A stretch of 64,000 bases of DNA. It comes from Acinetobacter baumannii. Lineage in GTDB: Bacteria > Pseudomonadota > Gammaproteobacteria > Pseudomonadales > Moraxellaceae. Under the pieces are notes generated by a model. The model was not told where the DNA came from. It searched no databases and saw only the letters and a list, made by a program, of their open reading frames with translations. The DNA lies in NCBI RefSeq assembly GCF_016508585.1, contig NZ_JADVOP010000010.1:62001-126000 (forward strand). The letters run 5' to 3'. Below, in pieces: positions 1 through 64,000 of this stretch. Position numbers and translations under genes: made by a program. Each line of letters begins with the position of its first letter. Position 1 is the stretch's first letter.

Positions 1-1240
1 GTTGCGCGACATCTGTATTTTTACTCATGAATGCCAAATTACTTTTTGAAGTATCTGAGGGATCTAAATATGCGCCAGGCCACAACAATGCCATTTGTTG
101 TAATGATAAATATCCACCCGTACCTTCTAATGGAATGTTATGAAACATACTCAGTGACTGCTCAAAATCAATTTTCATATTCAAGTTATTAATGGCAGAG
201 TCTTTTCCCATTTTAAATCTTGCCTGTGGTTTGAGTAATGTAATCAAATTACATCCTCGACCGCTTACCCCCCTACAATTCAGATCGACTTCCAATAGAT
301 CACTGTTAAATAAAGCGGGGTTAAATTGTCCCGCGGAATCAGCTGCAATCGGAATTTTATCAATCTTTGTCAAAATATTATTCACTACAGCTACTTTTTG
401 TCTTGAACCGTTAATTGTGAATGCAGGTAAAACGAAATCAGTAGAAACTGATGGCACAGTAATTCCAGTTGAAGCTGAAGAAAATGGTTTACTCACAAAG
501 TTAATATCCGTATTAGCTACAGCACAATCGTTAATTATTCCAACACACAGTCTTGCAACACCACCTAACTGCTGGTTTTGAGTTAAACCGAATTTAGTTT
601 GTGCGGTACTTGCTGTGCCTGTAGTTTGGGCGATTCGCATAAAACCACTCAGACTTTGTATCCCATCCGTTGTCGATGGTGACTGATTGTTTGCCAGACC
701 TGCTGTAAGTAATGCACTGATTTGTTCTGCACTAAATCGAATTCCTTTTACTTCACGTGTTGAAGCCGAATTTGGATTGCTGATTGCAAGCTCCATGAAT
801 GGATTAATTAATTTAGCACTGGTTGATGCACGTCCTTTGCTGTATACGGGCACACCATTTAAATCGTAAAAATCCGGTAAGCCACTGAGCGCTAGATTTT
901 TAATGTCGATATCACAAGCTCCGCCACCTTTAGAGCCACCACAGCCAAGCTGAAGGTTTCTAATATTGGCATTGAGTTCCAACTCTGCTTCCACACCTAA
1001 TTTATAGAATCCAATATTATTTGAGGTTACATTCCGCATTGGATTTGCCGAATCTCTAGGTGCTAGATACGATAGACTCATCAACGCCTGACCTTTAACC
1101 TCAGACAGCTCTGTATCATCTAACTGAATCAAACTACTCACTTTTTCATCATTCGCAAAACAACTGACTGACAAAAAAAATACTGTTGACGCTAAGACCA
1201 CCATTGCAGTTTTAATTGTTTTTCTATTACAGATATCCAT
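1..1240 (-). CDS. Secreted protein of unknown function, 5' part only (C-terminus beyond window edge)
   Basis: An open frame runs on the minus strand from an ATG at 1240 without a stop to base 1, giving at least 413 residues; the C-terminus is outside the window. The N-terminus is a clear Sec signal peptide (about residues 1-28, basic start then a hydrophobic core, cleavage likely after SCFA). The mature part begins with an acidic segment reading LDDTELSEVKGQAL, a motif style I associate with Acinetobacter surface or pilus-associated secreted proteins. It contains scattered Cys residues and many Asn/Ser/Thr, as expected for an exported beta-rich protein. No catalytic motif is visible. The ribosome binding site is weak. 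Forward-strand ORFs in this region are shadows. Function is not known; surface localisation is inference. Confidence 0.75.
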   Translation of the reverse strand, partial: MDICNRKTIKTAMVVLASTVFFLSVSCFANDEKVSSLIQLDDTELSEVKGQALMSLSYLAPRDSANPMRNVTSNNIGFYKLGVEAELELNANIRNLQLGCGGSKGGGACDIDIKNLALSGLPDFYDLNGVPVYSKGRASTSAKLINPFMELAISNPNSASTREVKGIRFSAEQISALLTAGLANNQSPSTTDGIQSLSGFMRIAQTTGTASTAQTKFGLTQNQQLGGVARLCVGIINDCAVANTDINFVSKPFSSASTGITVPSVSTDFVLPAFTINGSRQKVAVVNNILTKIDKIPIAADSAGQFNPALFNSDLLEVDLNCRGVSGRGCNLITLLKPQARFKMGKDSAINNLNMKIDFEQSLSMFHNIPLEGTGGYLSLQQMALLWPGAYLDPSDTSKSNLAFMSKNTDVAQ

Positions 1241-1381
1241 ATCATCCACGCATACTTTTTATTTTCAAAAAACATAGCGCAATGTGATACGGGAAAATTC
1301 GCTTACTGCGACAAATTAGCTAGCATGTCACGACAATGAATGATTCATTTGAACAACACATGTGAGGCGATGTTATATAAA

Positions 1382-1948
1382 TCAGTCTTTATTATGTGAA
1401 GTGATTTTATTTAACAACAATGCAAGATACTCACCAAACCACAATGCAGTTTGTAAGTCACCCGATGGCGGTGTCATATCGACTGGTGCATTGTCGGATT
1501 GTGTCATTAAACCCAAATAGCCTGCCATACGATTTAAGTCCGTTGGCTTAATTCCTGTCGGCATTAAAGGTAAACCTGACCATAACATGCCGTGTTGCAT
1601 CGCAAAGATATTAATCTGTTGCAGTACAGACAGTTTGTCTCCACTTAAACCACCTGAATTGGTAAATGCAGCAGCAAGTTTGCCTTGCCAATCACGATTT
1701 TTCCAACGCTTGGAAGTGGAATCCATAAACATTTTAAATGGACCTGTCACACTGCCCATATATGTTGGTGAACCAAAAACAATCGCGTCTGCTCGGTCTA
1801 GAATATCCCAATCAATATGTTCAATATCCATTTTATGGACAGTCAATCCAACCTTTTCTATGCCTTGCGCAATATAGCTCGCAACTTTGGCAGTATGACC
1901 AAACGGGCTGTGGTAAACGATCGCGATAGATTTGGTAGATAAAGACAT
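1382..1948 (-). CDS. Flavodoxin-like NAD(P)H-dependent FMN reductase family protein
   Basis: A 188-residue flavodoxin-fold protein of the WrbA/FMN-reductase type. The FMN phosphate-binding loop reads SPFGHTAKVA near residues 14-23, and a second flavin loop reads SPTYMGS followed by a KRW segment. Family members bind FMN in the cytoplasm and reduce quinones or flavins with NAD(P)H; the substrate here is unknown. The ATG at 1948 is preferred: the frame can only be extended with a TTG at 1963 and the family normally starts just before the first beta strand. It is a clear paralogue of the protein at 30434-30988, sharing the FTNS...GDK segment. It is followed downstream by nothing obvious and lies apart from pgeF. 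Confidence 0.85.
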   Translation of the reverse strand: MSLSTKSIAIVYHSPFGHTAKVASYIAQGIEKVGLTVHKMDIEHIDWDILDRADAIVFGSPTYMGSVTGPFKMFMDSTSKRWKNRDWQGKLAAAFTNSGGLSGDKLSVLQQINIFAMQHGMLWSGLPLMPTGIKPTDLNRMAGYLGLMTQSDNAPVDMTPPSGDLQTALWFGEYLALLLNKITSHNKD

Positions 1949-2074
1949 ATCAATTGAAAACAAACAAATTTAGTCAAGTTTAACATCAATTCATTTTTAA
2001 ACAATTCTTGTCATGGTTTAAAAGTACTTGAACTGAATCTATAAAACAGAATAAATGTCATAAAAATATAAATT

Positions 2075-2818
2075 TTATTTTTGCATAAATACAAAAGTTG
2101 CCATACGACCTGTTTTAGGATGACGACGGTAGGAGTAAAAGTCGTCAGACTGACGATAAGAACACTGATCCCCCCCTGTGACAGTTTCAACGCCCTGCTG
2201 TTGTAGAATATAGCGGGCAATGGCATATAAATCCGCATAGTATTTACCGGCCTGTTCACCATCAATAAAAGCATTTTCCAATGCAGCATATTTCGTACAA
2301 AAAGCAGCTTTTACTTCCTCGCCAATTTCAAAACAGGGTTGACTGATTGCAGCCCCTAACCATGCCCATGTGGGTTGGGATGTCATTGCTGAAATGGTAT
2401 TTTCAATAATTCCACCTGCTAAACCTCGCCAACCTGCATGTAAATTAGCAACTTCAGTACCCTCCGCATTTCCCAAAACCACAGGTAAACAATCCGCAGT
2501 CATCATCATCAAGGCATGACCCTGTGTCTGCGTCACCAACCCATCTCCCACTAAAGCATTCACTGTAATTTCTTCATTGATGCTGTGGCAAATCGTACTG
2601 TGTGTTTGGGTCATCCATGTGATCTTTTTGACACCGTGCACAGCAAATTCATCTAGTAAAATCATCCGATGCTGCTGTACCCGTTGCGGATCATCATTCA
2701 CATGCAATGCTAAATTCAAACCTTCCAACTCTGGCTGTACAGATGGCAATGCCAGTGGATGTTGTATATGTGTTTGCCCCACATACACACCTTGAGGTAA
2801 TCCTTGAACAAATTGCAT
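2075..2818 (-). CDS. pgeF: Peptidoglycan editing factor PgeF (YfiH, laccase-domain / purine nucleoside phosphorylase family)
   Basis: A member of the YfiH/DUF152 family, described as correcting L-Ser misincorporation in peptidoglycan precursors and, in other members, as adenosine/purine nucleoside phosphorylase. The metal-site residues are visible: His in QTHS (about residue 73), Cys in TADC (about 110) and His in LHAGWRG (about 127), the H-C-H signature of the fold. A slightly longer start (ATG at 2830) exists, but GGAG lies about 7 bases before the ATG at 2818, so the shorter 247-residue form is chosen. It lies 38 bp downstream of rluD in the same direction, the usual rluD-pgeF pair next to a divergent bamD. 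Confidence 0.93.
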   Translation of the reverse strand: MQFVQGLPQGVYVGQTHIQHPLALPSVQPELEGLNLALHVNDDPQRVQQHRMILLDEFAVHGVKKITWMTQTHSTICHSINEEITVNALVGDGLVTQTQGHALMMMTADCLPVVLGNAEGTEVANLHAGWRGLAGGIIENTISAMTSQPTWAWLGAAISQPCFEIGEEVKAAFCTKYAALENAFIDGEQAGKYYADLYAIARYILQQQGVETVTGGDQCSYRQSDDFYSYRRHPKTGRMATFVFMQK

Positions 2819-2856
2819 GTGGTTCTCCATTAATCGTCAATTTATTTTTAAATCAA

Positions 2857-3909
2857 TCAATATGCTTTATTTTCAGAACGTAAAACTTCTACCAAGTTTG
2901 TGAAATCTTCTGGCCAAGGTGCTTCAAACATCATTTCCTCTTGAGTGCGCGGATGAATGAGTCCTAATTTAGAGGCATGCAAAGCTTGGCGTTTAAAATT
3001 ACGCAAAGTACTGCTTAGCTTTTCCGAAGCCCCAGCAGGTACTTTAACGCGACTTACATAGACAGGATCACCAACCAATGGGTAACCAATATAGGTAAAG
3101 TGGATGCGAATCTGATGGGTACGCCCCGTCTCTAATTGTGCTTGTACACGCGTAAAATGCTGAAAACGCTCCTTAACATTATAATGTGTCACTGCATCGC
3201 GACCACCCGGCAAGATCGCCATTTTGACACGATCTACAGGATGCCGCTTGATCGGTTCATCAATTGTTCCACCTGCAATGATATGACCATAACAAATTAG
3301 ATCATAAACACGATAGACTGATTTTTTAGCCAATTGCTTGCTCAAAGAAAACTGAGCTTCTAAGTTTTTAGCGACAACCAATAAGCCACTGGTATCTTTA
3401 TCAATGCGATGAACCAACCCCGCTCGGGTTAATTCAGCAGATTTAGGATAGTGGTAAAGTAAAGCATTCACCAAAGTACCATTTGGATTACCTGCACCTG
3501 GATGTACAACCATACCTACAGGTTTATTGATGACCATAATATCGTCATCTTCATAGACAATATTTAAAGGAATATTCTCAGGCTGCGCAGAAGTTTGGGT
3601 TTCCAGTTCCACATTAAGACTTAACTGTTCATTGCCTTCACATTTATACTTAGGCTTGACCGTGTTACCATTTACCAACAAATGACCTTCTTTCATCCAC
3701 TGCTTAAGTTTTTCACGAGAAAACTCGCTCCAAACCAGTGCAGCAACTTGGTCAATACGTTGCCCTAAATAGCTTTCATCCAGTTGAAATTGCAACGATA
3801 AACGTGTTGCAGTTGGTGCAGAATTATGATTATCTGCATCCTCAGAATCTTCAAGTAAATTGAAATCATTTTCTGAGAAATTAGAATTAGAAGAGTGTGC
3901 TGAAGTCAT
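2857..3909 (-). CDS. rluD: 23S rRNA pseudouridine(1911/1915/1917) synthase RluD
   Basis: RluD makes the pseudouridines in helix 69 of 23S rRNA. The 350-residue protein has an acidic, probably disordered N-terminal tail (residues 1-35), an S4 RNA-binding domain (about 46-93) and an RluA-type catalytic domain. The catalytic aspartate is in HRIDKDTSG (D170), and the conserved RTHQIRIH motif follows near 262-270. The N-terminal tail makes it longer than E. coli RluD (326 residues). It starts 72 bp from the divergent bamD and is followed by pgeF, a conserved gammaproteobacterial arrangement that supports the assignment. Confidence 0.96.
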   Translation of the reverse strand: MTSAHSSNSNFSENDFNLLEDSEDADNHNSAPTATRLSLQFQLDESYLGQRIDQVAALVWSEFSREKLKQWMKEGHLLVNGNTVKPKYKCEGNEQLSLNVELETQTSAQPENIPLNIVYEDDDIMVINKPVGMVVHPGAGNPNGTLVNALLYHYPKSAELTRAGLVHRIDKDTSGLLVVAKNLEAQFSLSKQLAKKSVYRVYDLICYGHIIAGGTIDEPIKRHPVDRVKMAILPGGRDAVTHYNVKERFQHFTRVQAQLETGRTHQIRIHFTYIGYPLVGDPVYVSRVKVPAGASEKLSSTLRNFKRQALHASKLGLIHPRTQEEMMFEAPWPEDFTNLVEVLRSENKAY

Positions 3910-3980
3910 TTGCTCATTCGGACAAAAATGGTTTAATAGCGCAATTGTAGCCTATTGCCCGTATCAACAGAGGAATTTTT

Positions 3981-5003
3981 ATGTCGCTACCACGTTATAA
4001 AGTCACAATGCTTGCTTTAACTGTAGGCTTAGCAACAGTATTTGTAGGTTGTAGCAGCAATCCCAAGAAGGAGGTTGTCGATACAGGTCCAAAATCAAAT
4101 GAGCAGACTTATTACAATAATGCGATAAAATCACTAGACCGTGGGCAATACGGTGATGCTGCCAAAGCATTGGAAGCAATGGATACTTACTTTCCAACAG
4201 GACAGTATGCACAACAGGCTCAACTTGAACTGCTTTATACCAAGTTCAAGCAAAAAGACTATGAAGGCACAATTGCACTGGCAGACCGTTTCATTCGCTT
4301 AAATCCTCAACATCCAAATTTAGACTACGCCTATTATGTGCGTGGTGTTGCAAACATGGAGCAAAATTATGACAGCTTGCTTCGTTATACTTCATTGAAA
4401 CAGGCACATCGGGATGTCGGTTACTTAAAAAATGCTTATCAAAACTTTGTTGATTTGATTCGTCGCTATCCATCCAGTCAATATTCGGTTGATGCTGCGC
4501 AACGCATGAAATACATCGGTCAGGAGTTGGCTGAAAGTGAGATGAATACTGCCCGTTTCAATCTTAAACGCAAGGCTTATTTGGCGGCAATCGAACGTTC
4601 ACAATGGGTGGTTGAACATTACCCACAAACTCCACAAATTCCTGAAGCTTTAGCCACCATGGCGTATGGTTACGACAAGCTGGGTGATAAAGATACTGCA
4701 CAACAGTATATTGAAGTACTTAAACTGAATTATCCAAACCTTGTTAAATCCAATGGTGAAGTCAATCTACGTGCTGCTCGTAAAGAAGGAAGCTGGTGGA
4801 ACCGCGCGACTCTTGGTATTTTGGGTCGCGGCGAAAAAGCTGAAGTATCAAAAGATACAAATACGGAAACATCAACCCACTCAGAACAGAAGTCAAGCCT
4901 ATTGAATAAAGTTAGCTTTGGCTTGCTTGATCGTCCGAATCGTGAAGTTTCAAAAGAACCTGCTCGAGCAGATGAAAGCCTATATGACGGTCAACGTAAA
5001 TAA
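3981..5003 (+). CDS. bamD: Outer membrane protein assembly factor BamD (lipoprotein)
   Basis: BamD is the essential lipoprotein of the BAM complex, which inserts beta-barrels into the outer membrane from the periplasmic side. Residues 1-24 form a lipoprotein signal ending in FVGC (C24 lipidated). TPR-type helical repeats cover about 43-250, with typical segments such as YYNNAIKSLDRGQYGDAAKALE and YPSSQYSVDAAQRM. At 340 residues it is much longer than E. coli BamD (245); the surplus is a polar C-terminal extension (about 265-340) that looks disordered. An AGAGGA ribosome binding site precedes the ATG. It is divergent from rluD and followed by a strong terminator. Confidence 0.95.
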   Translation: MSLPRYKVTMLALTVGLATVFVGCSSNPKKEVVDTGPKSNEQTYYNNAIKSLDRGQYGDAAKALEAMDTYFPTGQYAQQAQLELLYTKFKQKDYEGTIALADRFIRLNPQHPNLDYAYYVRGVANMEQNYDSLLRYTSLKQAHRDVGYLKNAYQNFVDLIRRYPSSQYSVDAAQRMKYIGQELAESEMNTARFNLKRKAYLAAIERSQWVVEHYPQTPQIPEALATMAYGYDKLGDKDTAQQYIEVLKLNYPNLVKSNGEVNLRAARKEGSWWNRATLGILGRGEKAEVSKDTNTETSTHSEQKSSLLNKVSFGLLDRPNREVSKEPARADESLYDGQRK

Positions 5004-5051
5004 TGCGTGATAGGAAATATCGTCTTTGACAGGACATGATCGCGAAAAATC

Positions 5052-5080
5052 AAGACGGGTTTTTTACCCGTCTTTTTTAT
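5052..5080 (+). terminator. Rho-independent terminator after bamD
   Basis: A 9-bp stem AAGACGGGT / ACCCGTCTT with a T-only loop is followed directly by a run of T. It lies 49 bp after the bamD stop and separates bamD from dnaG. Confidence 0.9.
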
Positions 5081-5152
5081 TCATGGATATTTTTAAGTTT
5101 AAAACTGCGTTAAACTTAAAAAAGACTGATCACGATACATGACTTTAACTTT

Positions 5153-7066
5153 ATGGCTATTCCTCAGCACACAATAGATCAAATTTTAGATCGTACCGAT
5201 ATTGTCGATCTCATCGGTCAACGTGTGAAATTGAAAAAAACGGGTCGCACCTATTCAGGTTGCTGCCCTTTTCATCAGGAAAAGTCCCCTTCTTTTCATG
5301 TATATCGTGACAAACAGTATTATCATTGCTTTGGTTGCCAGGCAAACGGCAATGCCATCCGTTTTCTCATGGATATTGATAATCGAAACTTTGTCGATGT
5401 CATGAAAGAGCTTTCCAGTCACGCAGGTGTAGAGCTTCCTAAAGACAACCAGGACAATAAAAAGTTGTCTTACAAGCGTGAAACGGTAAAACCACAAGCC
5501 AGACCTCCAGTTCAAATCCAAGAAAATAAAAATGTAGATTCATCGTCAAATGAACAGAAATCAGCACGCCCCCCTGTTTTTGAAATGGATCCTTTTGAGG
5601 CATTTAATCAATATCCAGATCCAGAACATTTTGATCCCACTCAATTTGATCAGACAGGCTTTGAACACATTCCACAAGATGGGAATCTTTACGACTTACT
5701 TGAAAATATCGCTCAATTCTATGAACGCCAATTACCACAGAGTAAAGTTGCACAAAATTACTTTAAGCATCGTGGTTTAAGTACCGAAACCATTCAATAT
5801 TGGCGTTTGGGTTATGCACCTGAAGATTGGCAACATTTAGAAAAAGCATTCCCTCAAGATATTGAAGGTCTAAAATTACTGGGTTTGATTCGTACCAGTG
5901 ATAGTGGACGTGACTTTGATTTACTTCGTGATCGGGTAATATTTCCTATCCGAGACCATAAAGGTCGTGTCGTTGGTTTCGGGGGACGTGCGCTCAATGA
6001 CGAGATCAAACCAAAATATATCAACTCCCCAGATTCAGAAGTTTTCCATAAAAATCAACTTCTCTATGGCTTGTATGAGGGGCGCAAAGACCGTGCTCAA
6101 AACTGGCTCATGGTTGAAGGTTATATGGATGTTATTGCGCTACAGCAAAATGGAATTTCTGGTGCAACGGCAACCCTCGGTACAGCAAGCAATGCCGATC
6201 ATTTAAGTATTTTATTTAAACAAAACAATCAGATCACCATTGCGTTTGATGGAGATGCAGCAGGTCAAAAAGCCGCTCGTCGAACTTTAGAAATCGCCTT
6301 GCCCTTGTTAAATGATGGACGTGAACTTAAATTCTTTGTACTTCCCAAAGAACATGATCCAGACTCTTTAATTCGCAAGGAAGGTCTGGAAACTTTTCAG
6401 CGGATCTGGCAACAATCTCCATTATTATCAGATTTTGTCTTTGCCTTATTGAGCCAAAATTATGACGTTACAACGCCTGAAGGGAAAAGTCAGGTGATGG
6501 CTGAACTGAATCAATTGACTGAGCTACTTCCCAAACAAGGTTCATATCGTTATCTGTTAAGACAATTTTTTAAAGAAAAGCTGGGCTTTAACCGCAAATG
6601 GCAGCCTCAAGTCAGCTTGGATGCATCGCTGTCATTTAACATTCGTACCAAAGATGAAGACTTTGCTGTTGCCATTCTGATGCAGCATCCATTTTTATAT
6701 ATTCACTTTGAAGTCTTGCGTGCATTTATTCATCCAGATGAATTGCTGGCAAAAGTCCTCGCTGTTTTTGACCGTATTTTTGATGATTTGCCCGATGATC
6801 AAGAACTGGCAACCTATTATATTTTAGGTGCTTGCAGTGCATATCACTTAGAATTATCCGAAATTATGCAACGAACCAATATTCAAGCTTTGACAGAAGC
6901 GCCGGAAATGGCAGATAAGTTAGCTTCGGACTACTCTCTGGCATTACAAGAAAAGTATTTAAAGCAAAAACTTAAAGCACCAGCCTCATTAAGTGAGTCT
7001 CGTAATTTACGTAAACAACTCAATGAATTAACAAAACAAATTAGTTTAAAGTTGGTTCATAGCTAA
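5153..7066 (+). CDS. dnaG: DNA primase DnaG
   Basis: DnaG synthesises RNA primers at the replication fork and works with the DnaB helicase. The 637-residue protein has the CHC2 zinc-binding domain at the N-terminus (C38, H41, C59, C62), a long polar Gln/Asn-rich linker (about 105-175), the catalytic core with the TOPRIM glutamate in VEGYMD (about 320) and the acidic pair in AFDGDAAG (about 366), and a helical C-terminal helicase-binding domain. The ATG start gives the standard MAIPQ N-terminus. In many gammaproteobacteria dnaG sits in an rpsU-dnaG-rpoD operon; here it stands alone and rpoD is about 17 kb downstream. Confidence 0.97.
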   Translation: MAIPQHTIDQILDRTDIVDLIGQRVKLKKTGRTYSGCCPFHQEKSPSFHVYRDKQYYHCFGCQANGNAIRFLMDIDNRNFVDVMKELSSHAGVELPKDNQDNKKLSYKRETVKPQARPPVQIQENKNVDSSSNEQKSARPPVFEMDPFEAFNQYPDPEHFDPTQFDQTGFEHIPQDGNLYDLLENIAQFYERQLPQSKVAQNYFKHRGLSTETIQYWRLGYAPEDWQHLEKAFPQDIEGLKLLGLIRTSDSGRDFDLLRDRVIFPIRDHKGRVVGFGGRALNDEIKPKYINSPDSEVFHKNQLLYGLYEGRKDRAQNWLMVEGYMDVIALQQNGISGATATLGTASNADHLSILFKQNNQITIAFDGDAAGQKAARRTLEIALPLLNDGRELKFFVLPKEHDPDSLIRKEGLETFQRIWQQSPLLSDFVFALLSQNYDVTTPEGKSQVMAELNQLTELLPKQGSYRYLLRQFFKEKLGFNRKWQPQVSLDASLSFNIRTKDEDFAVAILMQHPFLYIHFEVLRAFIHPDELLAKVLAVFDRIFDDLPDDQELATYYILGACSAYHLELSEIMQRTNIQALTEAPEMADKLASDYSLALQEKYLKQKLKAPASLSESRNLRKQLNELTKQISLKLVHS

Positions 7067-7283
7067 CATACAATCCATATCTTGAAGCGCATGTCGCTTA
7101 ACGGCTTCTGTGGGTTGTATTACTGAATGTCAAAACTATTCGAAAGCAAAGCTATGAAAAGGTCTGTTTTTCAGGACGCATAACAAAATAAGATATTGAA
7201 AAATTAATATTTTTTATAATTCAATCTTAAAATATGTCACCTTGATTCATTTAAAACACCGCATTCAACTGAATGAAATTTTT

Positions 7284-8570
7284 CTATTTTGCTTTAGGTT
7301 TTCGTTCTTGCTCAAAAATATCCTGAATATTTTCTTTCATCCATTCAAAATGAGATGGATCTTCATCCTGGGCTGCTTGACGCAGTAAAATCGAGGCAGG
7401 ATGTAATAATTTTTGGGTCAGGCGGTGGGCAAAATCCTCTAATACATGCTGAGTATCTTCACCTGCTTGAATACGCTCCAAGGCATGTGCAAGTTCCGCT
7501 TGACGTTGCTCTTCACCATGCTCGCGGAATTGCTGAATGGTACTGCCCGCATCTTTGACTTTCTGATGCGTAACCAATTGAGTGACCAGTTGATTGACCA
7601 TCACCTCAGCTTCAACGGCAGCCTGCCGACGTTGAGCTAGATTTTCATCAATCACACTCTGTAAATCATCCACCCCATAAAGATAAACACCATCCAGACT
7701 TTCAACTTTCGGATCTATATCACGGGGAACAGCTAAATCGACCATAAGCATTTGTTGATAACGTCGTTTTTTTAGTGCCGCTTTTACATCAGTATAAGCA
7801 ATTACCTGATGTAAGCTCCCAGTACAACTTGAAATTACATCAGCACGATAAAGTTGAGTTGCAAGTTCATCAAAAGGAATGATTTCCACCTCAACACGAT
7901 GTGCAATTTCTTGTGCTAGCTTTTCTGCACGTTCACGGCTTCGATTGCAAATGAGAATTTTTGCCACACCCATTTCAGCCAAGTGTTTAGCCACCAGGCT
8001 ATTCATTTCACCTGCTGCAACCACCATCACCGTCAGTTTGTCAGGCTTGCTAAATACTTGTAAAGCAAGCTGTGCAACTGCATAGCCCATCGATACGGCA
8101 TGACTTCCGACTGCCGTTTCAGAGCGCACACGTTTAGCTGCATAAAAGGCATATTCAAAAATCTGATTGAGATTCTGTGAAACGATTTCAGCATTTTTAG
8201 CGATTGACAATGCGGATTTGACCTGTCCCAAAATCTGAGGTTCACCCAACATCAAAGAATCCAAGCCACTGGCAACACGCATTAAATGTGAAACAGCATC
8301 TGTATTTTCATAACGATATACATGATTTGACAATTGCTTTACATCAATACCATTGGTTTGGGCAAGCCAATTTAATACCATATCGGCATTTTCAGCCATG
8401 GCGTAGACTTCAGTGCGGTTACATGTTGAGACCACCACCATATCATTTAAATTTTGGCTGTGGCTTTGCTGCGTCAGCAAATCTTTTAATCGTTCTGGAT
8501 TAAAAGCAATCTGCTCACGAAGCTCAACAGAGGCAGTTTGATGGTTGACACCCAATGCAAAGAAAGACAT
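7284..8570 (-). CDS. hemA: Glutamyl-tRNA reductase HemA
   Basis: HemA reduces Glu-tRNA(Glu) to glutamate-1-semialdehyde with NADPH, the first committed step of C5-pathway tetrapyrrole synthesis. The catalytic cysteine lies in STCNRTE (C50, same number as E. coli). The NADPH-binding Rossmann region follows around residues 175-260, and a helical dimerisation domain closes the 428-residue protein. The ATG gives the usual [14 protein letters not shown]-terminus. It is divergent from the TPR-lolB-ispE run, so the 107-bp gap must hold promoters in both directions. Cytoplasmic. Confidence 0.97.
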
Positions 8571-8677
8571 ATCAGATCATCATTTCGCTAAATTTATGCT
8601 ATTGTGCAATAACGGTGTCATAAAAAGCATACTTGGATTCGGAAAAATTGCGTCAAATAAACAACCGCTTAAGCGGC

Positions 8678-10360
8678 ATGACAATTAAGCAATATTCTAC
8701 CACATTCTTACTGGTTGGTAGCATGGCTTCTAGTGCTCATATTAGAGCATCTGGAGAATTTTATCATGCAAAATATAATACAAATGCATTAAAACAAAGC
8801 ATCATTGCTGAATTTTCACTGGCATATCATGATACAGCAACTGCTTTACACAATTATACGGTATTGGCAATTCGCAGTAATTCGACCACCATTAAACAAC
8901 GTGCGCTCAATGTAGCGATTGAACAAAATGATTTAAAAGCAGCATTAGATATTGCAACGCATTGGGTTGTACAAGAACCTGAAGATGTTCCTGCTAAATT
9001 TTATTTGGCACATATTGCACTCAAATCACATGAGTATGAACTGGCTGCTGAAACGCTCGACAGTATTCTCACAATCGATCCAAATGCTGATTTAGAAAAA
9101 ATTCTAGAAGGAATTGCTCCTGAGTCTGAAGTTGACCGTCAAAATCTACTCAGCACACTTCGAGCGAGCAAAGAAAAAAATAATCCTTCAGTGTTAATCT
9201 TAATTGCAGGTTTAGAAGCACAAAGTGATGAGATTGAACAAGCACTTAAGACAGTCAATAAAGCATTGAAAAAGCGTCCAAAAGTGACTGGTTTTATTCT
9301 CATGAAAGCCAACCTGCTCGAGGCATTAGGAGATCAAGAGGAAACCTTAAAATGGTACAATCGCAGCAGTCGCAAAAACAAATATAACTATGATATTCGA
9401 CTCGCCGAAGTCAAATACCTGATTAAAACGCATCAACCTGAACTGGCATTGGATAAATTGGAAACCATTATTCAAACATGGCCCGATGCTGAGGAAGCTT
9501 TGTTTATTGCTGGCTTAACGGCAATTGATTTAAAAAAATTTGACCAGGCTGAACAGTACTTGGTTGAATTACGTTATTCGTCTCGCTATCAAAACGAAGC
9601 TTATTTTTATTTAGCGGTCAATGCTGAGCGTAAGCAGAATGACGAAACCGCAAAAGCCTATTATCGTTTAGTGGATGGAAATTTATATACGGTTTCACGT
9701 CGAAATCTTGTCTCGATTTTTGAAAGACAAAATAAAATGAATGATGCTCTGCGCTTTTTGACTCAGGAACGTGTAAATTATCCACAACATGCAAGTTTCT
9801 TGTATCAAGCACAAGCAGAAATTTTAAAACGTATGGGCAATAAAAAAGCAGCTTTGAGTTTGCTCAATGAAGCTGTCAAGAATCTACCCGACGACCCCGA
9901 AATTTTATACTCTGAAATTTTACTGCTAGACCCGTTTGAAAATCGCGATATTCTGGATAAAGCACTCAAACAATTATTGAGTTTAGAGCCCAATAATCCG
10001 GCTTATCTAAATGCTTATGCCTATACCCTGGCTCTGCAAAATCGACGTCTAGACGAGGCGCGACGCTATGCTGAACACGCACTGGAATATGCTCCTGATC
10101 AAGCATCTATTTTGGATACTCTGGGATATATTACCTTTTTGCAAAATGATTTTGATGCTGCCTCGAATATTCTCTCCAAGGCTTATAGTTTGAGTCATAG
10201 TATTAATATTGGCATCCGATATGCAAAGTCGTTGTATATGCAAGGTGCATTGCCGCAATTTAATGAAGTGTTACAACAACTCAAACAAAATCATCCAAAT
10301 GATCCTCAATTAAATCAATTAGATTCATTAATATTACCGCAACATATTAAAAAGAGTTAA
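8678..10360 (+). CDS. Tetratricopeptide-repeat protein, probably exported
   Basis: A 560-residue protein made almost entirely of TPR-like helical hairpins (for example PNNPAYLNAYAYTLAL and NRRLDEARRYAEHALE-type units). The ATG at 8678 gives a start with a short hydrophobic segment ending SSAHIRA that could be a signal peptide. An upstream in-frame TTG at 8633 would add 15 residues and place charged residues before that segment, so it is less likely. It ends 8 bp before lolB, so the two are probably translated from one mRNA, which suggests a role connected with the envelope. TPR proteins in this position are conserved in Acinetobacter and related bacteria; their molecular role is unknown to me. 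Confidence 0.85.
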   Translation: MTIKQYSTTFLLVGSMASSAHIRASGEFYHAKYNTNALKQSIIAEFSLAYHDTATALHNYTVLAIRSNSTTIKQRALNVAIEQNDLKAALDIATHWVVQEPEDVPAKFYLAHIALKSHEYELAAETLDSILTIDPNADLEKILEGIAPESEVDRQNLLSTLRASKEKNNPSVLILIAGLEAQSDEIEQALKTVNKALKKRPKVTGFILMKANLLEALGDQEETLKWYNRSSRKNKYNYDIRLAEVKYLIKTHQPELALDKLETIIQTWPDAEEALFIAGLTAIDLKKFDQAEQYLVELRYSSRYQNEAYFYLAVNAERKQNDETAKAYYRLVDGNLYTVSRRNLVSIFERQNKMNDALRFLTQERVNYPQHASFLYQAQAEILKRMGNKKAALSLLNEAVKNLPDDPEILYSEILLLDPFENRDILDKALKQLLSLEPNNPAYLNAYAYTLALQNRRLDEARRYAEHALEYAPDQASILDTLGYITFLQNDFDAASNILSKAYSLSHSINIGIRYAKSLYMQGALPQFNEVLQQLKQNHPNDPQLNQLDSLILPQHIKKS

Positions 10361-10368
10361 TCGCCTAT

Positions 10369-10968
10369 ATGCGTCACATTCAGCAAATCATCTTTGCCCT
10401 TACTGCAACAGCAACACTCGCTTTTACAGGGTGTCAGCAAGTGGTTAAACCTGTTGTAACTACGCCTACACTGGAACCAACAGATGGTTCAACTCAAAAA
10501 CCGTCGAATCAATTCAACCTTGAGGGAAAAATCGGTGTAAAAACCCCCAAGCAATCGGGTAGTGCATTCTATACGTGGGCGCAAAACGACCATGACTTCA
10601 ATATCCAGCTAAATGGTATCTTGGGTCTTGGTAAAACTATTATTGAAGGCAAGTCCGGTGAAGTTACTTTAAATAGCGCCAAGACTGGCTTAATTTCAGC
10701 TGAAAGCCCTGAACAGCTTCTTGAAAAAGCCACAGGTTGGGTTGCCCCCATCACACATATCGTTGATTGGGTTCAAGGCTATCCTGCTACTGAAAATGCA
10801 CAAGTCGCACGTGACTCAACTCAACGTATTTCTCAAATCGTTGAAGATGGTTGGACCGTGGATTTCAACTATAACAATCAGGCAACCTTACCCAACAAGC
10901 TGATTTTAAAGCAACAACTTGAATCAGGTCAGGAAAATCGTATTACAATGGTGATTCAAAACCGTTAA
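10369..10968 (+). CDS. lolB: Outer membrane lipoprotein insertion protein LolB
   Basis: LolB receives lipoproteins from periplasmic LolA and inserts them in the inner leaflet of the outer membrane; it is itself a lipoprotein. The signal peptide ends in AFTGC (C22 lipidated). The mature part shows the LolB pattern: FNLEGKIGVKTPKQSGSAF, then the LNGILGLGKTIIEG strand pair, and the GWVAPITHIVDWVQG segment near residues 121-136. The 199-residue length fits the family. It lies between the TPR gene and ispE; lolB-ispE-prs-rplY-pth is a conserved gammaproteobacterial order. Its partner lolA is at 38275-38970. Confidence 0.94.
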   Translation: MRHIQQIIFALTATATLAFTGCQQVVKPVVTTPTLEPTDGSTQKPSNQFNLEGKIGVKTPKQSGSAFYTWAQNDHDFNIQLNGILGLGKTIIEGKSGEVTLNSAKTGLISAESPEQLLEKATGWVAPITHIVDWVQGYPATENAQVARDSTQRISQIVEDGWTVDFNYNNQATLPNKLILKQQLESGQENRITMVIQNR

Positions 10969-10993
10969 ATCTCAACATCAGGCAATCAAATCT

Positions 10994-11821
10994 ATGCTTC
11001 GTGTTCCCTCACCTGCAAAATTAAACCTGTTTTTGCATATTACTGGTCGCCGTGAAAACGGTTATCACGAGTTGCAGAGTATTTTTCAGCTCATTGATTT
11101 ATATGACTGGCTGGAATTTAGCCAAACAGATTCTAATCAAATCGTAATTGAAGGATTGGAGCATGTAGATCTGGAACAAAACCTGATCTACAGAGCAGCA
11201 CACATGCTACTTCCTCATGCAAAACACTCAAGTGGTTTGAATATTCGTATCGAAAAAAATATTCCCATGGGAGCTGGCTTAGGTGGAGGCTCATCAAATG
11301 CAGCAACAACACTGATCGTCTTAAACCAATTATGGCAGTGTGGGTTAAATACTGAACAGTTGGCAGCACTTGGCGTTAAATTGGGTGCAGATGTTCCTAT
11401 CTTTGTGCATGGTCGTAATGCCTGGGCAGAAGGGATTGGTGAACACTTAACATTCATAGACTTAGATCAAAAACAATACATTGTGTTAAAACCTGACTGT
11501 TTTATCAGCACTCAACGACTTTTTTCACAAAAAACATTGACAAGAGATACGAAGCCTACTAAATTTTGCGCCTATCAGCTAAAGCCATCTGATTTCAGAA
11601 ATAGCTTTGAGCCATTGGCAAGAAGTTTATATCCTGAAGTTGATGAAGCCATGCAGTATTTAGATCAGTTCGGTACAGCAAAGCTTACAGGTACAGGTGC
11701 TTGTGTTTTTGTTGAAGTCACTGAACAAATGAAGATTGATGATATTTTAAATCATTCACCCTGCAAAGCCTTTTTGGTGAACAGTTTGAATGAATCACCA
11801 CTCACTCATTTTAAAGTGTAA
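10994..11821 (+). CDS. ispE: 4-(cytidine 5'-diphospho)-2-C-methyl-D-erythritol kinase IspE
   Basis: IspE phosphorylates CDP-methylerythritol in the MEP isoprenoid pathway. It is a GHMP kinase: the ATP-binding glycine-rich motif PMGAGLGGGSSNAA is at residues 91-104, the N-terminal SPAKLNLFLHI motif carries the catalytic Lys (K9), and the catalytic Asp is in GADVPIF (D133). The GTGACVF motif near the C-terminus is also typical. 275 residues, ATG start 25 bp after lolB. The stop codon is only 4 bases before the first tRNA-Gln, so the tRNA may be processed from the same transcript. Confidence 0.96.
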   Translation: MLRVPSPAKLNLFLHITGRRENGYHELQSIFQLIDLYDWLEFSQTDSNQIVIEGLEHVDLEQNLIYRAAHMLLPHAKHSSGLNIRIEKNIPMGAGLGGGSSNAATTLIVLNQLWQCGLNTEQLAALGVKLGADVPIFVHGRNAWAEGIGEHLTFIDLDQKQYIVLKPDCFISTQRLFSQKTLTRDTKPTKFCAYQLKPSDFRNSFEPLARSLYPEVDEAMQYLDQFGTAKLTGTGACVFVEVTEQMKIDDILNHSPCKAFLVNSLNESPLTHFKV

Positions 11822-11825
11822 TGAT

Positions 11826-11900
11826 AGGGGCGTCGCCAAGTGGTAAGGCACCGGGTTTTGATCTCGGCATCCGTTGGTTCGAATCCAGCCGCCCCTGCCA
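11826..11900 (+). tRNA. tRNA-Gln (anticodon TTG), copy 1
   Basis: A 75-base tRNA including an encoded CCA end. Acceptor stem AGGGGCG pairs with CGCCCCT; the anticodon stem CCGGG / CTCGG encloses the loop TTTTGAT with anticodon TTG; the T arm contains GGTTCGAATCC. It resembles E. coli glnU/glnW closely. The gene begins 4 bases after the ispE stop. Its sequence appears identical in all three copies of the array. Confidence 0.97.
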
Positions 11901-11931
11901 TCATTTTCATCTGTATAGATCGTTGTATTTT

Positions 11932-12006
11932 AGGGGCGTCGCCAAGTGGTAAGGCACCGGGTTTTGATCTCGGCATCCGTTGGTTCGAATCCAGCCGCCC
12001 CTGCCA
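11932..12006 (+). tRNA. tRNA-Gln (anticodon TTG), copy 2
   Basis: Same 75-base sequence as copy 1 with encoded CCA, separated from it by a 31-base AT-rich spacer without a clear promoter, so it is probably processed from the same precursor as copy 1. Confidence 0.97.
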
Positions 12007-12056
12007 TTTTCTCAAAAAAGACAGAACATGGTATTTGCATTTAATGTTGATTTACC

Positions 12057-12085
12057 TTGACAGAAACATGCAAAAACACTAAAAT
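12057..12085 (+). promoter_or_regulatory. Near-consensus sigma-70 promoter inside the tRNA-Gln array
   Basis: A perfect -35 box TTGACA (12057-12062), a 17-base spacer and a -10 box TAAAAT (12080-12085) lie in the 90-base spacer between tRNA-Gln copies 2 and 3. Transcription would start near 12092, about 5 bases before copy 3. It probably drives tRNA-Gln copy 3 and prs separately from the ispE-linked copies. Confidence 0.8.
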
Positions 12086-12096
12086 TCTGCCGCATT

Positions 12097-12171
12097 AGGG
12101 GCGTCGCCAAGTGGTAAGGCACCGGGTTTTGATCTCGGCATCCGTTGGTTCGAATCCAGCCGCCCCTGCCA
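12097..12171 (+). tRNA. tRNA-Gln (anticodon TTG), copy 3
   Basis: Third identical 75-base tRNA-Gln with encoded CCA. It lies immediately downstream of its own strong promoter and 36 bases upstream of the prs start codon, so tRNA and prs mRNA probably share a transcript. Confidence 0.97.
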
Positions 12172-12207
12172 TCTAATTTCAAATCTGCCAACCGCCAAGG
12201 GTGCTTC

Positions 12208-13161
12208 ATGCCCAATCTTGTCGTTTTTAGTGGAACTGCGCATCCACAATTCGCCCAAAAAGTCGTTAGCCACTTGCACATTCCTCTTGGAGCTGCTGCT
12301 GTAGGTAAATTTTCTGATGGTGAAATCACTGTCGAAATTACTGAAAATGTGCGTGGTAAAGACGTATTTATCGTACAACCCACTTGTGCCCCGACCAATG
12401 ATAACCTGATGGAAATCTTAGTCATGGCTGATGCTCTGCGTCGTGCAAGTGCTGGTCGTATTACCGCTGTAATTCCTTACTTTGGTTATGCTCGTCAAGA
12501 CCGTCGCCCACGTTCAACACGTGTTCCAATTACAGCAAAAGTTGTTGCAGATATGCTGACAACTGTTGGAATTGACCGCGTTGTCATGATCGACTTACAT
12601 GCTGACCAAATCCAAGGCTTCTTTGATATCCCTGTAGATAACATCTACGGTACACCGGCATTGCTTGCTGACTTGCGTCAACAACAGCATCACAACCTAA
12701 TGGTGGTTTCACCTGACGTTGGTGGTGTTGTACGTGCACGCGCTGTTGCAAAACAAATGGGTGATATCGACCTAGCTATCATTGATAAACGTCGTCAAAA
12801 AGCCAATGAATCACAAGTGATGCATTTGATTGGTGATGTACGTGATCGTGACTGTGTGATCGTGGATGACATGGTCGATACAGCTGGTACTTTGTGTAAA
12901 GCTGCCGATGCATTAAAAACTTTTGGTGCGCGTAAAGTGGTTGCTTATGCAACACACCCTGTACTTTCTGGTAAAGCACTTGAAAATTTAAGCAAATCTG
13001 TGATTGATGAATTGGTTGTTACTGACACAATTCCACTTTCAGAAGAAGCTTTAAAACTTGGTAAGATTCGCCAAGTTTCAGTGGCCAGCATGGTTGCTGA
13101 AACAATTCGTCGTATTAACAACGAAGAATCTATTAGCGCAATGTTTGATTCTTATCTATAA
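12208..13161 (+). CDS. prs: Ribose-phosphate pyrophosphokinase Prs
   Basis: Prs makes PRPP from ribose-5-phosphate and ATP for nucleotide, histidine, tryptophan and NAD synthesis. The ATG at 12208, preceded by CAAGGG, gives the typical MPNLVVFSG start and a 317-residue protein; the longer frame that reaches back into the tRNA is an artefact. The flexible loop and catalytic region reads YARQDRR (94-100), the metal-binding [11 protein letters not shown] follows (129-139), and the PRPP-binding signature [14 protein letters not shown] is at 217-230. Cytoplasmic, class I enzyme. Confidence 0.97.
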
Positions 13162-13176
13162 TAGCGCAAAATTTTC

Positions 13177-13205
13177 AAAGCCCTGCCTCTAGGTGGGGCT
13201 TTCTA
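13177..13205 (+). terminator. Hairpin terminator between prs and rplY
   Basis: An 11-bp stem AAAGCCCTGCC / GGTGGGGCTTT (two G-T pairs) with a 4-base loop, 15 bp after the prs stop. The T run is short and interrupted, so termination may be partial. Confidence 0.65.
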
Positions 13206-13258
13206 TCACTGGACTGGTCGAAAGTTCAGTCAATTAAACTCAATGAGGAAATGTCATC

Positions 13259-13555
13259 ATGGCAAACTTCGTATTAAATGCAGTAGCACGTGAAGAAGCA
13301 GTTCAAGGGAAAGGTTCGAGCCGCCGCCTTCGTCTTCAAAATAAAGTTCCAGCGATCATCTACGGTGGCGCTGCTGAACCTGTAGCAGTAACTTTAGAAC
13401 TTCGTGAGCTTGTTAAAGCTTTAGAAAGCAATGCTTTCTTTGAAGAAGTTGTTGAAATCAACATTGATGGTAAAGTTGAAAGCGTTAAAATCCAAGCGTT
13501 ACAACGTCACCCATCTAAAAACACGCCTATGCACGCTGACTTCAAACGCGCATAA
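13259..13555 (+). CDS. rplY: 50S ribosomal protein L25 (short form)
   Basis: L25 binds 5S rRNA. This is the short 98-residue form without the C-terminal CTC/TL5 extension. Typical features are GKGSSRRLR near the N-terminus, VPAIIYGG (about 30-37) and the C-terminal LQRHPSKNTPMHADF. A GAGGA ribosome binding site precedes the ATG. It lies between prs and pth, as in many gammaproteobacteria. It ends 20 bp before the pth start, so the two are probably cotranscribed. Confidence 0.95.
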   Translation: MANFVLNAVAREEAVQGKGSSRRLRLQNKVPAIIYGGAAEPVAVTLELRELVKALESNAFFEEVVEINIDGKVESVKIQALQRHPSKNTPMHADFKRA

Positions 13556-13575
13556 GTGTTCAATGGTGCAAATGA

Positions 13576-14154
13576 GTGAGTAAACTTTCACTGATTGTTG
13601 GTTTGGGTAATCCAGGTTCTGAATATGCCCAAACCCGCCATAATGCAGGCTTTTGGTTCGTTGAACGCCTTGCAGACCAATATGGCATTACTTTAAAAAC
13701 TGATTCAAAGTACAAAGGAATCAGTGGTCGTGGCAATATAGAAGGACAAGATGTTCGTCTGCTACTACCAACAACATATATGAACCTTTCTGGTCAAAGT
13801 GTTGTTCCTTTCGCAAAATTCTATCAAATCAAGCCAGAAGAAATTCTGATCGCCCATGACGAGCTGGATATGGATCCAGGTGTAATTCGTTTAAAAACGG
13901 GTGGTGGACATGGTGGACACAATGGTCTACGTGACATTGTCCCGCATATCGGTTCTAATTTTCATCGTCTGCGTATTGGTATTGGTCATCCTGGTGCTAA
14001 AGAAAAAGTTTCAGGACATGTTCTTGGTAAAGCACCAAGTAGTGAACAGACACTGATGGACGATGCAATACATCATGCTTTAGGCAGAACTAAATTACTG
14101 GTCAATGGTGAGATTCAGCAAGCTATGAATCAAATCAACGCCTATAAACCTTAA
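13576..14154 (+). CDS. pth: Peptidyl-tRNA hydrolase Pth
   Basis: Pth releases peptides from peptidyl-tRNA that drops off the ribosome. The start is GTG; no other start gives the conserved LIVGLGNPG N-terminus. Catalytic and binding residues are present: N12 in GLGNPG, H22 in TRHNAG and D95 in AHDELD. The glycine-rich KTGGGHGGHNGLRD stretch (about 107-120) is characteristic. The 192-residue length is normal. The ribosome binding site is weak, which fits coupling to the upstream rplY. Confidence 0.96.
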   Translation: MSKLSLIVGLGNPGSEYAQTRHNAGFWFVERLADQYGITLKTDSKYKGISGRGNIEGQDVRLLLPTTYMNLSGQSVVPFAKFYQIKPEEILIAHDELDMDPGVIRLKTGGGHGGHNGLRDIVPHIGSNFHRLRIGIGHPGAKEKVSGHVLGKAPSSEQTLMDDAIHHALGRTKLLVNGEIQQAMNQINAYKP

Positions 14155-14308
14155 TTTGACGCTAAATTTTATCTTTCTTGTTCAACAATTTTTCTTGCCA
14201 TGATTCATTTTTAAGAGCAAAATGCGCTTTCAAATGTATCCCCCCTATTGAAAATTGTTGATTCACCGCAAGATAACAATCGTAAGGGCAACTCTGGAGA
14301 CGCGCATC

Positions 14309-14689
14309 ATGCTATCTCGTTTATTAAAAGCAAAAATCCATCGTTGTGTTGTAACACAAGCAGAATTACATTATGAAGGCTCTTGTGCAATCGACGGTAT
14401 TTTATTGGATTTGGCGGGTATTCGTGAATATGAAGAAATTCATATGTGGAACGTGACCAATGGTAAACGTTTTACAACTTATGCGATTCGTGGAGAAGAA
14501 GGCTCAGGCATTATTTCGGTCAATGGTGGTGCTGCGCTTCAAGCGGATGTGGGTGATTTAATGATCATTGCAACCTTTGGTGACTTTACCAATGCTGAAG
14601 CAGATGCGCACAAACCACGGCTTGTTTATGCAAATCCAGATAATACAGTGAATCACACAGCAAACTGTATTCCTGTTCAAGTTGCTTAA
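14309..14689 (+). CDS. panD: Aspartate 1-decarboxylase PanD (pyruvoyl proenzyme)
   Basis: PanD decarboxylates L-aspartate to beta-alanine for pantothenate and CoA. The ATG at 14309 with CTGGAGA just upstream gives the standard [12 protein letters not shown] start and 126 residues; the longer frame from 14255 is not needed. Self-cleavage occurs between Gly24 and Ser25 in [10 protein letters not shown], which generates the pyruvoyl group. K9, Y58 and NGAA-type residues of the active site are in place. It stands alone, with a clear terminator behind it. Confidence 0.96.
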
Positions 14690-14706
14690 GCAACAATAAA
14701 AACTTT

Positions 14707-14735
14707 AAAACCCGCAATCATGCGGGTTTTTTATT
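14707..14735 (+). terminator. Terminator after panD
   Basis: Perfect 10-bp stem AAAACCCGCA / TGCGGGTTTT with loop ATCA, followed by TTATT. Because the opposite strand also ends in a short T run it may work in both directions, for panD and for the GDYXXLXY gene. Confidence 0.9.
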
Positions 14736-14746
14736 GCCTAATCTGC

Positions 14747-15379
14747 TTATAATGCTTTGTTGGTAGAACGCAATCCATCTCGCCAACGCTGTTTATTTTC
14801 ACAGTCCAAATCTTGTAGTTGCTCTCCTTTTAGAGATGCAAGGATCGCATTCCCCTGCTTGTCAACTTTAAACTCTGCATAATGCGCAGCTTGATAACAT
14901 TGTCCCAAACCTTCCGCAAATAAAAAGCTTTTAGAAGCCGGATATAATGACGTATATCGATTGTCTGGATTTTTTAATATCAACTTGAGAGTTGCCATAT
15001 TTTCAGGAGGAGCAAAATAAGTATGAATCACTCGACGCTGCTGATCTAATACTACATACGTCAAAATCGAGGACTTATTTTTAATATGTTCATCATAATA
15101 ACGCCCTGAAAATACCTGACTGATTGACTCGGTAGACTCTTTATCGATATTTGCAGCATCTAAGGGCTTACCAGTTGATAGCCTTGTATCCTGCGGAATC
15201 AAATAAAGCTGATAGTTAAGTGCCATATAATCCCCTTGAATAAATGAACGAGGATCTACAGGTTGCAAACGGACATAGATACTTTGGCTATTCTTTAAAT
15301 GTTGTTCATTCTTAAAAATTATTCCCAGGAAAATAATGATACTGATACAAGCCAGACAAAGAGGAATGATTTTTTTCAT
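14747..15379 (-). CDS. GDYXXLXY domain protein (membrane-anchored)
   Basis: A 210-residue protein with one N-terminal membrane segment (about 4-22) and the family signature GDYMALNY at residues 49-56. The GDYXXLXY family is almost always encoded beside DUF2157/DUF4401 membrane proteins, as here: it overlaps the upstream gene by 4 bases, so the two are translationally coupled. The body after the anchor is probably periplasmic. The function of the pair is not established; nothing catalytic is visible. Confidence 0.85.
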   Translation of the reverse strand: MKKIIPLCLACISIIIFLGIIFKNEQHLKNSQSIYVRLQPVDPRSFIQGDYMALNYQLYLIPQDTRLSTGKPLDAANIDKESTESISQVFSGRYYDEHIKNKSSILTYVVLDQQRRVIHTYFAPPENMATLKLILKNPDNRYTSLYPASKSFLFAEGLGQCYQAAHYAEFKVDKQGNAILASLKGEQLQDLDCENKQRWRDGLRSTNKAL

Positions 15380-17205
15380 ACATTGACTCTCTCTTTTATT
15401 TGGAATTTATGCAGCACCCAAGTGAGTATCAATAAAAGTAGTCCTGAGCTAAAAATACTTAGACTCTTCACAAGGAAACTGACATTCAAGGCATAATAAA
15501 TAAACCACAGGATCAGCACCAAAGTCACTAAAGCTAGACCATAGACAATCTTATCTCGCTGTGACAATGCCCACGAAAGGATGGCAATACAAATAAAAAT
15601 TTCAAAATAACCATAAAATATCAATACCGCTGCAAAAGCCAATAATATCAATTGGGCAATCAAGCTAAATTGATTGCGCATCCGCAACAGCATAAATAAA
15701 GCCAACCATAAAATAGGTAAGCCCAAGTAGAGGATAGGAATATATTTGATTTGATCCAATTCATCTTGACCAAATAAAGTATAAAAACCCAAGGACGAGA
15801 GAATAATCAACAAATTAGCCAGTGCTAAACTTCGTTGATACTGACGGGGTTGAATACGATCTATCCAGATCATGACCAGATAAAACCCATAACTCAATAG
15901 GACCAGATATGAGAAATTTTCAACAAAACGATGTACGCCAAAGAAAGTACTGATGTCCCAAATCATCGCAATGCCAGACAGATACAAAGCAAATATCTGA
16001 ATAAAAACAAAGAACCAATGTGTGCGGATAAAATAACTGAGCGCTAGCAGGATCAGTTGAATAAAGAAAATTGGGAAGAATAGATCCGTTAATTCAAATG
16101 TATGGAAAATCACAGCATTTTGCCCTGCAACCCATATACAATAAGCAAATTGTCTTAAAAACAAAGTCTGTTTTTTCATTAAAATAAAGGCAGCCAATAG
16201 CACAAAAACTGCGCCCATGATCAAGGAAAAATTACCCCAAAATGTCAGCATCAATGATGCCAATAAGACACCTGCAATCCATGCACCTACCGCAATAGGT
16301 ATATTGTTAAATCTATTTTGAGGGATAAATTTAATCAACAGATAAGTAATCAGTGCAAACCAACTAAAAATCACCAGTGCGATTAAAAATAATCCAAGTA
16401 CTTCAGACTCACGAAACAGACCCTCCATCCACTTAAAAATCACCAGTGTAAAAGTTATTCCAAGCCCTACTGCCGACAATACACTGCACAGCTGATCCCT
16501 TTTACGATAAAAATAAGTCAATGCAACAGAAAGTAGGAAAAATGATGAAAGCAAATATGCGATCTTAACTTTTAGCAGAGTAAAGACCATGGCTGTAGCG
16601 AATGCTAAACTGCCATCTGCATATAGAAATACCCCCATATGCCAAATTGAAAGAATGCCAAACCATAAAATAAACAGATAACGCAGCTTTTGATAATAAC
16701 GAAGGCAAAGATAAAACTGAAATAATGAAAGTAGATTCAAACTGACTAAGAATATGACTGGATATTCATCTGCCCAAAATGTTTGTTTAAAAAATAAAAA
16801 TAGGGTGAGTTGGCTGATAATACACATCAAGCTAAAAACACCGATATTAGGACGGTACAGCCATGGAAGTAATAAAATCGACCAGATTAAAAACAGTAGA
16901 TAGCTATCCGCACCTGTTTGATAAATTTGACCAATGACAGCCAAACTTAACCCCAGCATTAAACCACTCATTGTATGTAAACACTGCACTAAATAATCAT
17001 GCTGTGTCATAAAAAGGCTTGCTAAAGCACTCGATAACAATAAAACCTGAGGAATTGCCAACTGGAATGTGTGAGGCAACATCAACCAATTTGCTGCAGT
17101 CAAATATAAAATACTGACGGCGATAAGCGCAAATCCCACAATCTGTAAATGCTTAACAAAGTGATCATTTCGCCATGAATATAATTCTTGCTGAATATTA
17201 AGCAA
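15376..17205 (-). CDS. DUF2157/DUF4401-type polytopic membrane protein
   Basis: A 609-residue, very hydrophobic protein with roughly 16-18 membrane segments after a short cytoplasmic N-terminus (QELYSWRNDHFVKHLQIVG, typical of DUF2157). The C-terminal half corresponds to DUF4401-type sequence. The start is TTG at 17205, supported by AGAGGGG six bases upstream; no good ATG exists before the first membrane segment. The stop overlaps the ATG of the GDYXXLXY partner (ATGA). Role unknown; transporter or membrane-complex functions are only guesses. Confidence 0.85.
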   Translation of the reverse strand: MLNIQQELYSWRNDHFVKHLQIVGFALIAVSILYLTAANWLMLPHTFQLAIPQVLLLSSALASLFMTQHDYLVQCLHTMSGLMLGLSLAVIGQIYQTGADSYLLFLIWSILLLPWLYRPNIGVFSLMCIISQLTLFLFFKQTFWADEYPVIFLVSLNLLSLFQFYLCLRYYQKLRYLFILWFGILSIWHMGVFLYADGSLAFATAMVFTLLKVKIAYLLSSFFLLSVALTYFYRKRDQLCSVLSAVGLGITFTLVIFKWMEGLFRESEVLGLFLIALVIFSWFALITYLLIKFIPQNRFNNIPIAVGAWIAGVLLASLMLTFWGNFSLIMGAVFVLLAAFILMKKQTLFLRQFAYCIWVAGQNAVIFHTFELTDLFFPIFFIQLILLALSYFIRTHWFFVFIQIFALYLSGIAMIWDISTFFGVHRFVENFSYLVLLSYGFYLVMIWIDRIQPRQYQRSLALANLLIILSSLGFYTLFGQDELDQIKYIPILYLGLPILWLALFMLLRMRNQFSLIAQLILLAFAAVLIFYGYFEIFICIAILSWALSQRDKIVYGLALVTLVLILWFIYYALNVSFLVKSLSIFSSGLLLLILTWVLHKFQIKERVNV

Positions 17206-17362
17206 TGCACGCCCCTCTTATTTATTCTTTGTTGTTATGAATCACTATGACAATAAATAGGATGAAATGATGTATAAATTTGATTATTTTCTATAGCAAC
17301 TATTGTTCTAAGTATAGTACTCATCATTCTAAAAAAAAGCATCCTTTTCAATAAAAACTGAC

Positions 17363-17368
17363 TATAAT
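17363..17368 (+). promoter_or_regulatory. Candidate -10 box for the ribB transcript
   Basis: A perfect TATAAT lies 11 bases before the start of the FMN aptamer. No good -35 box at the right spacing was seen, so this is tentative. Confidence 0.5.
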
Positions 17369-17378
17369 AAATCTACAT

Positions 17379-17533
17379 CGCTTCAGGGCGGGGTGTAATT
17401 CCCCACCGGTGGTAAATTGGACCGATTTTCAATCATGATCCAACAGCCCACGAGCGAATCACATTCAACAGTGGTTTGCAGATTTGGTGAAATACCAAAG
17501 CCGACGGTATAGTCCGGATGAAAGAAGACGACG
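17379..17533 (+). promoter_or_regulatory. FMN riboswitch (RFN element) in the ribB leader
   Basis: All RFN core blocks are present in order: AGGGCGGGGTG and CCCCACCGGTGGT near 17385-17413, AGCCCACGAGCG near 17445, GGTGAAATACCAAAGCCGACGG near 17486, and AGTCCGGATGAAAGAAGACGA ending near 17532. FMN binding lowers expression of riboflavin genes. The aptamer is about 110 bases upstream of the ribB start. A hairpin at 17546-17569 with a short following T run may be part of the expression platform. Confidence 0.95.
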
Positions 17534-17641
17534 TCACAGCTATAGATTTCAATACTTTGTATTGGAAATGCTTTTGTAACGCCACTATTTCACATGTCCT
17601 GAAATGTTCCACCGTATTTTTACTTTTACGAGAGCGTTTCA

Positions 17642-18301
17642 ATGTCTAGTTTAATTCAACCTGAAATATTCTTTTCTGCTTTATCTCCTGCCGATCAACG
17701 TATAGCACAAGCTTTAGAAGATATGCGCCAAGGCAAACCTGTTTTGGTCATGGACGATTTTGATCGTGAAAATGAAGCTGATCTGATTGTTGCTGCTGAA
17801 ACACTCAATGTCGAAACCATGGCGCGTATGATTCGTGATGGTTCCGGTATTGTCTGTTTGACACTCACTGATGAACTCGCAGACCATCTTGAATTACCGC
17901 CTATGGTGCAGGACAATTCAAGTCAATTTAAAACAGCGTTCACTGTGACCATTGAAGCTGCCCAAGGTGTTACAACAGGCGTTTCAGCAAAAGATCGCAC
18001 CACCACAATTCATGCTGCGATTAAAACAGGAGCGGTAGCAAGTGATTTAAACCGTCCCGGTCATATTTTCCCATTACGTGGTCGCGATGGAGGTGTATTG
18101 ACACGACGTGGTCATACTGAGGGTTCAATTGATTTGGCTCGTATGGCGGGTCTAAAACCGGCTGGCGTACTATGTGAAGTCACTAATCCGGATGGAACAA
18201 TGGCTGCGGGAATTCAAGTGCTTGCTTATGCTCAGACACACCATTTGACTGTCATTACCATCGAGGAATTGGTTCAATACCGCCTCAAACATAATATTTA
18301 G
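17642..18301 (+). CDS. ribB: 3,4-dihydroxy-2-butanone 4-phosphate synthase RibB
   Basis: RibB converts ribulose-5-phosphate to the four-carbon precursor of the riboflavin xylene ring. The Mg-binding acidic cluster [10 protein letters not shown] is at 38-47; other signatures are [23 protein letters not shown] and [16 protein letters not shown]. At 219 residues it is the stand-alone RibB form without a GTP cyclohydrolase II domain. Control by FMN through the upstream riboswitch is expected. It is monocistronic, with a strong terminator behind it. Confidence 0.97.
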
Positions 18302-18330
18302 AAATTTACTGACAATATAATTTGCATTTA

Positions 18331-18368
18331 AAAATCCCAATTCACATGATGGAATTGGGATTTTTTTA
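18331..18368 (+). terminator. Terminator after ribB
   Basis: Perfect 13-bp stem AAAATCCCAATTC / GAATTGGGATTTT with an 8-base loop and a T tail, 30 bp after the ribB stop. The arms allow function on both strands, so it may also end the DUF1289 gene. Confidence 0.9.
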
Positions 18369-18406
18369 TCGCTTTAATTTATTTTTAAAACATATAGCGT
18401 AAAGAT

Positions 18407-18889
18407 CTAAACATCTTCCAAATGCAAAATACTTTGTCGAATACCATCTGCACGCAACCAGGCAAAATCATAGCTTGCTTTTGCCAAAGCCAACACACGG
18501 CGCTCAAACTCATCCCATAATGGCTTAACCTGCTTAGGCTGAATGCCTAAACCACTTTCCTCAGCCAGATGCTTATTTTTTTCACAAAGTTTTAAAGCAT
18601 GATATAGCTTACGACCCTTTGAAGCCGAATCGAGTACACGAATGCGCTTAGCTTGAATAAAACCTTCTATATGCCTTAAATCCGCAAGCGGAAGCATTGG
18701 AACCAAAATCTGGTCTAACTGCGCATCTAAGCGTTTCCAAACCGCTAACCGTTGATCAGAATTATATGTATTCCATTGAATGACTTCGTGATTAAAGCGA
18801 CGGCAACCACGACATACAGAATCACCAAATACCGTTGAGCAACGACCAGCGCATGGTGTTAAAGTTGGTATTCGACGCTCATTACTCAA
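18407..18889 (-). CDS. DUF1289 (Fe-S-like cysteine motif) protein
   Basis: A 160-residue protein with the DUF1289 cysteine pattern near its N-terminus: TPCAGRCS...CRGCRR (four Cys within about 25 residues), followed by WNTYNSDQRLAVWKRL, which is the usual continuation. The cysteine pattern suggests a metal or Fe-S site, but function is unknown. The start is TTG at 18889 because a perfect AAGGAG lies six bases upstream and family members begin just before the Cys motif; an upstream ATG at 18931 would add 14 residues. The C-terminal half (about 75-160) is helical and specific to this lineage. Confidence 0.8.
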   Translation of the reverse strand: MSNERRIPTLTPCAGRCSTVFGDSVCRGCRRFNHEVIQWNTYNSDQRLAVWKRLDAQLDQILVPMLPLADLRHIEGFIQAKRIRVLDSASKGRKLYHALKLCEKNKHLAEESGLGIQPKQVKPLWDEFERRVLALAKASYDFAWLRADGIRQSILHLEDV

Positions 18890-18950
18890 AATATACTCCT
18901 TATATCCACAAAACTGCGCAGATTCCAGCATAAAACCATCATTCCGCAAT

Positions 18951-18969
18951 ACTATATATTGTATATAGT
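18951..18969. repeat. Small palindrome in the DUF1289/trhO intergenic region
   Basis: ACTATATA, a 3-base centre, then TATATAGT: 8-bp perfect arms 60 bp upstream of the DUF1289 start. It could be an operator or simply AT-rich promoter DNA. Confidence 0.45.
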
Positions 18970-19121
18970 TTATTTTAAAGCACTAGATTTAGTATAAAAA
19001 CCCATATTTTTCTCATGGAATAAAAAAGCACTACAAATACTAGGGTTTTCTCGCAAATTCCGGCAAATCACGTTAAAATAGCCGCCTTTAATTTTGTCCT
19101 ATTTTATATTTGGAGTACTCC

Positions 19122-20054
19122 ATGAACGCTACTGTAGAACAGCTTGCACCTGTAGAACAGCAAGCGACCTCTGGTTGGGTTGTTGCCGCACTTTATCAAT
19201 TCAAAGAAGTTCAAGATCCTGCTGATCTTCAACAGCGTCTCTTAGAGTTGGTAAAAACAATCAACCTGTGTGGTACTCTTATTGTAGCGGATGAAGGAAT
19301 CAACGGAACAGTTGCTGGTGACCGTCAAGCGATTGATACAATTCATCAATTCCTGTTAGATCAAGGTTTCAGCACGATGGAATACAAAGAATCCCATAGT
19401 GCCGAAAAACCGTTCCGTAAAATGAAAATTAAACTTAAAAAAGAAATTGTCACACTGGGTGTAGAAGTCAAGCCACGTGATCTAGTGGGTCACTATTTAG
19501 ATCCTAAAGAATGGAATGAATTGATTGCTCGTGATGATGTCATTTTAATTGATACACGCAATGATTATGAATATAAGGCGGGTACATTCAAAGGTGCCAT
19601 AGATCCAAAGACAGAGACTTTCCGAGAATTTCCAGACTACGTAAAAAAAGAGTTAGAACAGCATAAAGACAAAAAAATTGCGATGTTCTGTACCGGTGGA
19701 ATTCGTTGTGAAAAATCGACTTCTTTGCTTTTACAAGAAGGTTTTAACGAGGTGTATCATCTTAAAGGCGGTATTTTAAAATATCTTGAAGAAACCCCTG
19801 CTGATGAAAGTATGTGGGAAGGTGAATGCTTCGTATTTGATGGTCGTACTGCTGTCACACATGGCATGCAAGAAGGTGAAAATATTAAATGTCATGCCTG
19901 CGGTTGGCCATTGATTCCGGAAGAAGCTGCTCTTCCAAGTTATGAACACGGTGTATCCTGTAAATACTGCATTGACAAAACATCTGAGAAGCAAAAAGAA
20001 GGTTTCCGAATGCGCCAATCTCAAATTGTTGCAGCAAAGCGCAAACGTCTTTAA
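19122..20054 (+). CDS. trhO: tRNA uridine(34) hydroxylase TrhO (rhodanese-domain, YceA family)
   Basis: TrhO makes 5-hydroxyuridine at wobble position 34 of several tRNAs using O2. The ATG at 19122 with TGGAG upstream is chosen over a TTG at 19110, giving 310 residues. An N-terminal alpha/beta domain (about 18-110) is followed by a rhodanese domain (about 125-235) with the catalytic cysteine in FCTGGIRCEKS (C190). The C-terminal part holds a CHACGWPL...CKYC cysteine cluster. It is monocistronic, with its own terminator. Confidence 0.94.
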   Translation: MNATVEQLAPVEQQATSGWVVAALYQFKEVQDPADLQQRLLELVKTINLCGTLIVADEGINGTVAGDRQAIDTIHQFLLDQGFSTMEYKESHSAEKPFRKMKIKLKKEIVTLGVEVKPRDLVGHYLDPKEWNELIARDDVILIDTRNDYEYKAGTFKGAIDPKTETFREFPDYVKKELEQHKDKKIAMFCTGGIRCEKSTSLLLQEGFNEVYHLKGGILKYLEETPADESMWEGECFVFDGRTAVTHGMQEGENIKCHACGWPLIPEEAALPSYEHGVSCKYCIDKTSEKQKEGFRMRQSQIVAAKRKRL

Positions 20055-20074
20055 TTTTAGAACACTCCCCACAG

Positions 20075-20106
20075 AAAGCCGTAGTTAATCCACTGCGGCT
20101 TTTTTT
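20075..20106 (+). terminator. Terminator after trhO
   Basis: 11-bp stem AAAGCCGTAGT / ACTGCGGCTTT (one G-T pair) followed by T6, starting 20 bp after the trhO stop. Confidence 0.9.
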
Positions 20107-20269
20107 GAAATATCTGTCGGATGTTGTATATCAGGTTTAAATTTATAAAAAAATTTCTATACGCTTTTTGATGATTTAATCAAAACAGTTTCAAGCACAA
20201 CAAATCCCTACTATATTTTCTAAAATGTACACAATAGTATGTTTATAACTGCCTATTTTTATATATAAA

Positions 20270-20869
20270 ATGACTGATTGGATTATTGCGATCATGGAGC
20301 AACTGGGTTACTTCGGTATTGCTCTGCTGATGTTTTTAGACAATGTTTTCCCCCCTATTCCCTCTGAAATTATTATGCCATCTGCAGGATTTACCGCATC
20401 TCAAGGACAGTTGCTCCTATCAGGTGTCATTATTGCAGGAAGTATGGGCTCACTTGTTGCAGCAGCCTTGTTATATTGGGTCGGGTATAAGATTCCCAAT
20501 CGAAAAATTTTAGACTGGATAGATCGCTATGGAAAATATCTCTTTATCAAGACAGAAGACGTTAAAAAGGCTTTAGAATGGTTTGAGAAGTATGGTCACA
20601 ATGTGGTCTTTTTTGGGCGGATGATTCCAGCTGTGCGCTCGTTGATTAGTATTCCGGCAGGTATGAGCCATATGCCCTTCTGGAAGTTTATGCTGTACAG
20701 CAGTCTGGGCACTGTCATCTGGACCAGTTTCCTTGCTGCAGTCGGCTATTACTTTGGAAACAATACTGCGTTGATGCAACAGATTTTCAGTCAGGTGAGC
20801 TATGTGATTATTTTCATTGTGGTAATTTTCATCATGTACTGGCTATATCGAAAACTTAAAAAGAGCTAA
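20270..20869 (+). CDS. DedA family membrane protein
   Basis: A 199-residue inner-membrane protein of the DedA/SNARE-associated family, implicated in phospholipid flipping (undecaprenyl phosphate or phosphatidylethanolamine) and proton-motive-force homeostasis. The family signature is visible: ENVFPPIPSE-like DNVFPPIPSEIIMP (about 24-37), the FGRMIPAVRSLISIPAGMSHMPFWKF stretch (about 115-140) with the conserved Arg residues, and several membrane segments. Start ATG; no partner gene adjacent, so substrate cannot be inferred. Confidence 0.93.
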   Translation: MTDWIIAIMEQLGYFGIALLMFLDNVFPPIPSEIIMPSAGFTASQGQLLLSGVIIAGSMGSLVAAALLYWVGYKIPNRKILDWIDRYGKYLFIKTEDVKKALEWFEKYGHNVVFFGRMIPAVRSLISIPAGMSHMPFWKFMLYSSLGTVIWTSFLAAVGYYFGNNTALMQQIFSQVSYVIIFIVVIFIMYWLYRKLKKS

Positions 20870-21280
20870 GTCAGTACAGTCAAGAATATCAAATCTGAAA
20901 ATCTAGAGCGTATAAATGGATAAGCACGATGCTGACCGCCCACCCATTCCTTAGATCAAATCGGTACATTTCCTACTTTGCACTTATAAAATATATGAAT
21001 TCAATTGCAAAATAATTTTCCACATGCCTTTCTAAAAAATGTTCAAACTCCTGCACCCCTTACTATCTTTAAAATGGCGATGATTTAATCACTTGATCTC
21101 AATCTTTACAGCCGCAACAAAGATAAATCTAGCAATTGGCAAATAAACTTGAAGAAATTCAACCACTCTTATATTTATTCCAAAAACTCATAGATAGTCA
21201 AAAATTATTGTTGATTTATTCCAAATCAAATATATGAAAAATATACACAATAATTTATTTTCTAAAAAAGGAATACATGA
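20870..21280. other. 411-bp intergenic region without recognised features
   Basis: AT-rich DNA between dedA and the LysE-type gene. I saw no open frame with coding character, no tRNA, no strong terminator and no match to the three-copy repeat. It presumably holds the promoter of the LysE-type gene near its right end. Confidence 0.6.
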
Positions 21281-21889
21281 GTGAATGAAATGATTGCCGT
21301 CATCTTAATCACTTGTTTGGCTGTTATTAGCCCAGGTGCTGACTTTGCCATAGTGACGCGCAACAGTTATTTATATGGTCGTAAAATTGGATTAAGTACG
21401 GCGCTGGGAATTGCAGGCGGTGTCTGGATTCATGTGGCATACAGTCTACTGGGACTCGGTTTTTTAAAAAATCATATGCCTTATCTCTTGCAAATGATTC
21501 AATATATTGGTGCAGGGTATTTGATTTATCTGGGATACAAAACCTTCACCCAAAACAAAGTACAGTTGGATGAAAATGGTGTAGGCATCACTGCTTGGCA
21601 GGCATTTCGACATGGTTTTTTAACCAATAGTCTGAACCCCAAAACGACCCTGTTTGTCGTCAGTTTATTTGCACAACTGATGACCACAGCGGGTAACTCC
21701 ACGCTGAAATTAGTATCCTATGGCGCCTTCATTTCAATCAGCCATTTCATTTGGTTCGCACTTATTGCCCTATTTTGCGCTCACCCTACAATCCGCAATA
21801 AAATTTTAGATCATGAAATTATCATCAATCAGATTATTGGGATTCTATTATTCATTTTAGGTTGCAGCTTACTTTTCGCGAAGTTCTAA
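21281..21889 (+). CDS. LysE/RhtB family amino-acid exporter
   Basis: A 202-residue inner-membrane protein with about six membrane segments and the LysE family start CLAVISPGADFAIVTRNS (about 10-27), followed by GRKIGLSTALGIAGG. The family exports amino acids such as lysine, threonine or homoserine lactone; the substrate here cannot be told. The start is GTG at 21281 with AAGGA eight bases upstream; an ATG three codons later is an alternative. It stands alone, so no regulator is linked. Confidence 0.9.
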   Translation: MNEMIAVILITCLAVISPGADFAIVTRNSYLYGRKIGLSTALGIAGGVWIHVAYSLLGLGFLKNHMPYLLQMIQYIGAGYLIYLGYKTFTQNKVQLDENGVGITAWQAFRHGFLTNSLNPKTTLFVVSLFAQLMTTAGNSTLKLVSYGAFISISHFIWFALIALFCAHPTIRNKILDHEIIINQIIGILLFILGCSLLFAKF

Positions 21890-21914
21890 ATTTCGAAAAA
21901 AACATTCTGATATC

Positions 21915-21961
21915 ATGATTTTTGAGAGAAATTAGTATCTTTTAAATAACTCAAAAATCAT
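21915..21961. repeat. Stem-loop with 12-bp perfect arms downstream of the LysE-type gene
   Basis: ATGATTTTTGAG and CTCAAAAATCAT are separated by 23 bases. It starts 25 bp after the stop of the LysE-type gene. No T tract follows directly. It could be a processing or stability hairpin, a weak terminator or an operator pair. Confidence 0.6.
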
Positions 21962-22121
21962 TTGTATGTGAACAATTGAAACCGGGAGGAAATTCAACCT
22001 GTTTTATTTGCAAGATTGATTATGTAATAAATCTCATTTAATATCAAAAGTGCAAATTTTAATCATTTACAAACCAATGCACATACAACATTGAATGAAG
22101 AATATAACAGGTACTTAATAT

Positions 22122-22391
22122 ATGAATAATTTATTCACCCTCAACGACATGCTTACCCCTAAAATTGTCACGGTATTATATTGGCTCGGATTGATTGGTG
22201 TCGTGATCGCTGCTTTGACGACACTGTTTGGTTTTGGCTATGGCGCATATTCAGGATTTTTTAGCCGTTTGATTTCAGCAGTACTGATTATTGTATTTGG
22301 TGGTCTGGCCGTGCGGGTTTACTCTGAATTGCTGATTGTGATTTTTAAAATTCATGAAAATTTAAAGAAAATTGCAGATCGACAACCGTGA
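22122..22391 (+). CDS. DUF4282 family small membrane protein
   Basis: An 89-residue protein with two membrane segments (about 13-34 and 49-72) and the DUF4282 pattern: an N-terminal FTLNDMLTPKIVTVLYW, then a short FGYGAYSGFF loop, and a final VRVYSELLIVIFKIHENL helix. The family is widespread and uncharacterised; members sit in the inner membrane. ATG start, no close neighbours on the same strand, followed by a strong two-way terminator. Confidence 0.88.
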   Translation: MNNLFTLNDMLTPKIVTVLYWLGLIGVVIAALTTLFGFGYGAYSGFFSRLISAVLIIVFGGLAVRVYSELLIVIFKIHENLKKIADRQP

Positions 22392-22476
22392 CATAAAAAA
22401 TATGGTGTAAATACGCAGATATAGTTCAAATTTATATCCTTCAATATGATCATATCCGTGTGTTATAGGCAAAACA

Positions 22477-22515
22477 AAAAAAGCCTGCTTTCTCTGGAGA
22501 AAGCAGGCTTTTTTA
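22477..22515. terminator. Bidirectional terminator between the DUF4282 and UPF0149 genes
   Basis: An 18-bp near-perfect stem AAAAAAGCCTGCTTTCTC / GAGAAAGCAGGCTTTTTT with a 3-base loop and T runs on both strands, lying between two convergent genes. Confidence 0.93.
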
Positions 22516-22525
22516 TCTGAGTCGA

Positions 22526-23050
22526 TTAACTTGGTGTATGATACATCAAGTAAATCTCATTGAGGTTTTCTGGAATTTCTTCAGCAATTTCATCCATCAA
22601 CTGTCCATTACGGCGGAATGACTCCATTTGAGGATCTTCATCATCAACACCACTAAATACCATCATCGGCAGTGTTAAATCTACAATTTGCTCTTCATAT
22701 TCTGGTGCAAACCAAGCATCTTCATTCAGGAACATTGCGTCTACAAAACCTACGCTCCAGTCCCCTAAACTAGACTCTACGTCTGCTTCTTCAATTTCAA
22801 AAGGAAACTCAATTCCTTCTTCGTTGGCCAAGTTCTGACGAATCGCTTCAAGCCATGCTTTGATTTGTGCAATAATTTCAGCTGGCACTTTCTTTTGATT
22901 GTTATCAAACAACTCATCTAGCCATTGATCAAAACGAGGTCCAACTGCAGTTGCGCACAAGAAACCGTGAGTCGCTGCGAAATCTAGACCAAATTCGTTT
23001 TGGTCACCATCTAGATAATCGCTCAGCAGGTCTAAATCTAAAGCACTCAT
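22526..23050 (-). CDS. UPF0149 / YecA family protein
   Basis: A 174-residue acidic, helical protein of the UPF0149 (YecA/YgfB) family. The N-terminal LDLLSDYLDGDQNEFGLDFAATHGFLCATAVGP carries the family's HGFLCA signature at about 29-34, and the middle contains W-rich helices (DWSVGFVDAMFLNEDAW). The family has no established enzymatic role; some members are linked to SEC-C zinc motifs, which are absent here. It lies 66 bp downstream of a small acidic protein gene on the same strand. Confidence 0.87.
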   Translation of the reverse strand: MSALDLDLLSDYLDGDQNEFGLDFAATHGFLCATAVGPRFDQWLDELFDNNQKKVPAEIIAQIKAWLEAIRQNLANEEGIEFPFEIEEADVESSLGDWSVGFVDAMFLNEDAWFAPEYEEQIVDLTLPMMVFSGVDDEDPQMESFRRNGQLMDEIAEEIPENLNEIYLMYHTPS

Positions 23051-23116
23051 TTTGTTTCCAATAAACTTTGATCAGATTTAAGCATAGCATTTTCCAAGCC
23101 TATGCCCAATGAATTT

Positions 23117-23323
23117 TTAATCTTCATCATCAAAATCGTCGTCATCATCAATGTCATAATCAAAATCTTTTAGATCTTTTTCCAAACGACGCTGTGCAAG
23201 TAAATCATCGATCAAACGTCGCTTTTCTAAAGATTCTTTGGCGCTAATTTTGCTTGATGACTCATCAAAACTAACATCATCATCACCGTAGTTATCATCT
23301 AGTTCAAAATCTGTAGAAGACAC
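23117..23323 (-). CDS. Small acidic protein, PA3496-like
   Basis: A 68-residue highly acidic protein. A basic helical core KRRLIDDLLAQRRLEKDLKDF (about 35-55) is flanked by Asp/Glu-rich tails ending in DDDDDFDDED. This core with acidic flanks resembles the PA3496 family of small gammaproteobacterial proteins, annotated as putative envelope-integrity proteins; the role is not proven. The start is GTG at 23323. It is upstream of the UPF0149 gene and probably cotranscribed with it. It is divergent from rpoD. Confidence 0.75.
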   Translation of the reverse strand: MSSTDFELDDNYGDDDVSFDESSSKISAKESLEKRRLIDDLLAQRRLEKDLKDFDYDIDDDDDFDDED

Positions 23324-23705
23324 TAAAACTACCTCATAATGAAAAAAAGTGAATGGGTCTAGGCGCTATTTATCTGTCTTCAGAAAACTTGTCAAGTTTT
23401 TTTTATTTTTTTTGCATTCATCGACCAAATTGGGCTTTTTTTAAGCCCTATTTTATGCAATGATATAATCCACCCTGCGTCTTGCTGTTTTTCGATAAAT
23501 TCGGACAAAAAACGCACGGGATGATCTTGAAAATAACAATTTCAGCCCCACCTAATTGATTGAATTTGAATTCTAAACATTCTATCAGACCATTCTTGAC
23601 GGGTTTTCTGATGGGATAGCTGAGCTATTCACATCTATATATTAACAGATTGTGCTATCATGCACGGTTTTTCACTGCCACAGATTCAACGAGAAGAGAG
23701 TAAAG
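23324..23705. other. 382-bp rpoD upstream region
   Basis: It separates the small acidic gene from rpoD. It contains an 8-bp-arm palindrome AAAACTTG-T-CAAGTTTT (23384-23400) followed by T-rich DNA, a second small hairpin GGGCTT/AAGCCC (23432-23448), and a TATAAT hexamer at 23463-23468. The last could be a -10 box giving a leader of over 200 bases. No coding frame is credible here; frames extending rpoD upstream of 23706 are artefacts. Confidence 0.5.
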
Positions 23706-25598
23706 ATGAGCGAAATGCATTCCCCTACTTCACAAGTAGCGGCTCTTATTAGCCGAGGCAAAGAACAAGGTTACTTAACCTACGCTGAGGTTAACGATCA
23801 TCTCCCAGACTCAATCACAGAAAGCGAACAGATTGAAGACATTATTCAAATGCTTCAAGACGTCGGTATTCCTGTTCATGAACGTGCACCAGAAACTGAC
23901 GATGCAATGTTTGATGGGAATAGCGAAGCTGGCGATGAAGTTGCAGAAGAAGAAGCTGCTGCTGTACTTGCCTCTGTAGAAAATGAACCTGGTCGTACCA
24001 CTGACCCTGTACGTATGTATATGCGTGAAATGGGGACTGTTGAACTTCTTACACGTGAAGGCGAAATCAGCATTGCTAAACGTATCGAAGAAGGAATACG
24101 TGATGTTTTACATTCCATCGCTTACTGGCCAAATGCAGTAGAAGTTGTACTACAAGAATATAAAGATTATGAAGCAGGTGAACGTCGCCTTGCCGATATT
24201 CTTTCAGGTTATTTAGATCCTGAAACAGATGAAGAGATTCCTGAAGTTTTAGAAGATGAGTCAGAAGATTTAGTTGATGATGAAAGCAGTTCATCAACCA
24301 AACCGACCAAAGACGTTAAACTGGATGATGATGACGAAGATGAAGAGTCAGAAGGTGATGATGATTCTGAAGGTGAGTCTGGTCCGGACCCTGAAATTGC
24401 CAAAGTTCGTTTCGATGAATTAGAAGCGGTTTGGAATACAGCAAAAGCAACGATTGCTCAACATGGTCGCAATAGCGCTCAAGGTGTTGAAGCAATGGAA
24501 GCACTTGCCACTGTATTTATGATGTTCAAATTCACACCACGTTTGTTTGACATTATCTCTGAAATGATCCGTGGTACACATGAGCAGATTCGTACCTCCG
24601 AACGTGAAGTGATGCGCTATGCAGTTCGCCGTGGACGTATGGATCGTACGCAATTCCGCACATCATTCCCAGGTCAAGAATCAAATCCAGCATGGTTGGA
24701 CGAGCAAATTGCCAAAGCGCCTGCTGAGATGAAAGCTTATTTAGAAAAAGTTCGCCCAGATGTATTGGCATTTCAACAAAAAATTGCAGACATCGAGAAA
24801 GAACTTAATCTAAACGTCAAAGAAATTAAAGATATTTCCAAACGTATGGCGATTGGTGAAGCGAAAGCTCGTCGTGCCAAGAAAGAAATGGTGGAAGCAA
24901 ACTTACGTTTGGTAATTTCGATTGCGAAAAAATATACCAACCGTGGTCTGCAATTCCTCGATTTGATTCAAGAAGGTAATATTGGCTTGATGAAAGCAGT
25001 AGACAAGTTTGAATATCGTCGTGGTTATAAATTCTCGACTTATGCGACTTGGTGGATTCGTCAGGCGATTACTCGTTCTATTGCAGACCAAGCACGTACA
25101 ATCCGTATTCCTGTGCACATGATCGAGACGATCAACAAGATCAACCGTGTATCTCGTCAATTACTTCAAGAAATGGGACGTGAACCCACTCCTGAAGAAT
25201 TAGGTGAGCGTTTGGAGATGGACGAAGTTAAAGTACGTAAGGTCCTCAAAATTGCCAAAGAGCCAATTTCCATGGAAACACCGATCGGTGATGATGAAGA
25301 TTCACATCTTGGAGATTTCATTGAAGACAGCAACATCACCTCGCCTGTGGATGCTGCAACTTCAGAAGGCTTAAAAGAAGCGACGCGTGAAGTGCTTGAA
25401 AACCTGACTGAACGTGAAGCCAAAGTTTTGAAAATGCGTTTTGGTATTGATATGCCAACAGACCATACTCTGGAAGAAGTTGGTAAACAGTTTGATGTAA
25501 CACGTGAGCGTATTCGTCAGATTGAAGCAAAAGCTTTACGTAAACTGCGTCATCCATCACGTTCTGAACATTTGCGTTCATTCCTTGAAAATGACTGA
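23706..25598 (+). CDS. rpoD: RNA polymerase sigma factor RpoD (sigma-70)
   Basis: The primary sigma factor, 630 residues. The ATG at 23706 follows the GAGAAGAGAG ribosome binding site; a longer frame from 23652 lacks support. Region 1.1 is at the N-terminus; region 1.2 begins near [16 protein letters not shown] (about 100). The non-conserved region contains an Asp/Glu-rich insertion (about 205-240) that is highly acidic. Region 2 has [17 protein letters not shown] (about 440-458), which binds the -10 element, and region 4.2 has [17 protein letters not shown] (about 598-614), which binds -35. It is not joined to dnaG or rpsU as in enterobacteria. Confidence 0.97.
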
Positions 25599-25676
25599 TT
25601 TCAATGCTTGATCTATGAATGCTGTCGGGACTTGAAAATTAATCGAGTAACCCCATTAAGTATTTAAGACAAACAC

Positions 25677-25700
25677 AATGCCTGCACTGTTGCAGGCATT
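25677..25700 (+). terminator. Hairpin after rpoD
   Basis: Perfect 10-bp stem AATGCCTGCA / TGCAGGCATT with loop CTGT, 78 bp after the rpoD stop and 24 bp before the DUF493 start. There is no T run, so it may be an attenuator or mRNA-stability hairpin rather than a full terminator. Confidence 0.55.
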
Positions 25701-25723
25701 GTTGATAAATTAGAGGTGAAAAA

Positions 25724-26011
25724 ATGTTAGACCGCACTCCATCTCGCGAATTACAAGAACATCTTTGGGTTTTTCCAATGGATTACCCAATTAAATTGAT
25801 TGGTAATGCGGGTGAAGAATTACGTGGTGCTGTCGTCGAAATTTTGGTTAAACATTTTCCAGAATTTGATGAAGCAACCCTCGTTGTACAACCATCGCGT
25901 ACAGGTAAATATCATTCAATTACTGCTCAGTTGCGTTTTGATGAGCTTGAACAAGTCCATGCATTATATGCAGACCTTGCAGCTTGCGAACATATCCGTA
26001 CCGCATTGTAA
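25724..26011 (+). CDS. DUF493 / YbeD family protein
   Basis: A 95-residue protein of the YbeD (DUF493) family, an ACT-like fold. The typical elements are the N-terminal FPMDYPIKLIGNAGEEL, followed by the VEILVKHFPEF helix and a strand segment SRTGKYHSITAQLRF. ybeD lies next to lipB in E. coli and other proteobacteria, as it does here, which suggests a link with lipoate metabolism; no activity is established. ATG start with GAGGTG upstream. A strong terminator follows, so lipB is transcribed from its own promoter. Confidence 0.92.
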   Translation: MLDRTPSRELQEHLWVFPMDYPIKLIGNAGEELRGAVVEILVKHFPEFDEATLVVQPSRTGKYHSITAQLRFDELEQVHALYADLAACEHIRTAL

Positions 26012-26026
26012 TTTGACGTTCAATAA

Positions 26027-26056
26027 AAAACACGCCTATATGGCGTGTTTTTTATG
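26027..26056 (+). terminator. Terminator after the DUF493 gene
   Basis: Perfect 10-bp stem AAAACACGCC / GGCGTGTTTT with a 5-base loop and T tail. Confidence 0.9.
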
Positions 26057-26141
26057 CCGATTCATTATCTTCAATATATTGGACGGGCAGTTATTTGTAA
26101 AAGTTCAGCAACAGCTTTCACTTTTATTGGACAAATTTCTT

Positions 26142-26147
26142 TATAAT
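26142..26147 (+). promoter_or_regulatory. Candidate -10 box of lipB
   Basis: TATAAT 36 bases before the chosen lipB GTG. If real, transcription starts near 26154, which excludes the upstream ATG at 26150 as a start codon. The -35 region is poor. Confidence 0.5.
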
Positions 26148-26182
26148 TCATGAATCCTCCCTACTCTCAAGGATACATATCA

Positions 26183-26872
26183 GTGAATGATGCTGTTCTA
26201 AAACCTCGCCTGATTATTCGCCAGTATCAAGACTTAAGTTCTTATTCAGAACGTTTTCAAGAAATGAAATCCTTTACTGAGCAACGTGATGAACACTCAC
26301 CTGATCAGCTTTGGATTCTCCAACATCCTGACGTACTTACTCAGGGACAGGCAGGTAAACCAGAACACATCTTAATGCATACGGATATTCCTGTAGTGCA
26401 ATCAGATCGTGGAGGACAAGTGACTTGGCATGGACCAGGTCAAATGGTGATTTACTTCATGTTTGATTTGAACCGTTTGAAATGGAATGTCCGCACACTC
26501 GTGACTTATGCAGAAAATCTCATGATTGATTTGCTTAAGAAATATCAAGTTGAAGCATATGCCAAACCTGATGCACCCGGGGTGTATGTCAATGAAAGGA
26601 AAATTGGTTCTCTAGGTTTTAAAATCCGTAGAGGACGGAGCTATCACGGTTTAGCTTTAAATATTGACTGCAATTTAGAGGGCTTCCATACCATCAATCC
26701 CTGTGGCTATTCAGGTTTAGAAATGGTACGTGTTTGTGATTTAGTTCAGAATTATCCAGATTACAATCAATTGTCTCAAGATGTGGTTGAGTATTTTCAA
26801 CGAAGCAATTACTTTAGTGAGATCGAAGTCATTGACGAAAACTCAAGTGACGATGAAGTCACATGTAAATAA
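26183..26872 (+). CDS. lipB: Octanoyl-[ACP]:protein N-octanoyltransferase LipB
   Basis: LipB transfers octanoate from acyl carrier protein to lipoyl domains, the first step of endogenous lipoate synthesis. The ligand-binding motif [12 protein letters not shown] is at about 76-87. The catalytic Lys is in KIGSLG (about K140) and the acyl-thioester Cys in INPCGYSG (about C174). I chose GTG at 26183: it has AAGGA nine bases upstream and matches the family N-terminus. An in-frame ATG at 26150 lacks a ribosome binding site and would abut a TATAAT box. The C-terminal acidic tail is slightly longer than in E. coli. Confidence 0.93.
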
Positions 26873-26948
26873 ATCACTTTCTTTTTCCCCAAAAACAAAT
26901 TAGAGTAATTACTCTAAAACAAAATACAACTGAATAAGGGATTAGCGA

Positions 26949-27482
26949 GTGATTTCGAGTAAATCTATCAAACCCGCTTTGGAACAAGCCTATGTCAAAC
27001 TCATGATGGATGTGATTGGCAGAGGTTTAGTGATGGCGAGTCAAGTTGATGATGAAATTAAACATGAAGTATCTGTACTCCCTGTTGGTTTTACATTATC
27101 GATGAAAGTTTTTCCAAATGGCGCTTCTTTTATTGCCAAGGTGAATCAAAAACAACAGCTTGAATTGGTCAAATCATTAGATCATAAACCTGATCTTTCG
27201 ATTATTTTTAAGCATGTTCATCATGCTTTCCTGGTCTTTTCATTCCAAGAAAGTACAGCGCAAGCTTTTGCCAATGACCGTATGATTGCAGATGGTGATG
27301 TGTCTTATGCGATCCGTTTAGTGCGTTGCTTAAACAAAATGGAAGCATTGATCTTACCAAAACTGGTCGCAGAACTTGCGGTCAAGGAATATCCTTCAGA
27401 ATTAACCTTAAAAGAAAAATTAGCTGGCGCAGCGAATATTTATCTCAAAGTTGCCCAATCATATTTAAAAGGGAGCGCTTAA
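26949..27482 (+). CDS. Uncharacterised protein, SCP2-like
   Basis: A 177-residue cytoplasmic protein with no signal or membrane segment. The middle shows the alternating pattern of SCP2/sterol-carrier-like folds: LSMKVFPNGASFIAKV, PDLSIIFKHVHHAFLVF, then a helical QAFANDRMIADGDVSYAIRLVRCLNKME. That resemblance is by pattern only and not certain. Start is GTG at 26949, with AAGGG upstream. It ends 3 bp before the iron alcohol dehydrogenase gene, so the two are surely cotranscribed. A lipid or hydrophobic-substrate role alongside the dehydrogenase is inference. Confidence 0.7.
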   Translation: MISSKSIKPALEQAYVKLMMDVIGRGLVMASQVDDEIKHEVSVLPVGFTLSMKVFPNGASFIAKVNQKQQLELVKSLDHKPDLSIIFKHVHHAFLVFSFQESTAQAFANDRMIADGDVSYAIRLVRCLNKMEALILPKLVAELAVKEYPSELTLKEKLAGAANIYLKVAQSYLKGSA

Positions 27483-27485
27483 CCC

Positions 27486-28670
27486 ATGTCAAAACCATAT
27501 TACGAATTTTTCTGCCCTGTAAAAGTGATTGCTGGTCATGCTGCGCTTGAGCACATTCCATTTGAACTTGCAGCATTAGGCGCTAAACGCCCGATGATCA
27601 TTACTGACAAAGGTGTTCGAGCCAATCAACTCTTGGCACCGATTGAAGCAGCCTTTGAATCTACTGAGATTGAAATCGGCGTAATCTTTGATGATGTACC
27701 TCCAGACTCTAGCCTAGAAACTGTGCGAGCTGCGGCTCAAGCCTATCGCAAAAATAATTGTGATGCGATTATTGCAGTGGGTGGGGGTTCAGTCATTGAT
27801 ACATCCAAGACTGCCAATATTCTTGTATCCGAAGGTGGTGATGATTTATTAAAATACTCAGGTGCACACAACCTCCCTCGCCCGCTCAAACCTTTTTTCG
27901 TGATCCCGACTACTTCTGGGACAGGCTCCGAAGTCACTTTGGCTGCTGTGGTATCGGATAATCAAAAAAATGTAAAACTGGCTTTTGCATCTAATTACTT
28001 AATGCCACATGCGGCTATTCTTGACCCTAGAATGACTCAGACCTTGCCACCGCATTTGACGGCAATGACGGCAATGGATGCCATGACACATGCGATTGAA
28101 GCCTATACCTGTATCGCAGCCAATCCAATCTCAGATGCCTATGCTACAGCTGCGATCAAAAAAATCAGCAAGAGTCTGTTTGATGTACTGGATAATCCAA
28201 GTGATGCCAACGGGCGCTTAGAACTTGCACAAGCATCAACTATGGCAGGAATCGCATTTTCCAACTCTATGGTTGGTATTGTTCATTCACTGGGTCATGC
28301 TTTAGGTGCAGTCGCTCACTTACCACATGGTTTATGTATGAACTTATTCCTCCCTTATGTGCTGGAATACAATAAAGAAGTGAATGGTGACAAAATCGCT
28401 GATCTGTTATTACCACTTGCTGGTGCTGATATTTATGCACAAACACCTGCCAACCAACGCGCCGATAAAGCCATAGAGATGTTGAAAACAATGCGTGATC
28501 GCATTAACAGCCTGACCAAATTGCCACGTACACTCAGTGAGACGGGTAAAGTCACTCAATCACAATTTGAAGAAATTGCAGATAAAGCACTCAATGATGG
28601 ATCAATTATTTTCAACCCTAAAGAAGCAACCCTGAAAGATTTGAAATCTATCTTAGAAAAAGCTTGGTAA
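27486..28670 (+). CDS. Iron-containing (group III) alcohol dehydrogenase
   Basis: A 394-residue NAD(P)-dependent alcohol dehydrogenase of the Fe-ADH family. The nucleotide-binding GGGS motif is at 99-102 and the PTTSGTGSEVT signature at 141-151. The metal ligands are present: D198 and H202 in AMDAMTHAIEAY, H267 in HSLGHALGA and H281 in LPHGLC. The physiological alcohol is not identifiable from sequence; relatives act on 1,3-propanediol, ethanol, lactaldehyde or 4-hydroxybutyrate. It forms a two-gene unit with the upstream SCP2-like protein and ends before a terminator. Confidence 0.93.
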   Translation: MSKPYYEFFCPVKVIAGHAALEHIPFELAALGAKRPMIITDKGVRANQLLAPIEAAFESTEIEIGVIFDDVPPDSSLETVRAAAQAYRKNNCDAIIAVGGGSVIDTSKTANILVSEGGDDLLKYSGAHNLPRPLKPFFVIPTTSGTGSEVTLAAVVSDNQKNVKLAFASNYLMPHAAILDPRMTQTLPPHLTAMTAMDAMTHAIEAYTCIAANPISDAYATAAIKKISKSLFDVLDNPSDANGRLELAQASTMAGIAFSNSMVGIVHSLGHALGAVAHLPHGLCMNLFLPYVLEYNKEVNGDKIADLLLPLAGADIYAQTPANQRADKAIEMLKTMRDRINSLTKLPRTLSETGKVTQSQFEEIADKALNDGSIIFNPKEATLKDLKSILEKAW

Positions 28671-28706
28671 TTGTTTAAAATTAAGACAATATACGCATAT
28701 GAATTG

Positions 28707-28736
28707 GCCTGATGTTTATCTAAACATCGGGCTTTT
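28707..28736 (+). terminator. Terminator after the Fe-ADH gene
   Basis: 12-bp stem GCCTGATGTTTA / TAAACATCGGGC (one G-T pair), 2-base loop, then TTTT. An ORF of 71 codons predicted here is spurious because it runs through this hairpin. Confidence 0.88.
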
Positions 28737-28868
28737 ATCTTGCAGAATGGTCAGTCAGCTATTTTTTAATCAAGATGGCATGTTTTCTGCTAAAAAAGCA
28801 AACAAAGTTACTGACAAAGGCTGCCTTTTTAGAGTAGATTGGCGCACTTTTGTTTTATTCTTTAGGGG

Positions 28869-28891
28869 GGATCGTTCGTCTCAAACGATCC
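28869..28891 (+). promoter_or_regulatory. Hairpin in the leader of the PuuP-like permease
   Basis: GGATCGTT and AACGATCC, 8-bp perfect arms with a 7-base loop, 48 bp upstream of the start codon. A second GATC-containing repeat follows. It may be an operator or an RNA structure. Confidence 0.55.
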
Positions 28892-28938
28892 TTATAAATA
28901 TGACTGATCCTTGATCAACGATTAAGAGGATAACGCCG

Positions 28939-30351
28939 TTGACAGATATCACTGGGACCCAATCCGCAGCCAAACTGAAAAAAAATCTTGTGCTGTGGCA
29001 TATCATCATTATTGGTCTAGCGTATATTCAGCCACTTACCTTATTTGATACATTCGGTTTAGTATCAGATGGAAGTCACGGACACGTTCCAACTTCATAT
29101 ATTTTTGCGCTTGTTGCCATTCTTTTAACCTCTATCAGCTATGGTCACATGATTAAGCGTTACCCTTCTTCAGGTTCTGCTTATACCTATGCACAAAAAT
29201 CAATCCATCCCAATGTCGGCTTTATGGTCGGCTGGTCATCTTGGTTAGATTATTTATTATCTCCACTCGTCAATATTATTTTGGCGGATATCTACTTAAG
29301 GGCTTTATTCCCAGACGTTAATAACTGGATATGGGTTATTGCGTTGACTGCCATTATGACAGTGATTAACTTATTTGGTTCACGTTTTGTCGCACGATTT
29401 AACAGCACCATTGTCGTTGTTCAGCTGGGCATCATCTTCTATTTTGTCTATGAAGTGTATGTCTTGCTCACGCAAGGCGTTTATGCTGATGGCACATTAA
29501 ATCCAGATAAAGCTGCATTATGGTCACTTGCTCCTTTTTGGAGTGAAATGACAACCATTGGTGCATTAATTGGAGGCGCAACGATTCTGTGCTTCTCGTT
29601 CACCGGATTTGATGCACTTTCATCACTGGCTGAAGAAACCAAAGATGCCGAGAAAACTTTGCCAAAAGCAATTTTTTCAACTGCTTTAATTGCAGGTATC
29701 ATCTTCATTGTGAGCACTTACTTTATCCAGTTATTTTTCCCGAGCAATGCAACGATTTACTTTAATCCATTGGATGAGTCTCAACCTGTGATGTTGGAAG
29801 CGTTGGGCAATACCACACTTCTCACGGCAATCACTGGTATCGCATTTAAAAAGCTGGTGCTTTATTTCGCTGTCATTGCGGTTCTTGCATCAGGAATTTC
29901 GGCACATGCTGGTGTATCTCGCTTGATGTATGTGATGGGACGTGATGGGGTAATCAACAAAAAAGTATTTGGTCATATCAGCCCGAAACTACATACCCCG
30001 ACCTATAATATTTTGATTGTCGGTGTAGTTGCACTCTCTGCGGGTTTCCTAGACCTTGAGCATATCGTTAACTTGATTAGTTTTGGTGCTTTGACCGCAT
30101 TTAGCTTTGTGAATTTCTCAGTGATTTCGCGCTACGCACTACGCGATGGCAGAACCAAATCACTGAAAGAAATCATTAATTATGTTGTCATTCCTTCACT
30201 TGGTTTTGCCAGCGTATTTTTAATGTGGCTAGAAATTGATGAAATGGCATTAAAGCTTGGATTAGCTTGGGCTGTACTGGGTGTTGCCTATTTAGCATAT
30301 AAAACTCGTGGTTTCCGCTATCCTGCTCCGCAACATAATGAGCATGAATAA
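28939..30351 (+). CDS. PuuP-like APC-family amino acid/putrescine permease
   Basis: A 470-residue, 12-segment inner-membrane transporter of the amino acid-polyamine-cation superfamily. It is strikingly like E. coli putrescine importer PuuP along its length: LAYIQPLTLFDTFG...DGHGHVPTSY, SSGSAYTYAQKSIHPNVGFMVGWSSWLDYLLSP, CFSFTGFDALSSLAEETKDAEKTLPKAIF and SGISAHAGVSRLMYVMGRDGV. Putrescine or a related amine or amino acid is thus the likely substrate; no puu genes are nearby to confirm it. Start TTG at 28939, with AAGAGGA eight bases upstream. Ends before a strong terminator. Confidence 0.88.
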   Translation: MTDITGTQSAAKLKKNLVLWHIIIIGLAYIQPLTLFDTFGLVSDGSHGHVPTSYIFALVAILLTSISYGHMIKRYPSSGSAYTYAQKSIHPNVGFMVGWSSWLDYLLSPLVNIILADIYLRALFPDVNNWIWVIALTAIMTVINLFGSRFVARFNSTIVVVQLGIIFYFVYEVYVLLTQGVYADGTLNPDKAALWSLAPFWSEMTTIGALIGGATILCFSFTGFDALSSLAEETKDAEKTLPKAIFSTALIAGIIFIVSTYFIQLFFPSNATIYFNPLDESQPVMLEALGNTTLLTAITGIAFKKLVLYFAVIAVLASGISAHAGVSRLMYVMGRDGVINKKVFGHISPKLHTPTYNILIVGVVALSAGFLDLEHIVNLISFGALTAFSFVNFSVISRYALRDGRTKSLKEIINYVVIPSLGFASVFLMWLEIDEMALKLGLAWAVLGVAYLAYKTRGFRYPAPQHNEHE

Positions 30352-30371
30352 TCAAATATTTCTAAAGTTCT

Positions 30372-30405
30372 AAAAACAAAGGCGCTTAATGCGCCTTTGT
30401 TTTTT
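30372..30405. terminator. Bidirectional terminator after the permease
   Basis: Perfect 14-bp stem AAAAACAAAGGCGC / GCGCCTTTGTTTTT with a 5-base loop, between convergent genes (permease and flavodoxin). Confidence 0.93.
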
Positions 30406-30433
30406 GGATGGGTTCCAGAAATAAAACCATGAA

Positions 30434-30988
30434 TTATGCAATAAATTTATCCGTAATGGCTTGAATACGTTTTGCATAGGCTTTTGCAGTTTCCAAATCA
30501 CCACTTGGAATTTCGTCAACACTGGCATCAGATGGCGATTGAACCAATAAGCCCACAGAACCACCTAAATTATTCACATCCTGACGTGTTGCATCTTTTG
30601 TATTGGCTGGCAACAATCCTAGACTCACCCAAATCCCCCCATGTTGAGATGCAAGCGTTTGCAATGAAATTAAGGTCACTTGCTTATCACCATTTAAACT
30701 TGCACTGTTGGTAAAACCACCAAAGATTTTGTCACTCCAAGCACGTGTAAACCAACGCTTTGAAGATGCATCAGCAAATTTTTTGAACTGCCATGGCGCA
30801 TTTGCCATATAAGTAGGTGCACCGAATACAATTGCATCAGCAGCATCTAAAGTGTCCCAATCTTGATCTTGAATGTTTCCTTCCTGATCAATTTGGATCA
30901 ATGTTGCATTAATTTCAGCTGCGAAAGTTTCTGCAACCACTTGAGTATGACCATAACCTGAATAATAAACGACAGCAATTTTTGACAT
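30434..30988 (-). CDS. Flavodoxin-like NAD(P)H-dependent FMN reductase family protein
   Basis: A 184-residue WrbA/FMN-reductase-type protein with the flavin phosphate loop SGYGHTQVVA (about 11-20) and the APTYMANAPWQFKKFADASSKRW region (about 71-93). It is a paralogue of the protein at 1382-1948. The ATG at 30988 is preceded by GAGG at good spacing; a GTG at 31012 is not needed. It lies just downstream of an SDR gene on the same strand and divergent from an HxlR regulator, a typical set for quinone or electrophile detoxification. Confidence 0.9.
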   Translation of the reverse strand: MSKIAVVYYSGYGHTQVVAETFAAEINATLIQIDQEGNIQDQDWDTLDAADAIVFGAPTYMANAPWQFKKFADASSKRWFTRAWSDKIFGGFTNSASLNGDKQVTLISLQTLASQHGGIWVSLGLLPANTKDATRQDVNNLGGSVGLLVQSPSDASVDEIPSGDLETAKAYAKRIQAITDKFIA

Positions 30989-31008
30989 GATAAGTCCTCG
31001 TGTATATG

Positions 31009-31737
31009 TCACTTTTGAATTGAATATTTGATATAGCTGGGTAATGTTGCGGTTAAATCTTTTTTCAATGCCTGTGTGGATGCTCCCACCAATACTTCAA
31101 ATGCATTGTCTTCAATTCCCTCAAATACCTGTTTTGCCACAGTAGATGGAGAAATTTTAGGAATATCGAGTGTATGGGTTAAGTCTGTATCAATAAACCC
31201 CACATGTACGCCCATCACATGAACATTAAACTGCGATAACCATTGACGAGTTGAATTGGTAAACGACCACGCCGCAGCTTTAGACACTGCATAACTGGCC
31301 AAAAGTGTACTTGGCTCCCAAGACACATCAGAAAGAATATTGACGATATAACTTTCAGACTGACTTTCAAGAATGGGGCAAAAATATTGAGTTGTATTCA
31401 TTACCCCATATAAGTTGGTTTCTAAAACAGTTTGTGTTGTTGCCACAATATTGCTTTCAACCGGGCTTTGATTAAGACGGGCAATACCCGCATTGTTCAC
31501 CAAAATATTAACGTCACCACATCGCGCTACTGCATTTTGAATGGAAATAGGATCTGTTACATCCACAACAACTGGAATCATGCCCTGTTCATTAAAATCA
31601 ACAATATTACGCATTCCTGCATATACTTTTTGGGCACCACGTCGTAAGGCTTCTTGCGCCAATGCTAAACCTAACCCCCGATTTGCACCTGTTATAAAAA
31701 TGACTGCATCTGTAATTTTCATTGCAACAATACCCAT
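31009..31737 (-). CDS. SDR family NAD(P)-dependent oxidoreductase
   Basis: A 242-residue classical short-chain dehydrogenase: cofactor motif TGANRGLG at 16-23, NNAG at 81-84, catalytic S136, Y149 and K153 (YAVSK). The substrate is unknown. The ATG at 31737 has AGGA upstream; an ATG five codons later is possible. It is followed by the flavodoxin gene 20 bp downstream and is divergent from the HxlR regulator, which probably controls both. The partner genes suggest stress- or quinone-responsive expression. Confidence 0.9.
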   Translation of the reverse strand: MGIVAMKITDAVIFITGANRGLGLALAQEALRRGAQKVYAGMRNIVDFNEQGMIPVVVDVTDPISIQNAVARCGDVNILVNNAGIARLNQSPVESNIVATTQTVLETNLYGVMNTTQYFCPILESQSESYIVNILSDVSWEPSTLLASYAVSKAAAWSFTNSTRQWLSQFNVHVMGVHVGFIDTDLTHTLDIPKISPSTVAKQVFEGIEDNAFEVLVGASTQALKKDLTATLPSYIKYSIQK

Positions 31738-31830
31738 TCATATCCTATGGTCAGTCAAAACAACTGACTAAGTCACAGGCTGTTTCAACGCTATAAATTT
31801 ATGATATACTTTTGAAATCTAGTATCAATT

Positions 31831-31848
31831 AGTTACTACTCGGTAACT
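31831..31848. promoter_or_regulatory. Candidate HxlR operator
   Basis: An inverted repeat AGTTAC-N6-GTAACT in the 154-bp space between the SDR gene and the divergent HxlR gene. HxlR/YodB-type regulators bind short TACT/AGTA-type inverted repeats, which this resembles. It lies about 44 bp upstream of the regulator start, consistent with control of both transcripts. Confidence 0.6.
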
Positions 31849-31891
31849 GGTCAATTTTTTGTTCTAAAATGCCTACACAGAGGTTGATTTT

Positions 31892-32284
31892 ATGACTAAT
31901 GCATTCAATTTTAATATTTTTCATCCTGATTGCCCGGCACGATCTTTTTTTGAAAAATTTGCAGATAAATGGATTTTATTGATCATTTATCAACTCGACC
32001 AACACTCCCAGCACTTCAACGAACTCAAAAAAAACTTGATGGGTATCTCTCCCAAAGTGCTTTCTCAAAAATTAAAAATTCTTGAAAGAGATGGCTTTAT
32101 TTCTCGCACCATTCATGAAAACAATGTCATTCGAGTTGAATATGCTTTAACAACACTGGGACATGAATTTGCCCAAACTGCGCTATCATTTAAAATCTGG
32201 GCTGAAGGAAATATGCAACATGTGATACGTGCGCAGAGGCAATTTGATTTAGTTCAAGCAAAAACTGAGCCAGCGATAATATAA
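31892..32284 (+). CDS. HxlR family winged-helix transcriptional regulator
   Basis: A 130-residue HxlR (DUF24) regulator. The N-terminal CPARSFFEKFADKWILLIIYQL has the family's single conserved Cys (C14), a redox or electrophile sensor in several members. The winged helix follows with HFNELKKNLMGISPKVLSQKLKILERDGFISR and the wing ENNVIRVEYALTTLGHEF. It is divergent from the SDR-flavodoxin pair, and a palindrome lies between them, so it very likely controls that pair. Cytoplasmic dimer. Confidence 0.92.
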   Translation: MTNAFNFNIFHPDCPARSFFEKFADKWILLIIYQLDQHSQHFNELKKNLMGISPKVLSQKLKILERDGFISRTIHENNVIRVEYALTTLGHEFAQTALSFKIWAEGNMQHVIRAQRQFDLVQAKTEPAII

Positions 32285-32411
32285 ATCACCTGTAGTGCAA
32301 AAACAGATATGATGCACTTAAATACCACCAATATGTCCCTAAACTGTATCATCGCGGGAACATATGACCTAAATAGAATTCCAACATTACAGACTGAATG
32401 GAATAACAACA

Positions 32412-32789
32412 ATGAAGATTATATTTTTCTCTATCTTGATCACGATCAGCAATCTCACTTTTGCATCTTATGAAAACTCATGTGATCTTATTGTTAAACT
32501 TTTAGAAAATACTTCAACTCGTACACTTTACATCAATAAAGATGGACTTGGTGAGATTGAGGAAACATCAATGCACATCAGAGGTGTTGTCAAAAAAGCA
32601 CAAGCAGCTGGGCGTGCGGATCATGGCTGCCAACACTATATTGGTCAAGTTATAGAAGAGAATTTAGCAAATTATCCAAATCGCTCAGAACTTAAAAAGG
32701 GAGAGAAAATTAAACTGAATATCTTAATCACAGATGACCAAGGAATGCCTAAATCTGAAACTATCACCTATTTAGAAATAAATAAATAA
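32412..32789 (+). CDS. Small secreted protein of unknown function
   Basis: A 125-residue protein with a signal peptide (about 1-18, cleavage likely after TFA) and a mature part beginning SYENSCDLIVKLLENT. It has two Cys (C24 and the Cys in HGCQHYIG) that could form a disulfide in the periplasm. No recognised domain. The ATG has no strong ribosome binding site. It is followed by the repeat element at 32874-33275. Codon usage looks native. Confidence 0.7.
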   Translation: MKIIFFSILITISNLTFASYENSCDLIVKLLENTSTRTLYINKDGLGEIEETSMHIRGVVKKAQAAGRADHGCQHYIGQVIEENLANYPNRSELKKGEKIKLNILITDDQGMPKSETITYLEINK

Positions 32790-32873
32790 CTGAAGCGATA
32801 TATCAAAACAATACATGCATGCCGTTCATCAAAATTATGTAAAAGCTAAGACATTTATTTTAAATCAATTATG

Positions 32874-33275
32874 TATAGGCAACCTGCTTTAAAACTCATA
32901 CAGTAAAAAATAATTTCTCTTGATCAATACAATGAATATATTGTTGAATCATTAAAAGCTTTCATTGCCACACTTTATATCAAAAGTTTATACAGATCTG
33001 CTTAGGCGATGCTTCACTCTTGCGCTGCAAACAAAGCAGTGCCTTGTTTTTGCTCAGATAAAAAGATAACAAAAAATTTTCACTAAGCAAAGGGTACATC
33101 CCATCCCTCCACTCAACATGGCGACATCCATGTCGCCTCACGATAGCACGACCATTCATGATTAAAAAATGCAAAAAAAAGAATGATCAAAATCTTCTAA
33201 AAAGTGTGAGGTTCATTGGATATCAATGATTGATATCAAAATCAATTGCATGAATAATTAGGTGGTTTGACTATA
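32874..33275 (+). repeat. MITE-like repeat, copy 1 (about 400 bp)
   Basis: It matches copy 2 (52144-52540) across its length and copy 3 (60067-60266, minus strand) in its left half. Left end TATAGGCAACCTGC; right end, read inward, TATAGTCAAACC: imperfect terminal inverted repeats. Inside are a perfect 8-bp-arm palindrome GGCGACAT-CC-ATGTCGCC (33120-33137) and a degenerate AAACAAAGCA/TGCCTTGTTT pair. The 64-codon minus-strand frame at 32980-33174 lies within the repeat and is not regarded as a gene. Confidence 0.75.
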
Positions 33276-33367
33276 TTGGGTATATTGTGAAGAAATGGAA
33301 AAATTAAAGCCTGTAAATAAATGGTCTAATCACTAAATATAAAAGTATTCTGCTTTGCAAAATTAAG

Positions 33368-33724
33368 TTAATTATCTAAACAATAAATTTCATTTTCCGC
33401 TAAAGTTTTTTTTGCTTGCTCAGTTGTCTTTCTTAAGAAAGTTCCAGATTTAACTTCCATACGCTCATCTTCATCTAAATACTGTTGATTCTCTTCTAAA
33501 ATTGAGTTCATTTCACTTGTATGATCTTTAACAACTTTACATAAAGCTTGATTATAGATTTCAGGAGTTTTGCTATTTTGTTTTAGATAGAGAAAAAACA
33601 TAAATTTTTTCTCAAAAGATGTCGTTATTTGATCCATTTTTATCCGAATTTCATCAGGATAAGCATAAATTTGCAATGGTAAAATACAGCATATAAAAGC
33701 AATAGTAATTTTTTTATTTTCCAC
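33368..33724 (-). CDS. Small exported protein of unknown function
   Basis: A 118-residue protein with a signal peptide (about 1-20, MENKKITIAFICCILPLQ then YAY) and a helical, charged mature part containing two Cys that might pair. No known domain. Start is GTG at 33724 with little ribosome binding site, which lowers confidence. A perfect 15-bp-arm palindrome lies 13 bp upstream of the start codon and may be its operator. The gene is flanked by the repeat copy and trmL. Confidence 0.6.
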   Translation of the reverse strand: MENKKITIAFICCILPLQIYAYPDEIRIKMDQITTSFEKKFMFFLYLKQNSKTPEIYNQALCKVVKDHTSEMNSILEENQQYLDEDERMEVKSGTFLRKTTEQAKKTLAENEIYCLDN

Positions 33725-33736
33725 TTAAATTCACAC

Positions 33737-33768
33737 ATATAAAAGTAAGTAACTACTTACTTTTATAT
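33737..33768. repeat. Perfect 32-bp palindrome (15-bp arms)
   Basis: ATATAAAAGTAAGTA, centre AC, then TACTTACTTTTATAT. It lies between the trmL stop and the start of the small exported protein. Its inner AGTAAGTA..TACTTACT core looks like a TetR-type operator; it could also act as a terminator hairpin for trmL, but no T run follows. Confidence 0.7.
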
Positions 33769-33806
33769 CATGGCTAAAAGCTGAAACCTACTTTTTTGAA
33801 GCCTTA

Positions 33807-34289
33807 CTAATCAACTAACTCTTTAAAATCTTGCTGGCGCCATGCTTCATAAAGAATCACCGCAGTCGCATTGGATAAATTCAAACTGCGTGAATTCGGT
33901 GCCATAGGTAAGCGAATCCAATGTTGCTGAGGAAACATCATTCTAACATCTTCAGGTAAACCCCGTGTTTCTGGTCCCATTAGCAAAGCAACAGGACGAT
34001 TTAAATCCGAGGTATGCGGTGTCTCAGTACCTTTGGTGGTCAAAGGATAAATCGCATCAAGGTCAATCCCTTGACCCTTTAAATGTACCAAACATTCTGC
34101 AAAGTTTTCCCAAACTTTCATATGTGCCCATTCATGATAATCCAGCCCAGCACGGCGCAACTTCTTATCATCCAACTCAAAACCCAAAGGTTTGACAAGA
34201 TGCAATTGTGCACCGGTATTGGCACATAAACGAATGATATTCCCTGTATTTGCAGGAATTTCAGGCTCGTATAAAACAACATGAATCAC
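33807..34289 (-). CDS. trmL: tRNA (cytidine(34)-2'-O)-methyltransferase TrmL
   Basis: TrmL 2'-O-methylates the wobble nucleotide of tRNA-Leu species. It is a minimal SPOUT (trefoil-knot) methyltransferase of 160 residues. Typical features are EPEIPANTGNIIRLCANTG near the N-terminus, LLMGPETRGLP (about 102-112) and the knot motif IRLPMAPNSRSLNLSNATAVILYEAWRQ (about 125-152). The start is GTG at 34289, giving MIHVVLYEPEIP. Third gene of a serS-cysG-trmL run on the minus strand. Confidence 0.95.
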   Translation of the reverse strand: MIHVVLYEPEIPANTGNIIRLCANTGAQLHLVKPLGFELDDKKLRRAGLDYHEWAHMKVWENFAECLVHLKGQGIDLDAIYPLTTKGTETPHTSDLNRPVALLMGPETRGLPEDVRMMFPQQHWIRLPMAPNSRSLNLSNATAVILYEAWRQQDFKELVD

Positions 34290-34371
34290 GGAAGATCTCT
34301 ACTTTTCAGAATCCAACCCAAATACTTAAAAAAGAGAATGTCTCTCTCATCAATAAAGGATTAGAAAGATT

Positions 34372-35745
34372 TTATTGCCACTGTAATTGTTCGCGCAAAC
34401 TCACCACTTCACCAATAATGGTTAAAGTAGGTGCTTGAATATGGTTTTCTTCAACTTTAGAGGCGATGTCAGCCAAAGTCCCCACCACAACCTTTTGATC
34501 AGGTGTTGTACCTTTGGAAATTAAAGCCACTGGCATATTTGGTCGTTGACCATGCGCAATCAGATTTTCACAAATTTTTTCCAAGCCGACCAAGCCCATA
34601 TATAAAACCAGTGTTTGGTTTTCATAAACCAACTCACGCCATGGCAGCTCAGGCGAACCTTCTTTTAAATGCCCCGTCAAAAACCGTACACTCTGTGCAT
34701 AATCTCGGTGTGTGAGTGGAATCCCTGCATATGCAGAACAACCTGAAGCAGCTGTTACACCAGGCACAACTTGAAAGGCAATATTTGCAGTGAAAAGCTC
34801 TTGGATTTCCTCACCACCCCGTCCAAAAATAAACGGATCACCACCTTTCAACCGACATACACGCTTACCTTCAGTGGCGTATCTGACCAATAAAGCGTTG
34901 ATTCCATCTTGAGGTACAGAATGATTGGATCGCGCCTTACCGACGTATATTTTTTCTGCATCACGTCGGCATAATTCCAATATTGGTGGTGAAACCAAAC
35001 GGTCATAAATCACCACATCCGCTTGCTGCATCAGTCTCAAGGCTTTTAACGTTAAAAGCTCGGGATCACCCGGACCCGCCCCCACCAAATACACTTCGCC
35101 TTTCGGCTTTTGCCATTTGTCTAAGGCTTGTTCAATCAGACGATCTGCCTCGATCAAGTTGTCATTGAATACCTGTTCTTTTAAAGGACTGGCATATAAA
35201 TCTTCCCAAAAAATGCGACGCTCATCCGGATTGCTAATGTGTTCTTTCACCACTTTGCGCCATTTCCCAGAAAAATCAGCAAGTTTCCCCATACCATGCG
35301 GAATCGCAGCTTCAAGTTGAGTACGAATTTGTCTGGAAAGAACAGGAGAAGCACCATTGGTCGCAATCGAAACCACCAGTGGGGAACGATCAATAATGGC
35401 AGGCACCATGAAACGACAGTGTGGAGGATCATCTACACTGTTAACCAAAACATTGAGATCTTCACATGTTTCAAAGACAGCTTGATTGACGGCATTATCA
35501 TTGGTTGCAGCGATGACCAAGCGATAATGACTTAGGCTATTTCGTGAATCAAATTTTTCGGGATGATACTGCCCATGTGTAGAATGAACAATCTCTAAAA
35601 GCTCTGCCGCTATATCAGGTGCAACCACATGAATAACAGCACCCGATTTAGCCAATAATACTGCTTTGCGGTAGGCAATATGTCCACCGCCTACAATCAG
35701 ACAAGGTTGCCCTTGTAATTTTAATGAAATTGGAAAAATTTCCAC
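34372..35745 (-). CDS. cysG: Siroheme synthase CysG (trifunctional)
   Basis: CysG methylates uroporphyrinogen III, oxidises precorrin-2 and inserts iron to give siroheme for sulfite/nitrite reductase. The N-terminal CysG-B domain has LIVGGGHIAYRKA; the C-terminal CysG-A SAM-dependent methyltransferase starts at LVGAGPGDPELLTLKALR and includes VYVGK-like IYVGKARSNH and VPGVTAASGCSAYAGIPLTHR. The start is GTG at 35745, with GAGGA upstream, which gives 457 residues, exactly the E. coli CysG length; the longer TTG frame is rejected. It lies between serS and trmL. Confidence 0.96.
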   Translation of the reverse strand: MEIFPISLKLQGQPCLIVGGGHIAYRKAVLLAKSGAVIHVVAPDIAAELLEIVHSTHGQYHPEKFDSRNSLSHYRLVIAATNDNAVNQAVFETCEDLNVLVNSVDDPPHCRFMVPAIIDRSPLVVSIATNGASPVLSRQIRTQLEAAIPHGMGKLADFSGKWRKVVKEHISNPDERRIFWEDLYASPLKEQVFNDNLIEADRLIEQALDKWQKPKGEVYLVGAGPGDPELLTLKALRLMQQADVVIYDRLVSPPILELCRRDAEKIYVGKARSNHSVPQDGINALLVRYATEGKRVCRLKGGDPFIFGRGGEEIQELFTANIAFQVVPGVTAASGCSAYAGIPLTHRDYAQSVRFLTGHLKEGSPELPWRELVYENQTLVLYMGLVGLEKICENLIAHGQRPNMPVALISKGTTPDQKVVVGTLADIASKVEENHIQAPTLTIIGEVVSLREQLQWQ

Positions 35746-35825
35746 AGTGTTCCTCAAAAGTTCAGGTCTGATTGTAGCAAGCAATATTTATGAACAAACG
35801 ATCTAATTAATTGAACAAACATTCA

Positions 35826-37142
<1,317 letters not shown>

Positions 37143-37206
37143 TCACTGCAAAAAATACAGTGACAGCGTATTACACAACTGCGAATTGTATGATTTGGCA
37201 ACATAT

Positions 37207-38034
37207 TTATGGTTTTGCGGCTTGCTCTGCTACAGGCTCAACCTGAGGTAAACTTGGTAGATACTCGGGTTTTATTAATTCTCTGGCCGTTTGATATGGG
37301 AGTTTTAACTCTGGCATACCTTCCGCATACGAGGTCAACTCATATAATGGATAAACAAAGACAATACCGTTTACGCCATAGTAATAGTTATCGCTCAGTT
37401 GCAATTTATCGCGTGTAATATCTTTTTGAATCAACCAATTAGAGTTTGCATCGTAAAGTTGTTCTGCCACTTTGGCTTCTACATTCGGTTTTAAAATATC
37501 AGTCAGTGCCAAACGTTTTTGCGTGCTTAAATCAAAAGTTACGTATTCATTATGATACATTCCATGTGCAGCACCTGCGGCATAGGTATAGGTTTGAATC
37601 ACAAAAGTGGCTAAATTATTTTGCTGTGATATAAAACGGACATAAATCGAATTTTGATTGAGACCTTTTGGAGATGTCTGGGTCTCGCCTTCAGCAGAAA
37701 TATGCGCTGAATCTTTTTCAAAAGCACCAGGCACATCTTTTTTTATTCGATTGAGAAAATATTCATCAATCCAGGGGACATTGCTTTTTATGCTCTGTAA
37801 ATCATATTGAGTACAGCCCTCTTCATCACAAAACTGCTTTTTAATACCATCAACACGTTGAACCTTTGCTTGGATCAAGGGAATTTGCGTCGATTTTGCA
37901 TTGCTTGTCCCAGTCTGTTCTGCCTGAGGTGCAGGCTTTTCTTGACAACCTGTAGCGATCAGTAAGACTGAAAATAGTGCTGAAACGACCAATCCTGTTT
38001 TTAAATTCACTTGCGTTACCATGTCATAAAGCAT
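37207..38034 (-). CDS. DUF3298 (RsiV-like) domain lipoprotein
   Basis: A 275-residue exported lipoprotein: signal segment LVVSALFSVLLIATGC with lipidation at the Cys near residue 30. The mature part has the RsiV/DUF3298 C-terminal pattern GAAHGMYHNEYVTFDLSTQKRLALTDIL (about 152-179), the fold of the extracytoplasmic sensor of lysozyme anti-sigma factor RsiV, but no membrane anchor or sigma partner is nearby. It may bind peptidoglycan fragments or lysozyme-like proteins; that is inference. ATG start at 38034; a later ATG at 38022 is possible. Confidence 0.82.
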   Translation of the reverse strand: MLYDMVTQVNLKTGLVVSALFSVLLIATGCQEKPAPQAEQTGTSNAKSTQIPLIQAKVQRVDGIKKQFCDEEGCTQYDLQSIKSNVPWIDEYFLNRIKKDVPGAFEKDSAHISAEGETQTSPKGLNQNSIYVRFISQQNNLATFVIQTYTYAAGAAHGMYHNEYVTFDLSTQKRLALTDILKPNVEAKVAEQLYDANSNWLIQKDITRDKLQLSDNYYYGVNGIVFVYPLYELTSYAEGMPELKLPYQTARELIKPEYLPSLPQVEPVAEQAAKP

Positions 38035-38108
38035 AATTAAAGATTTCTTTTATCATAAAACCAGAAATTTCAAATTAATATTCATAATTGTTAATGACTA
38101 ATATTTTA

Positions 38109-38178
38109 TTGGACGAAACCGTTTATTTTTATATCCATATCCAGATTGGAGAAAAATCAGACTGTTTTTAACGTCCAA
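38109..38178. repeat. Spaced inverted repeat between lolA and the DUF3298 gene
   Basis: TTGGACG (38109-38115) and CGTCCAA (38172-38178), 7-bp perfect arms 56 bp apart, about 75 bp upstream of the DUF3298 lipoprotein start. Possibly a looping operator or chance. Confidence 0.35.
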
Positions 38179-38231
38179 TCTATCAGCGTCTTCACTACTC
38201 AATTTATTTTGACTTTGTTCATGCAGGAAGA

Positions 38232-38263
38232 AATAAAAAGCAACCATTTGATTGCTTTTTATT
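38232..38263 (-). terminator. Terminator after lolA
   Basis: Perfect 12-bp stem AATAAAAAGCAA / TTGCTTTTTATT with an 8-base loop, just downstream of the lolA stop on the minus strand. Confidence 0.8.
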
Positions 38264-38274
38264 GGAAAAATTAC

Positions 38275-38970
38275 TTATTGATCAATAATATCTGTACCTT
38301 TAGGGGGTACAAAATTAAAAGTTGAAGCAGGAATAGCCGCATTCACATTGACATTGTTAAAACGTACAGTAGTGGTTTGTCCCAATGAATCTTGCAAGAT
38401 CATCAGTGTCGGAGCATTTTTAGCCCCAAAACTAATCGTCAAGCTTTGGAAAGCACCATCTTTTTGCTTCGGATAAAGCGTATAATAGGTTTTACCTGAA
38501 TCTGGCTGAGTGATTCGATAGGCTTTTTGAATCTGCTGGGTATTACCGCTCAATAGCAATGCAGGCGTATTTGCCACTTGCTCATCTAAGCTCTGTCTAA
38601 CCGCTTGTTGTAGATCGGGATCATAAATCCATACAGTACGTCCAGCAGTCACGATCGTCTGCTTTGCAGGCGTTGTCGTTTCCCAATAGAACTTTCCTGG
38701 GCGCTCTACTTTCATCACCCCTTTAAAGGTCTGGTTCATATGCTGGGCAGTTAAGCCTTTTTTCTGTGCAGCTTTACCCGCTTGTGTTGCCTTGGTGGTC
38801 TGTTCAAAATTTGCAGTAAAGCTTTTTACGCCACTGAGCTGTTTGACAAGATTGGCTGTCGCTTGTTGCTCCGACGCAGCAGTCGCTGCAAAAACTGTTG
38901 TGCTCATGACTGGTGCAAGCAGTGCTGCACCCAAGGTTACTGCACCCATCGTTTTACGAAGCATATTCAT
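38275..38970 (-). CDS. lolA: Periplasmic lipoprotein chaperone LolA
   Basis: LolA carries lipoproteins released by LolCDE across the periplasm to LolB. The signal peptide (about 1-28, cleavage after VFA) is clear. The mature protein has the LolA core: LSGVKSFTANFEQTT, KGVMKVERPGKFYWETTTPAKQTIVTAGRTVWIYDPDLQQAVRQ, and LQDSLGQTTTVRFNNVNVN. The 231-residue length is slightly above E. coli because of an insertion near 62-78 and a longer signal. ATG at 38970 with AAGGTG upstream. Its partner lolB is at 10369. Confidence 0.95.
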   Translation of the reverse strand: MNMLRKTMGAVTLGAALLAPVMSTTVFAATAASEQQATANLVKQLSGVKSFTANFEQTTKATQAGKAAQKKGLTAQHMNQTFKGVMKVERPGKFYWETTTPAKQTIVTAGRTVWIYDPDLQQAVRQSLDEQVANTPALLLSGNTQQIQKAYRITQPDSGKTYYTLYPKQKDGAFQSLTISFGAKNAPTLMILQDSLGQTTTVRFNNVNVNAAIPASTFNFVPPKGTDIIDQ

Positions 38971-39158
38971 ATGTTCACCTTTGCTATGTCTGCATATAAA
39001 ACCACATGCAGAATGTTATTTAGATGACCTATCTTAAACTAAATCATCTCAGTAATAATTGAGAAAATAAGAAGTTTTGTATTGTTATTAGTTCAATATG
39101 TAGAAAATTATTCATCATCATGGAGAGTAAATTTAATGTAAATACACTCTTGAACATA

Positions 39159-39187
39159 AAAAAAGCCCGCAATAAAGCGGGCTTTTT
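39159..39187 (-). terminator. Terminator after rpmA
   Basis: AAAAAGCCCGC / GCGGGCTTTTT, 11-bp stem with a 6-base loop and A/T runs on both sides, directly downstream of rpmA on the minus strand. Confidence 0.88.
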
Positions 39188-39201
39188 CGAACCATTAAAG
39201 C

Positions 39202-39456
39202 TTACACTTCAACAGATACATAGCGACGGCCAAACTGACCTTTCACTTCAAATTTGATTACGCCATCAGCAGTAGCAAATAAAGTATGGTCACGACCCAT
39301 ACCTACGTTTGCACCAGCGTGGAATTCTGTACCACGTTGACGAACGATAATGTTACCAGCAGTCACAGCTTGACCACCGTACATTTTAACACCCAACATT
39401 TTAGGGTTCGAATCACGACCGTTTTTAGTCGAACCACCGGCTTTTTTAGTTGCCAT
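39202..39456 (-). CDS. rpmA: 50S ribosomal protein L27
   Basis: L27 lies near the peptidyl-transferase centre. 84 residues with the canonical start [16 protein letters not shown], then [26 protein letters not shown]. No N-terminal extension requiring cleavage is present. It follows rplU at 19 bp, the universal rplU-rpmA operon, and ends before a strong terminator. Confidence 0.98.
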
Positions 39457-39475
39457 GTCTCTATACTCCTAGTGA

Positions 39476-39787
39476 TTAACCTGCGATCGCAGTAATTTTC
39501 AACTCGGTAAACCATTGACGGTGACCTTGTTGTTTACGGTAGTGCTTACGACGACGCATTTTAACAATACGGATTTTGTCATGACGACCGTGACCAACCA
39601 CTTCTGCAGTTACTTTTGCGCCAGCGACAACTGGAGCACCGATTTGAATGCTTTCGCCATTCACAACCATTAATACATCATCAAATGTAATCGTTGCGCC
39701 TGTTTCAGCTTTCAACAATTCAACTTTAAGGGTTTCACCCTCAACAACACGGTGCTGTTTACCACCGCTTTGGATTACTGCGTACAT
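39476..39787 (-). CDS. rplU: 50S ribosomal protein L21
   Basis: L21 binds 23S rRNA. The ATG at 39787 has GGAG seven bases upstream and gives the standard 103-residue protein [14 protein letters not shown]; the TTG extension at 39799 is rejected. The C-terminal [23 protein letters not shown] is typical. It is divergent from ispB, an arrangement shared by many gammaproteobacteria, and leads the rplU-rpmA operon. Confidence 0.98.
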
Positions 39788-40206
39788 AACGTACTCCAAC
39801 TTGCCCGTGTCGTCGTGCCGATAAAGGAATATATCGATCTTAAAACGAACGCCACTGGGGGTTATACAAGGGCAAAGATTTTAAGTGATAATGAATTAAA
39901 CAACAAGTCATTTTCATCAAATATTAGCACTGTCTACAAATTAATCGCAATAATCTCTTTTTTTTAAGGTTTAGCCCTTGAATATGTGAATTTTTTTATT
40001 AAATTGAAATAGATTTTTAAAACAAATCGGCTACTATGTAGCTCAAAACAACAATGTGCAGAATATTTAATGTTTTATGGTTTTTTGGACAAATAAACAA
40101 CAAATCATTAAGATTCAGGCACGATGTCTGCTTCCAAAAGCAACATTCCGACATATTCATTGTTACACTAACGACTTAAAACGCATTTGTATGAGGCTCC
40201 CACCCG
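39788..40206. other. 419-bp divergent promoter region between rplU and ispB
   Basis: It holds the promoters of rplU-rpmA (leftward) and ispB (rightward). In the rplU leader TTGCCC (39801-39806) can pair with GGGCAA (39870-39875), closing a region of about 75 bases, a possible leader structure. The rest is AT-rich with no coding frame. Confidence 0.5.
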
Positions 40207-41190
40207 ATGACCATCGACTTTAAGCAAGATATTCTCGCTCCTGTTGCAACAGACTTTGCTGCGATGGACAAGTTTATTAATGAAGGGATTACCTCAAAAG
40301 TTGCTTTGGTGATGGCAGTCAGTAAACATGTAGTTGAAGCAGGTGGCAAACGCATGCGCCCCATTATGTGTCTACTTGCAGCAAAAGCTTGCGGTGCAAC
40401 CGATGTGCAAATGGAACCCTATCGTAAGCTGGCTGCCATTATTGAAATGTTACACACGGCAACATTGGTTCACGATGATGTCGTTGATGAGTCTGGTTTG
40501 CGTCGTGGTCGTCCGACTGCCAATGCAACATGGAATAACCAAACAGCTGTCTTGGTGGGCGACTTCCTGATTTCACGTGCATTTGACTTGTTGGTTGATC
40601 TGGACAATATGGTGTTGTTAAAAGATTTTTCGACAGGAACCTGTGAAATTGCCGAGGGTGAAGTTTTACAACTTCAAGCACAACATCAACCTGAAACCAC
40701 AGAACAAACTTATTTAGACATTATTCACGGTAAAACTTCACGTCTATTTGAGTTGGCAACAGAAGGTGCAGCCATTCTTGCCGGTCAAGCACAATATCGC
40801 GAACCTCTCCGTCTTTTTGCCGGGCATTTTGGCAATGCCTTTCAAATCATTGATGATATTTTAGACTATACCTCTGATGCTGAAACATTAGGTAAAAATA
40901 TTGGTGATGATTTGATGGAAGGAAAACCGACTTTACCTTTAATCTCTGCTTTAGCGAATACACAGGGCGAACAACACGAAATTATTCGTAAGAGTATTGC
41001 AACTGGCGGGACAGCAGATTTAGAACGCGTGATTGAAATCGTGCAAACGTCTGGTGCTTTAGATTATTGCAGTCGCCGTGCAAATGAAGAAACACAAGCT
41101 GCGATCCAAGCACTGAGTCATTTACCTGAATCTGAATACCGTCAAGCATTGTATAACTTGGCGCAACTTGCCTTACATCGCATTCAATAG
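40207..41190 (+). CDS. ispB: Polyprenyl (octaprenyl-type) diphosphate synthase IspB
   Basis: A trans-prenyltransferase making the isoprenoid side chain of ubiquinone by adding IPP units to FPP. The first aspartate-rich motif is DDVVD at 90-94 followed by RRGRPTAN, and the second is DDILD at about 217-221. GGKRMRP near 47-52 is the IPP-binding motif. The 327-residue length fits. It is divergent from rplU. Acinetobacter ubiquinone is usually Q-9, so the exact chain length cannot be read from the sequence. Cytoplasmic, membrane-associated. Confidence 0.95.
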   Translation: MTIDFKQDILAPVATDFAAMDKFINEGITSKVALVMAVSKHVVEAGGKRMRPIMCLLAAKACGATDVQMEPYRKLAAIIEMLHTATLVHDDVVDESGLRRGRPTANATWNNQTAVLVGDFLISRAFDLLVDLDNMVLLKDFSTGTCEIAEGEVLQLQAQHQPETTEQTYLDIIHGKTSRLFELATEGAAILAGQAQYREPLRLFAGHFGNAFQIIDDILDYTSDAETLGKNIGDDLMEGKPTLPLISALANTQGEQHEIIRKSIATGGTADLERVIEIVQTSGALDYCSRRANEETQAAIQALSHLPESEYRQALYNLAQLALHRIQ

Positions 41191-41204
41191 AATTTACAAG
41201 GCTT

Positions 41205-43259
41205 ATGCATATACATTTTAATGATCTTTTCCTCCTTATGCAGGAACAACTTGATGATCCCAAGGTTGTTCCGAATCCAGATATTTTAATTGAGTTAGTC
41301 AAACGGATCAGACCTAATGACACCAGAAATCTGGAAGAAATTAAAAACAAATTCAATGCTTTAATTCAATCTTTACTCATTACCCCCAATGCGTCTTCAG
41401 CACTTCAAGGCTACTTACTGAAGTTAGTCAATCATTACAAACAAGCAGGACTATATGCAGACAGCGGCATATTATCCTTAGATGGTTTCTGGAATCAGCT
41501 TGGGCAACGTATTGGTGCGCATTTTCTTCCTTTATTACCTGATGAAACCGAACTGAAAGATTTAGTCGGCAAGGTTTTTTATCAACGCAGTGATAAATAT
41601 TGGCTTGAAAATATCGATTCAGAGAATTGGAAACAGTTATTTCGACTTCTCAATCAAGGACACCGCTATAGCAATGATAAACTAGGCATCAAACGCGATA
41701 TTATTAAAGCGATTACGGTACTCTCCTACCGTATTAGTGGCATTGGCTTATATCCTGAGTTTATCAATGCTTATCCTGAATTACAGGAATATGAATCTCC
41801 ATTTTTGGTTCAGAACCGTGAAATCGTTGAATTTATAGAGGCTTATAAAAAACAACACCGTGATCTGGATCAATATGCGGTCACTGTTCCACCAGATGCA
41901 GACCAAGCGTTGGTGATGATTGAACAGTGCCGTGATGTTGTGTTCAAGGTCCGTCGAGCAATTAAGCGGATTGGTGTCAGCCTGAGTTTGACCTATTTAC
42001 TGTCGCTCCTTGAACAATGTTTGGATCGTATTGAATTGTTATTGAATCTCTTGGTCGAAGATGATCAGATTCGTTATCCATTGTGCGGAGAACTCCTTAC
42101 TGACTTGGTTGATGCACATTATAGCGAAACCAGTGTGCGCGACCTGCTCAAAACCAATAGTGAATTGATTGCCCTACAAGTTACAGAAAATGCCAGTAAA
42201 ACGGGTGAGCATTATGTAAGTACCGATAAAAAAGGTTTCTTGGGCATGTACAAGGCCGCTGCAGGTGCAGGGGCGATTATTGCTACAATGGCAACGCTTA
42301 AAATCCTTTCTGCACGTTTAGTGCTCGCCCCCTTCATGCATGCTTTTCTCTATAGCATGAATTATTCACTGGGTTTTATTCTGATTCATGTTTTGCATTT
42401 TACGGTTGCGACCAAACAACCCGCAATGACAGCTGCCGCACTTGCATCGACCGTACAGCATCAAAAAGGATCTAAAACTGCACAAATTGCTGAACTTGCA
42501 GGTCTGATTATTAATATTATTCGTACTCAGTTTATTGCGATTTTAGGCAATATTTCGATTGCAATACCCACCGCTGCATTCATCACCTATCTATGGCAAT
42601 GGGTAATGGACGAACCTTTGCTCACACATGCAAAAGCCACGACCTTACTGCATAGCTTAAATCCGTTTACCTCGCTTGCCATTCCACATGCAGCAATCGC
42701 TGGTGTTTGTTTATTTTTATCAGGATTAATTGCAGGATATTTCGATAATATGTCGGTTTATCGCAAGGTCGGACCACGCCTAAAAGCCCACACCAAATGG
42801 AAGAAACTTTTAGGACAAGAACGTCTCAATAAATTCGCGGATTACGTTGAACGCAATTTAGGTGCACTGGCAGGTAATTTCCTCTTTGGAATCATGCTTG
42901 GAAGTATGGGAACCATTGGTTTTATCTTGGGTTTACCTCTGGATATTCGTCATATTGCTTTTGCATCTGCAAACTTTATTCAAGGGCTGATGACAATTAA
43001 TGGTGCTCCAGATATCGGGTTAATTATCGTATCTTTTCTCGGTGTATTATGTATTGGTTTAACTAACTTGTTTGTGAGTTTTACCTTAACCATTATCGTT
43101 GCACTGAGAGCAAGACAGGTACGTTTTTCCCAATGGAAACCTTTGGCAAAACTGATATTTACCCATTTTTCAACACGCCCCATTGATTTTTTCTGGCCCC
43201 CTAAACAACCTTTACAACTTGAAGACGAAACAACTCCACAAAACAAACTAAATCACTAA
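41205..43259 (+). CDS. 'Site-specific recombinase Gcr' family membrane protein (function uncertain)
   Basis: A 684-residue protein of the family named site-specific recombinase (Gcr-like). The N-terminal half is hydrophilic and helical (LLMQEQLDDPKVVPNPDILIELVKRIRP...). The C-terminal half has about six to eight membrane segments (around 345-630), which does not fit a DNA recombinase; the tyrosine/serine recombinase active-site motifs are absent. The inherited name is therefore doubtful. The conserved NPFTSLAIPHAAIAG and RHIAFASANF stretches belong to the family. It begins 14 bp after ispB and is probably cotranscribed with it. Confidence 0.8.
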   Translation: MHIHFNDLFLLMQEQLDDPKVVPNPDILIELVKRIRPNDTRNLEEIKNKFNALIQSLLITPNASSALQGYLLKLVNHYKQAGLYADSGILSLDGFWNQLGQRIGAHFLPLLPDETELKDLVGKVFYQRSDKYWLENIDSENWKQLFRLLNQGHRYSNDKLGIKRDIIKAITVLSYRISGIGLYPEFINAYPELQEYESPFLVQNREIVEFIEAYKKQHRDLDQYAVTVPPDADQALVMIEQCRDVVFKVRRAIKRIGVSLSLTYLLSLLEQCLDRIELLLNLLVEDDQIRYPLCGELLTDLVDAHYSETSVRDLLKTNSELIALQVTENASKTGEHYVSTDKKGFLGMYKAAAGAGAIIATMATLKILSARLVLAPFMHAFLYSMNYSLGFILIHVLHFTVATKQPAMTAAALASTVQHQKGSKTAQIAELAGLIINIIRTQFIAILGNISIAIPTAAFITYLWQWVMDEPLLTHAKATTLLHSLNPFTSLAIPHAAIAGVCLFLSGLIAGYFDNMSVYRKVGPRLKAHTKWKKLLGQERLNKFADYVERNLGALAGNFLFGIMLGSMGTIGFILGLPLDIRHIAFASANFIQGLMTINGAPDIGLIIVSFLGVLCIGLTNLFVSFTLTIIVALRARQVRFSQWKPLAKLIFTHFSTRPIDFFWPPKQPLQLEDETTPQNKLNH

Positions 43260-43344
43260 ACTTTTTGTTATTTTTTGTGCAAAATGTCAAATATTTTACA
43301 AAAAGAAATTAGTATAAATTACCTAATTTTACTCACTTGAAAAA

Positions 43345-43366
43345 AAGTGTACTGGCGAGTACACTT
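43345..43366. promoter_or_regulatory. Palindromic operator candidate upstream of pap2-adeIJK
   Basis: AAGTGTACT, centre GGCG, AGTACACTT: 9-bp perfect arms, 52 bp before the PAP2 start codon. AdeIJK of A. baumannii is repressed by the TetR-type regulator AdeN, encoded elsewhere; this palindrome has the shape expected of a TetR operator. It lacks a T tract and is an unlikely terminator. Confidence 0.6.
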
Positions 43367-43417
43367 CAGTGCATTAAATAAACTTAACGTACATGTTTTT
43401 ATACTCTAGGTCATTTT

Positions 43418-44056
43418 ATGCCTTATGTATTGCTCCTTATTGGCTGTATAAGTTTACTTATTGGGAGTATTGGTTTAACCATTAACCAAATACAACTCTT
43501 TGATTTATCAAGTGTTGTATGGATGAGTTCACACCGTTTAGATTTTTTAAATGGTATTGCACTTGGCCTATCCTACCTAGGCGGCTTACCGTCAATGATC
43601 GTGATTGCAGGGCTATGCAATATATATTTCATACGCCTGAAACAGTATGCAAACTTACTGATGATCAGTATTGGGTTACTTGGTGCTTCAGCGATTGGTT
43701 GGATAATTAAATATCTGGTCAATCGCCCACGACCTGATGAAATCTACCAAATGGTGCAAACCTACGGTGCTTCATTTCCCAGTGCTCACAGTATTTATGC
43801 TGCTATTGTATGTTGTTCGATTATGTTTATATTTCAAAAGCATCACCACGTTAAATGGATTGGCTTGGGGGGCTTTTTATGGTTTCTAAGCATGGGGGTC
43901 TCTAGAATTTATCTGGGAGCACATTTCCCAACTGATGTACTCACTGGATGGGGTATAGGTTTCATATGGGCTGCTATTTTATGGCTCATATTGATGCCAG
44001 AAACGTTAAGTCAGAACAAATTATTTTTAGATAAGAATCTAAACGAGGTGGAATAA
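43418..44056 (+). CDS. PAP2 family phosphatase
   Basis: A 212-residue membrane protein with about six segments and the three phosphatase motifs of the PAP2 superfamily: KYLVNRPRP (about 103-111), FPSAHS (about 126-131) and SRIYLGAHFPTDVLTG (about 163-178). Such enzymes dephosphorylate undecaprenyl or other lipid phosphates at the periplasmic face. The stop codon overlaps the adeI start (TAATG), so it is the first gene of a pap2-adeIJK operon, also seen in A. baumannii. A role in lipid recycling linked to efflux is not established. Confidence 0.9.
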   Translation: MPYVLLLIGCISLLIGSIGLTINQIQLFDLSSVVWMSSHRLDFLNGIALGLSYLGGLPSMIVIAGLCNIYFIRLKQYANLLMISIGLLGASAIGWIIKYLVNRPRPDEIYQMVQTYGASFPSAHSIYAAIVCCSIMFIFQKHHHVKWIGLGGFLWFLSMGVSRIYLGAHFPTDVLTGWGIGFIWAAILWLILMPETLSQNKLFLDKNLNEVE

Positions 44057-45321
44057 TGATGTCGGCAAAGCTTTGGGCTCCTGCCCTTACTGCTTGTGCT
44101 CTCGCAACAAGTATTGCACTTGTAGGTTGCAGCAAAGATCCTAAATCAGCACAAGAAGCTGGTGGTGCTGCCCAAAAAATGCCGCCGACTGAAGTTGGTG
44201 TCATTGTTGCTCAACCACAAAGCGTTGAACAGACTGTAGAACTTTCTGGTCGTACTTCAGCCTATCAAATCTCTGAAGTTCGCCCGCAAACAAATGGTGT
44301 GATTTTAAAGCGTTTGTTTACAGAAGGTAGTTTTGTTCGTGAGGGTCAACCTCTTTATGAGATTGATTCGCGAGTTAACCGTGCAAACTTAGACAATGCA
44401 AAAGCAGCTTTAGTACGTCAGCAAGCGAATTTAAATTCATTACAAGTTAAAGCAAATCGTTATCGTCAACTTGTTGGCATTAACGCAGTGTCTAAACAAG
44501 AATATGATGACTTACTTGCTCAAATAAAACTTGCTGAAGCAGATATTGCTGCTTCAAATGCGACTGTTAAAAATGCACAAATTGACCTAGGCTACTCAAC
44601 TGTTCGTTCGCCTATTTCTGGTCAATCCGGTCGTTCATCTGTTACTGCCGGTGCTTTAGTCACAGCAAATCAGGCGAATGCTTTAGTGACGATTCAACAG
44701 CTTGATCCAATTTACGTAGACATCAGCCAATCAAGTGCTGAGTTGTTACGTCTACGTCAACAATTGAGTCAAGGCAGCATTGATCGCAGTAACAATACGA
44801 AAGTACGCTTAAAACTTGAAGATGGTAGTTATTACCCAGTTGAAGGAAATCTGGCATTTTCTGATGCCAGTGTAAACCCTGAAACAGGTTCTGTGACATT
44901 ACGTGCTGTGTTCTCTAATCCGAACCACTTGTTATTGCCGGGTATGTTTGCCAATGCGCAAATCGTACAGGGTGTCATTCCAAATGCTTACTTGGTTCCA
45001 CAAGCAGCGATTACACGTACGCCAACAGGTCAAGCCATTGCAATGATTGTCAATGCAAAGGGTGCTGTTGAAAGCCGTCCAATCACAACTGCTGGTGTTC
45101 ATGGAAAAGATTGGATTGTCACTCAAGGTTTAAATACAGGTGATAAAGTCATTGTAGATGGTATTGCTAAAGTAAAACCTGAACAGGAAGTGGTTGCTAA
45201 ACCGTACCAACCACAAGCTGAAGCTCAACCTGGACAAGCTGCGCCTAAACCAGCAACAGCTGCTCAACCTGCGGCACAGCAAGAAAAAAACAGTGAACAA
45301 AAATCTACTTCACATGCTTAA
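44056..45321 (+). CDS. adeI: Multidrug efflux RND periplasmic adaptor AdeI
   Basis: Membrane fusion protein of the AdeIJK tripartite pump, which expels beta-lactams, chloramphenicol, tetracyclines, fluoroquinolones and other compounds at a basal level in Acinetobacter. 421 residues; lipoprotein signal ending in ALVGC (C25). The mature part has the paired lipoyl/hairpin domains and the conserved DLGYSTVRSPISGQSGRSSVTAGALV segment, then a beta-barrel and a Pro/Ala/Gln-rich C-terminal tail. The start overlaps the PAP2 stop; GAGGTGG precedes it. It matches A. baumannii AdeI closely by memory. Confidence 0.95.
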   Translation: MMSAKLWAPALTACALATSIALVGCSKDPKSAQEAGGAAQKMPPTEVGVIVAQPQSVEQTVELSGRTSAYQISEVRPQTNGVILKRLFTEGSFVREGQPLYEIDSRVNRANLDNAKAALVRQQANLNSLQVKANRYRQLVGINAVSKQEYDDLLAQIKLAEADIAASNATVKNAQIDLGYSTVRSPISGQSGRSSVTAGALVTANQANALVTIQQLDPIYVDISQSSAELLRLRQQLSQGSIDRSNNTKVRLKLEDGSYYPVEGNLAFSDASVNPETGSVTLRAVFSNPNHLLLPGMFANAQIVQGVIPNAYLVPQAAITRTPTGQAIAMIVNAKGAVESRPITTAGVHGKDWIVTQGLNTGDKVIVDGIAKVKPEQEVVAKPYQPQAEAQPGQAAPKPATAAQPAAQQEKNSEQKSTSHA

Positions 45322-45333
45322 GGGGTAGACTGA

Positions 45334-48300
45334 ATGGCTCAATTCTTTATTCATCGTCCGATTTTTGCATGGGTAATCGCACTCGTCATTATGTTAGCGG
45401 GTGTACTCACGCTGACAAAAATGCCCATTGCACAATATCCGACGATTGCACCACCGACTGTCACAATTTCTGCGACATATCCAGGTGCATCTGCTGAAAC
45501 TGTTGAAAATACAGTTACACAGATTATCGAACAACAAATGAATGGCTTGGATGGCTTACGCTACATCTCGTCTAACAGTGCGGGGAACGGTCAGGCATCA
45601 ATCCAAATAAACTTTGAACAAGGTGTCGATCCCGATATCGCCCAAGTTCAAGTACAAAATAAATTACAGTCAGCAACTGCTCTTTTACCTGAAGATGTAC
45701 AACGTCAAGGGGTAAAAGTGACCAAGTCTGGCGCAAGTTTCTTACAGGTACTTGCATTCTATTCCACAGAAGACAGCCTTTCTGCAAATGACATTAAGGA
45801 CTATGTAAACTCGAACATTTCAGAACCATTAAGCCGTGTGGCTGGTGTGGGTGAAGTGCAAGTGTTTGGTGGTTCATATGCGATGCGTATCTGGCTCGAT
45901 CCTGCAAAATTAACCAGTTTAGGGCTTACACCAAGTGATGTGGCTGCGGCAATTCGTGCACAAAACTCACAGGTTGCTGTAGGTCAGTTAGGTGGTGCAC
46001 CATCGGTTGATGGACAAGTACTGAACGCAACGGTCAATGCGCAAAGCATGTTGACCACACCTGAACAGTTTAAAAACATCTTCCTGAAAAATACCAGTGA
46101 TGGTGCTCAAGTCCGTTTAGGTGATGTTGCCCGCGTTGAATTAGGTGCAGACAACTATCAGTTTGACTCCAAGTACAATGGTAAACCTGCTGGCGGTGTT
46201 GCGATTAAACTTGCAACTGGTGCGAATGCCTTGGATACGGCCAAAGCCGTTGAGGCACGCTTGGTTGATTTGCGTAAGAACTACCCTGCTGGCATGAAAG
46301 ATGAATTGGCATTTGATACAACGCCATTTATTCAACTTTCAATTGAAAGTGTGGTTCATACCCTAATCGAAGCCGTTATTCTTGTATTCTTTGTCATGTT
46401 CTTGTTCTTGCAGAACTGGCGCGCAACGATTATTCCAACAATGGCTGTTCCAGTGGTTGTATTGGGTACCTTTGCCATCATCAATCTATTTGGATTCTCA
46501 ATCAATACACTGACCATGTTTGCGATGGTTCTGGCGATTGGTCTCTTGGTGGATGATGCCATCGTTGTAGTCGAAAACGTTGAACGGGTCATGCAGGAAG
46601 ATCATTTAGATCCGGTCACCGCGACAGAACTTTCAATGAAACAGATTTCTGGTGCCTTGGTTGGTATTACCTCAGTATTAACTGCTGTATTCGTGCCAAT
46701 GGCGTTCTTTGGTGGTACTACAGGTGTAATTTATCGACAATTCTCGATCACACTCGTAACTGCGATGGTGCTTTCATTAATTGTTGCTCTAACATTTACG
46801 CCGGCACTGTGTGCGACCATTCTGAAACAGCATGATCCAAACAAAGAACAAAGCAACAACATCTTTGCGCGTTTCTTCCGTTGGTTTAACAACGCATTTG
46901 ATCGTACTGCTGAAAAGTACCAAAATGGTGTCAACCGTATGACGCATCATAAAATATTCTCAGGAATTATTTATGCTGTTGTTGTCGGTGTATTGGTCAC
47001 TGTATTTATCAAGATGCCATCTTCATTCTTACCTGAGGAAGATCAGGGTATTGTAATGACCTTGGTACAATTACCTCCAAATGCAACCTTAGATCGTACT
47101 GGTAAAACCATTGACACCATGACCAACTATTTCTTAAATAAAGAAAAAGATTCGGTTAAATCTGTCTTTAGTGTGGCTGGTTTCTCCTTCACAGGGGTCG
47201 GTCAAAATGCGGGTCTTGCCTTCATTCGTTTGAAGGATTGGGAAGAACGTACCACACCTGAACAACAGATCGGTTCAGTGATTCAACGTGGCATGGCACT
47301 CAACATGATCATCAAAGATGCGTCATATGTGATGCCGCTTCAATTGCCTGCAATGCCTGAATTGGGTGTGACTGCTGGTTTTAACTTGCAGTTAAAAGAT
47401 CCAAGTGGTCAAGGTCATGACAAACTGATTGCTGCACGTAATGCGATCTTAGGCATGGCGTCACAAGACAAACGTCTTGTCGGTGTACGACCAAATGGTC
47501 AAGAAGACACGCCTCAGTATCAAATCACGATTGACCAAGCGCAAGCAGGTGCGATGGGTGTAAGCATTGCTGACATCAACTCAACCATGAGCATGGCTTG
47601 GGGCGGTTCTTATATCAATGACTTCGTTGATCGCGGCCGTGTCAAGAAAGTTTATGTTCAAGGTGATGCGAACGCTCGTATGATGCCTGAGGACTTAAAC
47701 AAATGGTATGTGCGTAACAGCAAAGGTGAAATGGTTCCATTCTCTGCTTTTGCAACAGGTAAATGGACCTATGGTTCACCTCGTCTAGAACGTTACAATG
47801 GTGTTGCTTCAGTCAACATTCAAGGTACGCCTGCTCCTGGTGTCAGCTCGGGTGATGCGATGGCAGCAATGGAAGAAATCATTGCCAAATTACCATCTAT
47901 GGGCTTAGCTGGTTATGACTATGAATGGACAGGTTTATCATTAGAAGAACGTGAGTCTGGCGCTCAAGCACCATTCTTATATGCGCTTTCTTTATTGATT
48001 GTATTCTTGTGTCTTGCAGCACTCTATGAAAGCTGGTCGATTCCATTCTCAGTATTACTTGTAGTTCCATTAGGTGTATTGGGTGCGGTGTTATTGACTT
48101 ATTTCGGTATGATCATTAAAGGTGATCCAAATCTTTCCAATAACATTTACTTCCAAGTGGCACTCATTGCAGTCATCGGTTTGTCTGCGAAGAATGCGAT
48201 TTTGATTGTAGAATTTGCGAAGGAGTTGCAAGAAAAAGGCGAAGAACTGTTTGAAGCTACATTGCATGCTGCAAAAATGCGTTTACGTCCAATCATTATG

Positions 48301-48513
48301 ACAACTTTGGCGTTTGGTTTCGGTGTACTCCCTCTTGCTCTGTCAACAGGTGCAGGCGCTGGTAGCCAACACTCAGTCGGATATGGTGTATTGGGTGGTG
48401 TGATTAGTTCAACACTTTTAGGTATCTTCTTTATTCCTGTATTCTTCGTATGGATTCGTAGTATCTTTAAGTACAAACCTAAAAATCAAAATATTCAGGA
48501 GCATAAATCGTGA
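45334..48513 (+). CDS. adeJ: Multidrug efflux RND transporter AdeJ
   Basis: Proton-driven inner-membrane RND pump of AdeIJK, 1059 residues and 12 membrane segments with two large periplasmic loops. It begins MAQFFIHRPIFAWVIALVI, the HAE1 family start. The proton-relay Asp pair in TM4 is in IGLLVDDAIVVVENVERVM (about D407, D408). Other family motifs are GGTTGVIYRQFSIT and the C-terminal RLRPIIMTTLAFGFGVLPLA. It starts 12 bp after adeI and overlaps adeK by 1-4 bases. Confidence 0.96.
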   Translation: MAQFFIHRPIFAWVIALVIMLAGVLTLTKMPIAQYPTIAPPTVTISATYPGASAETVENTVTQIIEQQMNGLDGLRYISSNSAGNGQASIQINFEQGVDPDIAQVQVQNKLQSATALLPEDVQRQGVKVTKSGASFLQVLAFYSTEDSLSANDIKDYVNSNISEPLSRVAGVGEVQVFGGSYAMRIWLDPAKLTSLGLTPSDVAAAIRAQNSQVAVGQLGGAPSVDGQVLNATVNAQSMLTTPEQFKNIFLKNTSDGAQVRLGDVARVELGADNYQFDSKYNGKPAGGVAIKLATGANALDTAKAVEARLVDLRKNYPAGMKDELAFDTTPFIQLSIESVVHTLIEAVILVFFVMFLFLQNWRATIIPTMAVPVVVLGTFAIINLFGFSINTLTMFAMVLAIGLLVDDAIVVVENVERVMQEDHLDPVTATELSMKQISGALVGITSVLTAVFVPMAFFGGTTGVIYRQFSITLVTAMVLSLIVALTFTPALCATILKQHDPNKEQSNNIFARFFRWFNNAFDRTAEKYQNGVNRMTHHKIFSGIIYAVVVGVLVTVFIKMPSSFLPEEDQGIVMTLVQLPPNATLDRTGKTIDTMTNYFLNKEKDSVKSVFSVAGFSFTGVGQNAGLAFIRLKDWEERTTPEQQIGSVIQRGMALNMIIKDASYVMPLQLPAMPELGVTAGFNLQLKDPSGQGHDKLIAARNAILGMASQDKRLVGVRPNGQEDTPQYQITIDQAQAGAMGVSIADINSTMSMAWGGSYINDFVDRGRVKKVYVQGDANARMMPEDLNKWYVRNSKGEMVPFSAFATGKWTYGSPRLERYNGVASVNIQGTPAPGVSSGDAMAAMEEIIAKLPSMGLAGYDYEWTGLSLEERESGAQAPFLYALSLLIVFLCLAALYESWSIPFSVLLVVPLGVLGAVLLTYFGMIIKGDPNLSNNIYFQVALIAVIGLSAKNAILIVEFAKELQEKGEELFEATLHAAKMRLRPIIMTTLAFGFGVLPLALSTGAGAGSQHSVGYGVLGGVISSTLLGIFFIPVFFVWIRSIFKYKPKNQNIQEHKS

Positions 48514-49967
48514 TGCAAAACGTATGGTCTATTTCAGGTCGTAGCATTGCGGTATCTGCACTTGCGCTTGCTTTGACAGCTTGTCAAAGCATGCGTGGCC
48601 CAGAACCGGTAGCTCAAGCGAACATACCTACGAGTTATATTGATAATGGCACGGGTACGTCCATTGCTTCACAAGGCTATAAAGAGTTTTTTGCAGATCA
48701 ACGCTTGCTTCAAGTGCTCGATCTTGCTTTAGCCAACAACCGTGATTTACGTACAGCAACATTGAATATTCAACGTGCACAACAAGCTTATCAAATCACT
48801 GAAAACAATCAGTTACCTACGATTGGTGCAAGTGGCGGTGTTTTACGTCAAGACCAAGGCATGGGTGCTCAGACACGTTATAACGTTGGTCTAGGTGTAA
48901 CTTCTTATGAGTTGGACTTTTGGGGTCGTGTAAAAAGTTTAAAAGACAATGCACTAGATACTTATCTATCGACTGCAAGTGCACGTGATGCAACGCAAAT
49001 CAGCTTAATAGGTCAAGTCGCACAGGCTTGGTTAAATTATTCTTTTGCGACAGCACAACTTAAACTGGCTGACCAAACACTCAAAGCTCAACTCGATTCT
49101 TACAATCTCAACAAAAAACGTTTTGATGTGGGTATCGACAGTGAAGTTCCAGTTCGTCAGGCACAGATCTCTGTTGAAACTGCTCGAAATGATGTTGCGA
49201 ACTATAAGACACAAATTGCTCAAGCTCAAAACTTGTTGAACTTACTTGTTGGACAAACTGTTCCTGACAATTTGCTGCCTAAACAGCGTGTAACACGTAT
49301 TACCACAAATTCAGCATTTGCTGCTGGCTTGCCAAGCGACTTGTTGAACAACCGTCCTGATGTTAAAGCAGCTGAATATAAACTCTCAGCTGCGGGTGCG
49401 AATATTGGTGCTGCTAAAGCACGTTTATTCCCCACCATTAGCTTGACGGGTTCTGCGGGTTATGCGTCGACGGATTTAAGTGATTTGTTTAAATCAGGCT
49501 CATTCGTTTGGTCTTTAGGTCCTAGCCTTGATATTCCATTGTGGGATTGGGGTACACGTAAAGCGAACATTAAGATTTCAGAAACAGATCAACAAATTGC
49601 GTTATCTGACTATGAAAAATCAATTCAATCTGCTTTCCGTGAAGTGAATGATGCTTTAGCAACACGTCAGAATATTGGTGATCGTCTCTCTGCGCAGAAA
49701 CGTCTAGTGGATGCAACCAATACTACTTACAAACTTTCAAATGCCCGCTTCCGCGCAGGTATTGACAGTTTCTTATCGGTATTAGATGCACAACGTACTT
49801 CATACTCTGCTGAACAAGGTTTATTGCTTTTAGAACAAGCCAATTTAAACAATCAAATTGAAGTGTATAAAACCTTAGGTGGTGGTCTGAAAGCCAATAC
49901 CTCAGATCAAATTGCACAACCTGCTTCTTCGTCTGAATTGAAATATCATCCTAACGACAAAAAGTAG
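48513..49967 (+). CDS. adeK: Outer membrane efflux channel AdeK (TolC/OprM-type lipoprotein)
   Basis: Outer-membrane factor of AdeIJK, 484 residues from the ATG at 48513, which overlaps the adeJ stop (TGATG); a GTG at 48510 with AGGAG upstream is an alternative. The lipoprotein signal ends in LTACQSM (C24). Typical OEP repeats follow: LLQVLDLALANNRDLRTATLNIQRAQQAY, VRQAQISVETARNDVANYKTQIAQAQNLLNLLVG, and the second-half SNARFRAGIDSFLSVLDAQRTSYSAEQ. A strong terminator ends the operon. Confidence 0.95.
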   Translation: MQNVWSISGRSIAVSALALALTACQSMRGPEPVAQANIPTSYIDNGTGTSIASQGYKEFFADQRLLQVLDLALANNRDLRTATLNIQRAQQAYQITENNQLPTIGASGGVLRQDQGMGAQTRYNVGLGVTSYELDFWGRVKSLKDNALDTYLSTASARDATQISLIGQVAQAWLNYSFATAQLKLADQTLKAQLDSYNLNKKRFDVGIDSEVPVRQAQISVETARNDVANYKTQIAQAQNLLNLLVGQTVPDNLLPKQRVTRITTNSAFAAGLPSDLLNNRPDVKAAEYKLSAAGANIGAAKARLFPTISLTGSAGYASTDLSDLFKSGSFVWSLGPSLDIPLWDWGTRKANIKISETDQQIALSDYEKSIQSAFREVNDALATRQNIGDRLSAQKRLVDATNTTYKLSNARFRAGIDSFLSVLDAQRTSYSAEQGLLLLEQANLNNQIEVYKTLGGGLKANTSDQIAQPASSSELKYHPNDKK

Positions 49968-49986
49968 GTCAAATCAAATTGATCAT

Positions 49987-50013
49987 AAAAGCTCACTGCG
50001 GTGGGCTTTTTTT
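49987..50013 (+). terminator. Terminator of the pap2-adeIJK operon
   Basis: 10-bp stem AAAAGCTCAC / GTGGGCTTTT with one G-T pair and a 4-base loop, then further T residues; 20 bp after the adeK stop. Confidence 0.88.
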
Positions 50014-50077
50014 ATTGCATTTTGAAGCAGAATTTCCTATGTTGGAAACAGATCATCTTTGTTGAATATTGAAAAAA

Positions 50078-50428
50078 ATGAAATTAAGCAACTTGGAAAC
50101 CGTCCCTGCCCACAGTATTAAGCAACAACTTGATGTGGTTTACGGGAGCACTGTTCGAAGTAAACATGTCGGGCGTGATTTGATGGCCGGCTTAAAGAAT
50201 ATTGTAGGTGGTGAACTGAAAGGCTATACCGAGCTATTGGAAGAATCGCGCCAGGAAGCCATGAATCGAATGATTGAAAAAGCACAAGCACTGGGTGCCA
50301 ATGCGATTGTGGGAATTCGCTTTTCAACGTCAAATATTGCACAAGGGGCGTCAGAACTTTTTGTCTATGGTACAGCGGTAATAGTGGAACCGATCCAGGC
50401 ACAACTTCCAGACCCATTTTCAAATTAG
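50078..50428 (+). CDS. YbjQ/UPF0145 (heavy-metal-binding-like) family protein
   Basis: A 116-residue cytoplasmic protein of the YbjQ (DUF74/UPF0145) family. The core GELKGYTELLEESRQEAMNRMIEKAQALGANAIVGIRF is the family signature. Some members were called heavy-metal-binding, but no metal-ligand cluster is seen here, and the molecular role is unknown. The ATG at 50078 is chosen over a TTG three codons upstream. It is followed 9 bp later by a second, membrane-anchored member. Confidence 0.88.
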   Translation: MKLSNLETVPAHSIKQQLDVVYGSTVRSKHVGRDLMAGLKNIVGGELKGYTELLEESRQEAMNRMIEKAQALGANAIVGIRFSTSNIAQGASELFVYGTAVIVEPIQAQLPDPFSN

Positions 50429-50437
50429 GCAACGTAC

Positions 50438-50866
50438 ATGGATGGTTTAATTTTTAAAATCGGATTAACGCTGGTTCTGTTTTTTATAGGATGGGGCTTC
50501 GGTCGATTCATTGAACAAAAGCATCTCAAAGAATTGGCTGAAAAAGAACAGCGCCTTGCACATATACGTATCGACACCAACAAGTTTCAAACATCTGAAC
50601 GTTATGGACAGTTGATCAGCAGTAATGTGGTCATTTCTCATGATTATTTTAAATATATCATTGCACAGATTCAGAATTTTTTTGGTGGACGTTTAACCAC
50701 CTACGAAACTGTAGTTGACCGTGCACGGCGTGAAGCCATTGTGCGTTTAAAACAAGAAGCTGAAAATATCGGATCAACACATATCATGGGTTTACGCCTA
50801 AGCACGACCGAACTTGGCATGCAAGGCGGCATGGTTGAAGTATTTGCTTATGGTACGGCAACATAA
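50438..50866 (+). CDS. Membrane-anchored YbjQ-like protein
   Basis: A 142-residue protein with a hydrophobic N-terminal anchor (about 5-22), a charged linker (EQKHLKELAEKEQRLAH) and a diverged YbjQ-like domain: SSNVVISHDYFKYIIAQIQNFFGGRLTTYETVVDRARREAIVRLKQEAENIGSTHIMGLRLST. It is clearly related to the 116-residue protein just upstream and forms an operon with it. The YbjQ family normally forms oligomeric rings; the membrane-tethered partner could recruit the soluble one to the membrane. This is inference. Confidence 0.85.
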   Translation: MDGLIFKIGLTLVLFFIGWGFGRFIEQKHLKELAEKEQRLAHIRIDTNKFQTSERYGQLISSNVVISHDYFKYIIAQIQNFFGGRLTTYETVVDRARREAIVRLKQEAENIGSTHIMGLRLSTTELGMQGGMVEVFAYGTAT

Positions 50867-51037
50867 ATACAGTATGAAACCAATCAAGAGTCATTCATTT
50901 TAGTCTGTAATGAACTGAATGATCTTGATTTTCTTCATCCAGCCACATCATGATTATCCTATACTTGATTCAGCTGTGATATCCAAAATGGGACTTTAAA
51001 ATAATAATTTCTTGATGATTCACATAGGCTTGGCTGT

Positions 51038-52069
51038 ATGAAAAATCTTGCATTCCAAATCAGCATAGGATTGATCACCATGCTTCCATTGAGCATTCAA
51101 GCAGAATTCATTGTACTTGCCTCACCAAAAAGCAATGATAAATATTATGCAAAAGTCATCAATGATATTTTTGATTTTCACGTCGAATATGCGAAAAAAA
51201 TTATTCAACATGGTGATCATGTCTTGATTTTAACCGATCAACAACTTTATGCAGACTATGTCAAAGCTTTGGGAAAACAGCATGTTGCGATTGCACCGAT
51301 GCACGATATTTGGATGCGTGATTTCAGTAGTGCCAATCCCGCTCAACCAGTTCTTTTCCGCTATACAGCAGCAGGTCAAGGGGGCGGTAATAAAGCTAAA
51401 GCCATTTCCGATACTGTGCAGTCTGAGTTTAAAGCATATAGTCAAAAAGCAGGACTTCAATTTATCCAAACGCCTTTACTGAATGATGGCGGTAATTGGG
51501 TTGAAGATGGTCATGGTAATGTGGTGATCAGTACTAAATTTTTATCTGATAATCAGTTATCCGAAACTGCTGCACGGAAAAAGCTATTGCAACTGACGGG
51601 CGCAAAACATATTGCATTTATTGAAGCAGATGAACAAGGCGGCTTAGAACATGCTGACGGAGTAGTCAGCTTTATTGAAAAAGACACGGTTGTCATCAAT
51701 TCTTATCCAGAAGATCCAGAATATTCAAAACAACTCAAGGCTGATTTGAAACGAGGGATACCAAAGATCAAGATTCATGAAATTGTAACGCCTTATGATG
51801 GAAGCCAAATTTATGATGAAAAGTTTGGTTCAGCATGTGGCTTATATACCAATATGCTTGTGACCCCTGAACGCATTTATTTTCCACAATTCGGGATCAA
51901 GCAAGATGCTGTTGCATTGCAACAGCTCCGTCAGCTGACCAAACGTACCGTTATTCCTGTTCAGTCTGCACAAGTCTGCCATATGGGCGGTGGCATTCGC
52001 TGTATGTCATGGCAGTTAAGAGGTAAAAATGCTGAATTGCTATCTCAATATTTAAACAAAATACCTTAA
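51038..52069 (+). CDS. Exported agmatine deiminase / peptidylarginine deiminase family enzyme
   Basis: A 343-residue protein of the PAD_porph family (agmatine deiminases and bacterial peptidylarginine deiminases). A signal peptide (about 1-22, cleavage after IQA) predicts a periplasmic or extracellular location, unlike cytosolic agmatine deiminase AguA. Active-site motifs are MHDIWMRDFS (about 86-95), LNDGGNWVEDGHGN (about 148-161), LEHADGVVSF (about 205-214) and the catalytic Cys in VCHMGGGIRCMSWQ (C314). No aguB-type partner is nearby. Substrate (agmatine, arginine or peptidyl arginine) is not determinable. Confidence 0.88.
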   Translation: MKNLAFQISIGLITMLPLSIQAEFIVLASPKSNDKYYAKVINDIFDFHVEYAKKIIQHGDHVLILTDQQLYADYVKALGKQHVAIAPMHDIWMRDFSSANPAQPVLFRYTAAGQGGGNKAKAISDTVQSEFKAYSQKAGLQFIQTPLLNDGGNWVEDGHGNVVISTKFLSDNQLSETAARKKLLQLTGAKHIAFIEADEQGGLEHADGVVSFIEKDTVVINSYPEDPEYSKQLKADLKRGIPKIKIHEIVTPYDGSQIYDEKFGSACGLYTNMLVTPERIYFPQFGIKQDAVALQQLRQLTKRTVIPVQSAQVCHMGGGIRCMSWQLRGKNAELLSQYLNKIP

Positions 52070-52143
52070 CGGATAGCCAAAACTGCTGACAATAAACCAA
52101 GATCTACTGGGTTATTATGCCATTCAAGAAAACTTAGATAATA

Positions 52144-52540
52144 TATAGTGAATCTGTTGAAACACTCATATAGTAAAATATCATTTCTCTTGATCACTAA
52201 AGTAAATGTAATCAATGTATTGTTTAATGATTTTTAGCTTGCACTGCCACGCTTTAAATCTAAACTTTAAATCGGTTTGCGCAGGCAATGGCTCACTTTT
52301 CAGAGATGAAAAGTGACAAAAATCTTTCGTTTAACAGGTTTCTTGCGCTACAAACAAAGCAATGCTTTGTTTTTGCTCATATATCCCCGCTCAACTTGGC
52401 GACATCCATGTCACCTCACGATAGCTAAACCATCTATGATTCAAAAGTGTAAAATAAATGAGTCATCAAAACCCTATAAAAAGCATAAATTTCACTGGAT
52501 ATCAAAGTACTTGTATGAATCATTAGACAGTTTGAGTATA
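52144..52540 (+). repeat. MITE-like repeat, copy 2 (about 400 bp)
   Basis: The best-preserved copy. Left end TATAGTGAATCTGTTGAA; right end, read inward, TATACTCAAACTGTCTAA, so terminal inverted repeats of about 18 bp. Shared blocks with copy 1 include ATTTCTCTTGATCA, a CAAACAAAGCA segment and the GGCGACATCCATG block (52398-52415). It also has a perfect 10-bp-arm palindrome AAACAAAGCA-A-TGCTTTGTTT. The short ORF at 52313-52546 lies inside and is spurious. Confidence 0.78.
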
Positions 52541-52566
52541 TATTAAGTAAACAATATTAATCGGTA

Positions 52567-53331
52567 TTAATATTGATATTCATCTTTAAAACTTTTAGGA
52601 ATTTGATATTGATTGCCATCAAATTTTAAAGTGAAATGTTGTTGGCTGAATCGCTGATTCACCTCTTGGCACTCCTCTGCGATCACTTGCGTCTGGTAAC
52701 GTTTAATTTTACTGTTGACGAGAATATCCATATATTTTTTGGTTTGATTTTTTTGTATTACGAGTGTAGAAGCACGCTCTTCTGCGTCTGCATTGCAATG
52801 CATATCTGTTTCTGCACGATCACGGGTCACAATCAAACTGTCCAAAATTTGTTTCTTATTTTTCAAATCGTACAAATTTAAAAGTTGCATAGAAAATGGA
52901 TTGGGTTGTGAATGTCCTGAATAATTTAATCTTAACCCTAAGGCACGGTTTGATTCAGTGACTTTATAATTCGCTGTATCCAGTGCGATTGAATCTAAAC
53001 TGATTGCATCAGAAACCATGGGTTCCGCAACTGGGTAATGATAAACAACCTTTAAATTTTGAGGCTTAAACTTGATTAAATCTAAAGAATATTGACCTTC
53101 TTCTGGACGATCTTTCACCGAGATCCATGGGGCATAAGCCATCATCATCACTGAATCATCAACAGGATCTAGTTTACAGTCAATCAATGACTGTTCAACC
53201 TTGGTGATTTTGACTTGTTTCAAGATGTTTGTAACGACTTGATGATCATCACACAGACCAGCATAAGTAGCGCCACTGAAAACAAAAAATAAGCCACTTG
53301 TTTTAAATATAATTTTTATGGTTTTTTGCAT
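52567..53331 (-). CDS. Secreted protein of unknown function
   Basis: A 254-residue protein with a signal peptide (about 1-24, cleavage after TYA) and a mature periplasmic part. It has Cys in LCDDHQ and IDCKLD near the start, and in MHCNADAEERA and AEECQEV later, so up to two disulfides are possible. No recognised domain. It is on the minus strand between the repeat copy and an SDR gene and seems monocistronic. ATG start. Function unknown. Confidence 0.75.
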   Translation of the reverse strand: MQKTIKIIFKTSGLFFVFSGATYAGLCDDHQVVTNILKQVKITKVEQSLIDCKLDPVDDSVMMMAYAPWISVKDRPEEGQYSLDLIKFKPQNLKVVYHYPVAEPMVSDAISLDSIALDTANYKVTESNRALGLRLNYSGHSQPNPFSMQLLNLYDLKNKKQILDSLIVTRDRAETDMHCNADAEERASTLVIQKNQTKKYMDILVNSKIKRYQTQVIAEECQEVNQRFSQQHFTLKFDGNQYQIPKSFKDEYQY

Positions 53332-53601
53332 GTTTTACTCACTGATGTTAGGCAGCAAATCTAAAATCATATCGTATCTCAAGATATAAGAAAATGTCAT
53401 CCATATTTGTCAGAGGGAGGATGACTTCTAATTTATAAAATATCTGCAATAACTAGAATATTTTGAAGGAAATGATTGAGTGCTGTGATGAACAGCGCTT
53501 TACTGCTCAAAATGCTTACCCTTGCGGAGCTTCGTTTATCATCCTGCAAAAAGATACAATCTCAAACATCAAGCCCATCCATGCAAATAAAGTGAATTGA
53601 T

Positions 53602-54399
53602 CTACTTCACTTTCATCTTACGGATCATTTTATATAAGGTTGCAGGAGATAAGCGTGATACCCATACCCCCAACTTTTCTTTGGCTCCACCAACCACGAT
53701 ATACTCTTCACCATTTAAAAGCGCTGCAACAGTTTGCTTTGCAAAATCATCAGCCTCCAAACCATTTTCAATTGCTTGATCTTGATGTGCTTGTGGCTTA
53801 CCTGCCCCATTTAAAGCATTAAAAGAAACATTGGTTTTGACAAAACCAGGGAAAATCACCGACACTTTTACACCATCCTGTGCTACTTCTGCTCGTAGAC
53901 TGTTTGCCCACATATGGATAGCCGCCTTTGCTGCAGAGTATGTAGCACGATATTGTGTCCCCAACAGCCCTGCAACACTTGAGATATAGGCAATTCGTCC
54001 CGATTTCTGAGCAATAAATGTAGGCAATGCCAGTTTGGTCAAAAACACTTGGGAAAAATAATCTATTTCCATGATAGCACGTTCAGTTTGCATACTGGTT
54101 TCTGTAATCAATGCTCTTTGACTTAAACCCGCATTATTAATCAACAAATCTATACGCCCTTTTCGGTCAAGAACCTGTTCATAAGCATGACGAACTTGTG
54201 CTTCATCGGTAATATCCATGGCTATTGAAATATGATGATCTGGATGAAGCAGACTTACACGAACTTTTTCCAGCTCTTCTGGACGTCTTGCGCTTAAAAT
54301 CACTTGCGCACCCTGTAAAGCACATTCAGCAGCTAAAGCTTTACCAATGCCTGATGATGCACCTGTAATCCAAACCACCTTTCCATCTAAACTTTCCAT
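53602..54399 (-). CDS. SDR family NAD(P)-dependent oxidoreductase
   Basis: A 265-residue classical short-chain dehydrogenase of the DHRS7/YqjQ-like type: TGASSGIG at 12-19, NNAG at 88-91, catalytic S141, Y154 and K158 (YSAAK). The C-terminal SRLSPATLYKMIRKMK contains a hydrophobic-basic segment that may touch the membrane. Substrate unknown. ATG at 54399, no obvious operon partner; the next gene (54479) is on the same strand but 79 bp upstream. Confidence 0.9.
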   Translation of the reverse strand: MESLDGKVVWITGASSGIGKALAAECALQGAQVILSARRPEELEKVRVSLLHPDHHISIAMDITDEAQVRHAYEQVLDRKGRIDLLINNAGLSQRALITETSMQTERAIMEIDYFSQVFLTKLALPTFIAQKSGRIAYISSVAGLLGTQYRATYSAAKAAIHMWANSLRAEVAQDGVKVSVIFPGFVKTNVSFNALNGAGKPQAHQDQAIENGLEADDFAKQTVAALLNGEEYIVVGGAKEKLGVWVSRLSPATLYKMIRKMKVK

Positions 54400-54478
54400 G
54401 TAATCATGCTCTTGAATATGATGAATAAATATTAGACCACGAGGCAGGTCAAATCAATCAGACATCTTTGTTTCGCCT

Positions 54479-55174
54479 TTAAGCCTCAACCAAAAACTTA
54501 CTAAAATGCTTCGCATAATGTTGAGCTTTTTCAGGGTTGCTTGGATTATATTCCTCACCTACTTTTTCTAAACGTTTATAACCCGTACTGGTAATCATAT
54601 TGATGACACCATTTAAGGTCTTATCAACGACAAAATTAAATTTTAGCAATGTTTTAGGATCTCGAATAAATTCAGAGACGCCCAGATCAATGATTTTGAC
54701 TAGATTTTTTAAGGTTGCAGGTAAAGCATGCGTGTCACCAGCAATCACTTTCTGAATATTACTCGTTGCTTCTTCACCAAGATGGCGATCCAATTGGTAA
54801 TACATCACCACTTCACTTGCCTCTGAATCCTCAAACTTCTTAAGAATATGATTTGCAACTGGTTTTAAACGATCATTACTAAAAAATGAAATCGACCAAG
54901 GCATATATTTTTTAAAAGCCCCTTCGATTTGAGAAAAAATCTGTTCAGCCTCTTTCAGCTTTTTTTGACCCGTTGCATCTAAAGTTGGGTTATTACGCTG
55001 CTCTTCGAGTAAAGCGCCAAAAACCTGATCTAATACTTGGCAAGACATATCCGTAAATACATTGCCCAATTGTTTTGCCAAATCCCGTTTTTCCCCATTA
55101 TTTAAATTTTGAGTAATAGTCTTCAACTCTTGATAAGTGTGTTGTTTGATCAATAAATCAATTTTATATTGCAT
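54479..55174 (-). CDS. Conserved hypothetical cytoplasmic protein
   Basis: A 231-residue mostly helical protein, with no signal peptide or membrane segment. It has Lys/Glu-rich amphipathic helices and a conserved-looking segment KYMPWSISFFSNDRLKPVANHILKKFEDSE near the middle. I do not recognise a named domain; it looks like a conserved protein restricted to Acinetobacter and relatives. ATG start. It could be cotranscribed with the SDR gene downstream. Confidence 0.75.
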   Translation of the reverse strand: MQYKIDLLIKQHTYQELKTITQNLNNGEKRDLAKQLGNVFTDMSCQVLDQVFGALLEEQRNNPTLDATGQKKLKEAEQIFSQIEGAFKKYMPWSISFFSNDRLKPVANHILKKFEDSEASEVVMYYQLDRHLGEEATSNIQKVIAGDTHALPATLKNLVKIIDLGVSEFIRDPKTLLKFNFVVDKTLNGVINMITSTGYKRLEKVGEEYNPSNPEKAQHYAKHFSKFLVEA

Positions 55175-55508
55175 TGCGCGATGTCCTGTTGTTGTTTTAT
55201 CCGACTAAATCTGATCTTAACAAAACCACAAAAATCTTGCATTGTCTTTAATTACTGCCAGCAATGTCATAAATCAATAAAATAATACCAATAAATCAAA
55301 TGGCTAAAAAAACAATTTGTAAATGTGACTGAGTTACAGCTTTTATTTTCCAACATTTGTCATATTTTCTAGCAAAAAATACAGTCAAAATTGAGATTAT
55401 TCATATTTCATTTATTCCACGTAAATACTCCACAACAGGATTCAACATTCCTGAAGAATATTTGCTACAATGAATGCAATTTTTTACTTACTTTTGATCT
55501 GTTTTACT
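55175..55508. other. 334-bp region upstream of valS
   Basis: AT-rich, non-coding. It contains a TACAAT hexamer at 55466-55471 that fits as the valS -10 box, giving a leader of about 30 bases before the ATG at 55509. If so, the in-frame ATG at 55470 overlaps the promoter and is not used. No other feature seen. Confidence 0.5.
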
Positions 55509-58403
55509 ATGACTGATTCAGCGCAAAACATTGCTACGACCTACGATCCTACCGAGATCGAAAAAAAATGGTACAAGACTTGGGAAGAGAAAGGTTATTT
55601 TCAGCCTTCTCGTAAAGGCGATTCATTCTGTATCATGATTCCGCCACCTAACGTCACAGGTAGCTTGCACATGGGTCATGGTTTTAACAATGCCATCATG
55701 GATGCGTTGACACGCTATAACCGCATGTCTGGTAAAAATACCTTGTGGCAGCCAGGTACAGACCATGCTGGCATTGCGACGCAGATGGTGGTTGAACGTC
55801 AACTGGCTGCGCAAGACATCAGCCGTCATGACCTTGGTCGTGAGAAATTCATTGATAAAATCTGGGAATGGAAAGAACAGTCTGGCGGCACGATTACCCG
55901 TCAAATTCGCCGTCTTGGTTCATCTGTAGACTGGTCACGTGAACGCTTTACCATGGATGAGGGTTTATCCAATGCAGTTAAAGAAGTCTTTGTAAAACTG
56001 CATGAGCAAGGCTTGATTTATCGTGGGAAACGTCTTGTTAACTGGGATCCAAAACTACAAACCGCGCTTTCTGATTTAGAAGTTGAGTCTGATAAAGAAG
56101 AACAGGGTTCATTGTGGCACTTCAAATATTTCTTTGAAGATCAATCATTACGCACTCACGACGGTAAAAACTATATCGTCGTTGCAACAACACGTCCAGA
56201 AACTTTACTTGGCGATACTGCTGTTGCTGTTGCACCAGATGATGAACGTTATGCACATCTCGTGGGTAAAAATATCATTTTGCCAATCACAGGTCGTGCG
56301 GTTGCGATTGTCAAAGATGAATATGTAGATAAAGAATTCGGTACAGGCTGTGTAAAAATCACCCCTGCTCATGACTTTAATGACTATGAAGTAGGCAAGC
56401 GTTGCGAACTCGCAATCATCAATATTTTCAACAAAAATGCCGAAATTCTGGCTGAGTTTGAATACATTGCCAAAGCCGGTGAAGCGATTTCCAAAACAAT
56501 TCCTGCACCAGTAGACTATGTTGGTTTAGAACGTTTTGCTGCGCGTAAAAAGTTAGTTGAGCAAGCTGAAGCAGAAGGTTGGTTAGAACAAATTCAACCC
56601 TATACCTTGAAGCCACCTCGTGGTGACCGTTCTGGCGTCATTATTGAACCGTTACTGACAGATCAATGGTATGTCAAAATTGCGCCGCTTGCCGAACCTG
56701 CAATCCAAGCAGTCAAAGATGGCGAAATCAAATTCGTTCCAGAGCAATACAGCAACATGTATATGGCTTGGATGAACAACATTCAAGATTGGTGTATTTC
56801 ACGTCAGCTCTGGTGGGGACACCGTATTCCGGCTTGGTATGATGCTGAAGGCAATATTTATGTTGGTCGTTCAGAAGAAGAAGTTCGTACGAAAAACAAT
56901 ATCGCTGCTGATGTTGAATTAAACCAAGATGAAGATGTACTTGATACATGGTTCTCTTCAGGTCTTTGGACATTCTCAACGTTGGGTTGGACAGGCGATG
57001 AAGCAAAAGATAAAGAAAACTATTTCTTAAATACTTTCCACCCTACTGATGTTTTGGTCACTGGTTTTGACATCATTTTCTTCTGGGTTGCCCGAATGAT
57101 CATGATGACCATGCACTTCATGAAAAATGAAGATGGTACACCGCAAGTTCCATTTAAAACTGTGTATGTTCATGGTTTGGTACGTGACGGTGAAGGTCAA
57201 AAAATGTCTAAATCTAAAGGGAACGTGCTTGATCCGTTAGATTTGATCGATGGTGTAGATCTTGAAACTTTAGTACAAAAACGTACCACAGGTTTGATGA
57301 ATCCTAAACAAGCTGCCAAGATCGAGAAATCAACACGTAAAGAATTCCCGGAAGGTATTCAAGCCTATGGTACAGATGCAGTCCGTTTCACTTTCTGCGC
57401 CTTAGCCAATACCGGTCGCGACATCAAGTTCGACATGAAGCGTGTTGAAGGCTACCGTAACTTTGCCAACAAAATCTGGAATGCAACTCGTTTCGTGATG
57501 ATGAACTGTGAACAACAGCCAATTGGTCAAGAAATCCGTCAGGATCTGTGGGAGCTTCCTGAACAGTGGATTGTCAGTCGTTTACAAAAAGCGGAAGCTG
57601 CTGTCCAACAGGCATTTGCGACTTATCGTTTGGATTTGGCTGCGCAGGCAATCTATGAGTTCATCTGGAATGAATACTGTGACTGGTATGTAGAACTGAC
57701 CAAGCCTGTACTCAATGATGAAAACGTATCGAATGAACGTAAAGCAGAAGTTCGCCGTGTTCTTCTTTCTGTGATGGAAGCATCTTTACGTCTTGCGCAT
57801 CCAATCATGCCATTTTTGACTGAAGAAATTTGGCAAACCCTTGCACCAATGATTGGTATTCAAGGTGAAACCATCATGTTGGCGCAATACCCTGTGCCAA
57901 ACCCTGAACGTATCAACGAACAGGCTGAAGCAGACATGCTTGGCTTGCAAGGTTTGATTGGTGCGGTACGTAATATCCGTGGTGAAATGGGCTTAGGTAA
58001 TGCACGTCTGTTACCCGTATTGCTGCAAAACACAACAGATGCTGAAAAGGCGCAGATTGCACGTATTGAACCGTTGTTTAAAGCACTGGCTAAAGTTGAA
58101 AGCATTACGTTCCTAACCGATGCTGAGCAACCGCCATTGTCATCATCCTCTGTTGTGGGTCGTATTTCTGTATTTGTTCCAATGAAAGGCTTGATTGATC
58201 CTAAAGCTGAACTGGGGCGTTTGCAAAAAGACTTGGACAAAGTGCAAAAGCAACATGATCAGATTGCGACTAAACTTGCCAATGAAGGTTTTGTGGCAAA
58301 GGCACCAGCTGCGGTGGTTGAAGGTGAAAAAGCCAAGCTTGCTGAGTTTGCTGATCAGTTGGCGAAGATTAAAGCCAATATGGAACAGATTGCAGCGCTT
58401 TAA
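55509..58403 (+). CDS. valS: Valyl-tRNA synthetase ValS
   Basis: Class Ia synthetase of 964 residues from the ATG at 55509; the alternative ATG at 55470 overlaps the likely -10 box. The HIGH-type motif [15 protein letters not shown] is at about 42-56, the CP1 editing domain lies around 200-340, and the KMSKS motif [12 protein letters not shown] is at about 561-572. The C-terminal coiled coil ([22 protein letters not shown]) that contacts tRNA is present. A strong terminator follows. Confidence 0.97.
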
Positions 58404-58426
58404 TTTGAGCTTGTAATTTTCCATTC

Positions 58427-58461
58427 AAAGAAGGAAGCTTAATCAAGCTTCCTTCTTTTTT
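58427..58461 (+). terminator. Terminator after valS
   Basis: Perfect 14-bp stem AAAGAAGGAAGCTT / AAGCTTCCTTCTTT with loop AATC and a T tail, beginning 23 bp after the valS stop. Confidence 0.93.
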
Positions 58462-58474
58462 GATTAGAATAATT

Positions 58475-58848
58475 ATGCTTATTCCCCAATCTAAACAAAA
58501 TTTCATCAATCAAAATTTATCTTTCAATCATCCGACGACACTGTTAGAAATATTAAAATTCGAACAAAAATATGGGGTTAAACTTCCATAAATTTTTAAA
58601 CGATATTTTATTGAATGATACAGGTAAGCCAATTTCGGTGATGAAGGTCGTTCTTTCTTTCGCTGAATGTAGACCTGTAAAAGAATTAAAAGGCATTAAA
58701 AAATTTGCTTATGCAAATTGTTTTTGTATTTTCAGAATTCTTACTTTGGATCACTGCATATGCCGTCAAACTAGATGAATATGGCAATGAATTAGGCAAT
58801 TATGAAATCTGTAATATACACGATAAAGTTTGTCATTGTTTTGAATGA
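58475..58848 (+). pseudogene. Frameshifted SMI1/KNR4-like gene remnant
   Basis: Three consecutive frames together give an SMI1/KNR4-like protein. Frame 1 from ATG 58475 reads to ILKFEQKYGVKLP and then a stop, typical of the SMI1 N-terminal helix. Frame 3 continues with FHKFLNDILLNDTGKPI. A third frame gives MQIVFVFSEFLLWITAYAVKLDEYGNELGNYE, like the SMI1 core strands, ending at TGA 58848. At least two frameshifts are needed. SMI1/KNR4 proteins are often immunity proteins of contact-dependent or polymorphic toxins. No toxin remains nearby. Moderate confidence because the domain is read by eye. Confidence 0.5.
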
Positions 58849-59005
58849 GTTTATCACAATGATTATGACAAATGATTGCGATCACCTGTCATAACGATAA
58901 AAACTGAATTGAATAATTTCTTGATTTATATAGAGTCAGTATTCTGAATACAGATCACTACAAGAATTAAAAAGTAGATCCTATAATCTACTTTTTATCC
59001 TAAAA

Positions 59006-59725
59006 CTATTCTAAAATCAGTCGTGCACCAATGGATTGTATTGGTCGATTATTCGGATGCCCCATTAATTGCGTAAATGCCCCGATCTGGTCACTTGATG
59101 CTTGCTGAATTTCTTTAAGCACCACCCATCTGACACCTTCTGTACATGGTGGTGTCGTTAAAGAACCATTAAAACGATAATAATCTAACTTTTGAGGTAA
59201 ATAACTGTCAGCATTGTTTTTGGAATAAAGCTGATTACTTTCACCCAACTTTGTAGGCAATACACTCCAAATATGATTGAGTTTTTCATTTTCTAATCCT
59301 TGTTGAAACATTAATGCAATAACCGCCAACTCACCTTGCTCTGAAGCATGCACTAAGTGCAGTTCCATCGGATAGCTTTGACCATTAATATTGTTTTCAC
59401 TCGGACTATGTATATGGAATTGTTCCAGATAAAAATTCTGCCCATCTAACTCCAGACTAGCACCTTTGTTAAAGTCAATCTGCATCGTATGACCCGTATT
59501 TTGGACGGACTTCGCTGTTGTATGATAATTCAGTTTCAATGGTGGCAGATGAGCACTTACTGTATCTCGTATATCAATTGGAGATTGATTTACGCCTGCA
59601 CATGCTTGATATTTTTGATTGGTATTCGCCCAATCTCTGGAATTGTTATAATCCCAATCTGCTCCAGCCCACAGTATTGTTGAAACAAATAAACCCATTA
59701 TTGTAAAACTATATTTTAAAAACAT
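59006..59725 (-). CDS. Alpha-class carbonic anhydrase (periplasmic)
   Basis: Hydrates CO2 in the periplasm. 239 residues: signal peptide about 1-20 (cleavage after LWA), then the alpha-CA fold. The zinc-ligand histidines are H104 and H106 in QFHIHSPSE and H123 in ELHLVH. CAGVNQSPIDI and the SLTTPPCTEGVRWVVL segment are signatures, and the two Cys (C42 and the PPC Cys) form the typical bacterial disulfide. ATG at 59725 with AAGGGG upstream. It is monocistronic. Confidence 0.94.
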   Translation of the reverse strand: MFLKYSFTIMGLFVSTILWAGADWDYNNSRDWANTNQKYQACAGVNQSPIDIRDTVSAHLPPLKLNYHTTAKSVQNTGHTMQIDFNKGASLELDGQNFYLEQFHIHSPSENNINGQSYPMELHLVHASEQGELAVIALMFQQGLENEKLNHIWSVLPTKLGESNQLYSKNNADSYLPQKLDYYRFNGSLTTPPCTEGVRWVVLKEIQQASSDQIGAFTQLMGHPNNRPIQSIGARLILE

Positions 59726-60066
59726 AAAAACCCCTTAATTATTCGAATATTTTTAGCGTAAGACGCTTTATTTACAAATGCTCTAGTGATAGGAAAAGTA
59801 ATTCAGCTACAGAGCTTGACACGACTTTGGTAAGTAATTTTTTTAAGTTTTACCAACAAGTCTTATTAGATAATAAGAAATATTATCATTCTAATTCAAG
59901 TCTTTTTTTAATATCAGCTACAAACAACTCTATTTGCTACTCATTGTTTTCAATTCTAAAAAAGCACTTCATTGCTGACTAAAAAATGATGATTGCTGAA
60001 CTATGACATTGGTCATACGAAATACAAAGGTGGTCTTCGGTCTTCTTTTTTTTTTGGTACTGTTTT
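59726..60066. other. Non-coding region upstream of the carbonic anhydrase gene
   Basis: About 340 bp without credible coding frames. It contains a small inverted repeat TTGGTA/TACCAA (59827-59856) around a T-rich centre and ends at the left boundary of repeat copy 3. It presumably includes the carbonic anhydrase promoter near 59730-59800. Confidence 0.5.
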
Positions 60067-60266
60067 TATAGTGAGTTCACCTTAATCATGATTTATTTGT
60101 ATCTTTTCATCTCTGAAAAGAGAAGCATCACCCACGTCAATTGATTTAAACTTTAGATGTAAAGCGTAGCAGTATAAGCTTTGGATCATTAAACAATCTA
60201 TATCACCCTGATTTTATTGATCTGGAAATTATATTTACTGTAAGAGTTTTCAATAGTTTGATTATA
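60067..60266 (-). repeat. MITE-like repeat, copy 3 (about 200 bp, internally deleted)
   Basis: Read on the minus strand it starts TATAATCAAACTATTGAA and continues with blocks matching copy 2: CAGTAAA, TTGTTTAATGAT, ACGCTTTA and TTTTCAGAGATGAAAAG. The other end reads TATAGTGAGTTCACC inward. The part with the GGCGACATCC and AAACAAAGCA palindromes is missing. Its ends match the termini of copies 1 and 2, which suggests internal deletion of the same element. Confidence 0.7.
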
Positions 60267-60357
60267 GTGACATCCTAGAGCGCGACAAAATATCGCTTAC
60301 TGAATGAAGCTTTTGCAAAGTTATTTTTTTAATAAACCTCAAATTTAAATCAAAACA

Positions 60358-61200
60358 CTACTCTTTCAGTTGATCCAAAGCCGTCCCCTGCACAGGATTT
60401 CTTTTCCAGTAATAAGGTTGAAAAAAACGAAGCAACAAACGCCACGGTGTCATCCAGACAATGCGGGCATTGCGCTTGTGATTCTGACTGATACGTTTTA
60501 CCAAATAACCACACACTTGCTCAGGTGGGTCAATCACAAACATAAATAACCATTTCATTTTATGCCAGTTTTTAACATCACCCTGCTGCCAAGAAGAAAT
60601 CAACAGATCTGTTGCCACCATTCCGGGGCTTAATGTACCGATCAGAATATTGCTTTGCCTGACTTCTTTATTTAATGCATGATTTAGATAGGCAACTGCT
60701 CGCTTACTGGTTGCATAAGGCGTCATCCCTGCACTCCATTCTCCACGACTGCCCCATCCTTCCATGTTAAAAATCTGTCCAAAACCCTGTTGAGTCATGC
60801 CTTTTAACGCCACTTGTGAACCTAGCATCGTACCAAGTACATTGGTTTTAACCACATTTTCTATATCGGTATGAGTGATGTCCGTAAAGCCCCTTGCTGC
60901 ATTGCTGGTTCCTGCATTATTGATCCAGACATTGACCTGACCAAATTTTAAAATTGTTTCATTCCATAACTTTTGCAGGTCTTCATACTGAGCTACATCA
61001 CAACATATGCCATAAATTCGTTGAGCTGAATAACGTGCCCCTAAATCAGCAACCACTTGATTGAGTTGTGTACTGTTCCGTGCTGAAATCATAACGGACC
61101 AACCTAGCTTTAAGAAAGCCTCGGCTAAACCTAAACCAATTCCGCGTGTTCCACCCGTAATCACAACAGATAAAATTTGATCAGAATTTGAAACACTCAA
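60358..61200 (-). CDS. SDR family oxidoreductase (NYC1-like subgroup)
   Basis: A 280-residue short-chain dehydrogenase: GGTRGIGLG near the N-terminus, NNAGTSN, and the YATSK motif with Tyr and Lys. The region before Tyr reads NMEGWGSRGEWSAG instead of the usual NISS, so the Ser spacing differs; a similar NM-D/E-G-x-GS pattern occurs in chlorophyll b reductase (NYC1)-like SDRs. The start is TTG at 61200, with GGTGGAG six bases upstream; a longer TTG frame at 61224 is possible. Substrate unknown. The C-terminal segment is basic and hydrophobic (RLLLRFFQPYYWKRNP). Confidence 0.85.
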   Translation of the reverse strand: MSVSNSDQILSVVITGGTRGIGLGLAEAFLKLGWSVMISARNSTQLNQVVADLGARYSAQRIYGICCDVAQYEDLQKLWNETILKFGQVNVWINNAGTSNAARGFTDITHTDIENVVKTNVLGTMLGSQVALKGMTQQGFGQIFNMEGWGSRGEWSAGMTPYATSKRAVAYLNHALNKEVRQSNILIGTLSPGMVATDLLISSWQQGDVKNWHKMKWLFMFVIDPPEQVCGYLVKRISQNHKRNARIVWMTPWRLLLRFFQPYYWKRNPVQGTALDQLKE

Positions 61201-61349
61201 GATATTCTCCACCGACCTGTTCAATCAAGCTAAGTAAATGTGAATCTACAATCATACAACCTATGTTCAATTTAGGACATTTGACCTGACAAAAGCAATT
61301 TTTAAGATAGAATCTGAGGCATCGAAAATAAATAAATCGCTTAAATTAT

Positions 61350-61973
61350 ATGAATCATCATTTTTTTCTTGGAACTTTACTCATTTTTCTTGTTGGCTGT
61401 CATGAAAAGCCTGCCACGTCAATAGAAGATAAAGCAACTGCCCAAGCGGCAGTACAAAAAAATTCACAGCAAGCTAAAGCTGTTGTGAATACTGGTCAAT
61501 CATTGCCACCGCAATCTCACACCCAGCGACCGGTCAATAATCCTGTAGCATCGCCACAAGGCTATCATGTAGACACGACTTATTTAAAACAGCCATTATT
61601 AGTTGACCTTAATGGAGATGGGAAACTAGATAGCTTCCAAGTCTTAAAAAATCCAAATCAAAAAGGCATGAAATATCTTTTTGAATTTCGGATCTCCGAC
61701 AGCGACAAGGTTTATTTCTATAAAAGTGAAGAAGAAGGTGAAGATCTTGATATTTTTGGGCGCTTTGAAATTGCGCCAAAAACAGGTATCTATATTGATG
61801 AAAAATATCGCTTCGGTGAAAACGGAGACATCATCGCTGATGAGCAAATTGATCCCCAACACTATCTAAAATTTAAAGGTGATGGTGTAAAAGTAAATGT
61901 CCTTGAAGAAACCTGTGGGGCATCAGTGTTCTTCTTAGACAACAATAAAATCAAGCGAATTTATTTGTGCTAA
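61350..61973 (+). CDS. Putative lipoprotein with a Ca2+-loop-like motif
   Basis: A 207-residue protein with a short lipoprotein signal ending in FLVGC (about C17), a Gln/Ala/Pro-rich linker (about 18-75), and a C-terminal domain opening with LLVDLNGDGKLDSFQVLKN, a DxNxDGxxD calcium-binding loop like those of FG-GAP/VCBS or EF-hand repeats. Two Cys near the C-terminus may pair. The protein at 62808 has a similar loop. No function is known. ATG start. Confidence 0.72.
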   Translation: MNHHFFLGTLLIFLVGCHEKPATSIEDKATAQAAVQKNSQQAKAVVNTGQSLPPQSHTQRPVNNPVASPQGYHVDTTYLKQPLLVDLNGDGKLDSFQVLKNPNQKGMKYLFEFRISDSDKVYFYKSEEEGEDLDIFGRFEIAPKTGIYIDEKYRFGENGDIIADEQIDPQHYLKFKGDGVKVNVLEETCGASVFFLDNNKIKRIYLC

Positions 61974-61975
61974 CT

Positions 61976-62605
61976 TTATTCTTCATCTGCAAAAATTGCA
62001 TTTGCACCAACTACTTTAGAAATTTTAAGTTTATTTTGTTCACTCAACATATAAATTTTTTGTTTGATTGAATCACTGGTGAAGCTTCCATTCAGGTTTA
62101 ATACAATAGGGGCTTCACTCAATGAACCTTTGCCTCGATACTCTTGATTGATATCGTTTGTCGTGGCTTGATTCACAATCACAAAATGACCTGTGATGCC
62201 CTGTGCTTGACCACATGCCAAACTCTGTGGCGCCCAATCGCCGAATTGAAGAGTCGCTTTTAAATGATAACCTTGATTTTCCAATAATTTTTTCTGTTCT
62301 GGCATGGCGATTGGAAAATTCAAAACTTTCTGTTGCCCTTTCCAATTCATCAGCAATTGACTGGATGAACAAGAGTCCCGTATCTGCCCTGCACTCCCTG
62401 ATTCTGCTCCATCGGTTGAGGCAACACATTGTGAAACAACTTGCATTGTGGCTTCACCACAGTTCAGCACTTGAGAACGATAAGTCCTGTATTCAATAGT
62501 ATGGGCTAATAGTGAATCAGACAAAGAGCTGGATACAAAAACACAGATCATGACTTTAAAAAAACGAGTGGAGAAATGAGAAATCATACTTCTTATATCG
62601 ATCAT
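61976..62605 (-). CDS. Secreted protein of unknown function
   Basis: A 209-residue protein with an N-terminal signal (about 1-34, hydrophobic VMICVFVSSSLSDSLLA) and several Cys (NCGEA, QCVAS, DSCSSS, LACGQ) suggestive of two disulfides in the periplasm. Its stop is 2 bp from the stop of the convergent lipoprotein gene. No domain recognised. Start at ATG 62605; an ATG at 62587 is an alternative. Function unknown. Confidence 0.7.
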   Translation of the reverse strand: MIDIRSMISHFSTRFFKVMICVFVSSSLSDSLLAHTIEYRTYRSQVLNCGEATMQVVSQCVASTDGAESGSAGQIRDSCSSSQLLMNWKGQQKVLNFPIAMPEQKKLLENQGYHLKATLQFGDWAPQSLACGQAQGITGHFVIVNQATTNDINQEYRGKGSLSEAPIVLNLNGSFTSDSIKQKIYMLSEQNKLKISKVVGANAIFADEE

Positions 62606-62807
62606 TGACTCTTTTCAATTCTATATCAAATATTTACTTACAACTCTTAAAAATATCAAACAACTCATCTAAATGCATGAAATTGTTAATGATAAAAAAA
62701 TAATTGAGTGTTGAGATTTTTTTAGGCGTGCAATCACATAATTAAAGCTTGATTAAAATACATACTTTAAAAATAATGATAACCAAATCACAATATAATT
62801 AGGTAAA

Positions 62808-63296
62808 ATGATGAAAAATATCATAATTTTTATTTCAGCAATTCTGTGCTTATTGTTGACTCATATGAGTCATGCCAAACTTCCCCAAATACCCGAGAAG
62901 ATCCAAGTTGAAATTTTTAAAAGTGCAAAGTTTAAAAAAACCAATCTTGGCTGGGAAAGTCGCTGTAGCTTGGGCAATATTTCATATTATGGTGATCTGA
63001 ATAAAGATGGTCGCCCTGATGCAATTGTTGTGGATGGCGGTGTTGGGTGCTATGCAAAGACAGGAATTGGATTTTATGTGGTGACCCAACAAAGCGATCA
63101 AAAATGGGTTCGAATTTTTAATAGTCAAGGTCAACCTGAATTTCTTTCAACTCTAGGAAGACATGGTTGGCCAGATATTGCCATCAATGATGGATCGCAA
63201 TGTTTTAATGTTTATAAATGGAATGGGCAAAAATTTGAAAAAGATCGCCAGGAATACAGAAACAAAACATGTGCTAGTCCAACATTGCGAAAATAA
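62808..63296 (+). CDS. Secreted protein with a Ca2+-loop-like motif
   Basis: A 162-residue exported protein: signal peptide about 1-23 (cleavage after SHA), then a mature domain with YYGDLNKDGRPDAIVVDGG (about 60-78), a DLNKDGxPD loop of the FG-GAP/VCBS or EF-hand type. Two Cys pairs are possible (SRCSLG, VGCYAK, SQCFNVY, TCASP). Related in style to the lipoprotein at 61350. AGGTAAA precedes the ATG. Function unknown. Confidence 0.72.
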   Translation: MMKNIIIFISAILCLLLTHMSHAKLPQIPEKIQVEIFKSAKFKKTNLGWESRCSLGNISYYGDLNKDGRPDAIVVDGGVGCYAKTGIGFYVVTQQSDQKWVRIFNSQGQPEFLSTLGRHGWPDIAINDGSQCFNVYKWNGQKFEKDRQEYRNKTCASPTLRK

Positions 63297-63609
63297 TACT
63301 CATTTTTTAAATGTTCTTTCCACAACTGATCGGATTATTTTTTAAGGGAGAAATTGATTTTTGATATTCAATATTAAAACAAAATTTTATTTAATTAAAT
63401 ATCAATAACTTAAAAATAAGACATATTATTTTATTGCATCAACTTAGTGCAAAAATTCCAATTTAGTGCATGCTTTTGCTTTATATCGAGTCTTCATAAT
63501 ATTTTGAATTTTTTGATCTATTTTTTCATACGGTCAGATGCTTCACGAATAGATTTGGTTGGTTATACTTGAACCAATTTGTGACATATAGCACCAAAAA
63601 GAATCGTAT
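63297..63609. other. 313-bp region upstream of the ammonium transporter gene
   Basis: AT-rich and non-coding. The only notable signal is an inverted repeat TTGGTT-N11-AACCAA at 63555-63577, about 33 bp upstream of the start codon, which could be a regulatory site. No glnK gene precedes the transporter. Confidence 0.5.
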
Positions 63610-64000
63610 ATGCAAAACGTTGATCTTCTCTTTCTTCTGCTTGGCGCAGTGCTTGTACTCGCTATGCATGCGGGATTTGCTTTTTTAGAATTGGGAACAG
63701 TTCGTCATAAGAACCAAGTCAATGCACTCAGTAAAATCATTACTGACTTTTCAATCTCAGCAATCGCCTATTTTTTTATTGGCTATTATATTGCTTATGG
63801 ACAGCATTTTTTTCATACAAGTACCACTTTGTCTGCTGAACATGGCTACAATTTGATGCGATGTTTTTTCTTGTTGACCTTTGCAGCTGCAATTCCTGCA
63901 ATTGTTTCAGGGGGTATTGCTGAGCGTGCAAAAATGCGTTCTCAAGCCCTTGCAACGCTGTTTATTGTCGCTTTGGTTTATCCTTTTTTTGAAGGCATTG
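63610..64000 (+). CDS. Ammonium transporter (Amt family), N-terminal part
   Basis: The frame is open from ATG 63610 to the window's right edge, so only about 130 residues are seen. The sequence fits the Amt/Mep/Rh family: a first membrane segment LLFLLLGAVLVLAMHAGFAFLELGTVRHKN, followed by IAYFFIGYYIAYG and the SGGIAERAK motif characteristic of Amt proteins. The product moves ammonium across the inner membrane. No GlnK gene lies upstream, and no sigma-54 site was found with confidence. C-terminus outside the window. Confidence 0.88.
   Translation, partial: MQNVDLLFLLLGAVLVLAMHAGFAFLELGTVRHKNQVNALSKIITDFSISAIAYFFIGYYIAYGQHFFHTSTTLSAEHGYNLMRCFFLLTFAAAIPAIVSGGIAERAKMRSQALATLFIVALVYPFFEGI

Follow-up and report, generated by a model that had tools for sequence, protein, structure and literature searches.

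A MITE with IS630-like ends and a structured core found across Acinetobacter

Three copies of a repeat family in the window

The window, by which we mean the whole stretch of 64,000 nucleotides that was analysed, contains three copies of a repeat family, as follows.

32874..33275, + strand: MITE copy 1, 402 bp, between convergent genes (sequence, shuffle test)
52144..52540, + strand: MITE copy 2, 397 bp, both ends above shuffles (sequence, own-genome search, shuffle test)
60067..60266, - strand: MITE copy 3, 200 bp, with an internal deletion and a weak 3' end (sequence, shuffle test)

Beside copy 2 lies a gene of the Porphyromonas-type peptidyl-arginine deiminase family (PF04371, 51038-52069) and beside copy 3 one of the eukaryotic-type carbonic anhydrase family (PF00194, 59006-59725). 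Elsewhere, the window has three consecutive tRNA genes with identical covariance scores (11826-12168) and an FMN riboswitch, found in the Rfam scan (17376-17533). A preliminary description of this DNA had placed the three copies at exactly these coordinates and had stated that none carries a transposase, which agrees with the absence of any open reading frame of at least 90 amino acids from all three.

With copy 2 as the query, the host genome (G000, a draft of 4.34 Mb in 111 contigs) yields 35 matching stretches at E ≤ 0.01. This places the family far beyond chance and, together with near-full copies in a second species, rules out a chance or assembly artefact. Among the 30 of these 35 stretches that were read, 24 are copies or fragments of the family, four belong to a second repeat family and two match the middle only. 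The longer matches are about 61-83% identical to copy 2, and the family is thus old. When its consensus was searched in 149 Acinetobacter genomes, with up to four places scored per genome, nine gave a match at E ≤ 1e-10, and near-full copies were seen only in G000 and in A. guillouiae CIP 63.46 (G078), which has 43 matching stretches, nine of them spanning the whole query and four more three quarters of it. G062 has a single stretch of 262 nt without the ends, the remaining matching genomes have 38-64 nt, and the next nearest genome as judged by one gene (G107) has just two 36-nt pieces of the family. The consensus has no match in either the plasmid or the phage collection, and a plasmid or phage origin of the MITE was rejected on these grounds. 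The second repeat family, unrelated to the first, is about 330-350 bp long, has ends GGGTCTGTTGACA...TGTCAACAGACCC, is apparently flanked by TA and occurs in G000, G078, G058 and G092; it was seen at L022, L024, L036, L044, L084 and L085 (about 1359-1700 of each locus), and relatives at about 67% identity are found in A. baumannii records.

Terminal ends, target sites and IS630 relatives

The MITE ends are of the form TAGTCAAtC..., with TATAGTCAATCTGTTGAAAAACTCATACAG on the left and GTATGAATAATTAGGCGGTTTGACTATA on the right. Their recognition was scored against 100 shuffles per locus. In the 24 copies of G000 the 5' end was recognised in 20, the 3' end in 11 and both in 10, eight of these 10 having TA at both outer ends; in the 15 copies of G078 the corresponding counts are 12, 10 and nine, with TA at both outer ends in six of the nine. 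TA thus occupies both outer positions in 14 of the 19 two-ended copies, which measure 320-435 bp and fall under the MITE size limit of about 600 bp. The matching ends that the preliminary description saw in all three window copies are real, but the 3' end of copy 3 fails the shuffle control, with 15 of 23 letters matched where the best shuffle has 16, so that the second end of this copy rests on about eight bases.

An empty site with a duplicated TA, which the preliminary description had proposed to look for, was found once with base precision. Copy L023 is located at the stop codon of a gene, and its flanks, joined with one TA, read ...GGTATC-TA-TAATTTT. Three orthologs read CAGTATTTATAATTTAT (G078), GGGTATTTATAATCTAG (G062) and GGGTATTTATAATTTCG (G005), and comparison of the L023 flanks with these three shows that TA was duplicated at this site. 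The core of the element is absent there in G078 and G062, and G005 has a core without TATAGTC ends slightly further downstream. The other 26 of the 29 orthologs listed have different ends, show lower resemblance or align only further upstream. L004 was considered as a second precise empty site and set aside, since its orthologs stop at slightly different codons and are consistent with such a site at most; the core is absent from all 29 other loci there. Both flanks of the window copies were found, for copy 1 in G078, G107 and G066, for copy 2 in G078 and G062 and for copy 3 in G078, and the orthologous gaps that were inspected, in G078 (copies 1-3) and G062 (copy 2), lack the element. The G078 gaps are element-free but too diverged for base-level alignment, and the window copies were therefore rejected as base-precise empty sites. 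Around the syntenic region, a search of 18 stretches from ten genomes (359,921 bases in all) with the core model gave no match.

TA-flanked inverted ends were sought in 30 loci with an IS630-type (DDE_3) transposase, and 58 control loci were used for end matching. At nine of the 30 loci, between 22 and 26 of 30 letters agree with the MITE right end, against a maximum of 21 and a mean of 18.1 in the controls, and in eight of the nine this match sits at the mapped terminus of the insertion sequence, the terminus of L112 being unmapped. The left end reaches 21-24 matching letters in the same nine loci, against a control maximum of 21. Four of them (L098, L104, L105 and L108) show the expected pattern, each MITE end having its own IS end on the proper side, whereas five have their best match to the left end at the same IS terminus as that to the right end. 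The remaining 21 loci belong to other IS630 subgroups or have no clear ends. The IS630 subgroup in question is about 890 bp long and resides in sister species. Its member L104, which encodes HTH_Tnp_IS630 and DDE_3 domains, has ends TATAGTAAATCTGTTAAAAATAGCATACAC and GTATGAATAATTAAACGGTTTTACTATA with single TAs outside. On plasmids, relatives of L104 carry the annotation IS630 family transposase and those of L096 are labelled IS630-related, two of the latter records also bearing an IS5 label. In A. guillouiae, a degenerate IS630 with MITE-like ends adjoins a MITE fragment.

DDE_3 is present in 59 of 173 genus genomes. The preliminary description had suggested a comparison of the ends with those of resident insertion sequences: no DDE_3 (IS630) transposase was found in the G000 draft genome, and IS630 elements with similar ends occur in sister species. 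With such a transposase undetectable in its draft host genome, the element is an old and orphaned MITE of the RUP type. The earlier proposal of a non-autonomous family served by an unseen, TA-targeting transposase gains support from the IS630 ends in sister species and from the one empty site. That description had counted two outcomes against a mobile family, namely an interior shared without common ends and a lack of empty alleles; instead, copies with common ends and an empty allele were found.

The structured core within and beyond the MITE

The interior of the MITE is a multi-hairpin element of about 155 nt with strong compensatory pairing and a small pseudoknot. In it, hairpins ii (CACTTTTSARRGATSAAAAGTG), iv (GTTGGGCGAGGGGTACATCCTATACCCCCGCCCAAC) and v (GGCGACATCCATGTCGCC) are accompanied by a short helix between distant segments (GCC with GGC) and by the linker ACAAAAATCYTTTG, which hardly varies. 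Two alignments were used. For alignment A2 (29 sequences, including two from the MITE), the RNAalifold prediction has 30 pairs, of which 15 are changed on both sides. When 33 pairs are counted, including four between the loop of hairpin ii and the linker, 98.3% of the cells pair, against a shuffle mean of 87.3; 16 pairs have changes on both sides, against 3 or 4 in slid controls, and the covariation score is 0.367 (slid controls 0.06-0.09). Alignment A3 reduces relatedness, with 28 copies, nearly all from different loci, none ending in TATAGTC and at least six ending in TATACC. Here 90.4% of the cells are paired, 18 of 35 pairs have changes on both sides (slid controls 3-10) and the score is 0.308 (slid controls at most 0.125). 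The pseudoknot pair in A3 columns 73 and 96 is GC in 16, AU in nine, UA in one and other in two of the 28 copies. Further pair types, one of five covariation measures, are at shuffle level (225/500 on A2 and 449/500 on A3). On A3, most cells of three inner hairpin iv pairs fail to pair (16, 23 and 20 of 28), which is probably misalignment. The core is a conserved structured element, with compensatory base changes above controls on both alignments. The folding energy, as z against single-base shuffles, is weakly low for window copies 1 and 2 (-2.3 and -2.2) and reaches -6.8, -6.4 and -4.5 in three other copies. Hairpin iv is in places swapped wholesale behind the same gene with flanks alike (L248, L252 and L253 against L255; L241 against L254), and these swaps between the copies of different species suggest replacement between paralogs.

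Model R2 was built from A3, and thus without TATAGTC-ended rows. In the window it matches the three copies and nothing else. The parts are as follows.

32960..33146, + strand: core in copy 1, hairpin ii split by an extra module (model R2, E 8.6e-16)
33019..33055, + strand: extra module of copy 1, a hairpin (CTTGCG...TTTTTGCTC) inserted where hairpin ii has its loop region
33120..33137, + strand: hairpin v (GGCGACATCCATGTCGCC), copy 1 (sequence)
52239..52424, + strand: core in copy 2, hairpin iv split by an extra module (model R2, E 1.2e-22)
52294..52315, + strand: hairpin ii (CACTTTTCAGAGATGAAAAGTG), copy 2, whose loop can pair with the following linker to give the pseudoknot (sequence, covariation)
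52342..52378, + strand: extra module of copy 2, a hairpin (CTTGCG...TTTTTGCTC) located where hairpin iv has its loop region
52398..52415, + strand: hairpin v, copy 2, with one pair broken (sequence)
60066..60177, - strand: core remnant in copy 3, hairpins iv and v lost (model R2, E 1.1e-9)
60103..60120, - strand: hairpin ii, kept in copy 3 (sequence)

All three window copies show decay. Copies 1 and 2 are each interrupted by a foreign hairpin, and copy 3 is short of two hairpins. The shortest copy had been described as lacking the internal palindromes, which is right for two hairpins but not for the CTTTTCAGAGATGAAAAG hairpin, which is kept. The extra module (CTTGCGCTGCAAACAAAGCAGTGCTTTGTTTTTGCTC, 37 nt) sits in the loop region of hairpin iv in copy 2, L002, L003 and L041 and in that of hairpin ii in copy 1; it replaces the linker in L072, and in L045, L048 and L215 it takes the place of the linker and also of some or all of hairpin ii. 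It also lies inside the unrelated repeat with ends GGGTCTGTTGACA (for example, in L022). With up to three mismatches it occurs at six places in G000 and 29 in G078, the reversed pattern at none. This 37-nt hairpin is thus seen at various positions in two unrelated families, as if inserted into, or exchanged between, hairpin loops.

Parts of the MITE consensus match other species without the ends. A DNA comparison with a 131-nt core, at E ≤ 1e-8, detected it in 107 of 173 genus genomes. The covariance model R1, built from A2, was run against 348 family genomes, about 175 of them of the genus, with up to eight places scored per genome and stricter filters; it matched in 152 at E ≤ 1e-4, of which 150 are Acinetobacter and two (G179 and G181, of another genus) are marginal. 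Rfam 15 gave no match over the core at 30 loci in two scans at E ≤ 1, the window itself having been scanned at gathering thresholds. The core also matches, at the DNA level and with no annotated feature under it, six A. baumannii records that were submitted as plasmids, of which some are chromosome-sized; the three that were read all match the core covariance model too. Pairs of cores lie side by side in L284 (1501-1656, - strand, and 1666-1816, + strand, inverted) and in L249 (1499-1654 and 1680-1779, direct).

The orientation of the core was compared with that of its neighbours at 67 loci without TATAGTC ends, grouped into 29 by upstream protein and using simple ORF calls. The upstream gene is co-oriented with the core in 24 of the 29 groups (13 both forward, 11 convergent); four groups are both reversed and one is divergent. 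When the seven TATACC-ended groups are removed, 19 of 22 remain co-oriented (11 forward, 8 convergent), with three reversed. The MITE copies (n = 38), on the other hand, have no such orientation: 11 are forward, 10 reversed, 15 convergent, one divergent and one unassigned. The difference between the forward-to-reversed ratios, 13:4 without TATAGTC ends and 11:10 in the MITE, is suggestive only. A common function of the upstream proteins is not apparent by eye.

Origin of the core, alternatives and known systems

We propose that the family is a MITE moved by an IS630-type element, which carries a captured, genus-wide structured core and has spread it to new intergenic sites; we put the probability of this reading at roughly 0.7. 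First of all, an IS630-family transposase, acting in trans, would have recognised the TAGTCAAtC-type ends that the copies bear. Second, going by what is typical of the IS630 family, the element would have been cut out and inserted at TA, with the TA duplicated; the copies are now decaying, and the source of the transposase is undetectable in the draft genome. Third, the core exists across Acinetobacter without TATAGTC ends, as a rule directly behind a gene and in the sense direction, where it may act in mRNA 3' ends, its structure shielding or marking the 3' end. Finally, the MITE would have captured this core and then carried the module to new intergenic sites.

A different reading, which we consider unlikely though it deserves serious attention, is that the core was always part of a MITE, that the end-less copies are decayed relics and that the structure was kept for the transposition or replication of the element. 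In favour of this view, the core is seen in two end families: apart from the TATAGTC ends in G000 and G078, the genomes G154, G086, G050, G063 and G072 have cores at different loci with fixed flanks of about 41 nt upstream and about 79 nt downstream, which end in TATACCATTC (or TAATACCATTC) and GATTGGTATA. From their sequence, these TATACC ends look like a second terminal-repeat family carrying the core, and some end-less copies may therefore be MITE relics. Both TATACC ends match well at seven loci, corresponding to five places; two loci have mainly one end or a weak match, two are partial and the others are at shuffle level, so that most other loci lack a TATACC trace beyond shuffled controls, contrary to what relics of such an element would lead one to expect. 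Terminal repeats around other core copies were also sought and not accepted, the single-copy search being unconvincing and the end consensuses mostly at shuffle level. The dispersal and number of the core copies also fit relics, as does the tree, in which the MITE cores, the A. guillouiae copies without TATAGTC ends and one G005 copy form a clade of 15 (98/96), within which the MITE cores are not separated from the end-less A. guillouiae copies. This one supported clade makes a capture in this lineage likely, in either direction; a single origin of the MITE-borne cores was considered and dropped, as the tree gives no resolution. Several loci, however, keep the structure behind the same upstream gene in many species, which is not expected of a dead relic, and the end-less copies are sense-biased (13:4, or 11:3 without the TATACC groups) compared with 11:10 in the MITE, which again is suggestive only.

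It is also conceivable, at decidedly lower odds, that the core acts as DNA, in the form of a cruciform or of protein-binding sites, with the covariation reflecting DNA hairpins. Near-perfect palindromes with conserved loops would suit such a role. The ratio of G-U to A-C is 24:6 on A2, which favours RNA, but 17:9 on A3 (p 0.08), which is not significant, and 4:7 in the pair columns of A3; with the excess unclear on A3 and reversed by columns, the argument for a particular strand, and thus for RNA, is weak. The sense bias relative to the upstream gene nevertheless speaks against a DNA element, and so does the pseudoknot pair, which covaries with the linker and not inside a palindrome.

REP/BIME arrangements combine dispersal at gene 3' ends with inverted pairs, and the genus-wide spread of the core at gene 3' ends, together with the inverted pair in L284, would agree with a family of this kind that has its own enzyme (for example, a RAYT-type transposase) and acquired IS630-like ends as a late addition. 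We regard this as rather improbable, given that the core unit is longer, pseudoknotted and conserved in sequence. That the family is a plain MITE with a meaningless interior is very improbable: the window copies are decayed and one is short of most of the core, but an interior present in 150 genus genomes with compensatory changes contradicts it.

Beyond the captured-core reading of this family, it is at even odds, in our estimate, that Acinetobacter, including A. baumannii, has a new, genus-wide class of RNA elements with a pseudoknot, situated at the 3' ends of mRNAs. MITEs with at least two end types, one of them IS630-type, would have captured these elements and would serve as their vehicles, placing a finished 3'-UTR module behind further genes. 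If so, the genus, with a major hospital pathogen among its members, would possess a many-copy class of structured RNA and would supply an unambiguous instance of a conserved structured module travelling in a transposable element. The spread of regulatory RNA parts by MITEs in bacteria would thereby become testable at defined loci.

No description of the MITE or of the core was found in the literature searched. The one MITE of Acinetobacter considered for membership, MITEAba12, was rejected as unrelated, being 111-114 bp long with ISAba12-like ends and a 9-bp duplication (PMC6382973). REP/BIME sequences (PMC2817692) are likewise dispersed intergenic hairpin repeats, whereas the core is longer, conserved in sequence and has a pseudoknot. 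ERIC repeats are placed at the 3' ends of Yersinia genes and Correia elements mostly upstream of genes (PMC10969869); the Acinetobacter core, on the other hand, lies downstream. The Correia/NEMIS elements of Neisseria resemble our family in that their ends begin with TATAG, their target is TA, their transcript is folded and their core is conserved (PMC2649163, PMC2229807). They differ in the end sequence that follows TATAG. RNase III binds them where their ends pair; the Acinetobacter core, by contrast, has its own internal hairpins and a pseudoknot. The closest parallel on the MITE side is RUP of Streptococcus pneumoniae, which is short and non-autonomous, has IS630-like ends, targets TA and is mobilised by IS630-Spn1 (PMC2229807). 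RUP is 107 bp long, with no structural or functional signature reported, whereas the Acinetobacter MITE is about 400 bp long and its core also occurs free of the ends. On the features examined, the MITE part conforms to IS630-mobilised elements such as RUP, and judging by its ends it was probably mobilised in trans as well.
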